Assembly: GCA_019456225.1 (NCBI GenBank)
Contig: VRUI01000029.1
Coordinates: forward strand, 1 to 54,128
Length of the DNA stretch: 54,128 bases
Origin: Planctomycetota bacterium
Lineage (GTDB): Bacteria > Planctomycetota > Phycisphaerae > Sedimentisphaerales > Anaerohalosphaeraceae
Reading direction: 5' to 3'
Shown here: positions 1 to 54,128 of the stretch, in pieces
Layout: each line of letters opens with the position of its first letter
Position numbering within the stretch: position 1 is the stretch's first letter
Notes under the pieces: generated by a model
Database searches by the model: none
Seen by the model: the letters and a program-made list of their open reading frames with translations, nothing else
What the model was told of the DNA's origin: nothing
Position numbers and translations under genes: made by a program

Positions 1-88
1 TTTTTCCAATAAGACAAATAGCCATACCAACAGCTCCTAATGAAATAATAACACAAGCAATTATCCTAAAACGACATTTAAAACTCAT
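1..88 (-). CDS. Partial membrane or exported protein, 5' end only
   Basis: An ATG at 86-88 opens a frame that runs off the left edge after 29 codons. It begins MSFKCRFRIIACVIISLGAV, a short basic N-terminus followed by a hydrophobic stretch, so it is a signal peptide or membrane anchor. AGGAG lies 9 bases before the start and overlaps the end of the preceding gene, which stops 15 bases upstream, so the two are probably co-transcribed. The function cannot be judged from the fragment. Confidence 0.6.
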   Translation of the reverse strand, partial: MSFKCRFRIIACVIISLGAVGMAICLIGK

Positions 89-103
89 AACTAAATCTCC
101 TAA

Positions 104-955
104 TTATTTTTCCAATTTTTTCTTTGCATCGATGATATATGCTAAAGGATGGTCTCTTTGAAGAATTGATAGTTTCTTTTTTTCTTTTGCAATGTGTAAT
201 GACATTTTACCAATCTCTATAACTGCACCAGTCCCAGCAGTAGCTAGAGCTTTTAATGGCTGACCAAACAATGCCATAGTTAAAGATGAACCTACAGAAG
301 TTAATGTTACAGGGGATGTAAGAATCATTTGAATAGAAGATGTTATAGTATCAAATCCCCAATCTTTTGTAACATTCTCATAATCTTCAAGTCTTTTACA
401 TAAATCATCTTCTACATAATTCTTTTCTTTGCCTGAATAATTTTCGTTAAAAAACAATTTTAAATTTCTTAATTTGGCTATTGATTTTTCATCTTCTCGA
501 ATTTCAATAATTTGCTCCCATTGAGCATTTGTTGTGTCAATGATTGGAAGTTGAGCAAGTTCTATTGATGTGCAATCATATGATTCGGTGCAAAGATTAT
601 TATTAGAAGAATCGAATAAGAAAATATAATTTTCAATATTATATCCCTTGAGAAAAGACTCGAAGTTACCGTTATACTTACCTCCAATATTACGCACATT
701 CTCTCTAATAGCTTCTCCTACTACGTTATTATCCATAAATGGGGGTGAAACCATCGATGCCATTAGTTCAAGATATGCAAGTCTAGGGTCTTCACTTTGC
801 ATTAGCAATGGAAGGACAGTAATCCAAGGTTTATTACCAGTGATTTCGTTATGCAAAAAATTTATACTATACGGAATTACATAATCAAAAAACAATGCTG
901 CATTTTTTGGATTGTCTGAAAAATCAATTACAGTTGTTTTATTGCTCTCTGCCAT
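104..955 (-). CDS. Hypothetical protein, 283 aa, AT-rich accessory operon
   Basis: I do not recognise the family. The protein begins MAESNKTTVIDF and has no signal peptide. The first two thirds look soluble and charged. Residues about 205-250 form a weakly hydrophobic, Gly/Ala/Ser/Thr-rich stretch that could be one or two membrane-associated helices. The C-terminus (HPLAYIIDAKKKLEK) is basic. It sits between two other minus-strand genes with gaps of 29 and 15 bases, suggesting an operon. Base composition is clearly more AT-rich than the housekeeping genes further right, consistent with acquired DNA. Confidence 0.7.
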   Translation of the reverse strand: MAESNKTTVIDFSDNPKNAALFFDYVIPYSINFLHNEITGNKPWITVLPLLMQSEDPRLAYLELMASMVSPPFMDNNVVGEAIRENVRNIGGKYNGNFESFLKGYNIENYIFLFDSSNNNLCTESYDCTSIELAQLPIIDTTNAQWEQIIEIREDEKSIAKLRNLKLFFNENYSGKEKNYVEDDLCKRLEDYENVTKDWGFDTITSSIQMILTSPVTLTSVGSSLTMALFGQPLKALATAGTGAVIEIGKMSLHIAKEKKKLSILQRDHPLAYIIDAKKKLEK

Positions 956-984
956 ATAATGCTCCTTTATGCATCACATATATT

Positions 985-1599
985 CTACTTCAGATCCATT
1001 CTTGGATCATCTTCATATGCTGAGCCAATTTGGCATAAGTGATTCAGCACTTCAGCAAAAAGGTCAAATAATTGCTTCAAACGTTCAGTATCTTTTATTA
1101 TTCCTACTACGCTAAAATAAAGCTCATCAACTCCCTGGGGAAAATCAGAGCCGAAAAATCCTTCATCATCTTTAACTTCAAGATGAATACGGGGTTGAAC
1201 AGATATTAACTCCCTGATTTTATCATTCTCAAATAGTTGGCGGAGTTTATACTCATCTGTACCCTTGATTATAAAATCTTCATCAAATTGAAAATGTCCA
1301 ACTTCTACATCCTGCATGCCAAGCATTTTGCCGATGCCACTGAATATACTTTTTCGATATACTGTGAACCGAAAATTATCTTTATTAATATAAGGAGCAC
1401 GGATTCGGGTATATGTAGTGCTGGTTTTTCCGTTTGAAACAGTATAAGTGTCAAGAGTTAATGTCCATTCTCCTTGCCTTATCTCTACCTTGCTACCTTT
1501 CCAGAATCCTCCCTCATGGAATTCACCTTCAACCTCACGGCTGAGTTTTTGCCACACTTCATTTTTACTTGGACCAAATAGCTGCCTTAATATACCCAT
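985..1599 (-). CDS. Hypothetical protein, 204 aa
   Basis: A soluble protein starting MGILRQLFGPSKNEVW, with no signal peptide or membrane segment. GAGGT lies 6 bases before the ATG, so the start is firm. The pattern around residues 101-137 (FQFDEDFIIKGTDEYKLRQL, then an 'IREL..VQP' segment) is one I have seen in uncharacterised bacterial proteins, but I cannot name a function. It is the first gene of the left-edge operon: the next gene starts 29 bases after its stop. Confidence 0.7.
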   Translation of the reverse strand: MGILRQLFGPSKNEVWQKLSREVEGEFHEGGFWKGSKVEIRQGEWTLTLDTYTVSNGKTSTTYTRIRAPYINKDNFRFTVYRKSIFSGIGKMLGMQDVEVGHFQFDEDFIIKGTDEYKLRQLFENDKIRELISVQPRIHLEVKDDEGFFGSDFPQGVDELYFSVVGIIKDTERLKQLFDLFAEVLNHLCQIGSAYEDDPRMDLK

Positions 1600-2002
1600 T
1601 ATTTACCTCATTAGGGATGAATGAAATATATCTATTAATTGCTTCTTCCTCTACTTTTTTTGATATGTATTATTTATACCCACTTTGCTTATACGATGCA
1701 ATAGATTTATTTTAAGGCTAAAGGGGGCATATATATAGATCATATTAACAGGGTAAAGCTGTGCTTTGTTCCTGGTATGTCGATTTGGGAGATAGTGAGG
1801 TTGGTGGATGAGGTCATAAGTGAGGTGGTTATGGAAGGGATTTCTAATATTTATACAAGGGTGCTTTTCTCCATAGGATTTGATTCCTCCAATGAACATA
1901 TGACACATCTGTTTTTGGTCAGATTGATAGCAAAAATAGCTTAAAAACCGTATAATATGATAAAACGGAATTTAAGCACTTCCCCATTGTTTTAACGTGC
2001 CC

Positions 2003-2074
2003 TAAAATAAGGACTTACGTCAAGTTTTAATCCAAGTTTTAATAGGGTGTTTTTTGATGTAAGTCCTTATTTTA
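2003..2074. repeat. 21-bp inverted repeat next to the tRNA fragment
   Basis: The left arm 2003-2023 (TAAAATAAGGACTTACGTCA plus A) matches the reverse complement of 2054-2074 with one mismatch. The 30-base loop contains a second copy of CAAGTTTTAAT. There is no T-run typical of a terminator directly after a GC-rich stem. It may be a small mobile repeat or the folded end of an integrated element; position beside a tRNA scrap favours the latter. Confidence 0.6.
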
Positions 2075-2080
2075 CAGTGC

Positions 2081-2110
2081 TGGTCGCAAGTTCAAATCTT
2101 GTTTCCCCGA
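2081..2110 (+). pseudogene. 3' end fragment of a tRNA gene (possible att site)
   Basis: The sequence contains a T-stem GCAAG (2086-2090), the loop TTCAAAT (2091-2097), the closing stem CTTGT (2098-2102), then seven acceptor-stem bases TTCCCCG and a discriminator A. Upstream there is no anticodon or D arm, only the inverted repeat. Short tRNA 3' ends of this type are commonly left by tyrosine-recombinase integration. I cannot assign the amino acid. Confidence 0.5.
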
Positions 2111-2240
2111 GTGCTTGCCGCACGGCTAATAGTGTGGAGCAGTGATTGTATATCCCGCTCCCGTTGGTCGCTGCGGCTGTTTCATTTGGTGACGATTAAA
2201 AGTCAGGAAAGTTTTGATGATGCGAAAAAAATAACGTGTC

Positions 2241-3461
2241 TTATTGAGTTCTGCTAAAAAGAACCTGAATTTGTATTTGTTCTCCCTTTTCTAACCGGTC
2301 AATGCCTTCCGGTATTTTGATAAGCGCATCTGCATCTGCCTGTGACTGTAGACGGCTTTTAATTTTCATGGGCTCAACGAACAACTGTCCGTCTTTTCTC
2401 ACCAGCCTGGCATAATGAAATTGAGTCCAGTCTTTGTCACCTTTTAAAGTTTCAGCCAAAGCAGCGGTTTTGATCTCAAAAGGGATTGGAGTTTTTCCCG
2501 CAAGATGCAGTATGGCAGGCAGGGCGATCTGCATGAAAGCCATAGCATTGGACGGAGGTCCTCCCGGAAGACAAAAAACTGTTTTTCCTTTTAACAGAAT
2601 CGCCGCCACTGCTTTACCCGGGCCCATCCTGATACGATGAAAAATTATCTCTCCACCCATATCCTCAAAAGTCCTGACGGTTAAATCCCTTTCGCTTTTC
2701 CAGGCCCCGCCGCTGGTTATAATGACATCAACATTTTCCAGCATAGTTTCTATAGCCGAATGAATTTTCTCAACATGATCAGGTACAGTTGAAATTCTGG
2801 TATTAATGTGATAAAGTTTCAGCCAGCAAGTCAAAGCCACAATATTGCTCGCATAGAGTTGTCCCTCCTTAAGAGATTCGCCCGGCCTTACTACTTCATC
2901 GCCTATAGCTATGATGCCGACACGGGGTAACGGATGGACGCTAACCGAGGAGATTCCGCCTGCGGCCATAAAACCAGCTTTAGCCGGCATCAGTATTTCA
3001 CCCGGCAATGCGATGCAATCGCCTTTTACAACATCGTGCCCTTTTCTAAGTATATTTCTTCCTACACCGGTATCACGATAGCACAATATCTCGTCGCCAG
3101 TTACTTCTGTAAACTCGCATGGAATTACAGCATTTGCGCCTTGTGGGATTTTCGCTCCAGTCATGATCTTAACGGCTGATCCTGGGACGACTGCGTTGTC
3201 TTGCTGGCTTCCGGCAAACACACTACCAGTAACTTTAAGTTTAACAGGGGAGCCTTGGGACGCATTGTCCAGGTCCTGGGAAACTACAGCATATCCATCC
3301 TTCGTAGATGACGAAGCCGACGGGCAATTGACCGCGGCGATACATTTTTCGGCAACAGCCAATCCTGCCGCCTTATCTATCTCAATATCTATTGGAGGCA
3401 GCGGAGTCAATCGCTGCAATGTTTTGCTCAATGCCTCTTCAAAGCCAATGTCATATTTCAT
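2241..3461 (-). CDS. moeA: Molybdopterin molybdenumtransferase MoeA
   Basis: MoeA inserts molybdate into adenylylated molybdopterin, the last common step of molybdenum cofactor synthesis, in the cytoplasm. The 406-aa length is normal. Visible motifs are the early segment 'PSASSSTKDGYAV', 'IMTGAKIPQGANAVIP', the 'ITSGGAWKSERDLT' segment and 'CLPGGPPSNAMAF', in the order expected of MoeA. The GGAW and GGPPSN versions replace the commoner SGGVS and PGNPVS. I recall this variant from anaerobic delta-proteobacterial enzymes. Its ATG overlaps the stop of the upstream permease by 4 bases (ATGA), showing translational coupling in a molybdenum operon. Confidence 0.9.
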   Translation of the reverse strand: MKYDIGFEEALSKTLQRLTPLPPIDIEIDKAAGLAVAEKCIAAVNCPSASSSTKDGYAVVSQDLDNASQGSPVKLKVTGSVFAGSQQDNAVVPGSAVKIMTGAKIPQGANAVIPCEFTEVTGDEILCYRDTGVGRNILRKGHDVVKGDCIALPGEILMPAKAGFMAAGGISSVSVHPLPRVGIIAIGDEVVRPGESLKEGQLYASNIVALTCWLKLYHINTRISTVPDHVEKIHSAIETMLENVDVIITSGGAWKSERDLTVRTFEDMGGEIIFHRIRMGPGKAVAAILLKGKTVFCLPGGPPSNAMAFMQIALPAILHLAGKTPIPFEIKTAALAETLKGDKDWTQFHYARLVRKDGQLFVEPMKIKSRLQSQADADALIKIPEGIDRLEKGEQIQIQVLFSRTQ

Positions 3462-4627
3462 TTTTCTGTAAATCCGTTAATTATTTTCGCTTTTATTAAG
3501 TAATATAAAACAGTTCCGACAATAAGCCCTATAACAAAACCGTAAGGTATTCCGCCGGAGATAAGTCCTACAAGAAGGGCGACAGTTAAATCTGACTTCG
3601 ATTCAGATACATCACGTATCATCATCATAAGGGCCAAACCTTCAAATATCAATATTACTCCTAACACCGGCAACGGGAAAATGTGAATGATACTATCAAA
3701 TCCATTGCCCAGGAAAAACCCTAAGAAAAGAAATAATGAGCCATAAATAATAACAGACCCGCCGGTTCTCCCCCCAAAAGTATAATGCCCGGCCATTCCT
3801 CCGGAACCATGACATACAGGGATACCGCTGAAAAACGGGCTTATCATATTTATAAATGAATATGTAAAACTTATTTTATGCACCGAAACAGCTTTGGCAG
3901 GGAAATAATCCTCTGTTAGCTGTCTTGTGGCCAAAATAGAGTTGCCTATTGAAAGAGGTATTTGCGGTATAGCAAGCAATACAAAACCAGTTAAGATGTC
4001 AGCCCATATAGGCAGATTAAATTTTGGCAGGTTAAATCCTACACTACTTACCAGTTCGATCTTGTCATGATTAAAAATTAAAGCATACACCAGGCCTAAA
4101 AGTATAACAAATAACGCGGCGGGATATTTGCGGTTTCCAATAAAAAAGATGATTATCAAAAAAGCAATGATGGCTAACCATAACCCATTTACTCCGTCTG
4201 CCCAGATATATTTTTTTATAGCCACCAGCAAAGCGAGCTTTAACCCCAATCCAAATTGTATTCCCCTGATGACGCACTTTGGAATAACTTTGGCTATCCA
4301 GTCTATCAGGTGGGTTACGGTTAATAAAAATATTGTAATGCCAATAGCTAAACCTGCGCCATAAAGTATTTTTGGGGTTATTTTCCCGGTCGCTCCCTGG
4401 GCAATGACGATGGCGGCCATAGCTTTTAAAGGCTGGACGGGCATTGGCATTCTGTAAAAAAATCCGGTAAAAATCTGCATAGCTCCGAACATTATTAAAA
4501 CGCTTGGGGCGTGAAGACCAATCGCCAAAATCATACCAATAAGAAGAGGTAAATCCGTACCAATGTCACCGACTGAACCGGCTAATTCATTTCGGTCAAA
4601 TTTAACTTCCCTCAAAGATTTAAACAT
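3458..4627 (-). CDS. MOT1-type molybdate (or sulfate) permease
   Basis: A 389-aa polytopic membrane protein of the MOT1 branch of the SulP-related transporters. Two family signatures are present: GSVGDIGTDLPLLIGM near the N-terminus and PMPVQPLKAMAAIVIAQG about 45 residues later. About ten hydrophobic helices follow. I chose the internal ATG at 4627 because the family motif begins shortly after it and GGGA precedes it; the longer frame to 4699 lacks a binding site. It lies between mobBA and moeA and overlaps moeA, so molybdate is the likely substrate. Sulfate cannot be excluded. Confidence 0.8.
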   Translation of the reverse strand: MFKSLREVKFDRNELAGSVGDIGTDLPLLIGMILAIGLHAPSVLIMFGAMQIFTGFFYRMPMPVQPLKAMAAIVIAQGATGKITPKILYGAGLAIGITIFLLTVTHLIDWIAKVIPKCVIRGIQFGLGLKLALLVAIKKYIWADGVNGLWLAIIAFLIIIFFIGNRKYPAALFVILLGLVYALIFNHDKIELVSSVGFNLPKFNLPIWADILTGFVLLAIPQIPLSIGNSILATRQLTEDYFPAKAVSVHKISFTYSFINMISPFFSGIPVCHGSGGMAGHYTFGGRTGGSVIIYGSLFLFLGFFLGNGFDSIIHIFPLPVLGVILIFEGLALMMMIRDVSESKSDLTVALLVGLISGGIPYGFVIGLIVGTVLYYLIKAKIINGFTEK

Positions 4628-4752
4628 AAAATAACAATTCCCGTTTATTGAAGTTACTATCTTCTGCGAATATACGCCCCAATGCATTTCTAAAACCAAT
4701 GCGCTCTGCGGCAGGCATCCCTGTTGACTTTAAAATAGTTTCAAATACTTAA

Positions 4753-5889
4753 TCAACCGGCAACACCCTTTTTCTCTTTAAGAAAATGCAGGTAATCATT
4801 CATAGTATTAAGATTCTTGAGTTTTAAAGCGTCAGGAGATTTAAGGTACTTAACTTTGCGTTTTTTAAGAGGCTCTAATATTTTATATTTTCCCAGACTT
4901 ATTGATTCGTCAATTGCAACGAGAAGATCTTTACTATATATCGCAAACATAGGCTCAAAATGAGACGGCCCGGTTTGAGGGATGACAGCATCAAAACCGG
5001 CACATTCTCTGATCAAGTGTCGTACAAGACTTATATTAACGTCAGGTATGTCGCAGGCAATTACAAAATTTATCTGGTTTCGTGACACCCTTAATGCCGA
5101 AGCGATTCCCATAAGCGGACCCTTCCCTGCAGCTTCATCCTTAACAACCTCCACGCCGTCAATACTGTGCTGGGCTATATTGTTGGAACTGACTAATATT
5201 TGATCGAAATGCGGCCGAAGCTGGGCAAAGATATGTTCTATTGCAGGTATCCCATTAATTGGGAGTATGCTTTTATCTTTCCCCATACGCCTGCTTTTGC
5301 CTCCTGCCATAATGACAGCTGTTGCCGGCATTTTATATACCCATTTGCCATCGATCAATTCGATGTCATCAAGAGTGATGTCAAAATTGCTGCCATCAAA
5401 AAGTACTGTTCTGTCGGCATGTTTTTCCACACTCGCTGCGGTAGGTTTGGACTTTTCTGAGCCAACGGCTTTGAACATAAAAAACAAATCCGGTTCGACG
5501 ATCGATCGCAGAGAGTTAGACTCACATACGCAAACCGCGTCTGCCCCGATCGCCGCCTGCAAAGCAATTACCCCTTCCTTAAGATGAGGCTTGAGTACCC
5601 TTAACCAATAAACCTTCTTAGCTCCTGCCGACAGCATCCTGCATGTATCTTTGTCGGGTTGGCTGTTTGTTTCCTCAGTGATGCAGAAATTGCTCTCAAG
5701 TGTTCCGCAAACACCACAGCCGCCGGCGCCGCGATGACAACCGGCATTGGCATGCTCTATCGTGGTTACTTTTATACCAATGATATTATGCTGCGAACCA
5801 AATTTCCTGATCAATGAGCAGGCAAACTCTGTCTTGCCGACATTCCTGTCACCTGCACCAATCATTATCATACCTGGAATCTTAATCAT
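4753..5889 (-). CDS. MobB-MobA fusion, molybdopterin-guanine dinucleotide synthesis
   Basis: One 378-aa polypeptide with two domains. Residues 1 to about 180 are MobB-like: a P-loop GAGDRNVGKT at 11-20, followed by a cluster of cysteines (51, 58, 61, 69). From about 187 the chain is MobA: VIMAGGKSRRMGKDKS is the GTP-binding signature of the guanylyltransferase that attaches GMP to molybdopterin. The bis-MGD product is the cofactor needed by the molybdoenzyme encoded nearby. The four-Cys insertion between P-loop and the rest of the MobB part is unusual and could bind metal. The start has AGGGT upstream. Confidence 0.88.
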   Translation of the reverse strand: MIKIPGMIMIGAGDRNVGKTEFACSLIRKFGSQHNIIGIKVTTIEHANAGCHRGAGGCGVCGTLESNFCITEETNSQPDKDTCRMLSAGAKKVYWLRVLKPHLKEGVIALQAAIGADAVCVCESNSLRSIVEPDLFFMFKAVGSEKSKPTAASVEKHADRTVLFDGSNFDITLDDIELIDGKWVYKMPATAVIMAGGKSRRMGKDKSILPINGIPAIEHIFAQLRPHFDQILVSSNNIAQHSIDGVEVVKDEAAGKGPLMGIASALRVSRNQINFVIACDIPDVNISLVRHLIRECAGFDAVIPQTGPSHFEPMFAIYSKDLLVAIDESISLGKYKILEPLKKRKVKYLKSPDALKLKNLNTMNDYLHFLKEKKGVAG

Positions 5890-5926
5890 TTTAGTACCCT
5901 AAGTTCATTGCGAAATCCCAAATACT

Positions 5927-6127
5927 CTACTGCGACTTAGGATCCTTAGCTTCTTTTGAAATCTTCAGATCGATAGTTTCAACGACATCAACACCTCGTA
6001 GTGATTTGAGCATGCCAATTATCGATTGCGCAATAAAACTTTCAACAAATCTGTTTAAATCGATCTTTTGCCCATTAACTTCTAATTCAGCAATGAAATT
6101 AGATTCATGTTTTGAATTGCATTCCAT
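5927..6127 (-). CDS. Small conserved-looking protein, 66 aa
   Basis: A short soluble protein (MECNSKHESNFIAELEVNGQ...) with alternating hydrophobic residues and a predicted helix around 'RFVESFIAQSIIGMLKSL'. AGGGGAAA precedes the ATG. It lies 37 bases before mobBA and is the first gene after the hairpin at 6303-6334, so it probably leads the molybdenum-cofactor transcript. I do not recognise it. A small accessory role in cofactor assembly is only inferred from position. Confidence 0.6.
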   Translation of the reverse strand: MECNSKHESNFIAELEVNGQKIDLNRFVESFIAQSIIGMLKSLRGVDVVETIDLKISKEAKDPKSQ

Positions 6128-6302
6128 ATAATTATTTCCCCTAAATTATTATAATAATAATTAACTCAATATGACCAAAATGACAAATCACAAGCCGTAA
6201 GCCGTTACCTGACAAAGGGTTATGGCAAGTAGAGTTATCACAAAAAATACTTCAACCGCCAGGCTATTTTCTTTCCTAACAACTAAAGTCTATAAACAAC
6301 AA

Positions 6303-6334
6303 CTCTCAAACTGGCCAATCGGCCGGTTTGAGAG
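6303..6334 (-). terminator. 14-bp hairpin ending the reductase operon
   Basis: CTCTCAAACTGGCC (6303-6316) pairs over its whole length, with one T-G wobble, with 6321-6334; the loop is AATC. On the minus strand the stem is followed by TTGTTGTTT, a usable though imperfect T-tract. It lies between the Cys-rich lipoprotein and the 66-aa protein, and so would separate the reductase transcript from the cofactor genes or attenuate between them. Confidence 0.6.
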
Positions 6335-6384
6335 TGATGTATTACTCTGACGTGATTATAACATTTTAACTTTTATTTTAAAAG

Positions 6385-6768
6385 CTAAATCTTAGGAAGT
6401 TTGCAGCAACCAGGCGAACCTTTCACTAGACCGCATTTAGAGCAGGTTTCCTGATCAGGCTTGCAGCATAATTCCCCGCCTTTTATTTGACCGCAGTGAC
6501 TGCAAATCGCAGCAGCAGTTGCATCTTTGGGTATTTTGCAACAACCTGGCGAACCTTTTGTAAGCCCGCAACTTCCACATTTAGCCTGGTCTGGTTTACA
6601 GCAAAGATCAGAACCTTTTATTTGGCCGCATTTTACACAGAGTGCTACAGAATCAGATGTATTTTTGGCAACATCATCGGTGCTTTTTTTGCAACCCTGC
6701 ACAAATATAGTCACTCCTGTTAATGTCAACGCTATCATCAATGTCAATATATATTTCCGCTTATTCAT
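6385..6768 (-). CDS. Cys-rich tandem-repeat lipoprotein
   Basis: A 127-aa protein with a lipoprotein signal peptide (hydrophobic 7-25, modified Cys at 26). The mature part holds two copies of a 36-residue unit (44-79 and 89-124), each made of two half-repeats of the form C-x2-C-G-x2-K-G-x3-C-C-K. Sixteen cysteines result: 44, 47, 56, 57, 64, 67, 76, 77, 89, 92, 101, 102, 109, 112, 121, 122. The pattern suggests binding of metals or of thiol-reactive metalloids. It starts 12 bases after the upstream gene with AGGAGA before the ATG, so it belongs to the reductase operon. Arsenite binding is an inference from that setting. Confidence 0.85.
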   Translation of the reverse strand: MNKRKYILTLMIALTLTGVTIFVQGCKKSTDDVAKNTSDSVALCVKCGQIKGSDLCCKPDQAKCGSCGLTKGSPGCCKIPKDATAAAICSHCGQIKGGELCCKPDQETCSKCGLVKGSPGCCKLPKI

Positions 6769-6780
6769 TCTGGTCTCCTG

Positions 6781-7434
6781 TTAAAATTTAATTACGTAGT
6801 TAAGTTTTAATGTGAAAACATCTTCCTTGCCTGACTCAGAAGGGAAGGACATCCAGCTTTCCAGAAGAAAATTACTACCCAGATCGTAAATAAAACCTGC
6901 ACTTGTCGTAGTATCTCGCTGATCATTAGTCTGAATAATATCACTTCGAAGAGTAAAATCTCGATCGAGGAGTGTGAATGTTTTGTCGATTCCTGCAAAG
7001 AAACCTTCATTGTCATTCTGGGTTGTTCCACCAAAGTGCAGCCGACAGAAGCTTGTGCTATAGCTTAATACACTGTAGGGAGATTCGCTGCCTGCCTTGT
7101 CACGATCACCAAGGTTACTAACTCCTAGTGCTAAAGCAAGGCCATCGGACAATTCAAATCTCATCTTCGCCTGACCGACGAGATTTTCATGAGAAGATTT
7201 TTCTGGAAAGATACGGCCATCCAATCCGACTTCAACATTCTTCATAAGGCCATATTTAAACCCGGTAAAATGTTCTGTCTTGCTGTTTTTCGCCATATTG
7301 TTGAAATATTGAAATACCAGAACCCTCTCAAAAACCACATCCGCTGTCGGAATATTATTCAAACCAGTGGGGGTAGCCCAGACAGAAGCAGTAATTAAGG
7401 AACACAAAATAACACAAACGATAAACTTTTTCAT
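6781..7434 (-). CDS. Outer-membrane beta-barrel-like protein, 217 aa
   Basis: A 20-residue signal peptide (MKKFIVCVILCSLITASVWA) precedes a chain of alternating polar and hydrophobic strands that ends in a C-terminal phenylalanine (LNYVIKF), typical of outer-membrane barrels. Segments such as 'FKYGLMKNVEVGLDGRIFP' resemble YjbH- or DUF-type barrels, but no exact family is recognised. I chose the ATG at 7434 because GGAG lies 9 bases upstream and the signal peptide starts there; a longer frame to 7503 has neither. It lies between the porin and the Cys-rich lipoprotein. Confidence 0.75.
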   Translation of the reverse strand: MKKFIVCVILCSLITASVWATPTGLNNIPTADVVFERVLVFQYFNNMAKNSKTEHFTGFKYGLMKNVEVGLDGRIFPEKSSHENLVGQAKMRFELSDGLALALGVSNLGDRDKAGSESPYSVLSYSTSFCRLHFGGTTQNDNEGFFAGIDKTFTLLDRDFTLRSDIIQTNDQRDTTTSAGFIYDLGSNFLLESWMSFPSESGKEDVFTLKLNYVIKF

Positions 7435-7485
7435 CTCTATAGACTCCAAATTTAATTTCTTATTGATTGTATGACATGCAACAAA

Positions 7486-7506
7486 CCCATGGATGCACTC
7501 CATGGG
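7486..7506 (-). terminator. Hairpin between porin and second barrel gene
   Basis: CCCATGGA (7486-7493) and TCCATGGG (7499-7506) form an 8-bp stem with a 5-base loop. On the minus strand it is followed by TTTGTTG, a weak T-tract. It may reduce rather than stop transcription into the two small downstream envelope genes, or stabilise the upstream mRNA. Confidence 0.4.
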
Positions 7507-7572
7507 CTTGTTGTATGTAAAAAAGGAATTGCAGTAATTTAAAGCATCATCATACTTTAGTTTTGGTGATGC

Positions 7573-8835
7573 TTAGAACTTGAAAACCAAATCCCATTGT
7601 GCGCGTTTAAAGTTGTCATTATTGACGCCGGCTTCGTTATCGAAGTATGTAAATCCTGTCTGAACATTCTTAGTAAGCTGGTACTTAAAGAAAACCTTAT
7701 GGCCTCTTCCGTCAGTTCCGCCATCAATGAAATCAGAATCATTTAAGGCACCAATTACAGCATCAGGATCGATATCGCGGTAATTGTAACCGGCCTGCCA
7801 GGTGCCGGGGTTTTTGGCCTTGTTCAATTTGACGCCCAGCAAATACCCTTTGTTCAAACTGCTTGGTGCGGCTACATTTTCAACATGAGTGCCATAAAGT
7901 GCTACAGGCATATCATATGCAGTGAAACCGTATTCCCCAAAGACTTCGAGAAGGTCATAATCATAGTCGAATGTACCATTAGGTGATGCCACCCCATCGT
8001 TGGAGTTGCCCTTGAATCCGCTAAGACCGTTTAATTTGTTACCCTGGATATTGCCATAGTCATAATAACTGACTCCGCCTGTCAAGTGAGTTCCGTCTTC
8101 AAACTTGTGTTTCAGCAAACCCTGAAAACCAAAAACACTTGTGTCTGCATCTCCAGATTCTTCATTAACCCAGAAACCACCGGCATTGAAATAAGCGGTT
8201 GTATCGCTATTAAGACTTGTCGTATACTTGACTGCGCCACCTTCAGGATTAACGTCGCTATCCCAGATAAGCTGATTCTTGCCGGCGTTGTAGAATGGGT
8301 TTTTCATTTTACCCATAATAACATTCAAACCTTCAATACTCTCAGGATGATAATCGGCATACGCAAGGTCCAGCCAAATCTGTTTCGAGGTAAAGCCGCT
8401 ATCCAGCGTCTGATTGGTTGAAGTAGCATTTGATCCACTTCCACTTGCGATTCGAAACCCAACATCCCACTCATCATTAAGGACGCTTTTTAGCCCGATT
8501 CTGGCACGAATACGATTTCTGTTTCGCTTTGAGACAGCTCTGTTGTCATCCATGTTCTCAAGTCTAAATCTGAAATCGCCGAACAACGTGGTTCTCTGTA
8601 CCCATTCCGGAACTCCAGAAATTTCGGCCTTCTTTTCGGTGATTGCCTCTGAGACCATCCGGTCTACAACTTTCTGATCAACCCCGGTCTGCTTAGCCTC
8701 AAGTCTCTCAAGCTGCTTCTGCATCGCAGCCATTTGAGCCTTAAGATCGCTAAGCTCATCTGCTTTTGCGATTTGTGGGGTCACGATCATTATTGCTATC
8801 GCGACCAACACTAGTTTCAGTGTCCATTTTTTCAT
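7573..8835 (-). CDS. Putative porin with N-terminal coiled coil
   Basis: A 420-aa protein with a signal peptide (1-25), a short coiled coil (ELSDLKAQMAAMQKQLERLE, about 27-46) and then repeated amphipathic strands ending in LVFKF. This matches the 'putative porin' family of about 400-450 residues. Such porins let small solutes cross the outer membrane. The N-terminal coiled coil often supports trimer or peptidoglycan contacts. It lies 196 bases after the TorD gene in the same direction, so it may share the sigma54 transcript, and would then serve entry of the oxyanion substrate (inference). Confidence 0.82.
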   Translation of the reverse strand: MKKWTLKLVLVAIAIMIVTPQIAKADELSDLKAQMAAMQKQLERLEAKQTGVDQKVVDRMVSEAITEKKAEISGVPEWVQRTTLFGDFRFRLENMDDNRAVSKRNRNRIRARIGLKSVLNDEWDVGFRIASGSGSNATSTNQTLDSGFTSKQIWLDLAYADYHPESIEGLNVIMGKMKNPFYNAGKNQLIWDSDVNPEGGAVKYTTSLNSDTTAYFNAGGFWVNEESGDADTSVFGFQGLLKHKFEDGTHLTGGVSYYDYGNIQGNKLNGLSGFKGNSNDGVASPNGTFDYDYDLLEVFGEYGFTAYDMPVALYGTHVENVAAPSSLNKGYLLGVKLNKAKNPGTWQAGYNYRDIDPDAVIGALNDSDFIDGGTDGRGHKVFFKYQLTKNVQTGFTYFDNEAGVNNDNFKRAQWDLVFKF

Positions 8836-9031
8836 TCTAACATCCTTTCAAAAATTATTCTTGTTACCCCCAGGCTTACAATATACTTACTTTAGACTAC
8901 ACTTTCTTATATCGGTAAATCAAATCATCACTCTTTAAGCATTAAACGTTAATGTTCAAGCTACAGCCACCGCGAATTAATTGCAGTTCGAAGCTGTCTC
9001 AAGTTCACTTGATGCAAGCCGGCTAACTATA

Positions 9032-9646
9032 TCAACCCTGGCTACTGAGTATATTTTCTAAAAGTACACTCATGTCCTCTTGCACAAAATCATTGGTCTG
9101 TTGAGACAATTGCATATAAAACTTTGTTTGCGAGTTTTGTTGCACATTTTCAGCGAATTTCGGCAACCACCTGACAAGATGGTTCTGCAAAAAAGCAGAT
9201 TGCTTGTGTAAGCATGCCTGTGCCTCTTGCAAATTCGAATCTTCAATTGCCTTGATCTGCTTAGTTATAAGGAAATACATAAACTCCAATTCCATCGCGA
9301 TATGGTCCGGAGCGTCCTTGATAACTATATCCAGGCCCTCTTTTTCATACCTAACTTTGACATCGGCTGTGGAATCGCCCATAAGTTTGCCATCTTCAAG
9401 ATAGAAAGAACCGTATGGGGGAGCAAGAAGTTTGTAGGGTCCGACAAACAACCTGGCAAAGTCAACTTCTAATAACATAAGCTCAGCTGCAGGAGGCACA
9501 GAGCTAGCCAATTCGACAAAATTCGTCTCTGTTTGCGAAAAATCCGCAATCTTCTGCATAAGTTCTTCATCCGGCAAATAGTAACACTCAGACAGAAGCT
9601 TGTAGTTATCAGCTCTTTGACAAAGTTCGCTTAATAAATAATCCAC
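9032..9646 (-). CDS. arrD: TorD/DmsD-family chaperone for the molybdoenzyme
   Basis: A 204-aa all-helical protein of the TorD family (MDYLLSELCQRADNYKLLSE; 'FARLFVGPYKLLAPPYGSFY' is the conserved core, with the family's typical P-P-Y-G-S-x-Y). These cytoplasmic chaperones bind the Tat signal of a molybdoenzyme and hold it until the cofactor is inserted. The start codon is GTG, 4 bases after the catalytic subunit's stop region, preceded by AAAGG. Its position directly after the catalytic gene makes that enzyme the client. The name arrD follows the arr reading of the cluster. Confidence 0.85.
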   Translation of the reverse strand: MDYLLSELCQRADNYKLLSECYYLPDEELMQKIADFSQTETNFVELASSVPPAAELMLLEVDFARLFVGPYKLLAPPYGSFYLEDGKLMGDSTADVKVRYEKEGLDIVIKDAPDHIAMELEFMYFLITKQIKAIEDSNLQEAQACLHKQSAFLQNHLVRWLPKFAENVQQNSQTKFYMQLSQQTNDFVQEDMSVLLENILSSQG

Positions 9647-9650
9647 TGTT

Positions 9651-12197
9651 TCAGACCTTTACTACTTTAACTCGGGTAACTCCGTAAAAAGCGGTAGCCC
9701 CACTTAGCCGGTCATAATCGGCTGGAATAATATCATTGTTATTACCACCAAGCGGTGTTTTGCCATATTCTTTGGAGGCAACTCTGCCATAAGCCCAGTG
9801 TCCCTGACCGTAACATTTTGCAACGGTACCAGGCCTGACACCTTCCCATAACTTTGCATGACATTCGAGCTTGCCGGTCTTAGATACTAATCTAATACTA
9901 TCACCATCTTTGATACCGAGTTTGTCAGCGTCAATCGGATTTAGTTTGGCCACGTCATCATATGCTACATCGCCAGGATCGAGATCCTTGAACTCCTGAT
10001 ACCATGGACAGTTAGCAGATCGGCCTTCACGGTTAAGTCTGGACTTGTAATCGACATGAACAAATGGATATTCTTTTTCATCGCCCCACATATACGGTTC
10101 TTCGTAATGGGGGATAAACGCTTTCTCACCTCTTGCCTGATATTTACATGTTTCGAGAATATCATCGACGGTAGTTTCATGTTTATCTGCATGTGCGGTA
10201 AGAGCTGCTTTAAGAGTTTCACTATAAAATTCGAACTTCTTGGTTTTGGTCTTCATATTACCCCAGCGTTTTTTGAAGGGGTATGGATCTGAATTCCAAA
10301 CACCGACTTTTGCGAATTCGGCCCAGCCGCTGAATTTGTCGCCGCCTTGATACACTGCGGGATCCCACAATTTATGAGTTGCGTGTTTTAATGAATAAAG
10401 AGCAAATTCCGCGGCGTTTGTCGGAGCTTTACCTGTCTCAGGATCCTTATACTCTTTGTAGTGGTCCAAAAGGTTGCTAAACCCTCTTTCCTGAAGTTTT
10501 TCGGCAATAAGCCACGGAATTTCTGTTTCGTCGATCCTGACATCCCAAACCGGGTCGATCACAGGTTCCAGGAGTGTAACATGACGATAGGTGTTGCCCA
10601 TAGACTTGACATAACCCCATTTTTCAAACATGTGGTGTACCGAGGGTAAAACAATGTCGCAGAAATGCGTAAACTCAGATGCGTTAGTCGTAAGATGAAC
10701 AAGGAAAGGTATCTTGCTCAATGCCCTTTCCCAACGTTCCGACTGAGGACAAGAGAAGGCAAAGTTGTTCATATAAGCAATAGCAACCTTGATCTCATTG
10801 GGATCTTCATTCAGTATGCCCTCTGCGGCATTATTTGTCACAACACCGCCGCCTGGTTTGCCTTTGGATAAAACCGGGAATCCTTTAGTGCCGCGATGGT
10901 CGATTTTCTTGTGTTTCTTCCCGGCTTTGGCAGTATCATCAATGAAATCATCTGGTGCAGGGAAAGATTGCGTGTACTCTTTATTTCCCTTGAGAGTTCC
11001 GCCAACATTATCCACGGAACCTACAAGACCATTAAGTGCATGGGCAGCCATGGCAGTATAACCGCCTCTAACCTGCATAGCCGGTCCACCGCCAACCCAG
11101 CAGATAGCGTGCGGGGCTGCAGTACCGTAATCTGTAGCAACATTTATGATTTGCTCTACGGGTAAACCGGTCCTCTCTGCGGCCCATTGAGCAGTCTTAT
11201 CTTTCAGTTCAAGATTCCACCACTTTACTAAACCGTTAGTATGCTTTTCAGTGAAGTCTTCTTCGCTAACGGTCTGGCCAACAACAAATTTATTTACACC
11301 ATCGGTGAAATCGCCAACGAAATCCTTGTACCACAATCCTTTAGTTAGGATTATGTGAGCCATAGCAACAGCAAGGGCACCATCCTGGCCGGGCTTGATC
11401 GGCATCCACTCACCGGCTTTGGCAGCCGAAGCGGAAAATCTCGGGTCTACAACGGCAACGTTGGCCCTGTCGAGAGCGTCACCCCATGCACTTAGATAAT
11501 ACGAAACCTGCCTGTTTGCCGAAAGCGGGTCAGCACCCCAGAGAAGAATATATCGGGCGTTAAGCACGTCATACTGCCTGTAACTCCATTCTCCCTCTGT
11601 GAAATAAGGCCCGAATTTTTCGGCTTCTGCACAAATAGCACTATGCGATATATTGTTAGGAGAGCCGATTATCTTGGTCATACGGTCGTAAAGAATATCC
11701 CGCATATACGAATAACGTCCCCTCATAAGCATGTACTTGTGAGTCTCGTTATTTTTGCGCAGATCCATGATTTTGTCTGCAATTGTATTGAGAGCCTCAT
11801 CCCATGTAATGGGGACGAATTTCGGGTCTTCGTTTCTTCCCTTCTTCGGATTTGTCCGTTTCATAGGTACCTTCGTACGATCCGGATCGTAAACCTGCTG
11901 GAGGCTGAGATGACAGCGGGAACAGCAGTTTCCGAGGTTAACCTTAGAATTGGGGTTACCCCTGACTTTAATGGCTCGCCCATCAACTACATAGACCTGT
12001 ACGGAACACCATGAAGTGCAGCCCTGACAGGTAGTAGATTTCCATACCCCTGATTCTGCGGGGCTGTTGGGTTTAGAGCCCTTAGCAAAGGCTCTCAGTG
12101 AAGGTTTGAAAACTGTGCTCACTGCAGCGACGGCAGCAACGGCTGATGCAGTTTTAATAAACCCCTTGCGAGTAATTGTTTTTTTGTTATCTTTCAT
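9651..12197 (-). CDS. arrA: Respiratory arsenate reductase-like catalytic subunit ArrA
   Basis: An 848-aa bis-MGD molybdoenzyme of the DMSO-reductase family, exported by Tat. The N-terminus has a Tat-like signal (TITRKGFIK, with RK for RR). A [4Fe-4S] motif C-x2-C-x3-C-x27-C is at 57, 60, 64 and 92. RGRY lies at 159-162, then ISHSAIC gives a cysteine molybdenum ligand at 189, with Lys194 and Tyr206. Spacings Arg161-Cys189-Lys194-Tyr206 equal those I recall for Arg165, Cys193, Lys198 and Tyr210 of Shewanella ArrA. RGRY is the motif reported to separate ArrA from arsenite-oxidising ArxA (GRGWG). Start chosen at 12197 because AAGGGA precedes it. Thiosulfate, polysulfide or selenate reductase are the alternatives. 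Confidence 0.8.
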   Translation of the reverse strand: MKDNKKTITRKGFIKTASAVAAVAAVSTVFKPSLRAFAKGSKPNSPAESGVWKSTTCQGCTSWCSVQVYVVDGRAIKVRGNPNSKVNLGNCCSRCHLSLQQVYDPDRTKVPMKRTNPKKGRNEDPKFVPITWDEALNTIADKIMDLRKNNETHKYMLMRGRYSYMRDILYDRMTKIIGSPNNISHSAICAEAEKFGPYFTEGEWSYRQYDVLNARYILLWGADPLSANRQVSYYLSAWGDALDRANVAVVDPRFSASAAKAGEWMPIKPGQDGALAVAMAHIILTKGLWYKDFVGDFTDGVNKFVVGQTVSEEDFTEKHTNGLVKWWNLELKDKTAQWAAERTGLPVEQIINVATDYGTAAPHAICWVGGGPAMQVRGGYTAMAAHALNGLVGSVDNVGGTLKGNKEYTQSFPAPDDFIDDTAKAGKKHKKIDHRGTKGFPVLSKGKPGGGVVTNNAAEGILNEDPNEIKVAIAYMNNFAFSCPQSERWERALSKIPFLVHLTTNASEFTHFCDIVLPSVHHMFEKWGYVKSMGNTYRHVTLLEPVIDPVWDVRIDETEIPWLIAEKLQERGFSNLLDHYKEYKDPETGKAPTNAAEFALYSLKHATHKLWDPAVYQGGDKFSGWAEFAKVGVWNSDPYPFKKRWGNMKTKTKKFEFYSETLKAALTAHADKHETTVDDILETCKYQARGEKAFIPHYEEPYMWGDEKEYPFVHVDYKSRLNREGRSANCPWYQEFKDLDPGDVAYDDVAKLNPIDADKLGIKDGDSIRLVSKTGKLECHAKLWEGVRPGTVAKCYGQGHWAYGRVASKEYGKTPLGGNNNDIIPADYDRLSGATAFYGVTRVKVVKV

Positions 12198-12247
12198 TCT
12201 GAAATCCCTTCTTTTCTTTGATTCCATGGTAAATTGTCATAATAGTT

Positions 12248-13117
12248 TTACACACTTCCCTTGGTTTTTTTGGTGGCACCAGGATTGAATTCTCTAACGT
12301 AAAAGACTTTTGGTTCTGTCCCAAGATGTTCTTTCAGTCTCCAAGGCCGGTATTTGGACAATAGTTTGCTGGCGGCACTGTTGGGATCATTTAGGTCTCC
12401 CATGACTCTGGCATCGGCAGGACAGGACATAACGCAATGAGGAAGCAATCCTTTTGTAACCCTGTGATCACATAGTGTGCATTTTTCCACAATACCTTTG
12501 TATCTCAGACCCGAACCCGGAGTGGATTTTTCTCTGGCATCATTATAGTTAGGAATTACGTTTCCTTTGACTTTCTCTACAAGTTCTTTAGGCGAAGCGG
12601 TGCAGCCTTTGATTAAAGCATCTTCGCTTTTCCAATATGCATGTGGTTTCCTGGTATGCATAGAAATGACACCATAGGGACACATAGCTAAGCAGGTTCT
12701 GCATCCGATGCACTTTTTCGGAGCGTGCATCGTGATATTTCCGTATCCTTTATGCATTGCTTTGGTTGGGCAACCCTTGACACACGGAGCATTTTCGCAT
12801 TGATTGCAGAGTGTGGGGATATACTCGAATCTGACATTTGGATATTTACCTACAGTTCTGCTTTTCTTGTTTGACCAGGCGATGCCACTCTGGACATTGT
12901 TCTCACTTTTGCAGGAAAGGATACATCCGCCACATCCTGTACAACGCTGGAGATCTATTACCATAGCCAACCTTTTGCTTTTTGAAGGGCTCTGCTTAGC
13001 CGAAGCTGTCTGAGCACCTGCCAAAACGGCGGCACCGGCCCCACCTGCTTTGATCAAATTTCTTCTTGATATTTTTTTCTCTGATTTTTTTTGATTTTCT
13101 TGTTCGGGAAATTTCAT
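12248..13117 (-). CDS. arrB: Four-cluster Fe-S electron-transfer subunit (ArrB/PsrB type)
   Basis: A 289-aa ferredoxin-like subunit carrying electrons between the membrane quinol subunit and the catalytic subunit in the periplasm. Four cysteine groups bind [4Fe-4S] clusters: 'CTGCGGCILSC', 'CNQCENAPCVKGCP', 'CIGCRTCLAMCP' and 'CTLC...CVMSCP'. All 16 ligands are visible. It has its own Tat signal (ISRRNLIKAGG, Arg18-Arg19). Many partners of this kind are instead carried across with the catalytic subunit, so two Tat signals in one complex deserve note. AAAGGAG precedes the ATG. It is 16 bases after arrC and 50 bases before arrA. Confidence 0.85.
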   Translation of the reverse strand: MKFPEQENQKKSEKKISRRNLIKAGGAGAAVLAGAQTASAKQSPSKSKRLAMVIDLQRCTGCGGCILSCKSENNVQSGIAWSNKKSRTVGKYPNVRFEYIPTLCNQCENAPCVKGCPTKAMHKGYGNITMHAPKKCIGCRTCLAMCPYGVISMHTRKPHAYWKSEDALIKGCTASPKELVEKVKGNVIPNYNDAREKSTPGSGLRYKGIVEKCTLCDHRVTKGLLPHCVMSCPADARVMGDLNDPNSAASKLLSKYRPWRLKEHLGTEPKVFYVREFNPGATKKTKGSV

Positions 13118-13133
13118 TAATTATCTCCTTTAT

Positions 13134-13982
13134 CTATACTAGCTGGCCGCCAACTACTACCATATAACGCATAGTGAATATTCCGATTAGTACTAATATT
13201 GATGCAATAATCTGCAAAAAGGCGCTTGATTTTGGCCTTAGCAGTATAACGACAGGTACAATTCCTCCGAGTATGATCTCAACTCCAAGGAAAAGAAAAC
13301 CGATTCCGCCGGAGAACAGCGCTTTGGCAACAGCGATGGATTCTGTACCTCCGTTAAAGAGCATTACAACTTCTGTAAGAACCAGACCGATTTCGGCTAT
13401 GACCATCCATGCGACAAGTCTTCCGAGTCTTGAGAGAAGGGGCATATTTTTGGGTTTTGCCGAAAATAACATTACAGCTGCAATGCCGGAAATAACCGCT
13501 CCATTGACAAACAATACCGGCAGCAAAGTAGAGTGCCAGAGGAGTTTGTCAGGTGCCCTTGCTATATGAACAGCAGTATACAGAGCTGTAAACAGGGCAA
13601 AGAATAATCCCACACAGCCAACTATCTTTGCAAACCGCTCTTTGCCTAAGTACAAAAGAACGACAAATATCAAATTCAGCAAACCAAAGATATTTAATAG
13701 CCATACCCCCCAGGAAAGCATGCTATACGGATTAAAAGCGGTAAAAACCCTCCATGCTCTAAATGGATTGCCAAGATGAATGAGGAGCATGAACATTCCT
13801 ATCCCTAACGCAAACAGAGATAACACTGCACCAGTTTTGGCCAATGGTTTAAATTCCTGTTTCCACCAGTAATTTGCCACCACAGAAAACATGTAGGCTC
13901 CAGCACTGATACCGCCGAAAAAGAAATACGTCACGATCATCCAATCGTAAGCCAGGTGAACAACTGCTCCTTGTTCAGGCAT
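13134..13982 (-). CDS. arrC: NrfD/PsrC-type membrane anchor and quinol dehydrogenase
   Basis: A 282-aa integral membrane protein with about eight hydrophobic helices and the NrfD-family opening (YDWMIVTYFFFGGISAGAYM). Such subunits oxidise menaquinol and pass electrons to the Fe-S subunit. AAAGGAG sits before the ATG. It is the first gene behind the sigma54 promoter at 14139-14154, with a leader of about 145 bases, and leads an arrC-arrB-arrA-arrD order. NrfD-type partners also occur in polysulfide, tetrathionate and nitrite reductases, so this gene alone does not decide the substrate. Confidence 0.85.
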   Translation of the reverse strand: MPEQGAVVHLAYDWMIVTYFFFGGISAGAYMFSVVANYWWKQEFKPLAKTGAVLSLFALGIGMFMLLIHLGNPFRAWRVFTAFNPYSMLSWGVWLLNIFGLLNLIFVVLLYLGKERFAKIVGCVGLFFALFTALYTAVHIARAPDKLLWHSTLLPVLFVNGAVISGIAAVMLFSAKPKNMPLLSRLGRLVAWMVIAEIGLVLTEVVMLFNGGTESIAVAKALFSGGIGFLFLGVEIILGGIVPVVILLRPKSSAFLQIIASILVLIGIFTMRYMVVVGGQLV

Positions 13983-14138
13983 TCTAAACTCCTTTCAAAT
14001 TGAGATTATAGTATATTAGCATTATTCCGTTATCAACTACTAGCCATATAGTCGGAAGATTAGGTGTTATCAATACAAAATTTCATTTAATTAGTTAATA
14101 TATTTCTAACCCTAACGGTAATAGTATTGAATATGTAT

Positions 14139-14154
14139 AGCAAAACATGTGCCA
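14139..14154 (-). promoter_or_regulatory. Sigma54 promoter of the arrCBAD operon
   Basis: On the minus strand the sequence is TGGCACATGTTTTGCT, an exact match to TGGCAC-N5-TTGCW with GG and GC ten bases apart. The predicted start point is near 14128, about 145 bases before the arrC ATG. The neighbouring gene encodes a sigma54-dependent activator with a GAFTGA loop, so promoter and activator agree. Confidence 0.88.
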
Positions 14155-14241
14155 GACGTTCAAGTCCGAAAAAAATGCGATTAGGGCTGAAAAAACTACC
14201 TTTATTTATGAAAGTTTTGAGGAAGGTTTCAAGTGATGACG

Positions 14242-14258
14242 AATAATCGTCGATTATT
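14242..14258. promoter_or_regulatory. Palindrome, likely enhancer site for the activator
   Basis: AATAATCG-T-CGATTATT is a perfect 8-bp inverted repeat centred about 122 bases upstream of the predicted sigma54 start point. That is the usual distance for binding of an NtrC-type activator. Assignment to the neighbouring regulator is inferred from position. Confidence 0.6.
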
Positions 14259-14380
14259 TTGTCCCCGATGAATCAATTTGTTAAACTGGGTAAGCTGCAA
14301 GCGGGTATTGACTGATTATATGACGCATGTGAAGTTTATAGCAGAAAATAACCGAAATCCGTTGCTTTGACGAAATTTGG

Positions 14381-15757
14381 TTAGACAGGAGCGTCAAGTT
14401 TTGATACTTTATATTGTAAGCTCGATCGAGGAATGTTAAGCAACGAAGCTGCTTTAGCAAGATTCCCCTCTGCTTTGGCAAGTGCCCATTTAACCAGTCG
14501 ATTCTCGAGTCCATCTACCGTTTTGGGCAGATCAATCTGGTCAATGTAGTCAGTGTTTATCGTGACAGTGGAAGTATCTGGCTCGAAAAACTCCTTTGGT
14601 AACTGGTCTATTGTTATGTGTCCATCTCTCGACAGTACCAACATGCGTTCAATAATATTCTCAAGTTCACGGACATTGCCCGGCCAGGAATAATTGGTTA
14701 GTTTCTCAATTACCTCTTCATCAATTCTAACTTCAGGATGATTTAAGCGAATGGCAAATCGGCCCATAAAGTATTCACACAATAGTGGAATGTCGGTTTT
14801 CCGTTCACGCAGCGGCGGCAAATACAAAGGGATAATATTTAGCCGAAAATACAAATCTTCCCGGAACTGGCCATCTTCAACCAGAGAGGATAGATTCTTC
14901 TTGCTTGCAGTGACTAGTCTGAAATTAACATTTAAAGTTACCTCACTTCCAATTCGCTCTAATTGGCGTTCCTGAATAACCCTCAAAAGCTTTACCTGTA
15001 AACTAAGAGGTATGTCATCAATGTCGTCAAGGAATATTGTACCGCCGTCAGCTAATTCGAATCTGCCTGTTCGTTGCCGGCTGGCACCGGTGAAAGCTCC
15101 TTCTTCGTATCCAAATAATTCAGCTTCAATTAGTTCACTCGGCAATGAGGCGCATGAAACCGCGATAAAAGGGCCGTTAGAACGAACACTACTTTCATGA
15201 ATAAGGCGAGCTACACATTCTTTTCCAGTACCGGAGACACCATGAATAAGGACATTGCTGTCGACCGTTGCCAATGTGTGTATCTTGCTCAAGACATCCC
15301 TCATTGCTGCTGATTTTCCAATCAGTTTTGTCTCAGTTCTATCTTGCCCCAATTGTTTCCTGAGTGTCTGATTTTCTTCTACAATATCTCTATAATTCAT
15401 CAAACGATCTAACTTAAGTATCAGTTCTTCCGTACTAAATGGCTTTTGAAGATAGTCAAAAGCTCCCAGTTTCATAGCTTCAATTGCCGTCTCTACCGTG
15501 CCGAATGCCGTCATCACAATTACTGCCTGATTCGGATTCTTATTCTTGATTTTTTTCAAGAAGGTTATTCCATCCATCCCAGGCATTCGAATGTCAGTTA
15601 TAATCACATCGTATGTGTTTTTGATAAGAGCATCGTCGGCAGCAAGTGGATTATCGTAGACGTCTACAATAAAACCTTCTTCTCGTAGTTGATCCTCCAT
15701 CACAACTCGTTTAATAGGTTCATCGTCTAAAAGTAATAACCTTGTTTTCTTTGACAT
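14381..15757 (-). CDS. NtrC-family response regulator, sigma54 activator
   Basis: A 458-aa regulator with three parts. The receiver domain (1-120) has the acidic pair DD at 11-12 and the phosphoacceptor Asp55 in ITDIRMPG. The AAA+ domain carries Walker A 'GVSGTGKE', the sigma54-contacting loop 'GAFTGA' and 'FLDDIDD'. The C-terminal Fis-type helix-turn-helix contains 'NLAKAASLLNIPRSSLQYKV'. I chose the ATG at 15757, giving MSKKTRLLLLDDE; the frame overlaps the kinase gene by 38 bases. It should drive the promoter at 14139-14154 when phosphorylated by the adjacent kinase, as AioR and ArxR do in arsenic systems. Confidence 0.9.
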   Translation of the reverse strand: MSKKTRLLLLDDEPIKRVVMEDQLREEGFIVDVYDNPLAADDALIKNTYDVIITDIRMPGMDGITFLKKIKNKNPNQAVIVMTAFGTVETAIEAMKLGAFDYLQKPFSTEELILKLDRLMNYRDIVEENQTLRKQLGQDRTETKLIGKSAAMRDVLSKIHTLATVDSNVLIHGVSGTGKECVARLIHESSVRSNGPFIAVSCASLPSELIEAELFGYEEGAFTGASRQRTGRFELADGGTIFLDDIDDIPLSLQVKLLRVIQERQLERIGSEVTLNVNFRLVTASKKNLSSLVEDGQFREDLYFRLNIIPLYLPPLRERKTDIPLLCEYFMGRFAIRLNHPEVRIDEEVIEKLTNYSWPGNVRELENIIERMLVLSRDGHITIDQLPKEFFEPDTSTVTINTDYIDQIDLPKTVDGLENRLVKWALAKAEGNLAKAASLLNIPRSSLQYKVSKLDAPV

Positions 15758-17186
15758 CGCATATTCCTTTTTTACCACTATTTATAAGCTTTATTACGAA
15801 TTTCGCTCCACTGCCCTTGACTTTTGCTTCTGCCAAAAATAATTCTCCACCGCATTTTCGGATCAAACTTCTTGACACGGCCAATCCTAATCCGGTCCCC
15901 CCTTTAGATGTTTTAGTGCTAAAAAAAGCTTCAAATATCTTTTCACTAATCTGCTTGCTAATACCAGGGCCGTCATCGGTAACTGTTATAATAACATTAT
16001 CAGCATCCGATGAGATTTCAATATCTATTTTACCGCCTTGCGGTGATAATGCATCTGCCGCATTTAACAGAAGATTCATTACTGCTTGACCGACTGCAAC
16101 AGCATTACCAATTACGTGATAGTTTTCCTTACACAATATTTTGACAGTCATATTTCGTTTCCTCATAGAACCGTCTAACAATGCAACAGTGTTATTGATG
16201 ACTTCGCAGAGACCAAACACTTCTTTGAAGTCGGTGCCGTCACTGCGTGAAAAACCAAGTAATTGACGGCCTGTTTTTCCGATTCGCTCAAGACCATCTT
16301 TTAATAATGGCATATACTTTTGCACCTTTTGAGGGTTATCGGCATTCTTTTCCAGGTATCTTGTTATTTCAATCAAACCATCTAAAGGGTTATTTATTTC
16401 ATGTGCAACTTCACTAGCTAACTCGCCTACAGAAGCCAGCCGTTCCGTAGTTATCAGCTTTTGTTCGTAATCCCTTCTTATTTGCTCTGCATCTTGTAAC
16501 CTTGTTATCATTTGCTTTAGTATGGCCGCAAACTCCTGTATCTCCGATGTCGATCCCGTATTTATGTTCTCCAGTTCGGGCCATTCCCCTTGGCCCTTCT
16601 TGAGGGCAATGGCGATTTGATTGAGAGGCCTGGCAACTCCTCGGCCTATCAGAACCGCAATGGCCATAGAAACTACAGATATAATTGCAAAGGTTATACT
16701 CAAGTTCAATATGCTCTTATAAGCAAACATACCAACGGGATCACGATTAAGACCCAAATGCAGACTTCCAAGATCTCCCCCAAAAAGTGGAGTGGATATG
16801 TTAAGACAGGAACCAATATCCTCAAAAATAAACTTAATAGTACTTTCCTCTTTTCTTTGGGAAACAAAATCTATTAGTTCCCTGGGAACTCCTTTGGAGT
16901 ATGTCGAAGCAAGAGGCCGTTTGTTCTTGTTCAAAACGAATATATAGATTATATTTTCATCGCTATACTTTGTAGCGGCAAGGGCATCATTAAGGGAAAG
17001 CCTGTCATCGGTAAGAACCATTGGATTAATGCGCAGCCTTAAATTCTCTACAAGGGAACGACCTCCCTGTGTTAACAATTTTTCTTGCTCTCCCGGAAAT
17101 CCAATGTATAAGATTATTGCTACTACAATGAATAAAATTGAAACTGATGTAGCTCCAAGAAATATTATTTGATTCGCCAATTTCAT
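15720..17186 (-). CDS. Membrane sensor histidine kinase
   Basis: A 488-aa kinase with a first membrane helix at about 8-29, a periplasmic part of about 130 residues, a second helix at about 158-181, a HAMP linker, and a kinase core. The H-box is SEVAHEINNP with the phosphorylated His262; the N-box has Asn375; G-boxes are DDGPGIS (404-410) and GTGLGL (430-435). It starts 13 bases after the binding-protein gene and overlaps the regulator, so all three are one operon. The periplasmic part probably contacts the PhnD-like protein rather than the ligand directly, as in AioXSR-type systems (inference). Confidence 0.9.
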   Translation of the reverse strand: MKLANQIIFLGATSVSILFIVVAIILYIGFPGEQEKLLTQGGRSLVENLRLRINPMVLTDDRLSLNDALAATKYSDENIIYIFVLNKNKRPLASTYSKGVPRELIDFVSQRKEESTIKFIFEDIGSCLNISTPLFGGDLGSLHLGLNRDPVGMFAYKSILNLSITFAIISVVSMAIAVLIGRGVARPLNQIAIALKKGQGEWPELENINTGSTSEIQEFAAILKQMITRLQDAEQIRRDYEQKLITTERLASVGELASEVAHEINNPLDGLIEITRYLEKNADNPQKVQKYMPLLKDGLERIGKTGRQLLGFSRSDGTDFKEVFGLCEVINNTVALLDGSMRKRNMTVKILCKENYHVIGNAVAVGQAVMNLLLNAADALSPQGGKIDIEISSDADNVIITVTDDGPGISKQISEKIFEAFFSTKTSKGGTGLGLAVSRSLIRKCGGELFLAEAKVKGSGAKFVIKLINSGKKGICDVKENKVITFRR

Positions 17187-17199
17187 GCATTAACCACTT

Positions 17200-18138
17200 T
17201 CATTTTGGATTGCCGACAGTATCCCATATTTCATGTGCCGAATCATATTCATGTGATTGCGGCATTCTGAAACGTTCTATTCCAATACCGTCCAATATTT
17301 CACGGCCTTTCTCGTCCTGGTGCATTGTCAGTAATATTTCCCGCAATTGTTCTACTGTGCTTTTGGGCAATCCGCTTGGCACTACTACTGGCGGAACTCC
17401 AAAAGGGGCGCTCTCCCAAATAACTCGCAGATGTTCTTTCAATTCGGGATGGGCTTCAAGAAAGGAATAATATATCAATGAATCTACGCCTGCACCATCG
17501 ACTAAACCTTTAGCAACGGCATGAAGCGAGCGATCATGGCCTCCCGTATAAATAATCTTACTGAAATAAGTCTTAGGATCCTTTCCCTGCTTTAGGAAAA
17601 ACCAACGGGGGACGATACAACCGGTGTTGGACTCCGGATCGGTAAATGCAAAACTTCTATCCTGCAAGTCTGTAAAATTATTAATCGTTGAATTATTATT
17701 AACCACAAACAAACATCGATATTCGAGGTTATTCTTAAACTCAGGCGCTGCTACCAACTCAATAGTTTTTGCACGGGAACAGGTTATGTATGTGCCGGTA
17801 CATACAAGAGCTATATCAATTTTTTTTTCTTCGAGAAGAATACGTACGTCAGAATATGACGGCCTCAAAACCATTGATGCTTCATTGCCAAATTGCCCGG
17901 CAACATAATCGATTAATTTTTTATAAGTTACCCACGTTTCTTCAGTACTAACCATACTTGCTATGGCAAAGCGAAATTTATCGCTCTCTTCTGTGATCGG
18001 CTTAACCGCAATCCAATCAGCAAAAGAGATACGCAAGGGCTTGTTGTGGGTATATAATTTAATCAGCCCCACTAATGATAGAACCGCACCCAAAACCACC
18101 ACAAGTATCAAAAAAGCAATTTTTCGTTTTTGTTTCAT
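17200..18138 (-). CDS. PhnD-like periplasmic oxyanion-binding sensor protein
   Basis: A 312-aa PhnD-family binding protein with an N-terminal hydrophobic helix (7-28) that may stay as an anchor. No ABC-transporter genes adjoin; the next genes are a kinase and a sigma54 regulator. This arrangement matches the AioX/ArxX three-component sensors for arsenic oxyanions. Ligand-pocket loops carry cysteines: Cys113 and Cys120 in 'LVCTGTYITC', and Cys174 in 'NTGCIVP', where PhnD has its Ser-Thr-Ser-Gly anion loop. The ATG at 18138 is chosen because the promoter's -10 box overlaps the more distal GTG, which would leave that start out of the transcript. Confidence 0.75.
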   Translation of the reverse strand: MKQKRKIAFLILVVVLGAVLSLVGLIKLYTHNKPLRISFADWIAVKPITEESDKFRFAIASMVSTEETWVTYKKLIDYVAGQFGNEASMVLRPSYSDVRILLEEKKIDIALVCTGTYITCSRAKTIELVAAPEFKNNLEYRCLFVVNNNSTINNFTDLQDRSFAFTDPESNTGCIVPRWFFLKQGKDPKTYFSKIIYTGGHDRSLHAVAKGLVDGAGVDSLIYYSFLEAHPELKEHLRVIWESAPFGVPPVVVPSGLPKSTVEQLREILLTMHQDEKGREILDGIGIERFRMPQSHEYDSAHEIWDTVGNPK

Positions 18139-18170
18139 TCCGCAAGCCAGGTTAAAATACATTTCTAACC

Positions 18171-18199
18171 AGTATACCACATCAATAAGTTATTGTCTA
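18171..18199 (-). promoter_or_regulatory. Sigma70-type promoter of the sensor operon
   Basis: On the minus strand TAGACA (18194-18199) and TATACT (18171-18176) are separated by exactly 17 bases; each differs from consensus at one position. The predicted start point near 18164 gives a 26-base leader to the ATG at 18138. Constitutive expression of the sensor genes and sigma54 control of the enzyme genes would fit a standard signalling layout. Confidence 0.65.
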
Positions 18200-18338
18200 C
18201 TCCGAAGTCATGCTCTTGTTCGTTTTCCTACTGAAAGTTGTGATGTTATTCGTCTCAAAATCAATATCACTGATATTCAAGGAGTCAATATCATCGCGAC
18301 AATGAATTATGAAAAGCCGTATGCATATACGTGATCTT

Positions 18339-20588
18339 CTAAGATTTGATCTTTAAAATTTCTGCGACCTCGGAGATCCGGGATTTTGACAGAATTTCCT
18401 CGGCAAGTTGGTTTGCCTCGCTCATATCTATAGCGTTTATGGTCTTTTGTATCTTCGGGGCAAAAGATGCGTCTACGCTGAACGTTTTCATCCCTATGCC
18501 CAGCAGAAAAGCCGTAAACTTGTCATCATGTGCCATGTCGCCGCAAAGCGACACATCTTTTCCGTGTTTGATTGCTGTTGAAACTACCCGCTGTATTCCC
18601 CGCAAAACCGAGGGATGATGTGGAAGATAAAAACTCTCTACTTTTTCGTTTGTCCTGTCAACGCCGAGCATGAACTGGATAAAATCGTTGGTTCCGATCG
18701 AGAAGAAATCGGCCTGGCAGGCAAACTCCTCCATCAGATCGACAACGCTTGGAAGTTCAACCATTATCCCCATCTTCGGCTTGGAATTATGTTCGGTTCC
18801 CTCACTGGTCATAACCTCGCTGCAATGCCGCACAACCTGCCGAGCCTCGATAAATTCATCTATCGACGAGATCATCGGGAACATTATACGAAGTTCGGCG
18901 CCGATGCCCGCTCGCAGAATAGCGCGAATCTGCTTGGAAAAGACCGTCTTATTCAGCAGCGAAAAACGAATACTTCTCATGCCCATACTCGGGTTCTGCT
19001 CGGCTGCATTCCGGTAATACGAAAGTGCCTTGTCGCCGCCAATATCAAGCGTGCGAATCAAAACCGGCTTATCCTTCATCTGTTCGATAAGTTTTCGATA
19101 TGTTACATACTGCTCCTGTTCGGATGGAAAATCTCGCCGTATTATAAATGGAAACTCAGTCCTGTAAAGTCCAACCCCACCGCAATGCATCTCGTTGGCA
19201 AGCTTTAGATCGCTAAGCAGGTTGATATTGGCGAAAAGATTAATCTTTATGCCGTCCTTCGTAAACGTTTCCGGCTTAATATCCTTCTTTTCAAGATGGG
19301 CCTTTTTGCGATCTTCGTTTCGATTGATGAATTTCTCAGAAACTTCTTCCGTTGGATTGATATAAACATTACCGCCTTCGGCATCTATAAGGATAGGAGT
19401 CTTTCTCTTTACCCTCAATAGCTGCGGGTCGTTGGAGATAACCATCGGTATCTGCAGAGATCGTGAAAGAATTGACAGGTGACTGGTCACGCCGCCGCTT
19501 ACAAGAATAATACCGCTTACTCCCTCAGAGGACATCCGCAGCAGTTCAGATGGGAATATCTCGCTTGCGATAATTATGCGATTACCGTATCTGCCAATAT
19601 CTTCTTGTTCACCGAGAAGATTGCCCATGATCCGAAAAACAAGATCTTCGACATCCTGCACTTTTTCGCGAACATAATCATGGGTAGAAGCAGAAAAAAT
19701 ATCCAGAAATTTCCTGGCTACCTTAAGCACGGCAACCGGAGGATTGGTTCCGCTATCGATCAGTATACTCATCGCACCGACAAATTCCTTGTCCTTGAGA
19801 ATCATAAGATGCGAAGCAAAGATCAGAGAAGCCGCATCGCTTAGCTTTTCCTCAACCCTCTTTTGCAGATCCTCAAGCTGCTGCTCAGTCTCAGCGACTG
19901 CCTTTTCAAAATCAGACAACAGATACTGCTCGGTAAAATCTCTGTCAAGCAATGAAGCAAGCGTCTTCTGTTTGTCGATGATCTTCGACGTCGAAAAAGC
20001 AAACCCCTCCGATGCCGATTTACCCCTTATAAAAACAGGTTCATGTGTTGAAACCGGCTGCTCTTTTTTCTCCTGCGGAGAGTGCATCGCCATCAGGAAC
20101 CTGGCATTCTCTACAATATTGGCAAGCTGAGAAGCTACCGCCTTACACGCAAGGGTATCCTCTTTAGTAAATTTCGTGCGTTTCTTGCGCCGAAGCACAA
20201 GAACGCCTATCCGGGTAATACCACGTGAGATGGGAATAACCAGGAAATTATCGTACTGCTCCTCACCGGTACCGATAAAGAGTTTGTAATCCGGATGGCT
20301 GGTTGCCTTTGTCAAAGCGATCGGGCGAAGTTCCTTCAGGGCAGTTCCGGCAAGCCCCTCGCCAAGCTTCATCTTGACATGATTGACGGCATCCTGACTA
20401 AGCCCCTTTGTCGCTCGCAGAACAAGCTCGTCAACATCCTCGTCATAAAGCCAGATCGAACAAACATCCGACTTGATATGATGCGTGACAAGCTCGACGA
20501 TACGCTGGAGAATATTCTCCACCGAAACACTGTCGCGAAACAGGTGGTTCAGTTCGCCAATATCACAAAGTAATTTAATCTGATCCAT
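18339..20588 (-). CDS. ptsP: GAF-domain PEP-protein phosphotransferase (PtsP, EI-Ntr)
   Basis: A 749-aa enzyme with an N-terminal GAF sensor domain (about 15-160) joined to a full enzyme I. The phospho-histidine is His370 in GGVTSHLSILSRS. The PEP-binding half has 'GLYRTEFPF', 'GIMVELPSV', 'FFSIGTNDFIQF' and 'LCGDMA' with the catalytic Cys. It passes phosphate from PEP to an HPr-like carrier in a regulatory branch of the PTS. No HPr or EIIA gene is nearby. The gene lies 200 bases upstream of the sensor operon in the same direction and ahead of it nothing suggests a link to the reductase. Confidence 0.9.
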   Translation of the reverse strand: MDQIKLLCDIGELNHLFRDSVSVENILQRIVELVTHHIKSDVCSIWLYDEDVDELVLRATKGLSQDAVNHVKMKLGEGLAGTALKELRPIALTKATSHPDYKLFIGTGEEQYDNFLVIPISRGITRIGVLVLRRKKRTKFTKEDTLACKAVASQLANIVENARFLMAMHSPQEKKEQPVSTHEPVFIRGKSASEGFAFSTSKIIDKQKTLASLLDRDFTEQYLLSDFEKAVAETEQQLEDLQKRVEEKLSDAASLIFASHLMILKDKEFVGAMSILIDSGTNPPVAVLKVARKFLDIFSASTHDYVREKVQDVEDLVFRIMGNLLGEQEDIGRYGNRIIIASEIFPSELLRMSSEGVSGIILVSGGVTSHLSILSRSLQIPMVISNDPQLLRVKRKTPILIDAEGGNVYINPTEEVSEKFINRNEDRKKAHLEKKDIKPETFTKDGIKINLFANINLLSDLKLANEMHCGGVGLYRTEFPFIIRRDFPSEQEQYVTYRKLIEQMKDKPVLIRTLDIGGDKALSYYRNAAEQNPSMGMRSIRFSLLNKTVFSKQIRAILRAGIGAELRIMFPMISSIDEFIEARQVVRHCSEVMTSEGTEHNSKPKMGIMVELPSVVDLMEEFACQADFFSIGTNDFIQFMLGVDRTNEKVESFYLPHHPSVLRGIQRVVSTAIKHGKDVSLCGDMAHDDKFTAFLLGIGMKTFSVDASFAPKIQKTINAIDMSEANQLAEEILSKSRISEVAEILKIKS

Positions 20589-20614
20589 CGCCAGAATTTC
20601 CAGTCAAATAAGTA

Positions 20615-20887
20615 TTATTCCGCAACTTGCCGCAATTCTATACGCCTATTGCGCCAGTAAAGTAATATATCGGCAAAAACCATCACAGCGTTTAAGATAT
20701 AAAGATAAATCACAAGGTCAGGGTCATTACGCTGCTTATGCAATATGCCCGCAACGTACCCTATGTCAACAATGATCAAAAACAGCAGGCTCTTGCCGGC
20801 CGTAGTACGAGAAACGTACGACCGATAAATACTCACAGGCCACGCCGCACCAAAACAGATCAACATTATAGTTTCAAATATACTCAT
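20615..20887 (-). CDS. Small membrane protein, PQ-loop/SemiSWEET-like
   Basis: A 90-aa protein with three hydrophobic helices (about 3-17, 32-50 and 58-78). The loop 'WPVSIYRSYVSRTTAGKSL' resembles the Pro-containing PQ-loop of SemiSWEET-type half-transporters, which form dimers. The resemblance is partial, so the function is uncertain. It sits 6 bases after pyrE and 26 bases before ptsP, all on one strand. Confidence 0.65.
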   Translation of the reverse strand: MSIFETIMLICFGAAWPVSIYRSYVSRTTAGKSLLFLIIVDIGYVAGILHKQRNDPDLVIYLYILNAVMVFADILLYWRNRRIELRQVAE

Positions 20888-20893
20888 CTCACC

Positions 20894-21418
20894 CTAGTCA
20901 ACAATACCAAGATCTTCCTTGGTCATTATACTGTCAAAAGCGAAACCCGCTTCGGTTATGTTTTCGCGTGCGCCCTGCTTGCGGTCGATTACGCATACGA
21001 TTTCCTTAACGCTTGCGCCTGCATCGTTGATAATCTTGGCAGCTTCGATTACCTGCCCGCCCGTTGTCGCGATGTCTTCTACCAGAAGAACCACATCGCC
21101 TTCTTTGAGAACACCTTCGACCATCTTACCGGTTCCGTAGCCCTTTTTGCTGTTACGGACGATCAGCCAGTTAATGCCCGATACCATCGATGTAGATGCC
21201 GCCAAAGCAACCCCGCCGAGCTCTGCGCCGGCGATAAGCGTAACGTCATCGGTAATATGTTTTGCAAACTCTTCACCGAGAGCCTTAAGGACATCCGGGC
21301 AGGTCTCAAAGAGATATTTGTCCATATAATACTTGCTCTTTTTACCGCTGCGAAGGGTGAAGTCACCTTCAAGATACGATGTTTCTTTCACACGCGAGAT
21401 CAATTCTTCTCTTGTCAT
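20894..21418 (-). CDS. pyrE: Orotate phosphoribosyltransferase
   Basis: Makes orotidine 5'-phosphate from orotate and PRPP in pyrimidine synthesis. The 174-aa chain has the PRPP-binding signature VLLVEDIATTGGQ and the substrate region 'FTLRSGKKSKYYMDKYLF'. I chose the ATG at 21418 (MTREELISRV) because an AAGGAATT binding site lies just before it; the longer frame adds ten residues without support. It is followed after 6 bases by the small PQ-loop-like gene. Confidence 0.9.
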   Translation of the reverse strand: MTREELISRVKETSYLEGDFTLRSGKKSKYYMDKYLFETCPDVLKALGEEFAKHITDDVTLIAGAELGGVALAASTSMVSGINWLIVRNSKKGYGTGKMVEGVLKEGDVVLLVEDIATTGGQVIEAAKIINDAGASVKEIVCVIDRKQGARENITEAGFAFDSIMTKEDLGIVD

Positions 21419-21597
21419 AATAATTCCTTCTAAAAACATCACTGACATCTTGCCAGCATAGTTATCACATAATTTTCCGCCGAAAGCGGTTTACTTATTT
21501 TTTAATCTTTTCTCTTATCCCTCTTTTTTTCTCTTTGTCCTCTGTGGCAAAATAACCGCTGCAAACCAGAATATGCCAAACAAAACCAAGGGCCCCG

Positions 21598-23031
21598 CTA
21601 AACTTTAAGATCAACGGTTCTTTGCAGATGCTTTCTGTATTTCCTGCGGACAGGGGTTACTTCTTCTGTAACAAACTCATCGACCTGCTGCGGTGCCCTT
21701 CCGACATAGGACTTGGGGTTCAGCACTTTCGCAAAATCCACTTTCGCAAAAGCACCGTTCTTTTTCATCCTGTCAATAAGATCGTTATGCAAACCCTCTT
21801 GTTTTACCTGGGCAGCAGCCTCATGCGAAAGAACACGAATAACTTCATGCAGTTCCTGACGGTCGCCGCCTGCTTGTACGGCAGCCATCAGGATATTCTC
21901 CGTCGCCATAAACGGAAGCTCGGATCTCACTCTTGCCGCAATAACCTTAGGATATACTACCAGCCCGCCGGTTACATTAATAAGAATCTCAAGGATTCCG
22001 TCAACAGCCAGAAACGATTCAGCGATAACCAGCCTGCGGTTTGCCGAATCGTCGAGAGTTCTTTCAAACCACTGCTCGGCAGCGGTCATCGGCGGACTCG
22101 ACGCCAAAGACAATACAAACCGTGACAAACCGGTCACCCTTTCGCTGCGCATCGGATTACGCTTATACGCCATAGCCGACGAACCGATCTGCGACTTTTC
22201 GAACGGCTCTTCCATCTCTTTAAGGTTGGCAAGCAGCCGAATGTCGTTGCAAATCTTATGTGCCGATTGCGCCACGCTCGCCAATGCGTTTACGACCTGT
22301 GTATCAATCTTACGCTGATAGGTCTGGCCGGTTACGGTGCATCTCTTCTTAAAGCCGAATGCCTTTGCAACCAACTCATCGAGACGCTTTACCTTGTTAT
22401 GATTGCCGCCGAACAAAGCAAGGAACGAAGCCTGCGTACCGGTCGTACCCTTAACACCGCGGAACAACATATTGTCGATGCGGTGCTCGATGTCTGCAAG
22501 ATCCATCGCAAACTCATACGCCCACAAGCACGCACGCTTACCGACGGTTGTCAGCTGGGCCGGCTGGTAATGCGTAAACCCGAGCACCGGCATATTCTTG
22601 TATTTCTTTGCGAACTTGGCCAACCGGTCGATCACGCATGCAGTCTTTGCCGCGATGATCTCAAGACCTTCACGCATAATGATAAGGTCGGCGTTGTCAC
22701 CAACATAGCAGCTCGTTGCGCCGAGATGAATGATAGGGGCCGCCTTAGGAGCTGCATCGCCAAACGTGTGGACATGAGCCATTACGTCATGGCGGAACTT
22801 CTTTTCATATTTCGCCGCACGCTTAAGGTCGATGTCGCCAAGATTCTTTTCCATCTGGCTGATCTGAGTCCCCTTGATGTCGATACCAAGTTTCTTTTCG
22901 GCACGGGCAAGCTCAAGCCAGAGCTTTCGCCATGTACCAAATTTCTTATCAGGACCAAACAACTCGGCCATCTCACGAGACGCGTTCCGCTCAACCAGCG
23001 GACTTACATAAACACCTGCTTTTTTTGCCAT
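21598..23031 (-). CDS. purB: Adenylosuccinate lyase
   Basis: Cleaves adenylosuccinate to AMP and SAICAR to AICAR in purine synthesis. The 477-aa length is typical. The fumarase-superfamily signature is present as [15 protein letters not shown], and '[15 protein letters not shown]' and '[16 protein letters not shown]' supply the other active-site segments. It is in the same direction as its neighbours but separated from pyrE by 179 bases in which I see no gene or obvious regulatory structure. Confidence 0.93.
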
Positions 23032-23054
23032 TTTAATTCACCAATATAAAATTA

Positions 23055-23312
23055 TTAATTGCTATTATCACCAGCAACATTCTTATCACGCGCAAAGCCT
23101 TTTAGAATCCACAGACCAACCTTAAGACATATATCTCTTATTACAAACCCCACTATTAACACCAAAACTAAGCCAGGTAAAACCTCGATAACATTACCAC
23201 CATGCTTAATGCCAAGAATTATGAAAGCAATAGCGCCTGGAATCCAAATACATATCGATATGGCCCATGTGAGAACCAACGATAGTCTTCTACTGCCTTC
23301 TGTTATATTCAT
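23055..23312 (-). CDS. Tiny membrane protein, 85 aa (pair member 1)
   Basis: Begins MNITEGSRRLSLVLTWAISI and has two hydrophobic helices (about 10-32 and 43-60) and a polar tail. The N-terminus resembles that of the next gene (MNIEKGGKRLVMTISWLIAI), so the two are tandem paralogues. No function is recognised. It lies 23 bases before purB in the same direction. Confidence 0.6.
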   Translation of the reverse strand: MNITEGSRRLSLVLTWAISICIWIPGAIAFIILGIKHGGNVIEVLPGLVLVLIVGFVIRDICLKVGLWILKGFARDKNVAGDNSN

Positions 23313-23353
23313 TTCTTCTCCATGGGCTATTTTAATTTATCAATTAAAAGTTA

Positions 23354-23569
23354 TTAATTTTTATTTTCCTGGTTATCGATAAACCCATCTAATACCCAAT
23401 TTCCAATCGCAATGCAGACAATTACTGCTAATAGGGACACGCCCAATCCAAGAAAATACCATAACGGTCGTGGATTATCAGCGAAAGTAGGCCAGCCAAT
23501 ATAGATACGTATCGCAATTAACCATGAAATAGTCATAACTAATCTTTTGCCGCCTTTTTCAATGTTCAT
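23354..23569 (-). CDS. Tiny membrane protein, 71 aa (pair member 2)
   Basis: Begins MNIEKGGKRLVMTISWLIAI, with a second hydrophobic helix around 36-60 ('LWYFLGLGVSLLAVIVCIAIG') followed by 'WVLDGF', which matches 'WILKGF' at the same place in the neighbouring paralogue. It lies 9 bases after the aldo/keto reductase and 41 bases before its sister. Function unknown. Confidence 0.6.
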   Translation of the reverse strand: MNIEKGGKRLVMTISWLIAIRIYIGWPTFADNPRPLWYFLGLGVSLLAVIVCIAIGNWVLDGFIDNQENKN

Positions 23570-23578
23570 ATCTGACTC

Positions 23579-24544
23579 CTAATTAATTTTACGGTTTCTG
23601 TCTTCGAGCAGTTCGTCGATCTGTTCTATTGTTGTTTCGTTCAGGTCGATGTCGGATGCCTGTACTGTTTCTTTTATCTGGCCGGGGTGTCTTGCACCTG
23701 CTATTGCCGATGTGATTTCTTTGCGATTCAGCACCCACGCCAGTGCAAGTTGGGCGAGTGTTATGCCGTAGTTATCAGCTATCGGGCGAAGATTTTCTAC
23801 GAATTGCAGGTTCGCCGATAATCGCGGCTCGTTAAAATCCGGTACTCCATGGCGATGGTCGTCTTCGGCAAGTTCTGCGATTTTGTCGGCAGTGAATTTG
23901 CCGGTAAGCAGGCCCCGATGCATCGGGCTGTAAGCGACGACTCCCATATCATGCTCATCGCAATAGGGCAACAGATCAGCTTCGATTTCACGGCCAAGCA
24001 TGCTGTATTGCGGTTGGAGCGAGGCGGGTGTTTCGAATTTCGAGATGCGGTCAAGCTGATCAACTATATAATTAGACACACCGATATAGCGAACCTTACC
24101 CTGGTCGCGCAAATGGATCATCGCCTGCCATCCTTCTTCGATCTTTTCGTCGGGGGCAGGCCAGTGCATCTGGTAGAGGTCAATGACTTCTACGCCAAGA
24201 CGGTGGAGGCTGTCTTCGCATTCCTTAATTATGCTGTCGGCATCAAGACAGCTGACTTTGCACCTTTGCTCATTCCAAAGCAGCGAGCACTTGGTAGCGA
24301 CGATGGTTCTTTGGCCAAATTCCCTGATCGCCCTGCCGACGACCGTCTCGGAATGGCCGCAGCCGTAGATCGCTGCGGTGTCTATCCAGTTGATGCCGGA
24401 TTCGAGGGCGGCTATTATGGTGGCGACAGAATCGTCATCGTCCTGGGCTCCCCAGCCGAACTCCCACGGCCCGCCGATGGCCCAGGTACCGAGACCTATG
24501 GTCGTCAGGTCCAAATCCGTTTTGCCCAGTTTTCTAGTACGCAT
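23579..24544 (-). CDS. Aldo/keto reductase
   Basis: A 321-aa NADPH-dependent oxidoreductase of the aldo/keto reductase fold. Visible are 'LGLGTWAIGG'-like N-terminal strand, the catalytic 'GINWIDTAAIYGCGHSE' (Asp, Tyr), 'KVRYIGVSNY' and the cofactor loop 'SAIAGARHPGQ'. The ATG at 24544 is chosen because AAGGGA precedes it and the fold begins at once (MRTRKLGKTDLDLT). The physiological substrate cannot be told from sequence. Confidence 0.9.
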   Translation of the reverse strand: MRTRKLGKTDLDLTTIGLGTWAIGGPWEFGWGAQDDDDSVATIIAALESGINWIDTAAIYGCGHSETVVGRAIREFGQRTIVATKCSLLWNEQRCKVSCLDADSIIKECEDSLHRLGVEVIDLYQMHWPAPDEKIEEGWQAMIHLRDQGKVRYIGVSNYIVDQLDRISKFETPASLQPQYSMLGREIEADLLPYCDEHDMGVVAYSPMHRGLLTGKFTADKIAELAEDDHRHGVPDFNEPRLSANLQFVENLRPIADNYGITLAQLALAWVLNRKEITSAIAGARHPGQIKETVQASDIDLNETTIEQIDELLEDRNRKIN

Positions 24545-24719
24545 TATTCGCAATCCCTTACAAAAAAGTTGCCTTAATACACTTAATTGAACAGGATACA
24601 CGCAAATGGCGGGATTTTCAATGTTTTTTCGTAAGATATGACGGTATATAGCCGAATGGGCTGAAAATGCAGACTAGAGTATATTGCTCGTTTTTCGGAC
24701 AGCCAAAACCACGGAAAAG

Positions 24720-24758
24720 TAGGACAAAAATAGGACAAAAATAGGACAAAAATAGGAC
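24720..24758. repeat. Tandem 11-bp repeat, 3.5 copies
   Basis: TAGGACAAAAA occurs three times without a break (24720-24752), followed by TAGGAC. It lies between the stop of the 170-aa membrane protein and the aldo/keto reductase start. Exact tandem copies imply slippage and possible length variation. Confidence 0.85.
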
Positions 24759-24812
24759 GTTTTTCAGTTTGTAGAACTTTAAGGACCTTTAATTGCTTGT
24801 GCTTGCTGGGGC

Positions 24813-25325
24813 TCAGGCAACTTGGGCCAGTTTCTGGAGGGTTTTTGTTAGCTTGTATGGTGTTAGCAGGACGAGAAAGCCTATTATCCCGAAGCTGCCG
24901 TCGAGGCATCTCCAGAAGATCGGGATGTCGCGGAATGGGCCGGCTATGAATGGCAAAGCCGCCGCGAGAAGGCAGGCGAGCATGTATGCCTGGATAATCC
25001 ATATGTTTTTGACCGGGTCTTTGATCGCGCCGATCATAAAGATCGCGAAAACCACACATGCGTATGACAGCCAGTCCATGCAGTATGCTATCGCCGGGTA
25101 GTTTGTGTATGTTACTTTCACGCTGATATAAATATCCTCTATCCATTCGGAGAAGAAGGGCAGTTTTTCCCCGACCGTAGTATTGGGACCGAGGTACTGG
25201 TAAAAGAATTCCGTTTCCGGCTCGACGAATAATACCGTATGCAAGCTGAAAAGGATCCCAAAAAAGAATATTACCAGGTATATTCTTATTTTTTTTAACG
25301 TCTTTTTTTGTTCTTTAGGATCCAT
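24813..25325 (-). CDS. Hypothetical integral membrane protein, 170 aa
   Basis: Begins MDPKEQKKTLKKIRIYLVIF; AAAGGAA lies before the ATG, and the first helix follows directly. About four hydrophobic helices are visible (14-34, 79-102, 109-131, 142-160), with a polar loop between the first two. It starts 17 bases after the stop of the secreted 622-aa protein and is probably co-transcribed. No family recognised. Confidence 0.7.
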   Translation of the reverse strand: MDPKEQKKTLKKIRIYLVIFFFGILFSLHTVLFVEPETEFFYQYLGPNTTVGEKLPFFSEWIEDIYISVKVTYTNYPAIAYCMDWLSYACVVFAIFMIGAIKDPVKNIWIIQAYMLACLLAAALPFIAGPFRDIPIFWRCLDGSFGIIGFLVLLTPYKLTKTLQKLAQVA

Positions 25326-25342
25326 TAGTTTATTTCCTTTGC

Positions 25343-27211
25343 CTAATCGACCTTTTGTTTTTTCAGTGTCTCCAGCCATGGGTCGTGGAGTTTTATTTGC
25401 TTTCTGTTTTTGGCCCACCAGACTTGCAGATCATTGACAGCTTTTTGGATTTTGATCTCATCACTGGTACTGTGTTTTCTCAAATGCGTAACTGTCGGCG
25501 GTTTTGGGATATTTGATTTTGCAGCAGAGTTTGACAGCAATACTTCGGCTCGTTTTAGCAGGTTTCTGTGAGGAACCTGAACCATCCCCGATCCATCCCT
25601 GTATGGATAATCGCTGACCTCTTTGATCACATCGTCCATATAATCTTTGCTGCCGCGCCTTGCCAGGTTCAAAGACGCCCATAAACCGGGATCGCCTTTT
25701 AGCTTTGCCATTTTCTTTAACTTCTTAATCCCTTTCTGCTCATCTTCAAGAGCCAGGTAAACCGCAGCGGCTGAGCGTATATAACGGTTTTTTGCACCGA
25801 GCAATATTTCGAGGCATTTGATCTTATCCTTTTTAAATCGGCATGCCGCCGACGAACCAAGAGAATATCCCATGTGCTCGTCACTCCATCTTCTTTTCGG
25901 GTTTTTCCATTTCTTGAGCCATTTGGCTACGTAGACCGGCCGATAGTCAATAAGTATATTAAAAGATTTTGACCATTTATAGTTACCGAAGTTCTTGGAA
26001 TCGGTTAATATCTTTTGATGCTCGTCCAGCTCTTTGGAGGTATAAGTTTTGGCAGGAGTTTTCGGAGCTTCAGATTGGCCGGTTAGTCCGTTTATACGTT
26101 TTTCCAAGCTTCTGGTAACCATTTCACCATCTCGAACCAGATCGTAGTAAGGCTTGCCTTTGTGTTCACGAAGCTGTTTGTAATAGCTGTCCATTTGCTT
26201 TTTAAGGCTAGGGTCCGCCGGTTTTTCAGGATCTGATGACTTAGCGGCTATTTTTTCGGCAAATTCATGGGTCTGTTTTTTTATTTCGTTATACTCAGAT
26301 AAATCAGTGTTGCTTGATTTAAAATTTGAAAGGCGCTTTTTGAAATGCTTCAGGCTTTCGGGAGTTAATATTGCATGCATAATGATCGGATCAAAGCTGT
26401 TTTCGTAATAAGTATGGGCAATTGTAAAATCGAATATCTTATCAATGATCTGGATGGGGTTATCTTCGGATGTTACCAGCTTTGATAATTGGGCAAGATC
26501 GCCAGCGGCGTTTTCAAATCCTTTTGCCTTATCTTCGTAATGCTTTATCATCTCCGGATTTTCTCTTTCGTATCGAGGCTTGTGCCTTTCGAAACTCTTC
26601 ATGTCTGACTTATGGCGTTGTGAAGGCCTGTCCAGGTAATATTTTTTGAAAAGGATCCTTAGAATGACGACCTCCTGATCCTTTTTGCTTTTACCGGTTA
26701 ATTGCTTAACCTGTTTCTTAAATTCATCAATGGTTATTTTTTTTGAGGTGTCGCCGGAGTGACTTAAATCGTAAGCACTTAATTGCTGGTTACTGTCCGG
26801 TTTGTATCGCCCCTGGAACAATGGGAGTCTGTAATCATAGGGGATATTTCGCCACCAGAGCGGGACCGGTCCGCCTATTGTTGTGCTTACCATTCGAGAA
26901 GGTGCGTTGTTTTTGTATGCAAAGACAAGGTACTGCTCACCGATAAGGGCAAGCGGGAATTGCGGCTCCCAGTAATTGGTCGCTACCCTGATGCGGATTG
27001 GTTCTATATGCTCGGTACCCTTCCATGCTTCGACTACCTTGTATTCGGCGACGATACCGCCAGCGGTTGTGCATTCTACAATACCGGCGAAATCGCAGGA
27101 AACCGTCATTTGCTCCCATGTCAACGGGTCAATTTGTGTCGCGTAAATGGGCATCGCCATCAGCGAAACAACAACCAGTAAAACAGCTAACACATTGTTT
27201 CTTGTTAACAT
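25343..27211 (-). CDS. Secreted protein with HEAT-like C-terminal region, 622 aa
   Basis: A signal peptide (MLTRNNVLAVLLVVVSLMA, cleavage after YA) is followed by a beta-rich domain of about 110 residues ('GIVECTTAGGIVAEYKVVEAW'), then a long charged, largely helical middle part, and near 465-560 short repeated helices ('AAAVYLALEDEQKG', 'LWASLNLARRGSK') resembling HEAT repeats. The role is not known. It is followed by a small membrane protein gene. Such large secreted proteins of unknown function are frequent in planctomycetes. Confidence 0.7.
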   Translation of the reverse strand: MLTRNNVLAVLLVVVSLMAMPIYATQIDPLTWEQMTVSCDFAGIVECTTAGGIVAEYKVVEAWKGTEHIEPIRIRVATNYWEPQFPLALIGEQYLVFAYKNNAPSRMVSTTIGGPVPLWWRNIPYDYRLPLFQGRYKPDSNQQLSAYDLSHSGDTSKKITIDEFKKQVKQLTGKSKKDQEVVILRILFKKYYLDRPSQRHKSDMKSFERHKPRYERENPEMIKHYEDKAKGFENAAGDLAQLSKLVTSEDNPIQIIDKIFDFTIAHTYYENSFDPIIMHAILTPESLKHFKKRLSNFKSSNTDLSEYNEIKKQTHEFAEKIAAKSSDPEKPADPSLKKQMDSYYKQLREHKGKPYYDLVRDGEMVTRSLEKRINGLTGQSEAPKTPAKTYTSKELDEHQKILTDSKNFGNYKWSKSFNILIDYRPVYVAKWLKKWKNPKRRWSDEHMGYSLGSSAACRFKKDKIKCLEILLGAKNRYIRSAAAVYLALEDEQKGIKKLKKMAKLKGDPGLWASLNLARRGSKDYMDDVIKEVSDYPYRDGSGMVQVPHRNLLKRAEVLLSNSAAKSNIPKPPTVTHLRKHSTSDEIKIQKAVNDLQVWWAKNRKQIKLHDPWLETLKKQKVD

Positions 27212-27368
27212 AACAATCCTCTCCAGTTAGATTTTGCGCGTATTAACTATCACTTTGTAATAGTATAGACGCCAAAACGGATATAAGGTTACAGAAAAAC
27301 TCAGAAAACGATAAATTTATAAAAAAATACAAAGTGCGGACACATGGGGCCGCCCCTAAAGTTCGTTT

Positions 27369-28367
27369 TTACCACTGGCCGGGGGTCAGGGCGTCTTCTG
27401 CTGGTTTGTGCCACCATTCGGGGTCGCGGAGGTATTGCTTTAGCATCATTGCTGCTACTACTCCGTCGGCTACTGCGGTGGCCAGCTGCATTGCTGCTCC
27501 GTCTCTGCAGTCGCCTGCTGCGAATACTCCGGGTACGGCTGTTCGTAAATATGAGTGGTCGCATTTAATAAAGCCCGTCTCGGTTAGTTCAACGAAACCG
27601 TCAAGGAAGTGTGTGTTTGGCACCATTCCTATGAAGATAAACGCGCCGTCGCATGTGATATCTTCCTCTGCTCCGGTCTGGACGTTCTTGACGTGAACCG
27701 ACTGAACTTTGCCTTCGCCTTCAATAGCAGTTACTACCGAATCAAGCTGCAGCGAAATGTTTGAGTCGGCAGCGTTTACCTTTTCCATCAGCTCTTCGGT
27801 AAGAACCGGTGTTGCGCGGAATTCCTGGCGGCGGTGGATGATCGTCACATGCGAAGCGAATTTGGCCAGGTGCAGGGCCTCTTCGACAGCGGTGTTGCCG
27901 CCGCCGACCGATACTACTTTGCGGTCCCTGAAGAAAGGCGCGTCGCATGTACCGCAATAACTTACGCCGGCGCCGGCATTGCGGAATTCATCTTCGCCGG
28001 GCACACCGAGTTTGCGATAGGAACTGCCGGGAGAAAGGATTACGCTTTTGCCCAGATATACGTCTTCATCACAGGTTATCTCGATAGTGCCGTCATCAAG
28101 ACGCTTGAGAGAAGTGACCTCCGAACCCATCTTCATCTCTGCGCCGAAACTGTTAACCTGGTTGACCATTTTTTCGATGAGGCCTGGGCCGGAGATAGTT
28201 TCATAGCCGGGGTAGTTCTCGATGCGGTCGGTGTTATTGATCTGGCCGCCGGGGAAAAATTTCTCAATGATCAGGGTGCTAAGTCTGTCGCGGGATGTAT
28301 AGAGTGCGGCTCCAAGGCCGGCTGGGCCTGCGCCGATGATTATGCTGTCGTAAATTTTTGTTTCCAC
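27369..28367 (-). CDS. trxB: Thioredoxin-disulfide reductase
   Basis: An FAD/NADPH enzyme of 332 aa that keeps thioredoxin reduced. It shows the FAD motif 'IIGAGPAGLGAALYTSR', the redox pair in SYCGTCDAP (the common version is CATC), the NADPH loop 'GGGNTAVEEALHL' and the C-terminal FAD motif 'GVFAAGDCRD'. It lies on the same strand as the thioredoxin-dependent arsC about 1.5 kb upstream, so it may supply that enzyme's electrons (inference). Confidence 0.92.
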   Translation of the reverse strand: METKIYDSIIIGAGPAGLGAALYTSRDRLSTLIIEKFFPGGQINNTDRIENYPGYETISGPGLIEKMVNQVNSFGAEMKMGSEVTSLKRLDDGTIEITCDEDVYLGKSVILSPGSSYRKLGVPGEDEFRNAGAGVSYCGTCDAPFFRDRKVVSVGGGNTAVEEALHLAKFASHVTIIHRRQEFRATPVLTEELMEKVNAADSNISLQLDSVVTAIEGEGKVQSVHVKNVQTGAEEDITCDGAFIFIGMVPNTHFLDGFVELTETGFIKCDHSYLRTAVPGVFAAGDCRDGAAMQLATAVADGVVAAMMLKQYLRDPEWWHKPAEDALTPGQW

Positions 28368-28420
28368 TTTGATTCCTTTCGTAATCGCAAATCAAAAATA
28401 AAATTTTAAAATACAGGATT

Positions 28421-29779
28421 TTACATTTTTCTTAACATTTCTTCTATGTCGCTTTTCCACCGGCCGAAGTTGTCGATCACTTCTTTGGTGTCAGATTTTT
28501 TCAGTTTGAATGTTCGAATCGTTTTTTCGGTCTTTCCTGTTATATTGCCGTCTTTATCGAAAAGCACTTCATAATAGTTTTCGTCTTTGTGATACAGTGT
28601 AAGTCTGATGACGCTATTAATATTACCCGTCGACAGATTTTTTTCGGGATCGATCTTTGATATTTCCGCGGGGATTATCCGGCCATCGGGAAGTATCAGG
28701 TCCACAAGGACATTTCCATCGCCGCTGTCAAGAAAAACAACAGCTGCCGAGTCAAATAATATCTCCGGAAGAGATAGTGGTGATGGGGTAAACCTCTTGC
28801 CCTGGTACCGCAAAACACCATTGTCGTATTCGAGAACTATATTGCTGCTTAACCTGTTGTTGAGGGCATTTTGCTTTGTTTCCCAGTAAAAATTATCAAA
28901 GGATATATCGCAATCGAAAAGGCTTTTACCGGTCCAGCCGTCTGCTCCATCGATGAAGTACATTGCTGAAGTGTTTATGCCGGGACGGCCGTTTAGATCG
29001 TTAACAGACGAAAAGAGTTCCACGGTAAAGCCTGAATAATCGCTGGCTGGGATATCTCTTCCAACAGTATTTGCACGGCCAACCTTTTCCACAAGATAAA
29101 CACGTCTGAAAGTTCCAGCGGTTTCTCTCTTTACCAAGGCATCTGCACCAGTGGCTTTTAACTTTTCTATAAAAGCATTTCCGGCGGCAAGGCGAGGGTC
29201 CGCCGAGTAATTGAGGCCTTTTATCGCTGCGTTAAAGGCACGTTTAGTAAGTTCTCCATCGCCTCTGGTTCTTACTTCAAGCGTTAGCTCTCTGCCAAAG
29301 TCAAGTTTGCAGATTGCGTAATAATTATCTTCGATTCCAGTGCGGGAATTTGGGACCGGGGATGTGAAGATCATCGTCGTAAAATCTATTCCACCGATTT
29401 CCATGTTGCCGGTTCTGACATTTGTAAAACTGCCCTCAGCGATTTTCATTCTAATGACTTCATCCAGAGGCTTTTTTTCGGGGGCGATATGATATTGCCA
29501 TCTGACCTCGGCGATTCTCGCAGAAGATTTTGTCAGCATACTTTGAAGGATAAAAGTGTTGTCAGTGTTGGAATATATCCATTTGCCGTAAGTTTGCCAG
29601 CCTCTGCCGGAAGGCACCGAAATTTTAAGTCCGTCAAACGGAGCAATAACAGCCGGCGAAAGCGGGATCTTTTTGCGGTTGGAAACGAGCAAAAACGACA
29701 ATAACAGCCCAAAGGCAAACATCCCGAGCAATGCCACCTCTGCGGGCGAATATCTATTTCTCTCTATCTTTAATTCCAT
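28421..29779 (-). CDS. Membrane-anchored hypothetical protein, 452 aa
   Basis: A single N-terminal membrane helix (about 14-32, ending SNRKKIPL) anchors a large soluble domain of mixed beta structure. Phrases such as 'ISVPSGRGWQTYGKW' and 'LTLEVRTRGDGELTKRAFNAAIKGL' suggest a periplasmic domain like those in uncharacterised planctomycete proteins. I cannot name the family. It lies 53 bases before trxB and 120 bases after arsC, all on the same strand. Confidence 0.7.
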   Translation of the reverse strand: MELKIERNRYSPAEVALLGMFAFGLLLSFLLVSNRKKIPLSPAVIAPFDGLKISVPSGRGWQTYGKWIYSNTDNTFILQSMLTKSSARIAEVRWQYHIAPEKKPLDEVIRMKIAEGSFTNVRTGNMEIGGIDFTTMIFTSPVPNSRTGIEDNYYAICKLDFGRELTLEVRTRGDGELTKRAFNAAIKGLNYSADPRLAAGNAFIEKLKATGADALVKRETAGTFRRVYLVEKVGRANTVGRDIPASDYSGFTVELFSSVNDLNGRPGINTSAMYFIDGADGWTGKSLFDCDISFDNFYWETKQNALNNRLSSNIVLEYDNGVLRYQGKRFTPSPLSLPEILFDSAAVVFLDSGDGNVLVDLILPDGRIIPAEISKIDPEKNLSTGNINSVIRLTLYHKDENYYEVLFDKDGNITGKTEKTIRTFKLKKSDTKEVIDNFGRWKSDIEEMLRKM

Positions 29780-29899
29780 TTACCTATATTAAGTAACAAT
29801 CGGAAATATTGCAATAGCAAGCAATGAAAAACACCGAAAAGCCTGCAAAAACCAAAACCTGACATTTTTTTGCTGATCGCTAATCGCTGATTGCCGGAA

Positions 29900-30316
29900 C
29901 TAGATTTCGAGGTTTTTTATGAAATCTCTTATTTCGTCGCGGACCCTGCGGAATTCGGCCATAGTATTTTCTTCGGTTGCGATTATTTCAGATGGATCGT
30001 CGAATTTGTTGTGGACAACGGTGCCTTTTCCGCCGAAAATGGGGCATAGTTCTTTGGCATTGTCGCAGACGGTTACTATAAGGTCGAATTCGAGACCTGC
30101 GAAGTCGTCTACATGCTGCGGGATGTGGGATGAGATATCGACGCCGACTTCTTTCATTACCGCCACTGCCCGATCATTTAATTTGCCTGGATTTACGCCG
30201 GCAGAAAACGCTATTAAGTCCTTACTGCGCAAGTGGTTAGCCCAACCTTCGGCCATCTGGCTGCGGCAGGAATTTCCGGTACAAAGAAATAAAACCTTTT
30301 TTCGTTCGTCTGACAT
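29900..30316 (-). CDS. arsC: Thioredoxin-coupled arsenate reductase ArsC
   Basis: A 138-aa cytoplasmic enzyme that reduces arsenate to arsenite for detoxification, of the low-molecular-weight phosphatase fold. The anion loop CTGNSCRS gives nucleophile Cys12 and Arg18; the redox pair Cys84 and Cys91 in 'TVCDNAKELCP' has the spacing of the thioredoxin-type ArsC (10/82/89), which separates it from true tyrosine phosphatases. The ATG at 30316 follows AAGGG at the right distance; a TTG three codons earlier does not. No arsB, acr3 or arsR is adjacent. Confidence 0.9.
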   Translation of the reverse strand: MSDERKKVLFLCTGNSCRSQMAEGWANHLRSKDLIAFSAGVNPGKLNDRAVAVMKEVGVDISSHIPQHVDDFAGLEFDLIVTVCDNAKELCPIFGGKGTVVHNKFDDPSEIIATEENTMAEFRRVRDEIRDFIKNLEI

Positions 30317-30354
30317 ATGTATCAACCCTTATATTATGTTTGAATGTTTTTGTG

Positions 30355-30368
30355 ATAATCGTTATTAT
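30355..30368. promoter_or_regulatory. Palindrome in the arsC/esterase divergent region
   Basis: ATAAT-CGTT-ATTAT lies between two divergent genes, inside a stretch (GTGATAATCGTTATTATG) that loosely resembles Fur-family boxes. An operator for a Fur- or ArsR-type repressor is possible, but the match is partial and no such regulator is nearby. Confidence 0.3.
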
Positions 30369-30430
30369 GATATAGCTTATTATATAGATATGTAAATTTC
30401 AACCGTACTTTTGTTAGGAGTTTGTTAGAG

Positions 30431-31966
30431 ATGAAAATCGCACGTCGAATTATCCTCGTTGGGCTTGTTGCCCTTTTTGTATCGCTGGCTGTTGCTAATG
30501 TGAAACTGCCGGCTGTTTTTGGTGATAATATGGTTTTGCAGCAACAGAGCGAAGTTACAATCTGGGGCTGGGCCGATCCGGGTGAGGAAGTTACGGTTTC
30601 GGCTTGCTGGAAGGCATCGGCAAGTACCAAAACTGGAAACGATGGTAAATGGTCGGTAAAGATCAAGACGCCAAAGACCGGCAACGGACCGCATGAGCTT
30701 ACCATCAAAGGCAATTACACTATCACTCTTAAAAACGTTCTTCTCGGTGAGGTTTGGGTATGCTCGGGACAGTCGAATATGCAGTGGGGTATGAACAGAA
30801 GCGCTGATCCTGAAAAGAATATCGCCAAGGCTAAATATCCTAAGATTCGTTTGTTTACGGTTCAAAGAACAATTGCTGGTGAACCACAGGAAGATTGTAA
30901 AGGCAACTGGGCAGAATGTTCGCCTGAGACAGTTGCCGGTTTCAGTGCGGTTGGATACTACTTCGGAAAACATCTCTTTGACGAGATGGATGTTCCGATC
31001 GGACTTATCAGCACGAACTGGGGCGGAACCGTTGCGGAAGCCTGGACGCGTCGTGAGATTCTTGAAGGCGATAAGGATCTCAAGGCTATGGTGGACCGAT
31101 TCGATGCGGCCAAAGCAAATTTTCCCGAGGCTCTTAAGAATTACGAAGTACGCATTAAGGCCTGGGAAGCTAAAGTTGCAAAGGCAAAGACTGAGGGCAA
31201 GAAGTCTAATGTCCGCCGTCCGGGTAAGCCCAGAGGAAGGCATCAGAACAGCCCGTCGAGTCTTTATAATGGCATGATTTCGCCGATTATTCCTTTTGCT
31301 ATCAAGGGAGCGATCTGGTACCAGGGCGAATCCAATGTCAGCCGTGCTTATCAGTACAGGACGCTTTTCCCGGCGATGATCGCTAACTGGCGTGATGACT
31401 GGAAGCAGGGCGATTTCCCATTCTACTATGTGCAGATCGCACCGTTTAAGTACGGAAGAGGTGCTTCCGAAGAACTTCGCGAAGCTCAGATGCTGACGCT
31501 TTCGCTGAAAAATACCGGCATGGCTGTCATCAGCGACATCGGAAACATCAAGAATATCCATCCGAAGAACAAACTCGATGTCGGTAAACGGCTGGCACTT
31601 TGGGCGCTCGCAAAGGATTACGGCAAAAAGGATATCGTCTATTCAGGGCCTATCTATAAATCCATGAAGGTCGAAGGCGATAAGATCCGGCTGACGTTTG
31701 ATTATACCGGTTCAGGCCTTAAGACTATGGACGGCAAAGAGATTTCGCATCTTACTATCGCAGGCGAAGACAAGAAGTTTGTCGAAGCCAAGGGCGTTAT
31801 CGACGGCAATACGGTAGTAGTCTCCAGCGATGCTGTGAAAAAGCCTGTCTCGGTTCGTTACGGCTGGTCGAATACGGCAGAGCCGAACCTTGCAAACAAA
31901 AATGGTTTACCGGCTTCATGTTTCAGAACAGACGACTGGCCGGGCGTTTCATACGAAGCCAGATAA
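30431..31966 (+). CDS. Sialate O-acetylesterase (SGNH/SASA family)
   Basis: A secreted 511-aa carbohydrate esterase that removes acetyl groups from sialic acids or similar sugars. A signal peptide (about 1-22) is followed by a beta domain, then the SGNH catalytic blocks: 'VWVCSGQSNMQWG' with the nucleophile Ser, 'GLISTNWGGT', 'IWYQGESN' and a late His around 'KNIHPKNK'. The ATG at 30431 follows TAGGAG at 10 bases; an upstream TTG is too close. It stands alone, divergent from arsC, and ends in a terminator. Confidence 0.88.
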   Translation: MKIARRIILVGLVALFVSLAVANVKLPAVFGDNMVLQQQSEVTIWGWADPGEEVTVSACWKASASTKTGNDGKWSVKIKTPKTGNGPHELTIKGNYTITLKNVLLGEVWVCSGQSNMQWGMNRSADPEKNIAKAKYPKIRLFTVQRTIAGEPQEDCKGNWAECSPETVAGFSAVGYYFGKHLFDEMDVPIGLISTNWGGTVAEAWTRREILEGDKDLKAMVDRFDAAKANFPEALKNYEVRIKAWEAKVAKAKTEGKKSNVRRPGKPRGRHQNSPSSLYNGMISPIIPFAIKGAIWYQGESNVSRAYQYRTLFPAMIANWRDDWKQGDFPFYYVQIAPFKYGRGASEELREAQMLTLSLKNTGMAVISDIGNIKNIHPKNKLDVGKRLALWALAKDYGKKDIVYSGPIYKSMKVEGDKIRLTFDYTGSGLKTMDGKEISHLTIAGEDKKFVEAKGVIDGNTVVVSSDAVKKPVSVRYGWSNTAEPNLANKNGLPASCFRTDDWPGVSYEAR

Positions 31967-32045
31967 CAAGCTAACTGAAACTCTAACTAAAAATGATAAG
32001 GAGTTTAACATTGAGTTAAAAAAGAAATTAAAACAAATATGCGTA

Positions 32046-32079
32046 GGCGGGATTTCTTAAGTCCTGCCGCTTTCTTTTT
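32046..32079 (+). terminator. Rho-independent terminator after the esterase
   Basis: GGCGGGATT (32046-32054) pairs with AGTCCTGCC (32060-32068) through two wobbles, loop TCTTA, followed by GCTTTCTTTTT. It overlaps the 3' end of the convergent BaiN-like gene. Confidence 0.75.
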
Positions 32080-33310
32080 GCGCGGCGCTTTTGCCTGCTA
32101 GCGCTGCGGTTGACCAGGCTATTTGCAAGTTGTATCCTCCACATGGACCGTCTACGTTTATTATTTCTCCTGCGAAGAACAAACCCGGACAGATTTTCGA
32201 CTGCATCGTTTGCGGATCGATCTCTTTAGTGTCTACCCCGCCTCGGGTAATTGTTGCCTGCGCAAAACCGGCTGTGCCGGTTACGTGTATTGGCAGATGT
32301 TTTATCATCTCAACAAGTTTTGTGCATTTCTTTTTGGGTAGTTGACTTAACGGGGTGTCCTCGGAGATATCAGTAAAGACTGCGACCTCGGCTGCCAGTC
32401 TTGCCGGGAGGATATCTGACAGGTAGCTTAGAACTTTCTTTTTCGGATTTGCAAAAGCAAAGTTCCGGAGGGCTTGTCGAAAGTCTTCATCGGTATCACC
32501 TGCGAGAAGGTCGATGTGAACTTCGATAGTGCCTTTGATATTTGCGAGCTGCTCTGCTGCGAATCTTGTAAACTCAAAAACCGCCGGTCCGCCAATTCCT
32601 TTGCCTGTGAACATCATTGGGCCTGTAGATGCTATTTTTTTGCCGGCGATCTTTGCAAAGACCTTAACATCACCGACAGCGACACCTTGTAATTTTGTCA
32701 GCCATTTAGCGCCGGAAACAAGACTCGTCAAAGCCGGGATCGGATCTACTATCGTATGGCCGAGCAGTTTTGCAAATTGGTAGCCGTCTCCTGTCGACCC
32801 GAGGTCGGGCCAGCTCTTTCCGCCGGTTACTATTATTACTGATTTGGATGTAATCGTATCGTCGCCGGCAGTTATGGTAAAATCGCTGTCGTCTTTGACT
32901 AAGCCGTCGACTCTTCTGCCGTAGATAAATTTCACGCCCAGCCGCTGAGCCTCCTGGAGCAGAGCATTCTTTACGGTCGCCGCCTTGTCGGTAGTGGGAA
33001 AGACCAGACCGTCTTTTTCGATCTTGCTCTTTACGCCGAGCTTTGCGAAAAAATCAATGGTGCTCTCTGGTGAGAATTCGTAAAGGCTGTGCTTTAAGAA
33101 TCGTCCGCAAAAATCGAAGGCCTTTACAAAATGATCGATGTCGCCGTCATGGGTAATATTACACCGCCCGCGACCGGTACGAAGAAGCTTGCGCCCGACA
33201 GCGGTATTACGCTCGACAACAGCAACCACCGCCCCGCCGCGCGCAGCAAAAACAGAAGCCATAAGCCCCGCCGCCCCACCGCCAACAATACAAACATCAA
33301 ATTTTACCAT
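32057..33310 (-). CDS. BaiN/HI0933-family flavoprotein
   Basis: A 417-aa FAD-dependent oxidoreductase. The N-terminal Rossmann motif is 'CIVGGGAAGLMASVFAARGG', followed by 'GRKLLRTGRGRCNITHDG', and the C-terminus has 'GLFFAGEIINVDGPCGGYNL'; these are the diagnostic blocks of the HI0933/YhiN/BaiN family. Some members act as dehydrogenases on steroid-like or unknown substrates; the substrate here is not predictable. It converges on the sialate esterase gene. Confidence 0.88.
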   Translation of the reverse strand: MVKFDVCIVGGGAAGLMASVFAARGGAVVAVVERNTAVGRKLLRTGRGRCNITHDGDIDHFVKAFDFCGRFLKHSLYEFSPESTIDFFAKLGVKSKIEKDGLVFPTTDKAATVKNALLQEAQRLGVKFIYGRRVDGLVKDDSDFTITAGDDTITSKSVIIVTGGKSWPDLGSTGDGYQFAKLLGHTIVDPIPALTSLVSGAKWLTKLQGVAVGDVKVFAKIAGKKIASTGPMMFTGKGIGGPAVFEFTRFAAEQLANIKGTIEVHIDLLAGDTDEDFRQALRNFAFANPKKKVLSYLSDILPARLAAEVAVFTDISEDTPLSQLPKKKCTKLVEMIKHLPIHVTGTAGFAQATITRGGVDTKEIDPQTMQSKICPGLFFAGEIINVDGPCGGYNLQIAWSTAALAGKSAAQKESGRT

Positions 33311-33355
33311 TAAAGAATCTTGATAGACTTGTTATTTTTCATGAATTTTTATTTT

Positions 33356-33457
33356 TCACTTGAACTTTTCGAGGTATTTGTCGATAATAGTATTAATCCG
33401 CTTAAGCGGAGGTGGATGGCCAAGTGCTATCGGGCCCTTAGGGGCCTTTTTTAATGC
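33356..33457 (-). pseudogene. Possible C-terminal gene remnant behind DUF3800
   Basis: Between the DUF3800 stop and the BaiN start one minus-strand frame reads smoothly into a protein-like tail: 'ALKKAPKGPIALGHPPPLKR' followed by 'INTIIDKYLEKFK' and a stop at 33356-33358. 'GHPPPLKRI' resembles the HPP..RI tail of M48-type peptidases. There is no start codon. It could be the scar of a replaced gene or chance. Confidence 0.3.
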
Positions 33458-33458
33458 G

Positions 33459-34232
33459 CTAAAGCAGCTTCTTTCCAAATACTCGTTCACCTCTCCGATA
33501 ATATTTTTGCCTAAGTATTTCAATTACTTTTTTTCCAAAAGGTGGAAATTCCTTACCTAATAAATTATTCTCATGTAATATCTCATTTCTCGATGGATGA
33601 GCCAATAAGTCAGACAATTGAAGGCCTGCAATATTATTTGCTTTATTTTTCACCTTTAATTGTGAACTGGTCAGTCTTTGCTGCATTCGCCCTGGATCAA
33701 TCCAATCAGTACCATTTACAAAAAGACCATTGAACGAATCCTTTAACCTGCGATCTTCCTTTCCACCTCTGCTTTCCGCCATCACGTCACCTTGACTGTC
33801 AACAGAATCTAGAAAAAATATGTATCTTTCAAGCATAACTTTAAGACAGTAATGATAAGGATCGTATCTCCAGGTCGTATATGTTTCTTTATGATTAAGC
33901 TTATCAATACACACTGTAATAACTTTATAATCCCAATTTACTAATAACTGCAACAAAGCTACGTCAAATCTACTCCTAAATTCCGAATTCCTGAAACCGG
34001 TAAAAGGAGGCTTAGCATTGAGCATTTCTTTCCTGTGAAATAGTATCGGATCATCAGGATGAGACTCAAAAAAATCTACTTTTATTCTTTCCATCTGAGG
34101 ATGAACAGTAGTTGCTATATATTTCAAGTCAACGATAACGCCAGTCAGGCTTAGAAACCTGTGGTTGGGATTTTCAGAGCTGCCAAGGTCAGAATTTCCG
34201 ACTTCGTCAATGTATATGCGATACTTACTCAT
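33459..34232 (-). CDS. DUF3800 domain protein
   Basis: A 257-aa protein with the DUF3800 opening 'YRIYIDEVGNSDLGS' (aspartate/glutamate pair on the first strand) and the late 'NIAGLQLSDLLAHPSRNEI' block. DUF3800 has an RNase H-like acidic arrangement and often travels in accessory or defence-related regions; its activity is not settled. The gene is AT-rich and sits between housekeeping loci next to RNase P RNA. A second DUF3800 gene lies at 39838-40608. Confidence 0.85.
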   Translation of the reverse strand: MSKYRIYIDEVGNSDLGSSENPNHRFLSLTGVIVDLKYIATTVHPQMERIKVDFFESHPDDPILFHRKEMLNAKPPFTGFRNSEFRSRFDVALLQLLVNWDYKVITVCIDKLNHKETYTTWRYDPYHYCLKVMLERYIFFLDSVDSQGDVMAESRGGKEDRRLKDSFNGLFVNGTDWIDPGRMQQRLTSSQLKVKNKANNIAGLQLSDLLAHPSRNEILHENNLLGKEFPPFGKKVIEILRQKYYRRGERVFGKKLL

Positions 34233-34297
34233 TCGATCTCCCTATCGACCATCCTTTAAAAATAATAAATCATCAATAATAAATTATAAATCAAAAA

Positions 34298-34683
34298 GAG
34301 TGGGCCTGTAAGCCGAGTTCTGTTGTCCCGAATTAACGGGATGGCAGTCATTTAACTTGACCGGCCGTTACCGACCGGCTCTCCCGGTTAAGGGAAGCAA
34401 CCTACCCGCTGCGAATAGCACGGGCTACGCGTCGCAGCTGCTTGGTCTTGCAGGCGGTGGGGTTTACAATGCCGTTTCTGTTACCAGAAACGCGGTGCGC
34501 TCTTACCGCACCATTTCACCATTACCTGTGAGCCCATTCCAATCGGAAAGAGGCTCCATCGGCTGTATCTTTTCTGCGGCACTTTCCCGCGGGTTTCCCC
34601 GGGCGGCTGTTAGCCGTCACCGTGCCCTGTCCTGCTCGGACTTTCCTCCGGCATATCTCAGCCGGCGACCGCCAGGCCCACTC
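34298..34683 (-). ncRNA. rnpB: RNase P RNA, bacterial type A
   Basis: The catalytic RNA that trims 5' leaders from tRNA precursors, about 386 nt. The universal core GAGGAAAGTCCG appears at 34637-34648 (minus strand) and the 3' core ACAGAACTCGGCTTA at 34309-34323. The ends GAGTGGGCCTG and CAGGCCCACTC pair to form helix P1, which is followed by TTTTT. The length and helices fit type A. The predicted 5' end coincides with the start point of the promoter upstream. Confidence 0.97.
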
Positions 34684-34690
34684 AATCTGT

Positions 34691-34720
34691 ATTATAACAC
34701 AATTTTATGCTTGCGTTCAA
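34691..34720 (-). promoter_or_regulatory. Sigma70 promoter of rnpB
   Basis: A perfect TATAAT (34691-34696, minus strand) lies 18 bases from TTGAAC (34715-34720). The start point expected 7 bases downstream, near 34684, matches the 5' end of helix P1. Confidence 0.8.
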
Positions 34721-34774
34721 TGAAAAGATTATTTATTGTAAGCTGTAAGTAGGTTTAATATTTTGGAGAATAAA

Positions 34775-35149
34775 ATGAAAAATGCTGCGATACTTATATT
34801 ACTGATTCTGCTGATCACCATTAGCGGGTGCTATACCGGGCCGAAATATTCTTTCGAGATCAGAAAAGTTACCATCGAGACACAACCGGCAGGGGCAAGG
34901 GTCTATCAGCTTAACTCGGCTTACAGGAACGAAACTTTCCTGGGAACTACGCCTATCCGGGAGCAGCCCGTCTCGATACTAACATATGTTAAGGGCAAAT
35001 TAAGCTCAACCGTGGTAGACTGGATGTCCTCGCAGATCCAAATGCTGAATATCAGGATCGAAAAATCCGGATACGAGAGCTACGAAGGAAACCTGGCAAC
35101 CGATCCTGAAAAAACGACTACCCACAGCATCACGCTCGATCATAAATAA
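34775..35149 (+). CDS. PEGA-domain-like lipoprotein, 124 aa
   Basis: A lipoprotein signal (hydrophobic helix then ISGC) is followed by one beta-rich domain: 'VTIETQPAGARVYQLNSAYR', 'FLGTTPI' and 'IRIEKSGYESYEGN' match the PEGA pattern (peptide with P-x-G-A then G-x-T-P and 'GY'), found in surface proteins. The ATG at 34775 follows GGAG by 6 bases. It faces away from rnpB and is not linked to an obvious partner. Confidence 0.8.
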   Translation: MKNAAILILLILLITISGCYTGPKYSFEIRKVTIETQPAGARVYQLNSAYRNETFLGTTPIREQPVSILTYVKGKLSSTVVDWMSSQIQMLNIRIEKSGYESYEGNLATDPEKTTTHSITLDHK

Positions 35150-35258
35150 CTCCATCTAGCCAATCGGTCAGTTCGAAATGTATAATGTCTATTGTCTAAT
35201 GTATAATGGTGGAAATCGCCTTCGGTGGACATCGACTCAGGAAATCGGATACGATTGC

Positions 35259-35744
35259 CTAATCTACTTTGATATAAATTCTGTTTTCTTCGGGAACATA
35301 CGCCATAAAACGATAATATATCATTCCGCCTTTAATCAGAACTACCCTCTTACCCTTTAATGACCAATTCTTGTCCTTATACTTATCTTGCCATGTATCC
35401 GGACCGTGTTCTAACATGTCCTCGGGTAACTCTGTAAGCTCTTTGCGTTGAAAATCTCCCCCGTATAACTTTTTAAAAAACTCCTCGCATTCCTCCTTGC
35501 TAGGCAAACTGAAAGCGGCGTAATAATTCGCATCAACAAACCCACGGACGGCATAGTATAAGTGATAAGCATTTTCCGGAACCTCTATCCGGCTGATCAT
35601 TTCATCCCTTACTCTGGTGTTGCTGTAAACTCTAGGGTAAGCCGATCTAACAAAAGCCATGGGAATATTAATAAAGAATCCCGCTAAAAAGACTAAGACC
35701 AAAAGACATGACCATACAATCACTTTTGAAATCATCTTCCACAT
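35259..35744 (-). CDS. Membrane-anchored hypothetical protein, 161 aa
   Basis: One N-terminal membrane helix (about 6-27, ending PMAF) precedes a soluble domain of about 130 residues with 'EECEEFFKKLYGGDF' and 'LKGKRVVLIKGGMIYYRFM'. It is probably exposed outside the inner membrane. Family not recognised. It is 58 bases downstream of nadB's start-side neighbour and convergent with the small lipoprotein. Confidence 0.65.
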   Translation of the reverse strand: MWKMISKVIVWSCLLVLVFLAGFFINIPMAFVRSAYPRVYSNTRVRDEMISRIEVPENAYHLYYAVRGFVDANYYAAFSLPSKEECEEFFKKLYGGDFQRKELTELPEDMLEHGPDTWQDKYKDKNWSLKGKRVVLIKGGMIYYRFMAYVPEENRIYIKVD

Positions 35745-35801
35745 ATGATATCTCCACTTAAGCCAAATTCTACAGGGCTTTAATTAACAACACCTGAGTT
35801 A

Positions 35802-37406
35802 CTATTTTCTTAATACTTCGAAATGTTTTGCGAAATCCTTGTCGTTTCTTTCCGGGTAGTCGTTTCTATAGTGGACTCCGCGGCTTTCCCGGCGGTGCTG
35901 GGCGGCATACGCCATTAGCAACGATACCGTCAGCATATTTTGACACTCCCAGCCATAGGGCTTATCGAAAACCTTATCCATAACATACCGCTGCCAGAAT
36001 CTGATGATCTCCTGCGATTCTTCAAGCATTTGATCCTTACGCGTAATACCGACATTTCGCCACATCAAGGCTCGCAGGGAATTGCGAACATCATCGGCAT
36101 CGAGCCTGCTGCGGTCTGAACGGGGGATGTCGTATTTCATTTTTCTATATCGCAGGTGAGCATCGCCTGACTGCCGGGAGGCCTGCTGACCGGCGATCTT
36201 GCCGAAGACAAGACCCTCCAAAAGCGAATTACTGCCAAGTCGGTTTGCTCCATGCAGGCCCGACGCGGTAACCTCGCCGCACGCGTAAAGATGCTCAATA
36301 CTCGTGGCGGCATTACTGTCGACCTTGATACCGCCGAGCATGTAATGTGCACTCGGGCGGACGGGGATGAGGTCGACACTAACGTCGATATCGAAACTTT
36401 CGCAAAGCTCGCTGATCAGCGGAAAACGTTTCTTGAAATATGACTTGTCGAAGTGGCGGATGTCAAGATAAACATGGGTCGTATTGGTCTTTAACATGCG
36501 GTCGAGGATCGCGCGGCTTACTATATCACGGGGGGCAAGCTCCGCTGAGGCGTGATAAGACTTCATAAAGGCGTTGCCTTCACAATCGAGGAGTATGGCT
36601 CCTTCGCCGCGAAGAGTCTCGGTGATGAGGGCACGCGAAGCACCTGCAATATAAAGGGTCGTCGGGTGGAACTGCATAAACTCCAGGTCGCTGAGGACTG
36701 CGCCCGCGCGAAAGGCCATGGCCAGACCATCTGCGGTGGCGATCTTGGGGTTTGTAGTCTCACGGTACAATCGCCCCGCCCCGCCGGTAGCCAGTATTGT
36801 ATTAGCTGCCCAGATAACCTCCATCTCGCCGTCTTCGCGGCGACCGATCGCGCCGACGCACTGGCCGTCGCCATTGGTGATGACATCAATGACGAAGAAA
36901 TTCTCGGTGACGTTGATGTTGCTGATCGTCTTTATTTTGCGGACAAGACCTTCGATGATGCCCCGCCCGGTCGAATCGCCGTGGGCGTGGGCGATCCTTG
37001 CATGACTGTGGCCGCCTTCGAGTGTTACGTCGAGTATGCCGTCAACCTTGTCGAACTCTGTACCCCAGTCGAGAAGTTGACGGACGAGGTCGGGGCCTTC
37101 CTGGACGACCTGCCGAACAATAGCTTCGTCGCAAAGACCGCAGCCGGCACTGAGGGTGTCGGCAATGTGAGAATCGAAACTATCGTCGGACCGCAATACC
37201 GAGGCGATGCCGCCCTGGGCGTTCCAGGTATTGCTGTCACTGATGGAACCTTTGCAGACGACCATAACATTGCAGTTTGCCGCCGCCTCGATAGCTCCGC
37301 GGAACCCGGCAATACCACCGCCGACAACAAGACAATCAGTAAAGATATGCCGCGTAGAAGTAGTATCAATCTCAGTAAGATAACGCCTGTATTCAAATAG
37401 CTTCAT
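35802..37406 (-). CDS. nadB: L-aspartate oxidase
   Basis: Oxidises aspartate to iminoaspartate, the first step of NAD synthesis, using fumarate or oxygen as acceptor. The 534-aa flavoprotein has 'VVGGGIAGFRGAIEAA', the 'NTWNAQGGIA' loop, 'GGHSHARIAHAHGDSTGRGI' and 'HYMLGGIKVDSNA', and 'LHGANRLGSNSLLEGLVFG', which fit NadB. It follows bioD after 146 bases on the same strand. No nadA or nadC is in the window. Confidence 0.93.
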   Translation of the reverse strand: MKLFEYRRYLTEIDTTSTRHIFTDCLVVGGGIAGFRGAIEAAANCNVMVVCKGSISDSNTWNAQGGIASVLRSDDSFDSHIADTLSAGCGLCDEAIVRQVVQEGPDLVRQLLDWGTEFDKVDGILDVTLEGGHSHARIAHAHGDSTGRGIIEGLVRKIKTISNINVTENFFVIDVITNGDGQCVGAIGRREDGEMEVIWAANTILATGGAGRLYRETTNPKIATADGLAMAFRAGAVLSDLEFMQFHPTTLYIAGASRALITETLRGEGAILLDCEGNAFMKSYHASAELAPRDIVSRAILDRMLKTNTTHVYLDIRHFDKSYFKKRFPLISELCESFDIDVSVDLIPVRPSAHYMLGGIKVDSNAATSIEHLYACGEVTASGLHGANRLGSNSLLEGLVFGKIAGQQASRQSGDAHLRYRKMKYDIPRSDRSRLDADDVRNSLRALMWRNVGITRKDQMLEESQEIIRFWQRYVMDKVFDKPYGWECQNMLTVSLLMAYAAQHRRESRGVHYRNDYPERNDKDFAKHFEVLRK

Positions 37407-37499
37407 CGAAATATTTTAACTTTTAATTATTATTACCTTAAGGTTTTTTCGGCCAAAACTGCGTTTACAGCCCAAAATCAAGGATCAAGCTGGGTTTTA

Positions 37500-37524
37500 A
37501 TACTAATTTGTCACAAATTAGTAT
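37500..37524. repeat. Perfect 12-bp AT-rich inverted repeat between bioD and nadB
   Basis: ATACTAATTTGT and ACAAATTAGTAT flank a single C. It is 29 bases after the bioD stop and about 94 bases before the nadB ATG. It has no T-tract, so an operator or mRNA-stability element is as likely as a terminator. Confidence 0.6.
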
Positions 37525-37552
37525 ATGAAGTAAAAGCAAAATTGCCAGTGAA

Positions 37553-38290
37553 TTATCCGCAGATTTCCTGCCAGTCAATTTCGTTTAGTTCTTCTATTAC
37601 TTCTTTTCCGAGTTTGTTTTCTTCTACGCTTGACTCTTCGTCGCGGGGGACTATCGACAGGACGTCCACCTCGCCCCATTCTTCGAGTACCCTCGGCAGC
37701 GTCTCTTCGGCGAGGCCTGCTGATTCTATGTCGTAACCGCTGATGACTACGCCGGCGGTCTGAAGGCCTGCCCCGCGGACTGCATCGATTGTCAGCAGCG
37801 TATGGTTGATCGCCCCGAGGTCCGGGCGGGTTACTATCAATACCGGCATCTGGAATTCTTTGGCAAGTTCCAGCACGTCAACTCCGCCCGAGATCGGCAC
37901 GCGAACGCCGCCGATGCCTTCGACGATCATATATTCGCTGTCGGCGCAGATCTTTGTATACGCTTCTTTGATCCTGGCAAAGTCTACCACACGGTTTTCA
38001 AACTCTTCGCATACAAGCGGAGCAGCCGGCGCTACGAAGCCCACCGGATTGATCTCCGAAAGCGAGAAATTGCAATGCGAACAGGTTCGCAGAAATTCAG
38101 CGTCTGGATTGATGAGCCCTTCGTGCTGGTGGGTGCAGCCGCTGCCGACGGGTTTGAAAACGCCGACTCGCTTGCCGCTATAGCGAAGCATATTGGCGAT
38201 ACCTCCGGCGATAAGAGTCTTACCAACACCGGTGTCGGTACCGGTTACAAACAAACCTTTCATCTTTGGAAGATCAAGCGACAGTGACAT
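37553..38290 (-). CDS. bioD: Dethiobiotin synthetase
   Basis: ATP-dependent ring closure of diaminopelargonate to dethiobiotin in biotin synthesis. The 245-aa protein has the P-loop 'VTGTDTGVGKTLIAGGIA', 'VFKPVGSG' and 'YMIVEGIGGVRVPI'. It starts 39 bases after bioA on the same strand, in an interval filled by two overlapping palindromes. bioB and bioF are not in the window. Confidence 0.92.
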   Translation of the reverse strand: MSLSLDLPKMKGLFVTGTDTGVGKTLIAGGIANMLRYSGKRVGVFKPVGSGCTHQHEGLINPDAEFLRTCSHCNFSLSEINPVGFVAPAAPLVCEEFENRVVDFARIKEAYTKICADSEYMIVEGIGGVRVPISGGVDVLELAKEFQMPVLIVTRPDLGAINHTLLTIDAVRGAGLQTAGVVISGYDIESAGLAEETLPRVLEEWGEVDVLSIVPRDEESSVEENKLGKEVIEELNEIDWQEICG

Positions 38291-38308
38291 ACTGTTAGTT
38301 CCTTTCTC

Positions 38309-38329
38309 AAACGGCCGTTTTGGCCAAAA
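38309..38329. repeat. Two overlapping 12-bp palindromes between bioA and bioD
   Basis: AAACGGCCGTTT (38309-38320) and TTTTGGCCAAAA (38318-38329) are both perfect and share three bases. The second is next to the bioA stop. The related half-sequence CGGCCAAAAC recurs 3' of bioD near 37449. A binding site or processing signal is possible. Confidence 0.6.
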
Positions 38330-39688
38330 CTATTTTATTATTTCCGGAAGATCGTTCTTCAGGGCATCGTGTACTATATCCAGAAGCTGACGCAATAATT
38401 CCATATCTATGGCTATCGGGGGCATTATTACAATTACATCGCCCAGCGGGCGGAGCATTGCGCCTTTGTCCCACATTGCCCTGCATAGTTTCGCGCCGAT
38501 CAATTTTGAAGCATCGAAAGATTCGCCCGTCGTTTTGTCCCTGACTATCTCGACAGCACACATCATACCCTTATGGCGAACGTCGCCTACGTAGGGCAGT
38601 TCTTTAAACTTTGCAAAATACTCGTCGATAAGTTTTACCTTTTCATCGAGCGAAGCGATTATATTGTTCTCCTGGAAAAGCTCCAGAGATGCAAGACCTG
38701 CTGCGCAACCGAGGGCGTTGCCGGTATAAGTATGGCCGTGATAGAATGTTTTATGCTCGGAGGGTTCGCCGAGGAAGGCATCGAATATTTTTTGCGAAGT
38801 CATCGTCGCAGCCAGCGGCAGGTACCCGCCGGTTATTCCCTTGGCAAGACACATAAGATCAGGCTCGACCGATTCATGTTCACAGGCAAACATCTTACCT
38901 GTCCGTCCGAAACCTGTAGCCACCTCGTCAACGATCAGCAGGACTCCGTATTTCCTGGCAAGTAATTCAACGCCCTTAAGAAATGTGGACGGATGAACGA
39001 TAATACCCGAGGCGCCCTGCACCAAAGGCTCAACAACAACACCGGCGATCAAGTCACCATGCTGCTTTAATATCTCTTCCAGCTTAGCAAGACAGTAATT
39101 GCAGCACTCGTATTTATCACCATCGAAACGGTATGGATGCGGGCTTGGCACGAAATATGTTTCAAAAAGCAGTGATCGGAAAATGCTGTGGAACAGACCG
39201 ATACCGCCGACACTGACCGACCCTATCGTATCGCCATGGTAAGAATTGGCGAGGGCAACGAATTTCGTGCGTTTTTTATTGCCGATATTCTGCTGGTACT
39301 GGTAGGCCATCTTGATAGCGATCTCTACGCTGGTCGCCCCGCTGTCGGAGTAAAATACCTTGTCCAGACCTTCGGGAGTGATCTCGACAAGTTTTTCGGC
39401 AAGCTCGATAGAGCGACTCTGCCCAAGACCGAGCAAAGTGCTGTGGCCGATCCGCGTCAGTTGATCGCTTATCGCATCGTCGATTCGCTTAACCCGGTGG
39501 CCGTGAACATTGCACCACAGCGAGCTGAAACCGTCGATATACCGCTTGCCTTCCGTATCGACCAGAAAAAAACCGTCTCCCGACTCAATAACGACAGGAA
39601 CGCCCTCCAGCCAACCAGCCATCTGGGTAAACGGATGCCACAAACATTGCTTATCCGCTTCAACAAATTTTCGAGTTCGATCATTCAT
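38330..39688 (-). CDS. bioA: Adenosylmethionine-8-amino-7-oxononanoate aminotransferase
   Basis: PLP-dependent enzyme that makes diaminopelargonate from KAPA using S-adenosylmethionine. The 452-aa chain has 'HPFTQM' and 'YIDGFSSLWCNVHGH' near the N-terminus, 'VDEVATGFGRTG', and the PLP lysine in 'CLAKGITGGYLPLAATM'. It heads a bioA-bioD order on the minus strand. Confidence 0.93.
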   Translation of the reverse strand: MNDRTRKFVEADKQCLWHPFTQMAGWLEGVPVVIESGDGFFLVDTEGKRYIDGFSSLWCNVHGHRVKRIDDAISDQLTRIGHSTLLGLGQSRSIELAEKLVEITPEGLDKVFYSDSGATSVEIAIKMAYQYQQNIGNKKRTKFVALANSYHGDTIGSVSVGGIGLFHSIFRSLLFETYFVPSPHPYRFDGDKYECCNYCLAKLEEILKQHGDLIAGVVVEPLVQGASGIIVHPSTFLKGVELLARKYGVLLIVDEVATGFGRTGKMFACEHESVEPDLMCLAKGITGGYLPLAATMTSQKIFDAFLGEPSEHKTFYHGHTYTGNALGCAAGLASLELFQENNIIASLDEKVKLIDEYFAKFKELPYVGDVRHKGMMCAVEIVRDKTTGESFDASKLIGAKLCRAMWDKGAMLRPLGDVIVIMPPIAIDMELLRQLLDIVHDALKNDLPEIIK

Positions 39689-39837
39689 AACCGCACATTA
39701 TCCCCAGAAATCACGCACAGTCAACCAATATTCAAATTAGCAAAAAATAGGGTTGCAAAATAAACCAATAACGCCATCATAGTGTATAAAATAATGAATT
39801 ATTGTTTAAAAGCTTAAAATTAAGCAGGAGTAAGCAA

Positions 39838-40608
39838 ATGAACCTTGTTTATCTTGATGAGTCAGGAAATACCGGATTAAATTTCAAGGACAAACAACAG
39901 CCGATATTCTTGCTGGCAGCCATCATAATTCCCTCTACCAAATGGTTTCAAATGGAGGAAGTCTTCAATAATATTATAGATGAGTACTGGAGTTCAGCAG
40001 AAGAAAACATTGAAATTCATGCCACTGATCTCGTTAAAAGAAAAAAGTCATTTAAAAATATCGCCTTTGATAAAACTTTAGAGATCAGAGACAAACTTCT
40101 GCAAATACTCATAGACTACAAAATACCCATGATTTACATTGACATAAACAAAAAAAGATATGAAAAATTTTGCGAAGACAACTATGGCCCTGGAATAAAA
40201 ATTGATCCGTACATAATGGCTTTGCCTTTTGTATGCATGAAAGTTGATCAAATGTTGAAAGAAAAGGGTGACAGCGAATTAGGCATGTTTATTTTTGACG
40301 AGCAGAAAGATGTTTTTGCTGACGCAGAGCTATCAATTAAAACCTTAAGACTAGATCCTAATTCTGTTTTGAAAACTTCAAATATTATTGAGAAAGGATT
40401 CTTTGTTGATTCCAAGAAAAGTTTCGCACTGCAACTGGCAGACATAGCGGCATTCTACACTAGAAAATCAGTAGAATTTCAGGAAGGCATCAGGGTAAGT
40501 GAATACAACAAGCAAACATTCGAGAAAATTGAGAAAATTAAAATTAACGCAAAAACCCAACCGTTTGGCGATATTCTGGATTGGGTAAAGATGAATCATG
40601 CAGGCTAA
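39838..40608 (+). CDS. DUF3800 domain protein, second copy
   Basis: A 256-aa protein opening 'MNLVYLDESGNTGLNFKD', the standard DUF3800 start with the D-E-S-G motif, and with 'FALQLADIAAFYTRKSVE' near the C-terminus. AGGAG lies 8 bases before the ATG at 39838, which fixes the start. It is AT-rich relative to flanking bioA and pcm, and diverges strongly from the other DUF3800 in this window, so it is a separate acquisition rather than a duplication. Activity is unknown. Confidence 0.87.
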   Translation: MNLVYLDESGNTGLNFKDKQQPIFLLAAIIIPSTKWFQMEEVFNNIIDEYWSSAEENIEIHATDLVKRKKSFKNIAFDKTLEIRDKLLQILIDYKIPMIYIDINKKRYEKFCEDNYGPGIKIDPYIMALPFVCMKVDQMLKEKGDSELGMFIFDEQKDVFADAELSIKTLRLDPNSVLKTSNIIEKGFFVDSKKSFALQLADIAAFYTRKSVEFQEGIRVSEYNKQTFEKIEKIKINAKTQPFGDILDWVKMNHAG

Positions 40609-40636
40609 AAAAAGAGCGGCCGCCCCATTAAGGGTG

Positions 40637-40654
40637 GGTCGTCCAAAGACGGCC
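40637..40654. repeat. Short GC-rich hairpin between DUF3800 and pcm
   Basis: GGTCGTC and GACGGCC pair over 7 bases (one wobble) around CAAA. Further left the minus strand ends in a run of seven T after a GC-rich stretch, so the region could terminate transcripts on either strand, but no plus-strand T-tract follows the stem. Confidence 0.4.
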
Positions 40655-40709
40655 ACTAGCAGTCGCTATTAATATATTCGTATAAAAACGTCTGAAAGTC
40701 AAATAAAAA

Positions 40710-41378
40710 ATGGTAAGTTTTGATAAAAATGATAAATATGAGATTCTTCGGGCCAAAATGGTCAAAAATCATCTGATGCGGCGGGATATTAGCGACCCTG
40801 CCGTTCTTGATGTTTTCAGGCGTCTTCCGCGGGAGCTTTTTGTCCCCGCTAAATATGCCGAGGACGCTTATGGCGATTTCCCGATCCCTATCGGCATCGG
40901 CCAGACCATCAGCCAGCCGTATATCGTAGCACTGATGACGCAGTGCCTTCGACTAAATGATCGGTGCACAGTTCTGGAACTTGGTACCGGCAGCGGGTAC
41001 CAGGCGGCGATACTGGCCATGCTGGCAAAGAAGGTCTATACTATAGAAAGACTCCCCATGCTTTCCGAAGGCGCACAGGCCGTTATCGGCGATCTTGGGA
41101 TAGAAAATGTGGAATTTTATATCGGTGACGGGTCAAAGGGCTGGCCGGACTACATGGAATTTGATAGAATAATCGTAACCGCTGCGATGCCGGAGGTACC
41201 GGCGGCGATTAACAGGCAGCTAAAAAATAACGGACTGCTGGTGGCGCCTGTCGGCGGACCGCTTTACCAGGACCTGCTCGTGATAGAAAAAAAAGACGGC
41301 ACGCTATACAGCAAAAACGTATGCTCGTGCAGATTTGTTAAACTTATCGGGAAATATGGATTCGACGAAACCGCATAG
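40710..41378 (+). CDS. pcm: Protein-L-isoaspartate O-methyltransferase
   Basis: Repairs isoaspartyl damage in proteins by methyl transfer from S-adenosylmethionine. The 222-aa protein carries 'VPAKYAEDAYGDFPIPIGIG' and 'ISQPYIVALMT' before the SAM motif 'VLELGTGSGYQAAILA', followed by 'FDRIIVTAAMPEVP'. All are typical of Pcm. Its 3' end overlaps recG by 23 bases, so the two are translationally linked. Confidence 0.93.
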   Translation: MVSFDKNDKYEILRAKMVKNHLMRRDISDPAVLDVFRRLPRELFVPAKYAEDAYGDFPIPIGIGQTISQPYIVALMTQCLRLNDRCTVLELGTGSGYQAAILAMLAKKVYTIERLPMLSEGAQAVIGDLGIENVEFYIGDGSKGWPDYMEFDRIIVTAAMPEVPAAINRQLKNNGLLVAPVGGPLYQDLLVIEKKDGTLYSKNVCSCRFVKLIGKYGFDETA

Positions 41379-43443
41379 ATTAGACCTGGACACCGAAATA
41401 CAATATGTAAAAGGGGTCGGGCACACACGCGCAAAGGCATTCCGCAAGGCCGGTGTAAACAAGCTTTACGATCTGCTGGAATATTACCCGCGCAAGTGGT
41501 CGTTCATGCCGGAACCGGTTAAGATCAAAGAGATCGTCGCCGGACAGACGGTTTGCATTATCGGGATCATCGAGCAGACCGATTATAAGAAATTCCGCAA
41601 GCCGCGAATTTTCAGCGCCTCTGTCGCAGACGACTCGGGAATGTGTAAAATAATCTGGTTCAACGGCGGATACCTGCAAAATCAGCTCGAGCCGGGCAAG
41701 ATCATAATGGCCTCCGGCAAATCGAGTATCTACAAGTATCGCGTTCAGCTTACAAATCCGAAATTTTCGATAATCGAAAACGAAGACGACATCGACCCGG
41801 ACACACTTTCCGGAGCCACTTATCCGGCATCGGCAAATCTGACTAACCGCCATATTAAGAAAATAATCAAACCGATCATCGAAGAGCTTTCGGCCAGGGC
41901 TCCTGAATTCTACACAAAAGAATTTCAAAAGAAAAACGAACTTATCCCAAGGCCGACCGCGCTGCACTGGATTCATACCCCGCCGGACGAGGAAGAGCTT
42001 AAGGCCGCTGTCAGGCGTTTAAAGTTCGATGAGCTTTTTGTTATGCAGCTTGCGATGGCGCTTAAGCGGCATCACCTGCGGCACACGGCGCCAGCGCGGG
42101 CAATGGTTAACAGCGATATGATCGACAGCCGCATCCGCAAGCGATTTCCGTTTTTGCTAACCGCCGATCAGGATACGGTTATCAGCGAGATCGCCCAAGA
42201 CATGCGCAGTACGATCCCGATGAACCGGCTTTTGCAGGGCGATGTAGGCTCCGGCAAGACGGTCGTCGCATTGTATGCGGCGCTTTTAGCTATCGCTAAT
42301 AAATCGCAGGCAGCGATAATGGCACCTACGGAAATTCTCGCGACCCAGCACTTCAACAGTATCGAAAAATTTCTTCACGGCAGCAAGGTCAAGGCCGCTC
42401 TTATTACCGGGTCAATGCCGGCAAAGAAGCGAACCGAGGTTTTAGAGCAGATCAAAAGCGGCGAGATCAATATCGTTGCCGGCACCGTAGCGCTGCTGAA
42501 TGAAAATATTGATTTTAATGACCTTGGCGTGGTCATCATCGACGAGCAGCACAAGTTCGGCGTTCATCAGCGGTCGAAGCTTCGCAAAGCACAGGCACCG
42601 CATTGCCTGGTAATGACAGCAACACCGATACCGAGGACACTGGCTATGACAGCGTTTGGCGATCTGGATGTCTCGACAATAAGGAACTGTCCGCCGGGCC
42701 GGGGCAAGGTTGTTACGCGATGGGTTAAGCCGCATGACCGGGTCGCCGCGCTGGAGTTTATCCGCCAGCGGCTAAGGGCAAAGAAGCAGGCCTACTTCGT
42801 TTATCCGCGGATCGATAACATCGACGAGACGAGCGATGTCAAGGCGGCAACGCAGGAGTTCAAGATTCTAAGCAAAAAGATTTTCCCGGAGTTTAAAGTC
42901 GCCCTGTTGCACGGACAGATGAAAAGCGATGATAAGCAGCTCACCATGGAAAAATTCCGCAAGGGCCAGATAGACGCTCTCATCGCGACGATAGTTATCG
43001 AAGTAGGCGTAGACGTACCCAATGCGACGATGATGATAATAGAGGGAGCAAACCGCTTCGGCCTCGCCCAGCTCCATCAGCTAAGAGGACGCATCGGCAG
43101 AGGGCAAAGCAATTCGTATTGTTTCCTGTTCGCAGAAACCGAAGACGAAAACGCGATAAGCCGCCTGGAGATAATGACACGGAGCAACAACGGTTTCGAG
43201 ATAGCCGAGCACGACCTCAAACTCCGCGGCCCCGGCGAAATCTTCAGCACAAGACAACACGGCCTCCCCGACCTGAAAATAGCAAACATAATAGAAGACT
43301 TCGACCTGCTAAACCTGGCAAGAAAAGACGCCTTCCAAACAATAAAAAAAGACCCCCTGCTCGAATCCCCGCAAAACAAAAATCTAAGAAACGAACTAAT
43401 AAACAAATTCGGAGAAAAACTCGGACTGATAGATATAGCGTAA
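41356..43443 (+). CDS. recG: ATP-dependent DNA helicase RecG
   Basis: Branch-migration helicase that rescues stalled replication forks. The 695-aa protein has an N-terminal wedge (OB-like) domain and helicase motifs: 'LLQGDVGSGKTVVALYA' (motif I), 'VVIIDEQHKFGVHQR' (II), 'MTATPIPRTLAM' (III), 'VYPRIDNIDE' and 'QLHQLRGRIGRG' (VI). The ATG at 41356 is chosen because GGGAA precedes it; the frame opens 21 bases earlier at a TTG. Confidence 0.94.
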   Translation: MDSTKPHRLDLDTEIQYVKGVGHTRAKAFRKAGVNKLYDLLEYYPRKWSFMPEPVKIKEIVAGQTVCIIGIIEQTDYKKFRKPRIFSASVADDSGMCKIIWFNGGYLQNQLEPGKIIMASGKSSIYKYRVQLTNPKFSIIENEDDIDPDTLSGATYPASANLTNRHIKKIIKPIIEELSARAPEFYTKEFQKKNELIPRPTALHWIHTPPDEEELKAAVRRLKFDELFVMQLAMALKRHHLRHTAPARAMVNSDMIDSRIRKRFPFLLTADQDTVISEIAQDMRSTIPMNRLLQGDVGSGKTVVALYAALLAIANKSQAAIMAPTEILATQHFNSIEKFLHGSKVKAALITGSMPAKKRTEVLEQIKSGEINIVAGTVALLNENIDFNDLGVVIIDEQHKFGVHQRSKLRKAQAPHCLVMTATPIPRTLAMTAFGDLDVSTIRNCPPGRGKVVTRWVKPHDRVAALEFIRQRLRAKKQAYFVYPRIDNIDETSDVKAATQEFKILSKKIFPEFKVALLHGQMKSDDKQLTMEKFRKGQIDALIATIVIEVGVDVPNATMMIIEGANRFGLAQLHQLRGRIGRGQSNSYCFLFAETEDENAISRLEIMTRSNNGFEIAEHDLKLRGPGEIFSTRQHGLPDLKIANIIEDFDLLNLARKDAFQTIKKDPLLESPQNKNLRNELINKFGEKLGLIDIA

Positions 43444-43479
43444 AGCTGATATTAACAGCGAACTTCAATAAACATTGCA

Positions 43480-44265
43480 TCATTCTATAAAGTGCATCAT
43501 AGCAATTGACCATTTAGGTAAAAAAACGATAATATTGACAAATATGTGTGCGCCAATTGAGAAAAGTATATTACCCGTAACAAATCTTATTAAGACATAA
43601 GTGTACCCAGCCCATAAAAGCGGCAATAAATGAAGTCCAAATCCAAAGGCTGGAATATGAAGTAATGTAAAACAAAAAGGCACTATAGCCAGTGCCCAAA
43701 TTATATTTTTCTTTCTGCAAATATAATTAAGTAAGAAACCCGATATCATTATCTCCTCAAAACAGGGAGCAACAATACCAAATATCGAAGTATAAATAAC
43801 ACCTGGCAGAGAAGTACCATACTGTAGCCGAGACCAAATTTTATTGTGAAAGTCTGTTATCAATTCAATTACTTTATCTCCATCACCATAATCCAATATC
43901 TTATTTTGCAAAACAGCGAAATCTGACAAATTCGAAAATTGCCAAGCTACTAATGGCCATAGAATAAGTAAGCCAATTATTATTCTTTTAAAGCGAACCT
44001 TAGTCCATACTAAACCAAGAGCAGATCGATATCTGCACACGAAATAAATAATAGCCAGTAAATTAAATGTGACTTGTACCCCAAAGAAAGTCGAAGTATA
44101 TGCTGTTGGATGATTGGAACATAAAGCAACAAAAAAATCTATTTTAAATAATAACGACATAGAATGAGTGAGAAAATTGCTGCAAATATAATATATGAAA
44201 ACTAACAGAATAATATTGGGTTGAGACTCATCGGCTTGTTTTTTAATATAAATATCTTTTATCAA
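43480..44265 (-). CDS. CPBP-family intramembrane protease-like protein
   Basis: A 261-aa protein with about seven membrane helices. The CPBP/Abi core is visible: 'APCFEEIMISGFLL' has the catalytic Glu-Glu but lacks the usual Arg, 'FTLLHIPAF' has the second-motif His, and 'GAHIFVN' the third. It may be a protease for membrane substrates or a divergent member with altered activity. No ATG is available; TTG at 44265 follows a strong GGAGGA, so I take it as the start. AT-rich. Confidence 0.75.
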   Translation of the reverse strand: MIKDIYIKKQADESQPNIILLVFIYYICSNFLTHSMSLLFKIDFFVALCSNHPTAYTSTFFGVQVTFNLLAIIYFVCRYRSALGLVWTKVRFKRIIIGLLILWPLVAWQFSNLSDFAVLQNKILDYGDGDKVIELITDFHNKIWSRLQYGTSLPGVIYTSIFGIVAPCFEEIMISGFLLNYICRKKNIIWALAIVPFCFTLLHIPAFGFGLHLLPLLWAGYTYVLIRFVTGNILFSIGAHIFVNIIVFLPKWSIAMMHFIE

Positions 44266-44290
44266 TTGCAGCTTTCCTCCAATAATATTA

Positions 44291-44311
44291 CGTGGGCACG
44301 GCCCACCCTAC
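44291..44311. repeat. Dispersed palindromic repeat, copy 1
   Basis: GTGGGC-ACG-GCCCAC followed by CCTAC. In reverse it reads GTAGGGTGGGCC..., a form also seen at 45111-45130 and related to 48955-48979. Short palindromes of this style are common intergenic repeats. Confidence 0.65.
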
Positions 44312-44315
44312 AAAA

Positions 44316-44552
44316 CTACTTTGCAATCAGCTTGTAGTTCTCCGGGTTTTTGATTATCTCCAGTGACAGGTCGACGTCCAGGTCCGGCCAGTGCAGATGG
44401 GTTTTGTGAAGTAGCTCGATATTGCAGATTTGTTCGATGGTCGCCGACTTAAACCATGGGAAGTGTTTAAACGACAGGAAGTATTCCATCTCATCGATGA
44501 ACAACCAGAAACCATGTTCTGAAATATTTGTTACTTCAAGATTCGATTCCAT
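44316..44552 (-). CDS. DUF2442 family protein
   Basis: A 78-aa protein matching DUF2442: 'FWLFIDEMEYFLSFKHFPWF' followed by 'LHWPDLDVDLSLEII'. These small proteins usually sit beside toxin-antitoxin-like pairs (DUF4160) or alone; no DUF4160 partner is seen here. The ATG at 44552 follows GAGGAAGAA. Function is unknown. Confidence 0.85.
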   Translation of the reverse strand: MESNLEVTNISEHGFWLFIDEMEYFLSFKHFPWFKSATIEQICNIELLHKTHLHWPDLDVDLSLEIIKNPENYKLIAK

Positions 44553-44676
44553 TTCTTCCTCAAACAATTCTCGCAGGTTGACAGCTTCTACTCATGCCCT
44601 CTATTATATAAGAAATTGCAAATACTGTCAATACCACAAAAACAATGGAATTTGATCCAAATGGCGGAATTTTGCT

Positions 44677-45063
44677 CTATTTCACCCGCTGCATTTTGTA
44701 TGTTCCGTCTACCGGGCCCTTATACCAGCCGGTAAATTCCTCTTTGGTCAGTTCGCCGGAACCTGTGTAGATTCCGTTGTCTGCTGTGTGTGGGAATTTG
44801 TTGTTTTCCAGAACTCCGTCCATTGTGTGCATCGGCTTTTTCTTAGTGCCCAGCTTATCCAGCACCAGCATACGGAATTTACCATCGCCCAAATCGATCA
44901 CCTTCGCGGCAAAGGTATAATCGTTACCCGCCGAATCCGAACCACTGCCCTGCCAGTCACCGGCAAAAGGATAATTACTCCCAGAGTTTGCGCACGAAAC
45001 CAAAAACAAAGATATGCAAAAAAAGATAAATAAGGCAAATGATATTTTTATGCGTTTGTTCAT
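44677..45063 (-). CDS. Small lipoprotein, 128 aa
   Basis: Lipoprotein signal (hydrophobic 8-22, LVSC) then a beta-rich domain ('FAGDWQGSGSDSAGNDYTFA', 'GKFRMLVLDKLG', 'FTGWYKGPVDGTYKMQRV') that looks like one small barrel. A ligand-binding role is possible but the family is not recognised. The ATG at 45063 starts directly at the signal peptide; the longer frame adds five residues. Confidence 0.72.
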   Translation of the reverse strand: MNKRIKISFALFIFFCISLFLVSCANSGSNYPFAGDWQGSGSDSAGNDYTFAAKVIDLGDGKFRMLVLDKLGTKKKPMHTMDGVLENNKFPHTADNGIYTGSGELTKEEFTGWYKGPVDGTYKMQRVK

Positions 45064-45110
45064 TTTGATATTCCTCAACCAATATTTGCAGATTGCCCGT
45101 TTTTTACAGC

Positions 45111-45130
45111 ATGGGCATAGCCCATCCTAC
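45111..45130. repeat. Dispersed palindromic repeat, copy 2
   Basis: ATGGGC-ATA-GCCCAT followed by CCTAC, the same layout as copy 1 at 44291-44311. Confidence 0.65.
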
Positions 45131-45187
45131 CGGATTCATATCGTCTATTATATGAGTAATCTACAGCATTGTCAACATCCAAAACTC

Positions 45188-45220
45188 CGTCCAATTTAAA
45201 GTTGAAGTTTAAATTGGACG
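45188..45220. repeat. Orphan 13-bp perfect hairpin
   Basis: CGTCCAATTTAAA and TTTAAATTGGACG surround GTTGAAG. No coding region ends here on either strand, so it is not an obvious terminator; it lies 86 bases upstream of the ilv promoter. Confidence 0.6.
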
Positions 45221-45305
45221 AAAAAGCAGGATTTACTATATTTCACCACAAAAATTTCAACTGACTGGTAGTTCATGTCGATACATTTTGTTTATGGCAA
45301 TTAAC

Positions 45306-45334
45306 TTGACAACATCGTGTTGATAGTGTATATT
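45306..45334 (+). promoter_or_regulatory. Sigma70 promoter of the ilv operon
   Basis: A perfect TTGACA (45306-45311) and TATATT (45329-45334) are 17 bases apart. The predicted start near 45341 gives a leader of about 197 bases. Confidence 0.75.
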
Positions 45335-45407
45335 ATATCTTTGTATCTTCGTGTGAAAAGCATGCGATTTTACGCCTGACACACATTTAATTTGTGATTA
45401 CGGAATC

Positions 45408-45461
45408 ATGGCAGGGCAAAAAAACGCTGGTTTTGCTGGTTTTTTCGATGGATTCGACTAA
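45408..45461 (+). other. Short frame in the ilv leader, 17 codons
   Basis: ATG to TAA encodes MAGQKNAGFAGFFDGFD, preceded by a weak GGA. It overlaps CGCTGG (45425-45430), which can pair with CCAGCG at 45481-45486, while TAGCCC/GGGCTA around 45465-45491 forms a competing stem. The peptide has no Ile, Leu or Val, so classical attenuation is not supported. Confidence 0.25.
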
Positions 45462-45537
45462 ATTAGCCCACCAGAAACGCCCAGCGGGCTATGATCGACC
45501 GGAATAACGTTTATAGTTTATCGGGATAGGAGTAAAA

Positions 45538-47268
45538 ATGAGTAACAAATCCCCATCCTCGGGCACACCTGCGCCTGAGGGCACACGCAAGCAGGGCAGT
45601 CAAATTATCGTAGATACGCTCGCCGAACAGGGCGTCGATGTAATGTTCGGATATCTTGGCGGCGTGGTTTTGCCGCTTTTCGACAAGATCTACGATTCAC
45701 CGATCAAATTTATCATCCCCCGTCACGAGCAGGGCGGCTGCCACATGGCCGATGCCTATGCACGCGCCAGCGGCAAGCCAGGCGTCATTATCGCGACATC
45801 GGGTCCGGGTGCGACAAATCTCGTTACCGGTCTGGCAACGGCGATGATGGACTCGGTCCCTATCGTAGCGATCACCGGCCAGGTCCGAACCGACCTTATC
45901 GGCAATGACGCTTTCCAGGAAGCCGACACCACCGGTATCACCCGCCCGGTCACCAAGCACAACGTAATAATAAAGGATATCAAGGACCTCCAGAAAACTA
46001 TCCGCGAGGCATTCTACATCGCAACCAGTGGTCGCCCGGGACCGGTTCTTATCGACATACCCGTAGATATGCAGATTGCTGAAACCGAGGTTGTGCCTCC
46101 TTCGAAAATCAAACTGCCCGGATATAAAGTCCGCACAAAGGGCCACGCAAGACAGATAGCAGTCGCCGCCGAAGCGATCAACGCATCGTCAAAACCGGTA
46201 GTCTATGCCGGCGGCGGAATCATTATCTCCAATGCCAGCAACGAGTTACGGGCGTTTGCCGAAAAGGCTCATCTACCGGTAACCACGACATTCCTCGGTC
46301 TTGGTGCGTTTGATCAGTCCAAACCGGAATCGCTGGACATGCTCGGAATGCACGGATCGGCATACGCAAATTACGCCGTTCAGGAATCCGACCTGCTTAT
46401 CGCTATCGGTTCGAGATTTGAAGATCGGGTAACCGGCAAGCTGAAAACCTTCGCCCCGCACGCGAAGATCATCCACATTGATATCGACCCGGCGAGCATC
46501 TCTAAGAATGTTCATGTAGATATCCCGGTCGTCGGCGACGCGAAAACGATCCTGACCGACCTGATCGAAGCGGTTGAATACCGCCAGCGTGACGAATGGT
46601 TCGCCCTGATAGCCAAGTGGAAAAAGAATCATCCGTTTAACTATGACCGAAAGGCAGACATCGTCAAACCTCAGTACGTCATCGAAGAGCTTTGCCGCCT
46701 GACAAAAGGCGAAGCAATAATCACAACCGGCGTCGGCCAGCACCAGATGTGGTCGGCCCAATTCTACAAATACAACCATCCAAGGCAGTTTATCAGCTCT
46801 GGCGGGCTGGGAACGATGGGATTTGGTCTGCCGGCCGCGATCGGAGCACAGGTCGCAATGCCGGACGCGACAGTTGTCGACATCGATGGCGACAGCAGCT
46901 TCAATATGACACTGACGGAGCTTTCGACAGCCGTCCAGTACGAACTGCCCATTAAAATAGTCCTGATCAACAACGGGTATATGGGAATGGTTCGCCAGTG
47001 GCAGGAATTGTTCTACGGCCATCGTTATTCGTGCAGTTCGCTGCAAAACCCCGATTTTGCAGTGCTAGCCGAGGCATTTGGTGCAAAAGGCATTTCCGTC
47101 GACAAGAAAGAAAACGTAACTTCCGCCCTGGAAGAGATGCTCGCGGCAAAAGGCCCGTGCCTCGTCGATTTCCACGTCGAACGCGAAGAAAACGTATGGC
47201 CGATGGTCGCAGCGGGTAAAAGCCTCCACGAGATGGACGGACTGGATATTTTTGAAAGCATGGCCTAG
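45538..47268 (+). CDS. ilvB: Acetolactate synthase, large subunit
   Basis: Catalyses the first shared step of valine, leucine and isoleucine synthesis with ThDP, FAD and Mg. The 576-aa chain shows 'MFGYLGGVVLPLFD', 'GVIIATSGPGATNLVTG', 'DAFQEAD' and the ThDP motif starting 'DIDGDSSFNMTLTELSTA' with 'INNGYMGMVRQWQ'. AGGAG precedes the ATG. It begins the ilvB-ilvN-ilvC operon. Confidence 0.95.
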   Translation: MSNKSPSSGTPAPEGTRKQGSQIIVDTLAEQGVDVMFGYLGGVVLPLFDKIYDSPIKFIIPRHEQGGCHMADAYARASGKPGVIIATSGPGATNLVTGLATAMMDSVPIVAITGQVRTDLIGNDAFQEADTTGITRPVTKHNVIIKDIKDLQKTIREAFYIATSGRPGPVLIDIPVDMQIAETEVVPPSKIKLPGYKVRTKGHARQIAVAAEAINASSKPVVYAGGGIIISNASNELRAFAEKAHLPVTTTFLGLGAFDQSKPESLDMLGMHGSAYANYAVQESDLLIAIGSRFEDRVTGKLKTFAPHAKIIHIDIDPASISKNVHVDIPVVGDAKTILTDLIEAVEYRQRDEWFALIAKWKKNHPFNYDRKADIVKPQYVIEELCRLTKGEAIITTGVGQHQMWSAQFYKYNHPRQFISSGGLGTMGFGLPAAIGAQVAMPDATVVDIDGDSSFNMTLTELSTAVQYELPIKIVLINNGYMGMVRQWQELFYGHRYSCSSLQNPDFAVLAEAFGAKGISVDKKENVTSALEEMLAAKGPCLVDFHVEREENVWPMVAAGKSLHEMDGLDIFESMA

Positions 47269-47314
47269 ACCAGACTACACCTGGATCAAACAGGCCCAAA
47301 TATAAGGAATAAGT

Positions 47315-47809
47315 ATGATGAAACATCTAATTAGTGCATTAGTTCAGAATAAACCCGGCGTCCTGGCCCATGCGGCAGGAATGTTCGCGGCGAGAGCATT
47401 TAATATTGATTCACTTGCGGTCGGACGAACCGATGACCCGACTCTCAGCCGGATGACAATAGTAGTAATCGGCGATGACAAGGTCGTTGAGCAGGTTAGA
47501 AAACAGCTTGCAAAGCTCGTTACGGTAGTAAAAGTCCAGGATTTCGTAGGTCAGGACGTTGTAGCTCGTGATTTGATGTTACTGCGGGTCACAGCCCCTG
47601 TAGAAAAACGTCTGGAAATTCTTACTCTTGTCGAATTGTATAACGCAAAAGTTGTGGACATCTGCGCAAAATCTGTTATGGTAGAGGTTTGTGGCCCGGA
47701 AGCGAAGATCGAATCGTTCATAGATTCGTGCCGGCAGTACGGCATAAAAAGCGTCGTACGGACTGGCACTATCGCAATGCCGAGAACCAGCAAAACCGTA
47801 AAAGTATAA
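47315..47809 (+). CDS. ilvN: Acetolactate synthase, small regulatory subunit
   Basis: A 164-aa regulatory subunit that gives valine feedback control. The ACT domain is recognised from 'HLISALVQNKPGVLAHAAGMF' shortened here to its core 'NKPGVLAHAAGMF', followed by 'RAFNIDSLAVGRT'. AAGGAA precedes two adjacent ATGs at 47315 and 47318; either can be used. It is 46 bases after ilvB. Confidence 0.93.
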   Translation: MMKHLISALVQNKPGVLAHAAGMFAARAFNIDSLAVGRTDDPTLSRMTIVVIGDDKVVEQVRKQLAKLVTVVKVQDFVGQDVVARDLMLLRVTAPVEKRLEILTLVELYNAKVVDICAKSVMVEVCGPEAKIESFIDSCRQYGIKSVVRTGTIAMPRTSKTVKV

Positions 47810-47939
47810 TAGCTGAAAACAGCATAATAGCAGTAAAATTTAAATAAACAGGCCGCAGTGCCGGGCTTTACACACGGCTGTGTAAAGTTATATATAGTAA
47901 ATAATTCAGGAAGATTAGAAGATTGATACAGGAGTAATC

Positions 47940-48941
47940 ATGGCAACAATTTATTACGAAGACCAGGCCCCAATCGGACCTTTGCAGGATAAGACAGTCG
48001 CAGTTATAGGCTACGGCAGCCAGGGCCACGCACACGCACAGAACCTTCGCGACAGCGGAATCAAAGTTGCGATCGCCGAAATCGAAGGCACAGACAATTT
48101 CAAACTCGCCAAAGACCACGGTTTCGTACCTGGCGACATCAAGACAGCTATGAACGGCGCCGCTTTGCTGATCATCACCCTGCCCGATGAAGTCCAGGCA
48201 AAGGTTTATGAAACTCAGATCGCACCGAACCTCGTTGCAGGCCAGACGATCGGTTTCTGCCACGGCTTTAACATTCACTTTAAGTACATCGTTCCGCCTG
48301 CCGACATCAACGTTGTAATGATCGCCCCTAAGGGTCCCGGTCACCTCGTTCGCAGCGAATATGTCAAAGGCGGCGGCGTTCCAAACCTTATCGCTGTCGA
48401 GCAGGACGCTAGCGGTGACGCAAAAGCGATCGCTCTTGCATGGGCAAACGGAATCGGCGGAGCACGTGCCGGCATCATCGAGACAACGTACAAAGAAGAG
48501 ACCGAGACAGATCTCTTCGGCGAACAGGTTGTTCTGTGCGGCGGACTCAGTGCTCTCATCAAAGCGGGATTCGAGACTCTCTGCGAAGCCGGTTATCAGC
48601 CGGAGATCGCATACTTCGAATGCATGCACGAAGTAAAGCTTATCGTTGACCTGATGTACCAGGGCGGACTAAGCTACATGCGTTACAGCATCTCGAATAC
48701 TGCCGAGTGGGGCGACCTCCACATCGGTCCTCGCATAATCACTGCCGAAACAAAAGCCGAAATGAAAAAGATTCTCGGCGAGATCGTTTCAGGTCAATTC
48801 GCAAAAGAGTGGGTTGCCGAGTACCAGGGCGGACTGAAAGAGTTCAACGCCAAGTATGACGCGGACCATGGAAGTCAGCTTGAAGAGGTCGGACGTGGCC
48901 TCCGCAAAATGATGAAGTGGGTAGACGCAAAAGAAGTATAA
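47940..48941 (+). CDS. ilvC: Ketol-acid reductoisomerase
   Basis: NADPH- and Mg-dependent second step of branched-chain amino acid synthesis. The 333-aa length is the short class I form. It has '[20 protein letters not shown]' for cofactor binding, '[10 protein letters not shown]', '[12 protein letters not shown]' and '[19 protein letters not shown]' with the catalytic acids. CAGGAG precedes the ATG. The operon ends at the terminator 49006-49039. Confidence 0.95.
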
Positions 48942-48954
48942 GCAAAAAATAACC

Positions 48955-48979
48955 GTAGGGGCGGGTTTCAAACCCGCCC
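48955..48979. repeat. Dispersed palindromic repeat, copy 3
   Basis: GTAGGGGCGGGTTTCAAACCCGCCC. GGGCGGGTTT and AAACCCGCCC fold to a strong hairpin. The GTAGGG edge is shared with the reverse of copies 1 and 2. Confidence 0.65.
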
Positions 48980-49005
48980 TTATACAAAATAACAATGAAC
49001 CATTC

Positions 49006-49039
49006 AAAGGGCTATAGTTTCGACTAGAGCCCTTTTTTT
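49006..49039 (+). terminator. Terminator of the ilv operon
   Basis: GGGCTATAGT and ACTAGAGCCC (one A-G mismatch) close a TTCG tetraloop, followed by seven T. A further AAA-TTT can extend the stem. This is a strong intrinsic terminator. It overlaps by two bases the end of the convergent gene. Confidence 0.9.
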
Positions 49040-49631
49040 ACCCCACCTTGTCATTTCCCCCAGCGTTGTTTGCACCGTCGGCCACGGGCCTGTTATGTTG
49101 ACCCATCCGATTTGATCCGAGAACATAGCCTGCGATCGCGGCATAGATAGCCTCAAACTGCGAAATCTCTACGTGAAGAATTCCCGCTATCAACAGCCCC
49201 TCAATAATAAGAGCTACGACAACGAGGTGGAGAGCATTGCTTTGCTTTTCCATGCTATGATCGTGGTCAACTTTATAGGCCAAGATGATCAAAAGTGCCA
49301 CCGCCAAGGCAGTGAATAAAGCTATGCCGGAAGCTAAGTAGTAATCCCGATTTTCCAGCTGCCGTATAAATATCCTTTCCGGCTTCTCGTCAGGGCTTGC
49401 CCCGTTCCCGGATAATGTCTCGCCAAGAGAATGTTCCTGGTCATCGCTAGTATGACCTGTGTCTTCTACTTGCTTATTCTCAGTTGCCATCGATTCACTT
49501 GTGTTAACCGCGTTATTCTGGGCAAGAACGAGACTCAATGGAATGATCATCAAAGAGAGAACAACCATAGACAATGCCAAACAGACTTTACGATTCTTTG
49601 TGGTTTTTACCAAATTTGTTACAGACTGCAT
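49038..49631 (-). CDS. Hypothetical membrane protein, 197 aa
   Basis: An N-terminal signal or anchor (about 16-38) leads to an acidic, low-complexity segment ('SMATENKQVEDTGHTSDDQE'), then two hydrophobic helices (about 98-118 and 134-168), the second with a break, and a polar tail. GGAGG lies 10 bases before the ATG. Its start overlaps the end of the dehydrogenase gene by 44 bases, so both are expressed together. Family not recognised. Confidence 0.7.
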   Translation of the reverse strand: MQSVTNLVKTTKNRKVCLALSMVVLSLMIIPLSLVLAQNNAVNTSESMATENKQVEDTGHTSDDQEHSLGETLSGNGASPDEKPERIFIRQLENRDYYLASGIALFTALAVALLIILAYKVDHDHSMEKQSNALHLVVVALIIEGLLIAGILHVEISQFEAIYAAIAGYVLGSNRMGQHNRPVADGANNAGGNDKVG

Positions 49632-50865
49632 AGTTCAATATCCTCCGAAGGTATTCAGTATTTACGTTAAAATCCGGTAAATTCTCATGGCCAATCATGC
49701 TTTCAAGATTAACCCTTGAAAATTTTGGTTCGTTGATCGTATACGGCAAATATGGCAATGTCGCCGAAAACATTGAATTTTCTATTCCAGCCAAGCTGAT
49801 CTCAAGTTTCATATCCTCAAATGGTGGGTCATTCTGGCGATTTCGTATGCTCGCGATCTCAAAGCCATTGAAACCAAGTAGTTCAAGAGTCTTTTGGTAG
49901 AGAGGTCCGCATTTCGGCGGGTTCCCATTAGTTACATGTACGATCTTTAGGCGATCACGCGGTGAATATGCACATCGAATAAGGGTTTTGACAACAACAT
50001 CCACAGGGGTGATATTCACCGTAGACTCAGGCTCACAAAAAAAACGGATTGGCAACACCATGCAACCTTCAGGACTGAGAGGTAGACTTAGAGGCATATC
50101 GCGTTTTCCAGCAATGAACCGAACGCCTTCGTCAGCAAGACGATCAGCCAAAACATCATGTTTCAACTTTCGAATCAGTCTTCTGCGCAATCCCAAAATG
50201 TGTTTGGCATAGTTGTAGTAACTAAGGAACTGGGTGGTTAGCCCGCTTTTAGAATGTCCGGCAGTTACGGCTAGACGGAAAATAGTTCCTACGAAACCAG
50301 CGTTTGCTGCACGTTTTATGAGACGGCTCTCCGCTAGTCGCTTAGAATATTCGTAGGCATTGTGATAAATTTGACGTGTCACAGGATCTTCGGTCGCGAG
50401 AGCTGGATGTGCATTACAAACGTACGCCGTGCTAATAAAACAAAAACTGGGGCATTCGATTTCTTCCGCGAGATCGATCATATTTATTGTACCGTCATAG
50501 TTCGTACTCAGGATTCTCTTTCGCTGATTCTTATTGAAACTCGTATCGGCAGCACAGTGCCATATCTCATCTATCATCTTATGTAAACCGTTGATAGTGC
50601 TGCGGTCGAGGCCAGCTAAAGGTTGCGTGACATCTCCCTCAAGAACGGAAATCCGCGATACATTGGCACGAGGATTAACAGTTCGTATAGCCTCTATCAC
50701 GCGCGACTCATTCGTCGTGCGATCCCTTGATCCTGATCGGCTCAGGCAATAAACCTGGCATCCTTCGCGAAGCATGGCCTCTACAAGGAACGACCCAATG
50801 AATCCGGTGGCACCGGTAACTAATATCCGCGGGGGCCTCCCGAGAGTTTTCCATCCTACATCCAT
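49588..50865 (-). CDS. NAD(P)-dependent thioester-reductase-like dehydrogenase
   Basis: A 425-aa extended short-chain dehydrogenase of the male-sterility (fatty acyl-CoA/thioester reductase) type. The cofactor motif is 'ILVTGATGFIGSFLVEAML', with 'WHCAADTSFN', 'STAYVC' and the catalytic 'YEYSKRLAE' (Tyr and Lys). These enzymes reduce carrier- or CoA-bound acyl groups. No carrier or adenylation domain is attached, so it acts alone or on another carrier. AGGAA precedes the ATG. It overlaps the downstream membrane protein gene. Confidence 0.85.
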   Translation of the reverse strand: MDVGWKTLGRPPRILVTGATGFIGSFLVEAMLREGCQVYCLSRSGSRDRTTNESRVIEAIRTVNPRANVSRISVLEGDVTQPLAGLDRSTINGLHKMIDEIWHCAADTSFNKNQRKRILSTNYDGTINMIDLAEEIECPSFCFISTAYVCNAHPALATEDPVTRQIYHNAYEYSKRLAESRLIKRAANAGFVGTIFRLAVTAGHSKSGLTTQFLSYYNYAKHILGLRRRLIRKLKHDVLADRLADEGVRFIAGKRDMPLSLPLSPEGCMVLPIRFFCEPESTVNITPVDVVVKTLIRCAYSPRDRLKIVHVTNGNPPKCGPLYQKTLELLGFNGFEIASIRNRQNDPPFEDMKLEISLAGIENSMFSATLPYLPYTINEPKFSRVNLESMIGHENLPDFNVNTEYLRRILNYAVCNKFGKNHKES

Positions 50866-50907
50866 AAGCCGGTTCCTAAATGAAGCAGTGGTTCGGAGAA
50901 AAAGATT

Positions 50908-51147
50908 TTATTTTTGTTCAACATCAGGTCCTTCCGTTATCGACTGTTGGATATTGACTTTAGCAAATATCTGTCCTAAGACTCCAGTAATAATACCAAA
51001 TTCACCTTGATTTGTCAAATATATTAGGAGAACGAAACGGGATCTGGTCCCATATTGGTTAAATAGGCAATCTGCAAAACAGTAAATTGCCCAACTTCTG
51101 TTTATATGGTTTTCAGATTTCTCCTTTTTTCGGTCTTCGGTGCTCAT
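50908..51147 (-). CDS. Hypothetical protein, 79 aa
   Basis: Begins MSTEDRKKEKSENHINRSWA with a charged head and one hydrophobic segment near 'FVLLIYLTNQGEFGIITGVL'. It lies 42 bases before the dehydrogenase gene in the same direction and may be co-transcribed. There is no clear ribosome binding site. It could be a short membrane-associated partner; no family recognised. Confidence 0.5.
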   Translation of the reverse strand: MSTEDRKKEKSENHINRSWAIYCFADCLFNQYGTRSRFVLLIYLTNQGEFGIITGVLGQIFAKVNIQQSITEGPDVEQK

Positions 51148-51196
51148 CTTCGCACAGTTCGCCAAATCTAGCAAAGGCGGTCGGGATTGTCAAGCG

Positions 51197-51250
51197 TGAT
51201 AACTAAAGACACCGGGAGTCTTTTCTGGGAACTTAGGTAGTTTAGCTCGT
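51197..51250 (-). repeat. IS66-related scrap, copy 1
   Basis: Read on the minus strand it encodes KFPEKTPGVFSYH, aligned with KLPEKVPALFSFQ in the IS66 fragment at the right edge. It matches copy 2 (51612-51662) in the same orientation over about 45 bases. Confidence 0.55.
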
Positions 51251-51354
51251 CGAATCGCTATTTTTACTGCAATAAACATCAGTTTTCGCCTCTTTTAAAA
51301 AATAACTATTTGAAATACCAATAGTTGCCGGAGGCAAAACAAATAAAACATAAA

Positions 51355-51383
51355 ATAGGAGAAGCAAAAATTGCTTCTCCTAT
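51355..51383 (-). terminator. Strong terminator of the small-peptide gene
   Basis: ATAGGAGAAGCAA and TTGCTTCTCCTAT make a perfect 13-bp stem with a 3-base loop. On the minus strand it is followed by TTTATGTTTTATTTG. It lies 6 bases after the stop of the 19-codon frame. Confidence 0.85.
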
Positions 51384-51389
51384 AATTTA

Positions 51390-51449
51390 TTATTTAGATA
51401 TTACTTTAAGAACTACTAAAAGCCCTAAAAAAACGATTAAATCGCCCAT
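51390..51449 (-). CDS. 19-residue hydrophobic peptide, type I toxin-like
   Basis: The frame encodes MGDLIVFLGLLVVLKVISK: one membrane-spanning segment with acidic N-terminus and basic C-terminus. AAAGGGA lies 5 bases before the ATG, a consensus-like promoter (51560-51587) about 100 bases upstream, and a strong terminator directly after. Long leader, tiny hydrophobic product and own terminator match type I toxin mRNAs such as those for Ibs-like peptides. No antisense RNA promoter is obvious. It could also be a small regulatory membrane protein. Confidence 0.6.
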   Translation of the reverse strand: MGDLIVFLGLLVVLKVISK

Positions 51450-51559
51450 AATTGTCCCTTTCTATTCGTAAAATTATTTACCCACCTATAAGATGCCTTT
51501 ACAAGCGTACCTTACTTAAATGTCACATTCAATGAATCTTACGTTAATAGATGTTAGAG

Positions 51560-51587
51560 ATAATATAACAAGAAACTTAATTGTCAA
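51560..51587 (-). promoter_or_regulatory. Sigma70 promoter of the small-peptide gene
   Basis: TTGACA is perfect (51582-51587, minus strand) and TATTAT (51560-51565) is 16 bases away. The predicted start near 51553 gives a 5' leader of about 103 bases and a transcript of about 210 bases. Confidence 0.7.
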
Positions 51588-51611
51588 GAAGAAAACAAAA
51601 AAATAAGAGAG

Positions 51612-51662
51612 ATAATTAAAAACACCGGGAGTCTTTTACGGGGACTTAGGCAATTTAGTTCT
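51612..51662 (-). repeat. IS66-related scrap, copy 2
   Basis: Minus-strand translation gives KLPKSP, a stop, then KTPGVFNYL, the same segment as copy 1 with decay. Copies 1 and 2 are direct repeats about 360 bases apart, enclosing the small-peptide gene. Confidence 0.55.
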
Positions 51663-51906
51663 GTAAGAAAACCTCAAATCATGCCAAATCAATTTCCTTC
51701 ACTCACCCAACCACCAAGCGTCCGATGACTTTTGATGCCAAACTGCCAAGTTACTTTAAAATTATTAACTAAATTGCCATATCGAGCCAACCTCAAAAAA
51801 GAGAAATCTTGATAGTTCAAGTTGAATTTGTTAAGCTAAATAACTCCGAAAGGATAAAATATTGCTTTGTCAATGATGCACTAAGGGATATCTTTAACTA
51901 GACATA

Positions 51907-52230
51907 ATGAATGACGAAAAACAAATACACAATGCACCGCCATTTTATTCCAAATGGGCCAACACTCCCTTTGCTCCCGCTAAATGTCCGTTCTTTTACG
52001 GCTGGGTTATCGTCGCCGTTTCGACAATGTCGATCATCTTTTCCATGCCTGGCCAAACCGCCGGCATCGGCATCTTTACTGACTATATAATAGATGCACT
52101 TGATATCACTCGCAATCAGCTAAGCCTTGCGTATATGATCGGTACCATCGCAAGCGGCCTGATCCTGCCATTCGCCGGCAAAATCCTCGACCAGGTGCGC
52201 GCCGCGACCGAGAGACAGCCCGGCAATTAG
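51907..52230 (+). pseudogene. Truncated major facilitator transporter, N-terminal quarter
   Basis: 107 codons with the opening of an MFS permease: 'FYGWVIVAVSTMSIIFSMPG' is helix 1, and 'AYMIGTIASGLILPFAGKIL' is helix 2, ending at 'DQVRAATERQPGN'. In intact family members this point (G-x-L-x-D-x-x-G) starts the conserved loop between helices 2 and 3, and about ten more helices should follow. The coding match ends abruptly, and the next gene starts 107 bases on. It is a remnant left by rearrangement. Confidence 0.75.
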
Positions 52231-52337
52231 ACTTGCCACTTTCGATGGAATGATATATCATTTGAGTAAGGTTCAGTTTGACAGCAACCGAGTATTCGCT
52301 ATCGGTAAAGTAACTGTAAATTTATTAGAGGATCATT

Positions 52338-53867
52338 ATGGCAAAGAATCTTGATGCGAGCGTCAATCAACGTTTTTCTTCACGTCTGGGCTTTCTATTA
52401 AGCGTGATTGGGATCGCGGTGGGTACGGGAAATATCTGGCGGTTTCCCCGGATTGTTGCTCAGAACGGCTCGGATGAAGGAGCCGGGGCCTTTTTGGTTG
52501 CCTGGACAGTATTTCTGTTTCTCTGGAGTATCCCATTGGTCCTGGCCGAATATGCGATGGGCCGCAAATGCAGGATGGGCGTCATCGGAACAATTACCAA
52601 AATCGCCGGCGTGAAATTCGCATGGATGGGAGCATTCATGGCCTTTGTGACGGTGGCCATTACGTTATTCTATTCGGTCATAGTGGGTTGGTGCTTTTAC
52701 TATTTCGTCCAGATGCTGACTAATCCTCTACCGCTGACAACAGAAGTAGCCATGGCCAGATGGAATGACTATCAAGGCGGCGGCTGGCCGCTGGTAACAC
52801 ACGCCGTTGTCATGGGGCTTGGAACTTTTGCCATCTGGCGGGGAATCAGGTCCATAGAACGGATCAATAAGATACTGATTCCGTCATTGCTGGTCATCGT
52901 TTTGATTTGCGTCGTTCGCGGCTTGACCCTTCCGGGCGCATGGGCCGGAGTCGCATACCTTTTCACCCCGGACTGGGGACAACTGGCCAGCCCCAAAATA
53001 TGGATGGAAGCCCTAACGCAAAATGCGTGGGACGTCGGAGCCGGTTGGGGGCTTTATCTTACGTATGCGGCGTATGTCAAACGAGAACATGGCGTGGTCA
53101 AGAACGCCTTCATCACTCCCATCGGCAACAATATTGTCTCAATGTTGGCGGCCTTAATGGTATTTGCGACGGTCTTCGCAGTGCTGCGGACGGAAATGGG
53201 TAAGACGCAGCCGGAAGTACTGGAGATCATGCGCACCAGCGGTGAGGCGTCTACAGGATTGACTTTCATCTGGATGCCCCAGCTTTTCGCACGGATGTTT
53301 TTGGGGCGTCCCCTGTCCATCCTCTTCTTTTTGGGATTAACCTTTGCAGGTTTTTCATCCCTCATAGCTCACCTTGAACTTTCTACGCGCGTCCTCATCG
53401 ACGTAGGCATGAAGCGATCCAGGTCTATCATTCTGGCGGCAATGTTTATTTACATTCTGGGGATTCCGTCTGCCGTCAGTCTCAAATTCCTGAAGAACCA
53501 GGATTTTGTCTGGGGTTACGCACTGATTATCTCGGGCGCATTAGCCGCCGTCGCGGTGATGCGCCATGGGGCCGCTCGGTTGCGTAGAGAGGAACTGATG
53601 GAAGGTGGCAAGGACTGGAAGCTTGGGCGTTGGTGGGATGTGGTCCTGGTCGGATTCGTTCCACTGGGAGCGATTATACTTTTAGTCTGGTGGCTGGTTA
53701 TTGTACCCTTTAACCAGGCCGGGTCTGGAAAGTGGTATAATCCGCTCAATCCCGCGAGCGCCATGAACTGCCTGGTCCAATGGTTTCTGGTCTTGAGTGT
53801 TCTGTTACTATTTGGTCGTTGGATGGGACGGAGTGTACTCGACAAGGGCGTCCCGCCAAGCCTTTGA
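52338..53867 (+). CDS. Sodium-dependent transporter of the SNF (NSS) family
   Basis: A 509-aa neurotransmitter:sodium symporter-type permease with about 11-12 helices. The hallmark helix 1 motif is 'GIAVGTGNIWRFP', and 'GFSSLIAHLEL' near helix 8 supplies Na+ ligands. Bacterial members take up amino acids with Na+. Substrate not predictable. AGGATC precedes the ATG. Its base composition is more GC-rich than the left half of this accessory end; it stands between a truncated MFS gene and an IS66 fragment. Confidence 0.9.
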   Translation: MAKNLDASVNQRFSSRLGFLLSVIGIAVGTGNIWRFPRIVAQNGSDEGAGAFLVAWTVFLFLWSIPLVLAEYAMGRKCRMGVIGTITKIAGVKFAWMGAFMAFVTVAITLFYSVIVGWCFYYFVQMLTNPLPLTTEVAMARWNDYQGGGWPLVTHAVVMGLGTFAIWRGIRSIERINKILIPSLLVIVLICVVRGLTLPGAWAGVAYLFTPDWGQLASPKIWMEALTQNAWDVGAGWGLYLTYAAYVKREHGVVKNAFITPIGNNIVSMLAALMVFATVFAVLRTEMGKTQPEVLEIMRTSGEASTGLTFIWMPQLFARMFLGRPLSILFFLGLTFAGFSSLIAHLELSTRVLIDVGMKRSRSIILAAMFIYILGIPSAVSLKFLKNQDFVWGYALIISGALAAVAVMRHGAARLRREELMEGGKDWKLGRWWDVVLVGFVPLGAIILLVWWLVIVPFNQAGSGKWYNPLNPASAMNCLVQWFLVLSVLLLFGRWMGRSVLDKGVPPSL

Positions 53868-53949
53868 GCAGCTTTTTCGTATGAATAACCCTGCTCGGTG
53901 ACCAGCCGAAATAAAGGGGTACGGTACTTTTGTTCTAAAAAACACCATT

Positions 53950-54128
53950 TCAACTGCAATAATACTGATTATTCGCCTTTTCATAGAAATAACTATTTTG
54001 AAAACTAAAGAGAGCCGGTACTTTTTCAGGCAGCTTAAGCATAGATAGCTTAGGGTCTCTTTCATGCTTTGGATGTCCGGGTTGACCGCCAATGTTGCGA
54101 GAACCGTTGTTCTTTTTCTTTCGCGGCG
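53950..54128 (-). pseudogene. IS66-family transposase fragment, runs off the right edge
   Basis: The minus-strand frame from the right edge reads PRKKKNNGSRNIGGQPGHPK, then HERDPKLSMLKLPEKVPALF, the zinc-finger-proximal N-terminal region of IS66 transposases ('GGQPGH'). After SFQ the homology stops and the frame ends at 53950-53952. A normal transposase continues for some 400 residues, so this is a broken copy. The segment KLPEKVPALFSFQ is also present in the two scraps at 51.2 and 51.6 kb. Confidence 0.7.

Follow-up and report, generated by a model that had tools for sequence, protein, structure and literature searches.

Organization of the arr locus

The window, by which we mean the whole 54,128-nucleotide stretch of contig VRUI01000029.1 (assembly GCA_019456225.1), carries four consecutive genes on its minus strand, arrC, arrB, arrA and arrD, predicted to form a complete gene set for respiring arsenate in place of oxygen, with arrX, arrS and arrR located upstream and genes for a porin and for molybdenum supply nearby (Table 1). 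All four open reading frames proposed by the initial annotation were confirmed, and its impression of a planctomycete-like genome agrees with the taxonomy, since a Planctomycetota MAG belongs to the order in which this genome is placed. The possibility of a contaminant contig was considered and rejected: the GC content of the cluster is in line with that of its surroundings, and the C-B-A-D arrangement recurs in two other members of the order, one of them a genome assembled as a single contig. Papers are cited by PubMed Central identifier and on the basis of retrieved excerpts.

Table 1. Coordinates of the arr genes, their neighbors and regulatory elements in the window
Feature	Position	Strand	Basis or remark
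MoeA-type molybdopterin molybdotransferase	2241..3461	-	PF03453, PF00994, PF03454
MOT1-family molybdate transporter	3458..4699	-	PF16983, 182 bits
MobA-type molybdenum cofactor guanylyltransferase, longer N-terminal part	4753..5889	-	PF12804; NF011056, 137 bits, below cut-off
p240, arr-linked protein of 240 aa	6781..7503	-	homologues adjoin arr in L105 and L018
Outer-membrane porin (Porin_5)	7573..8835	-	PF16930, 160 bits
arrD, TorD/DmsD-family assembly chaperone, 204 aa	9032..9646	-	PF02613, 103 bits
arrA, respiratory arsenate reductase catalytic subunit (predicted)	9651..12197	-	848 aa, Mo-bisPGD and one 4Fe-4S
arrB, iron-sulfur subunit, 289 aa	12248..13117	-	NF041715, 297 bits, below cut-off of 450
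arrC, NrfD-family membrane anchor, 282 aa	13134..13982	-	PF03916, 121 bits
Sigma-54 promoter TGGCACATGTTTTGC (-24/-12), between arrR and arrC	14140..14154	-	exact match
Perfect palindrome AATAATCGACGATTATT, candidate ArrR site	14242..14258	-	about 90 bp upstream of promoter
arrR, response regulator (AtoC/NtrC type)	14381..15778	-	Pfam: sigma-54 activation domain, HTH_8
arrS, membrane sensor histidine kinase	15720..17186	-	HisKA (just under cut-off), HATPase_c, AtoS-like
arrX, periplasmic oxyanion-binding sensor, ArrX group	17200..18180	-	best solved structure ArrX 6x6b

Starting at the ATG at position 12197, ArrA has 848 residues; an extended frame of 858 aa also exists. Start context places the likely real start of arrR at 15757, and arrX has an alternative start at 18138. 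Sixteen of the 17 cysteines of ArrB fall into four groups of four, a spacing that predicts four clusters. A simple hydropathy scan of ArrC revealed eight hydrophobic stretches, two of them overlapping, and ArrD reached 76 bits on the TorD model, below that model's cut-off. The Porin_5 protein is a candidate entry route for arsenate; porin homologues occur near arr in four other loci (L018, L019, L035, L060). For p240, searches of Pfam and NCBIfam gave no match.

The order arrC-arrB-arrA-arrD with an NrfD-type anchor had been described as differing from the arrAB genes of Shewanella. Both the order and the anchor are as described, but the anchor itself is not unusual: an NrfD-type ArrC is known from other arr operons, where the usual order is C-A-B (PMC2500031), and the unusual part is the position of B before A. 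The C-B-A-D order recurs in relatives from this genome's order and class, and also in two Omnitrophota (L013, L018) and one Chloroflexi record (L077). B-A-D was seen in L029, likewise of the Omnitrophota, and in L035, whose record gives no phylum but which groups with them. The same-order genome L105, a single contig, has X-S-R, the promoter, p240, C-B-A-D and mobBA. On the ArrA tree, four changes of gene order were counted over 43 of the 47 rows; this count treats L023 and L033, which have B-C-A, as B-A.

The 848-aa protein groups with ArrA

An alignment to Shewanella ArrA bore out the motifs initially noticed. The iron-sulfur motif C-x2-C-x3-C-x27-C is formed by C57, C60, C64 and C92, RGRY spans R159 to Y162, C189 occupies the column of what we take to be the molybdenum-ligand cysteine, and K194 and Y206 align with Lys198 and Tyr210 at an offset of +4; Arg165 of the Shewanella protein is presumably an arsenate contact. 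All residues described for that enzyme (Cys61/64/68/96, Tyr166, His189, Ser190, Lys198, Tyr210) in the excerpts of PMC10654088 have their equivalent here. The two proteins are 59% identical.

On the NCBIfam ArrA model NF041714, the protein scored 1270 bits over 841 residues, and the chain of the Shewanella structure 6cz7 matched it with 1137 bits, so chance resemblance is no concern. The model's cut-off is 1600 bits, which Shewanella ArrA passes (1705) and the 848-aa protein does not. This cut-off is narrow, because every ArrA match in three samples of 392, 397 and 331 genomes (5, 4 and 47 with a match) scored below it.

Phylogenetic analysis placed the protein in one clade with Shewanella ArrA, with supports of 98/100 in a 47-row and 100/100 in a 29-row tree. 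Shewanella was the sole characterized ArrA included, the other named references were ArxA from two named arx clusters and PhsA, and L048 and L078 were left out due to split reading frames. Both ArxA and PhsA (47-row tree) fell outside the clade, and a grouping of the window's clade with the ArxA references was rejected by the AU test (p-AU 9.7e-8, 29-row tree).

These results bear directly on the view that the window encodes an anaerobic arsenite oxidase of the ArxA type, which would work in the opposite direction. ArxA and ArrA are of one lineage, and the arx clusters of Cereibacter azotoformans pORIO3 and Sulfuricella denitrificans pSCD share with the window an X-S-R module, an NrfD anchor and a TorD chaperone. 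They differ in their YGRGWG motif, in their A-B-C order, in a twin-arginine signal on ArxA rather than ArxB, in their separate clade and in an extra 4Fe-4S gene (arxB2 in the naming of PMC6549141); no second, ArxB2-like gene was found among the cluster genes scanned in the window. By the published rule, (R/K)GRY marks ArrA and XGRGWG marks ArxA (PMC6549141); the window's protein has RGRY, whereas the two ArxA references have YGRGWG, with Val or Glu at the position of Lys194. Lys194 alone does not discriminate, as seven SGRN-type rows of the Methanoperedens family share it and Asn takes its place in two ArrA rows from Nitrospirota. With only 431-438 bits on NF041714 for the two ArxA references against 1270 here, and with tree and AU test opposed, we consider this reading very improbable.

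Structure prediction gave a model with a pLDDT of 89.2 (an earlier one from 15 alignment rows, pLDDT 53, was set aside). Its best fold match was 6cz7 (Z 58.1), with 799 residues aligned at an rmsd of 1.5 A. This overlay is weaker than it appears because AlphaFold may have met 6cz7 in training; the argument for the predicted ArrA identity is carried by sequence identity. The second-best match, with a Z of 35.7, was polysulfide reductase (PsrA, compared by fold only); this rank and the common cofactor family speak for a sulfur-oxyanion enzyme reducing polysulfide, thiosulfate or tetrathionate. The profile scores for PhsA (242 bits, cut-off 694) and TtrA (60 bits, cut-off 1750) are far from the 1270 bits for ArrA, a PhsA reference in turn reached only 166 bits on NF041714, PhsA lies outside the clade, and the gap between the two Z scores is wide, which leaves such an enzyme a negligible chance. 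Tree, overlay and pocket alignment thus support the initial annotation of the 848-aa protein as the catalytic subunit of a respiratory arsenate reductase, with arsenate as the presumed substrate.

A sensory module and a sigma-54 promoter precede arrC

The window's X protein scored 172 bits against the solved ArrX (6x6b) and 108 bits against AioX. In a quick tree, which carried a long-branch warning and whose rows were picked by similarity to the window's X, it grouped with the solved ArrX and away from AioX and ArxX (SH-aLRT 99). It is an ArrX-type sensor by these comparisons, with arsenate binding predicted, and its greater closeness to ArrX than to ArxX again argues against an ArxA-type enzyme. 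ArrS has N-terminal membrane segments.

The element TGGCACATGTTTTGC is the sole exact -24/-12 match on both strands of the window, where 0.13 would be expected. Once a single mismatch is tolerated, four matches face an expectation of 3.5, and weight is therefore given to the exact match alone. The same element is found at the same place in L105. A palindrome like AATAATCGACGATTATT was sought in L105 but not found, which weakens its candidacy as an ArrR site. The arrangement resembles that of Chrysiogenes arsenatis, where an oxyanion-binding protein, a kinase and a regulator also adjoin arr and ArrX binds arsenate in the micromolar range (PMC5908839). There, however, ArrR is CitB-like and lacks AAA+, and the excerpts of that paper report that no RpoN promoter was found, whereas the window combines an AtoC-type ArrR with an exact -24/-12 promoter, a pairing also found in aio and arx systems. 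Such regulation is not universal, because the nearest relative (L011, 84%) has no arrX in its 10-kb flank, shows no sigma-54 promoter before arrC and carries two-component genes only distantly similar to arrS and arrR. Among the 80 loci L011-L090, many with flanks ending at contig ends, an X homologue is present in 36, and acr3 was found within the fetched flanks of arr in 14.

An ArrX-type sensor next to arr, and an ACR3 arsenite pump (above its cut-off) elsewhere in the genome, further support the ArrA reading. They also concern a last alternative, a close relative of ArrA acting mainly on antimonate or another oxyanion. Substrates can overlap, and both ArrAB and AnrA have been named Sb(V) reductases (PMC11521347). 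Given that the arsenate-contact residues are retained at 59% identity to Shewanella ArrA, that the adjoining sensor is of the ArrX type and that acr3 pumps lie close to some related clusters, we judge this substrate preference unlikely.

The twin-arginine signal is found on ArrB

The Tat signal of ArrA has been termed fully conserved (PMC2500031). In the window, the corresponding motif of ArrA reads TRKGFIK, with Arg-Lys instead of Arg-Arg, while ArrB has its own twin-arginine signal, SRRNLIK. Signals were counted in 90 clusters whose A and B genes lie no more than 600 bp apart, drawn from the best 80 of 311 ArrA loci and from loci of the genome search, using a simple RR pattern on uncurated starts. 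In the 77 A-B clusters, which take in two arx and nine Methanoperedens-family clusters, ArrA has a twin arginine in 75, the remaining two (L069, L079) being N-terminal fragments. ArrB has no credible signal in these clusters; RR on ArrB occurs only once, in L055, where the start is overlong. In the 13 B-A clusters, ArrB carries its own signal, and in seven of these, window included, the twin arginine of ArrA is lost. Two ArrB genes are broken: that of L007 is frameshifted, with SRRTFLK on the first fragment, and that of L012 is split over two frames, with RR on the first piece. Beyond the 600-bp limit and outside the 90, the B-C-A loci L023 and L033 have RR on both subunits.

The clusters of Omnitrophota (L013, L018, L029), L035 and Chloroflexi L077 are like the window in having B before A and RR on ArrB, but they have also kept that of ArrA, so both subunits have a signal. 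Shewanella sp. ANA-3 ArrAB, which matches in ArrA sequence, fold and pocket residues, consists of arrAB only, without NrfD anchor and with a CymA route (PMC2500031); the RR signal on ArrB and the position of B before A set the window apart. The export tag seems to have moved from ArrA to ArrB, and this export signal is the new point. The ArrA signal may still work, as one arginine and the hydrophobic stretch are kept.

Distribution in Planctomycetota and association with hgcA

ArrA is rare in Planctomycetota, being present in four of 397 class genomes, and our search of the open-licence PubMed Central literature, supplements excluded, found no report of it in this phylum. Judged by the tree, planctomycetal ArrA is polyphyletic: the label requires at least three changes, and vertical inheritance through the phylum, modeled as a single clade of seven planctomycetal ArrA, was rejected (p-AU 2.8e-103) for a group that was defined after the tree was seen and that takes in L012 on grounds of relatedness, despite the Actinomycetota title of its record.

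The genome also carries arsR-acr3-hgcAB. The co-occurrence of ArrA and HgcA exceeded expectation in both class samples, with kinship and habitat uncorrected; a 50-genome set shares 27 genomes with the second sample and is not independent of it. Without G1083, HgcA was present in 32 of 45 ArrA-positive genomes versus 113 of 286 others (p 9e-5, likewise uncorrected). G1083 had scored ArrA-positive through a 262-aa fragment that lies within a long contig, G1104 was removed from the ArrA-positive set (two hits, each only ~340 bits), four of the 145 HgcA genomes lie under the HgcA cut-off, and the partial hit of G403 was not counted as HgcA. Conceivably, arsenite produced by Arr relieves an ArsR-type repressor of arsR-acr3-hgcAB and so switches on methylmercury production. 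We regard this link between arsenate respiration and mercury methylation as a doubtful speculation: it rests on co-occurrence and gene neighborhood, patterns that could also arise from a common life in sediment or from shared ancestry. The association is open to direct testing.

Proposed function and implications

Taken together, we assign a probability of roughly 0.88 to arrCBAD with ArrXSR encoding a membrane-bound menaquinol:arsenate oxidoreductase with ArrB-led export and arsenate-sensed sigma-54 control. The complex would sit at the outer face of the cytoplasmic membrane, where quinol would be oxidized at ArrC and electrons would pass through the four ArrB clusters and the single ArrA cluster to molybdenum. 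Arsenate, presumably held by Arg161, Lys194, Tyr206 and their neighbors, would be reduced to arsenite. ArrD would hold ArrA during cofactor loading, before the folded ArrA-ArrB pair is exported through Tat, with the ArrB signal as its main guide because the twin arginine of ArrA has decayed to Arg-Lys. ArrX would sense periplasmic arsenate and signal through ArrS and ArrR to the sigma-54 promoter before arrC, and the neighboring genes would provide molybdate and cofactor.

Arsenite released from sediment is of concern for health, and genomes like this one probably go unnamed by NCBI's ArrA model. Gene order appears to go with the leading subunit in Tat export of ArrA-ArrB, and the swap between subunits would offer a clean test of how a two-subunit enzyme is exported, in which either partner may lead.

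Organization of the arr locus

The locus encodes a respiratory arsenate reductase of a variant form. Sequence, tree, fold and neighborhood give this assignment good support; arsenate is the presumed substrate. The initial annotation had recognized a four-gene unit, arrC-arrB-arrA-arrD, and all four genes were correctly identified. To this we add the regulatory half upstream, comprising arrX, arrS, arrR and a promoter. On the other side, arrD is followed, in this order, by genes for a porin, a 240-aa protein without Pfam or NCBIfam match (p240), a cysteine-rich small protein, a MobA-type protein and a MOT1 molybdate transporter, and by moeA. The cysteine-rich protein consists in part of repeated CxxCGxxKGxxxCC units behind a signal-like start. 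It found no match in a Pfam and NCBIfam search and is possibly a metal or arsenite binder.

Features of the arr locus in transcription order
Feature	Position	Strand	Remarks
arrX	17200-18180	minus	first in transcription order
arrS	15720-17186	minus	second in transcription order
arrR	14381-15778	minus	receiver, sigma-54 activation domain, HTH_8
sigma-54 promoter	14154-14140	minus	TGGCAC-N5-TTGC, between arrR and arrC
arrC	13134-13982	minus	next after promoter
arrB	12248-13117	minus	between arrC and arrA
arrA	9651-12197	minus	catalytic subunit
arrD	9032-9646	minus	3' of arrA
cysteine-rich small protein	6385-6768		directly past the porin and p240 genes

The catalytic subunit groups with ArrA

The ArrA protein shares 59% identity with the solved Shewanella chain. 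An alignment recovered every ArrA motif noted initially and matched each pocket residue listed for Shewanella ArrA in PMC10654088. In a 97-row motif table, RGRY, His, Ser, Cys, Lys and Tyr are common to the window and Shewanella proteins, whereas both ArxA references show YGRG and have Val or Glu at the Lys position. The pocket Lys by itself is undiagnostic, because it also occurs in SGRN-type rows and is replaced by Asn in two Nitrospirota ArrA rows. A published rule sets XGRGWG against (R/K)GRY (PMC6549141).

Against the NCBIfam ArrA model NF041714, the window protein scores 1270 bits, compared with 1705 for Shewanella ArrA, 438 and 431 for ArxA of two named arx clusters and 166 for PhsA. 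Since the naming cut-off of this model is 1600 bits, the window ArrA remains below it. The cut-off is passed by Shewanella ArrA and was reached in none of the genomes with an ArrA match in three samples (0/5, 0/4 and 0/47, from 392, 397 and 331 genomes, respectively). ArrA proteins from many other lineages may go unnamed under it.

Phylogeny and a structural overlay had been proposed as checks, and both place the protein with ArrA. In a 47-row tree, it falls within a group of 39 ArrA rows including Shewanella (support 98/100), and the ArxA references, two Methanoperedens-family groups, PhsA and YnfE all stand apart. As long branches had triggered a warning from the tree program, a second tree of 29 rows was calculated without PhsA and YnfE. 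Here, the ArrA clade received 100/100 support with ArxA again outside, and joining the window's clade with ArxA was rejected (p-AU 9.7e-8). The window's nearest neighbors are three further rows, which belong to the same order or class and join it with 99/99 and 100/98 support. Both trees were built without TtrA, SrdA, SrrA and AnrA.

A structure model based on 56 aligned sequences reached a pLDDT of 89.2; a shallower alignment of 15 sequences had given a poor model, which was set aside. Foldseek and VIA-align both returned the Shewanella sp. ANA-3 ArrAB structure 6cz7 as top match, with a Foldseek TM of 0.97 by target for both chains. The overlay on 6cz7 gave Z 58.1 and rmsd 1.5 over 799 residues, the runner-up being polysulfide reductase (Z 35.7).

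The family of a Methanoperedenaceae MAG (G752) contains two groups of ArrA/ArxA-like proteins (loci L093-L101). L093 and L094 carry RGRY followed by Asp, score 604 and 468 bits and are sister to ArrA with weak support. L095-L101 carry SGRN, keep the Lys, score 390-463 bits, cluster with ArxA in the tree of 47 rows and match neither motif rule. Separately, arrA of the Olavius algarvensis Delta 4 endosymbiont (L048) contains one in-frame TGA; counted along the matched stretch, this is codon 429, and it therefore lies away from the Mo-ligand position.

Gene order and export signal

According to PMC2500031, arr genes usually run C-A-B, or A-B where C is missing, and ArrA has a Tat signal that is fully conserved. 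We compared 90 clusters, of which 77 (including two arx and nine Methanoperedens-family clusters) have arrA before arrB and 13 the reverse. With arrA first, the twin arginine is on ArrA in 75 of 77 clusters, the other two being fragments; no credible ArrB signal was found among these 77, the single pattern hit being an overlong start. With arrB first, it is on ArrB in 12 of 13; in the remaining cluster, ArrB is frameshifted and its first piece bears the twin arginine. ArrA has lost the motif in seven of these 13 clusters (the window, its nearest relative L011, L012, L105 and three Balneolota), and the remaining six carry it on both subunits. The tree requires at least four changes of gene order, so the 13 clusters represent fewer independent cases than is apparent. 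We infer that ArrB has taken over as leader of the folded ArrA-ArrB pair.

Regulation

Among solved structures, the X protein matches ArrX best (172 bits, versus 108 for AioX), and a quick tree separates it from AioX and two ArxX proteins, placing it on the side of ArrX. The promoter sequence is the sole exact match in the window, where 0.13 would be expected by chance; one-mismatch matches are no commoner than chance. The L105 locus, whose genome belongs to the same order and consists of a single contig, likewise contains X-S-R, p240, C-B-A-D and mobBA, with the promoter at the corresponding position. L011 counts against generality: its flank contains no arrX, and its arrC is not preceded by such a promoter. 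According to PMC5908839, Chrysiogenes ArrR is without AAA+ and an RpoN promoter was not seen, whereas the window has a sigma-54 activation domain in ArrR and an exact promoter match. A planctomycete of another class, with arrC upstream of arrA, has a sigma-54 promoter-like site before arrC (L106:10827), beside a sigma-54 activator gene.

Host and associated arsenic and mercury genes

The host genome measures 4.45 Mb and is 96% complete. Sampling the phylum gave ArrA in 5 of 392 genomes, and sampling the class in 4 of 397. Planctomycetal ArrA as one clade was rejected (p-AU 2.8e-103), which points to several acquisitions.

Elsewhere in the same genome, ACR3 exceeds its cut-off, and arsR, acr3, hgcA and hgcB lie consecutively on one strand (contig C77, L110:5686-8904); HgcA reaches 423 bits against a cut-off of 275, and HgcB 131 against one of 99. 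That ars genes adjoin hgcAB is reported in PMC7438021. In the class sample, HgcA exceeds its cut-off in 3/4 ArrA genomes versus 9/393 others (p 8e-5, uncorrected for kinship and habitat). A sample of 331 genomes from a second class, centered on G804, gave 33/46 versus 112/285 (odds ratio 3.9, p 5e-5, relatedness and habitat likewise uncorrected). HgcA is also present in 32 of the 50 ArrA genomes of L013-L062, 27 of which overlap the second sample, and in none of four planctomycetal ArrA genomes outside the class. In a Gracilibacter MAG (L083:9049-17752) and in a genome of the second class sampled (L124:3962-10803), arrA and hgcAB are at most about 4 kb apart. In the open-licence literature searched, no paper mentioned both hgcA and arrA; a broader search brought up one.

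The kind of enzyme is not new. The novelty lies in the host, in the apparent move of the export signal and in an ArrX sensor combined with a sigma-54 activator.
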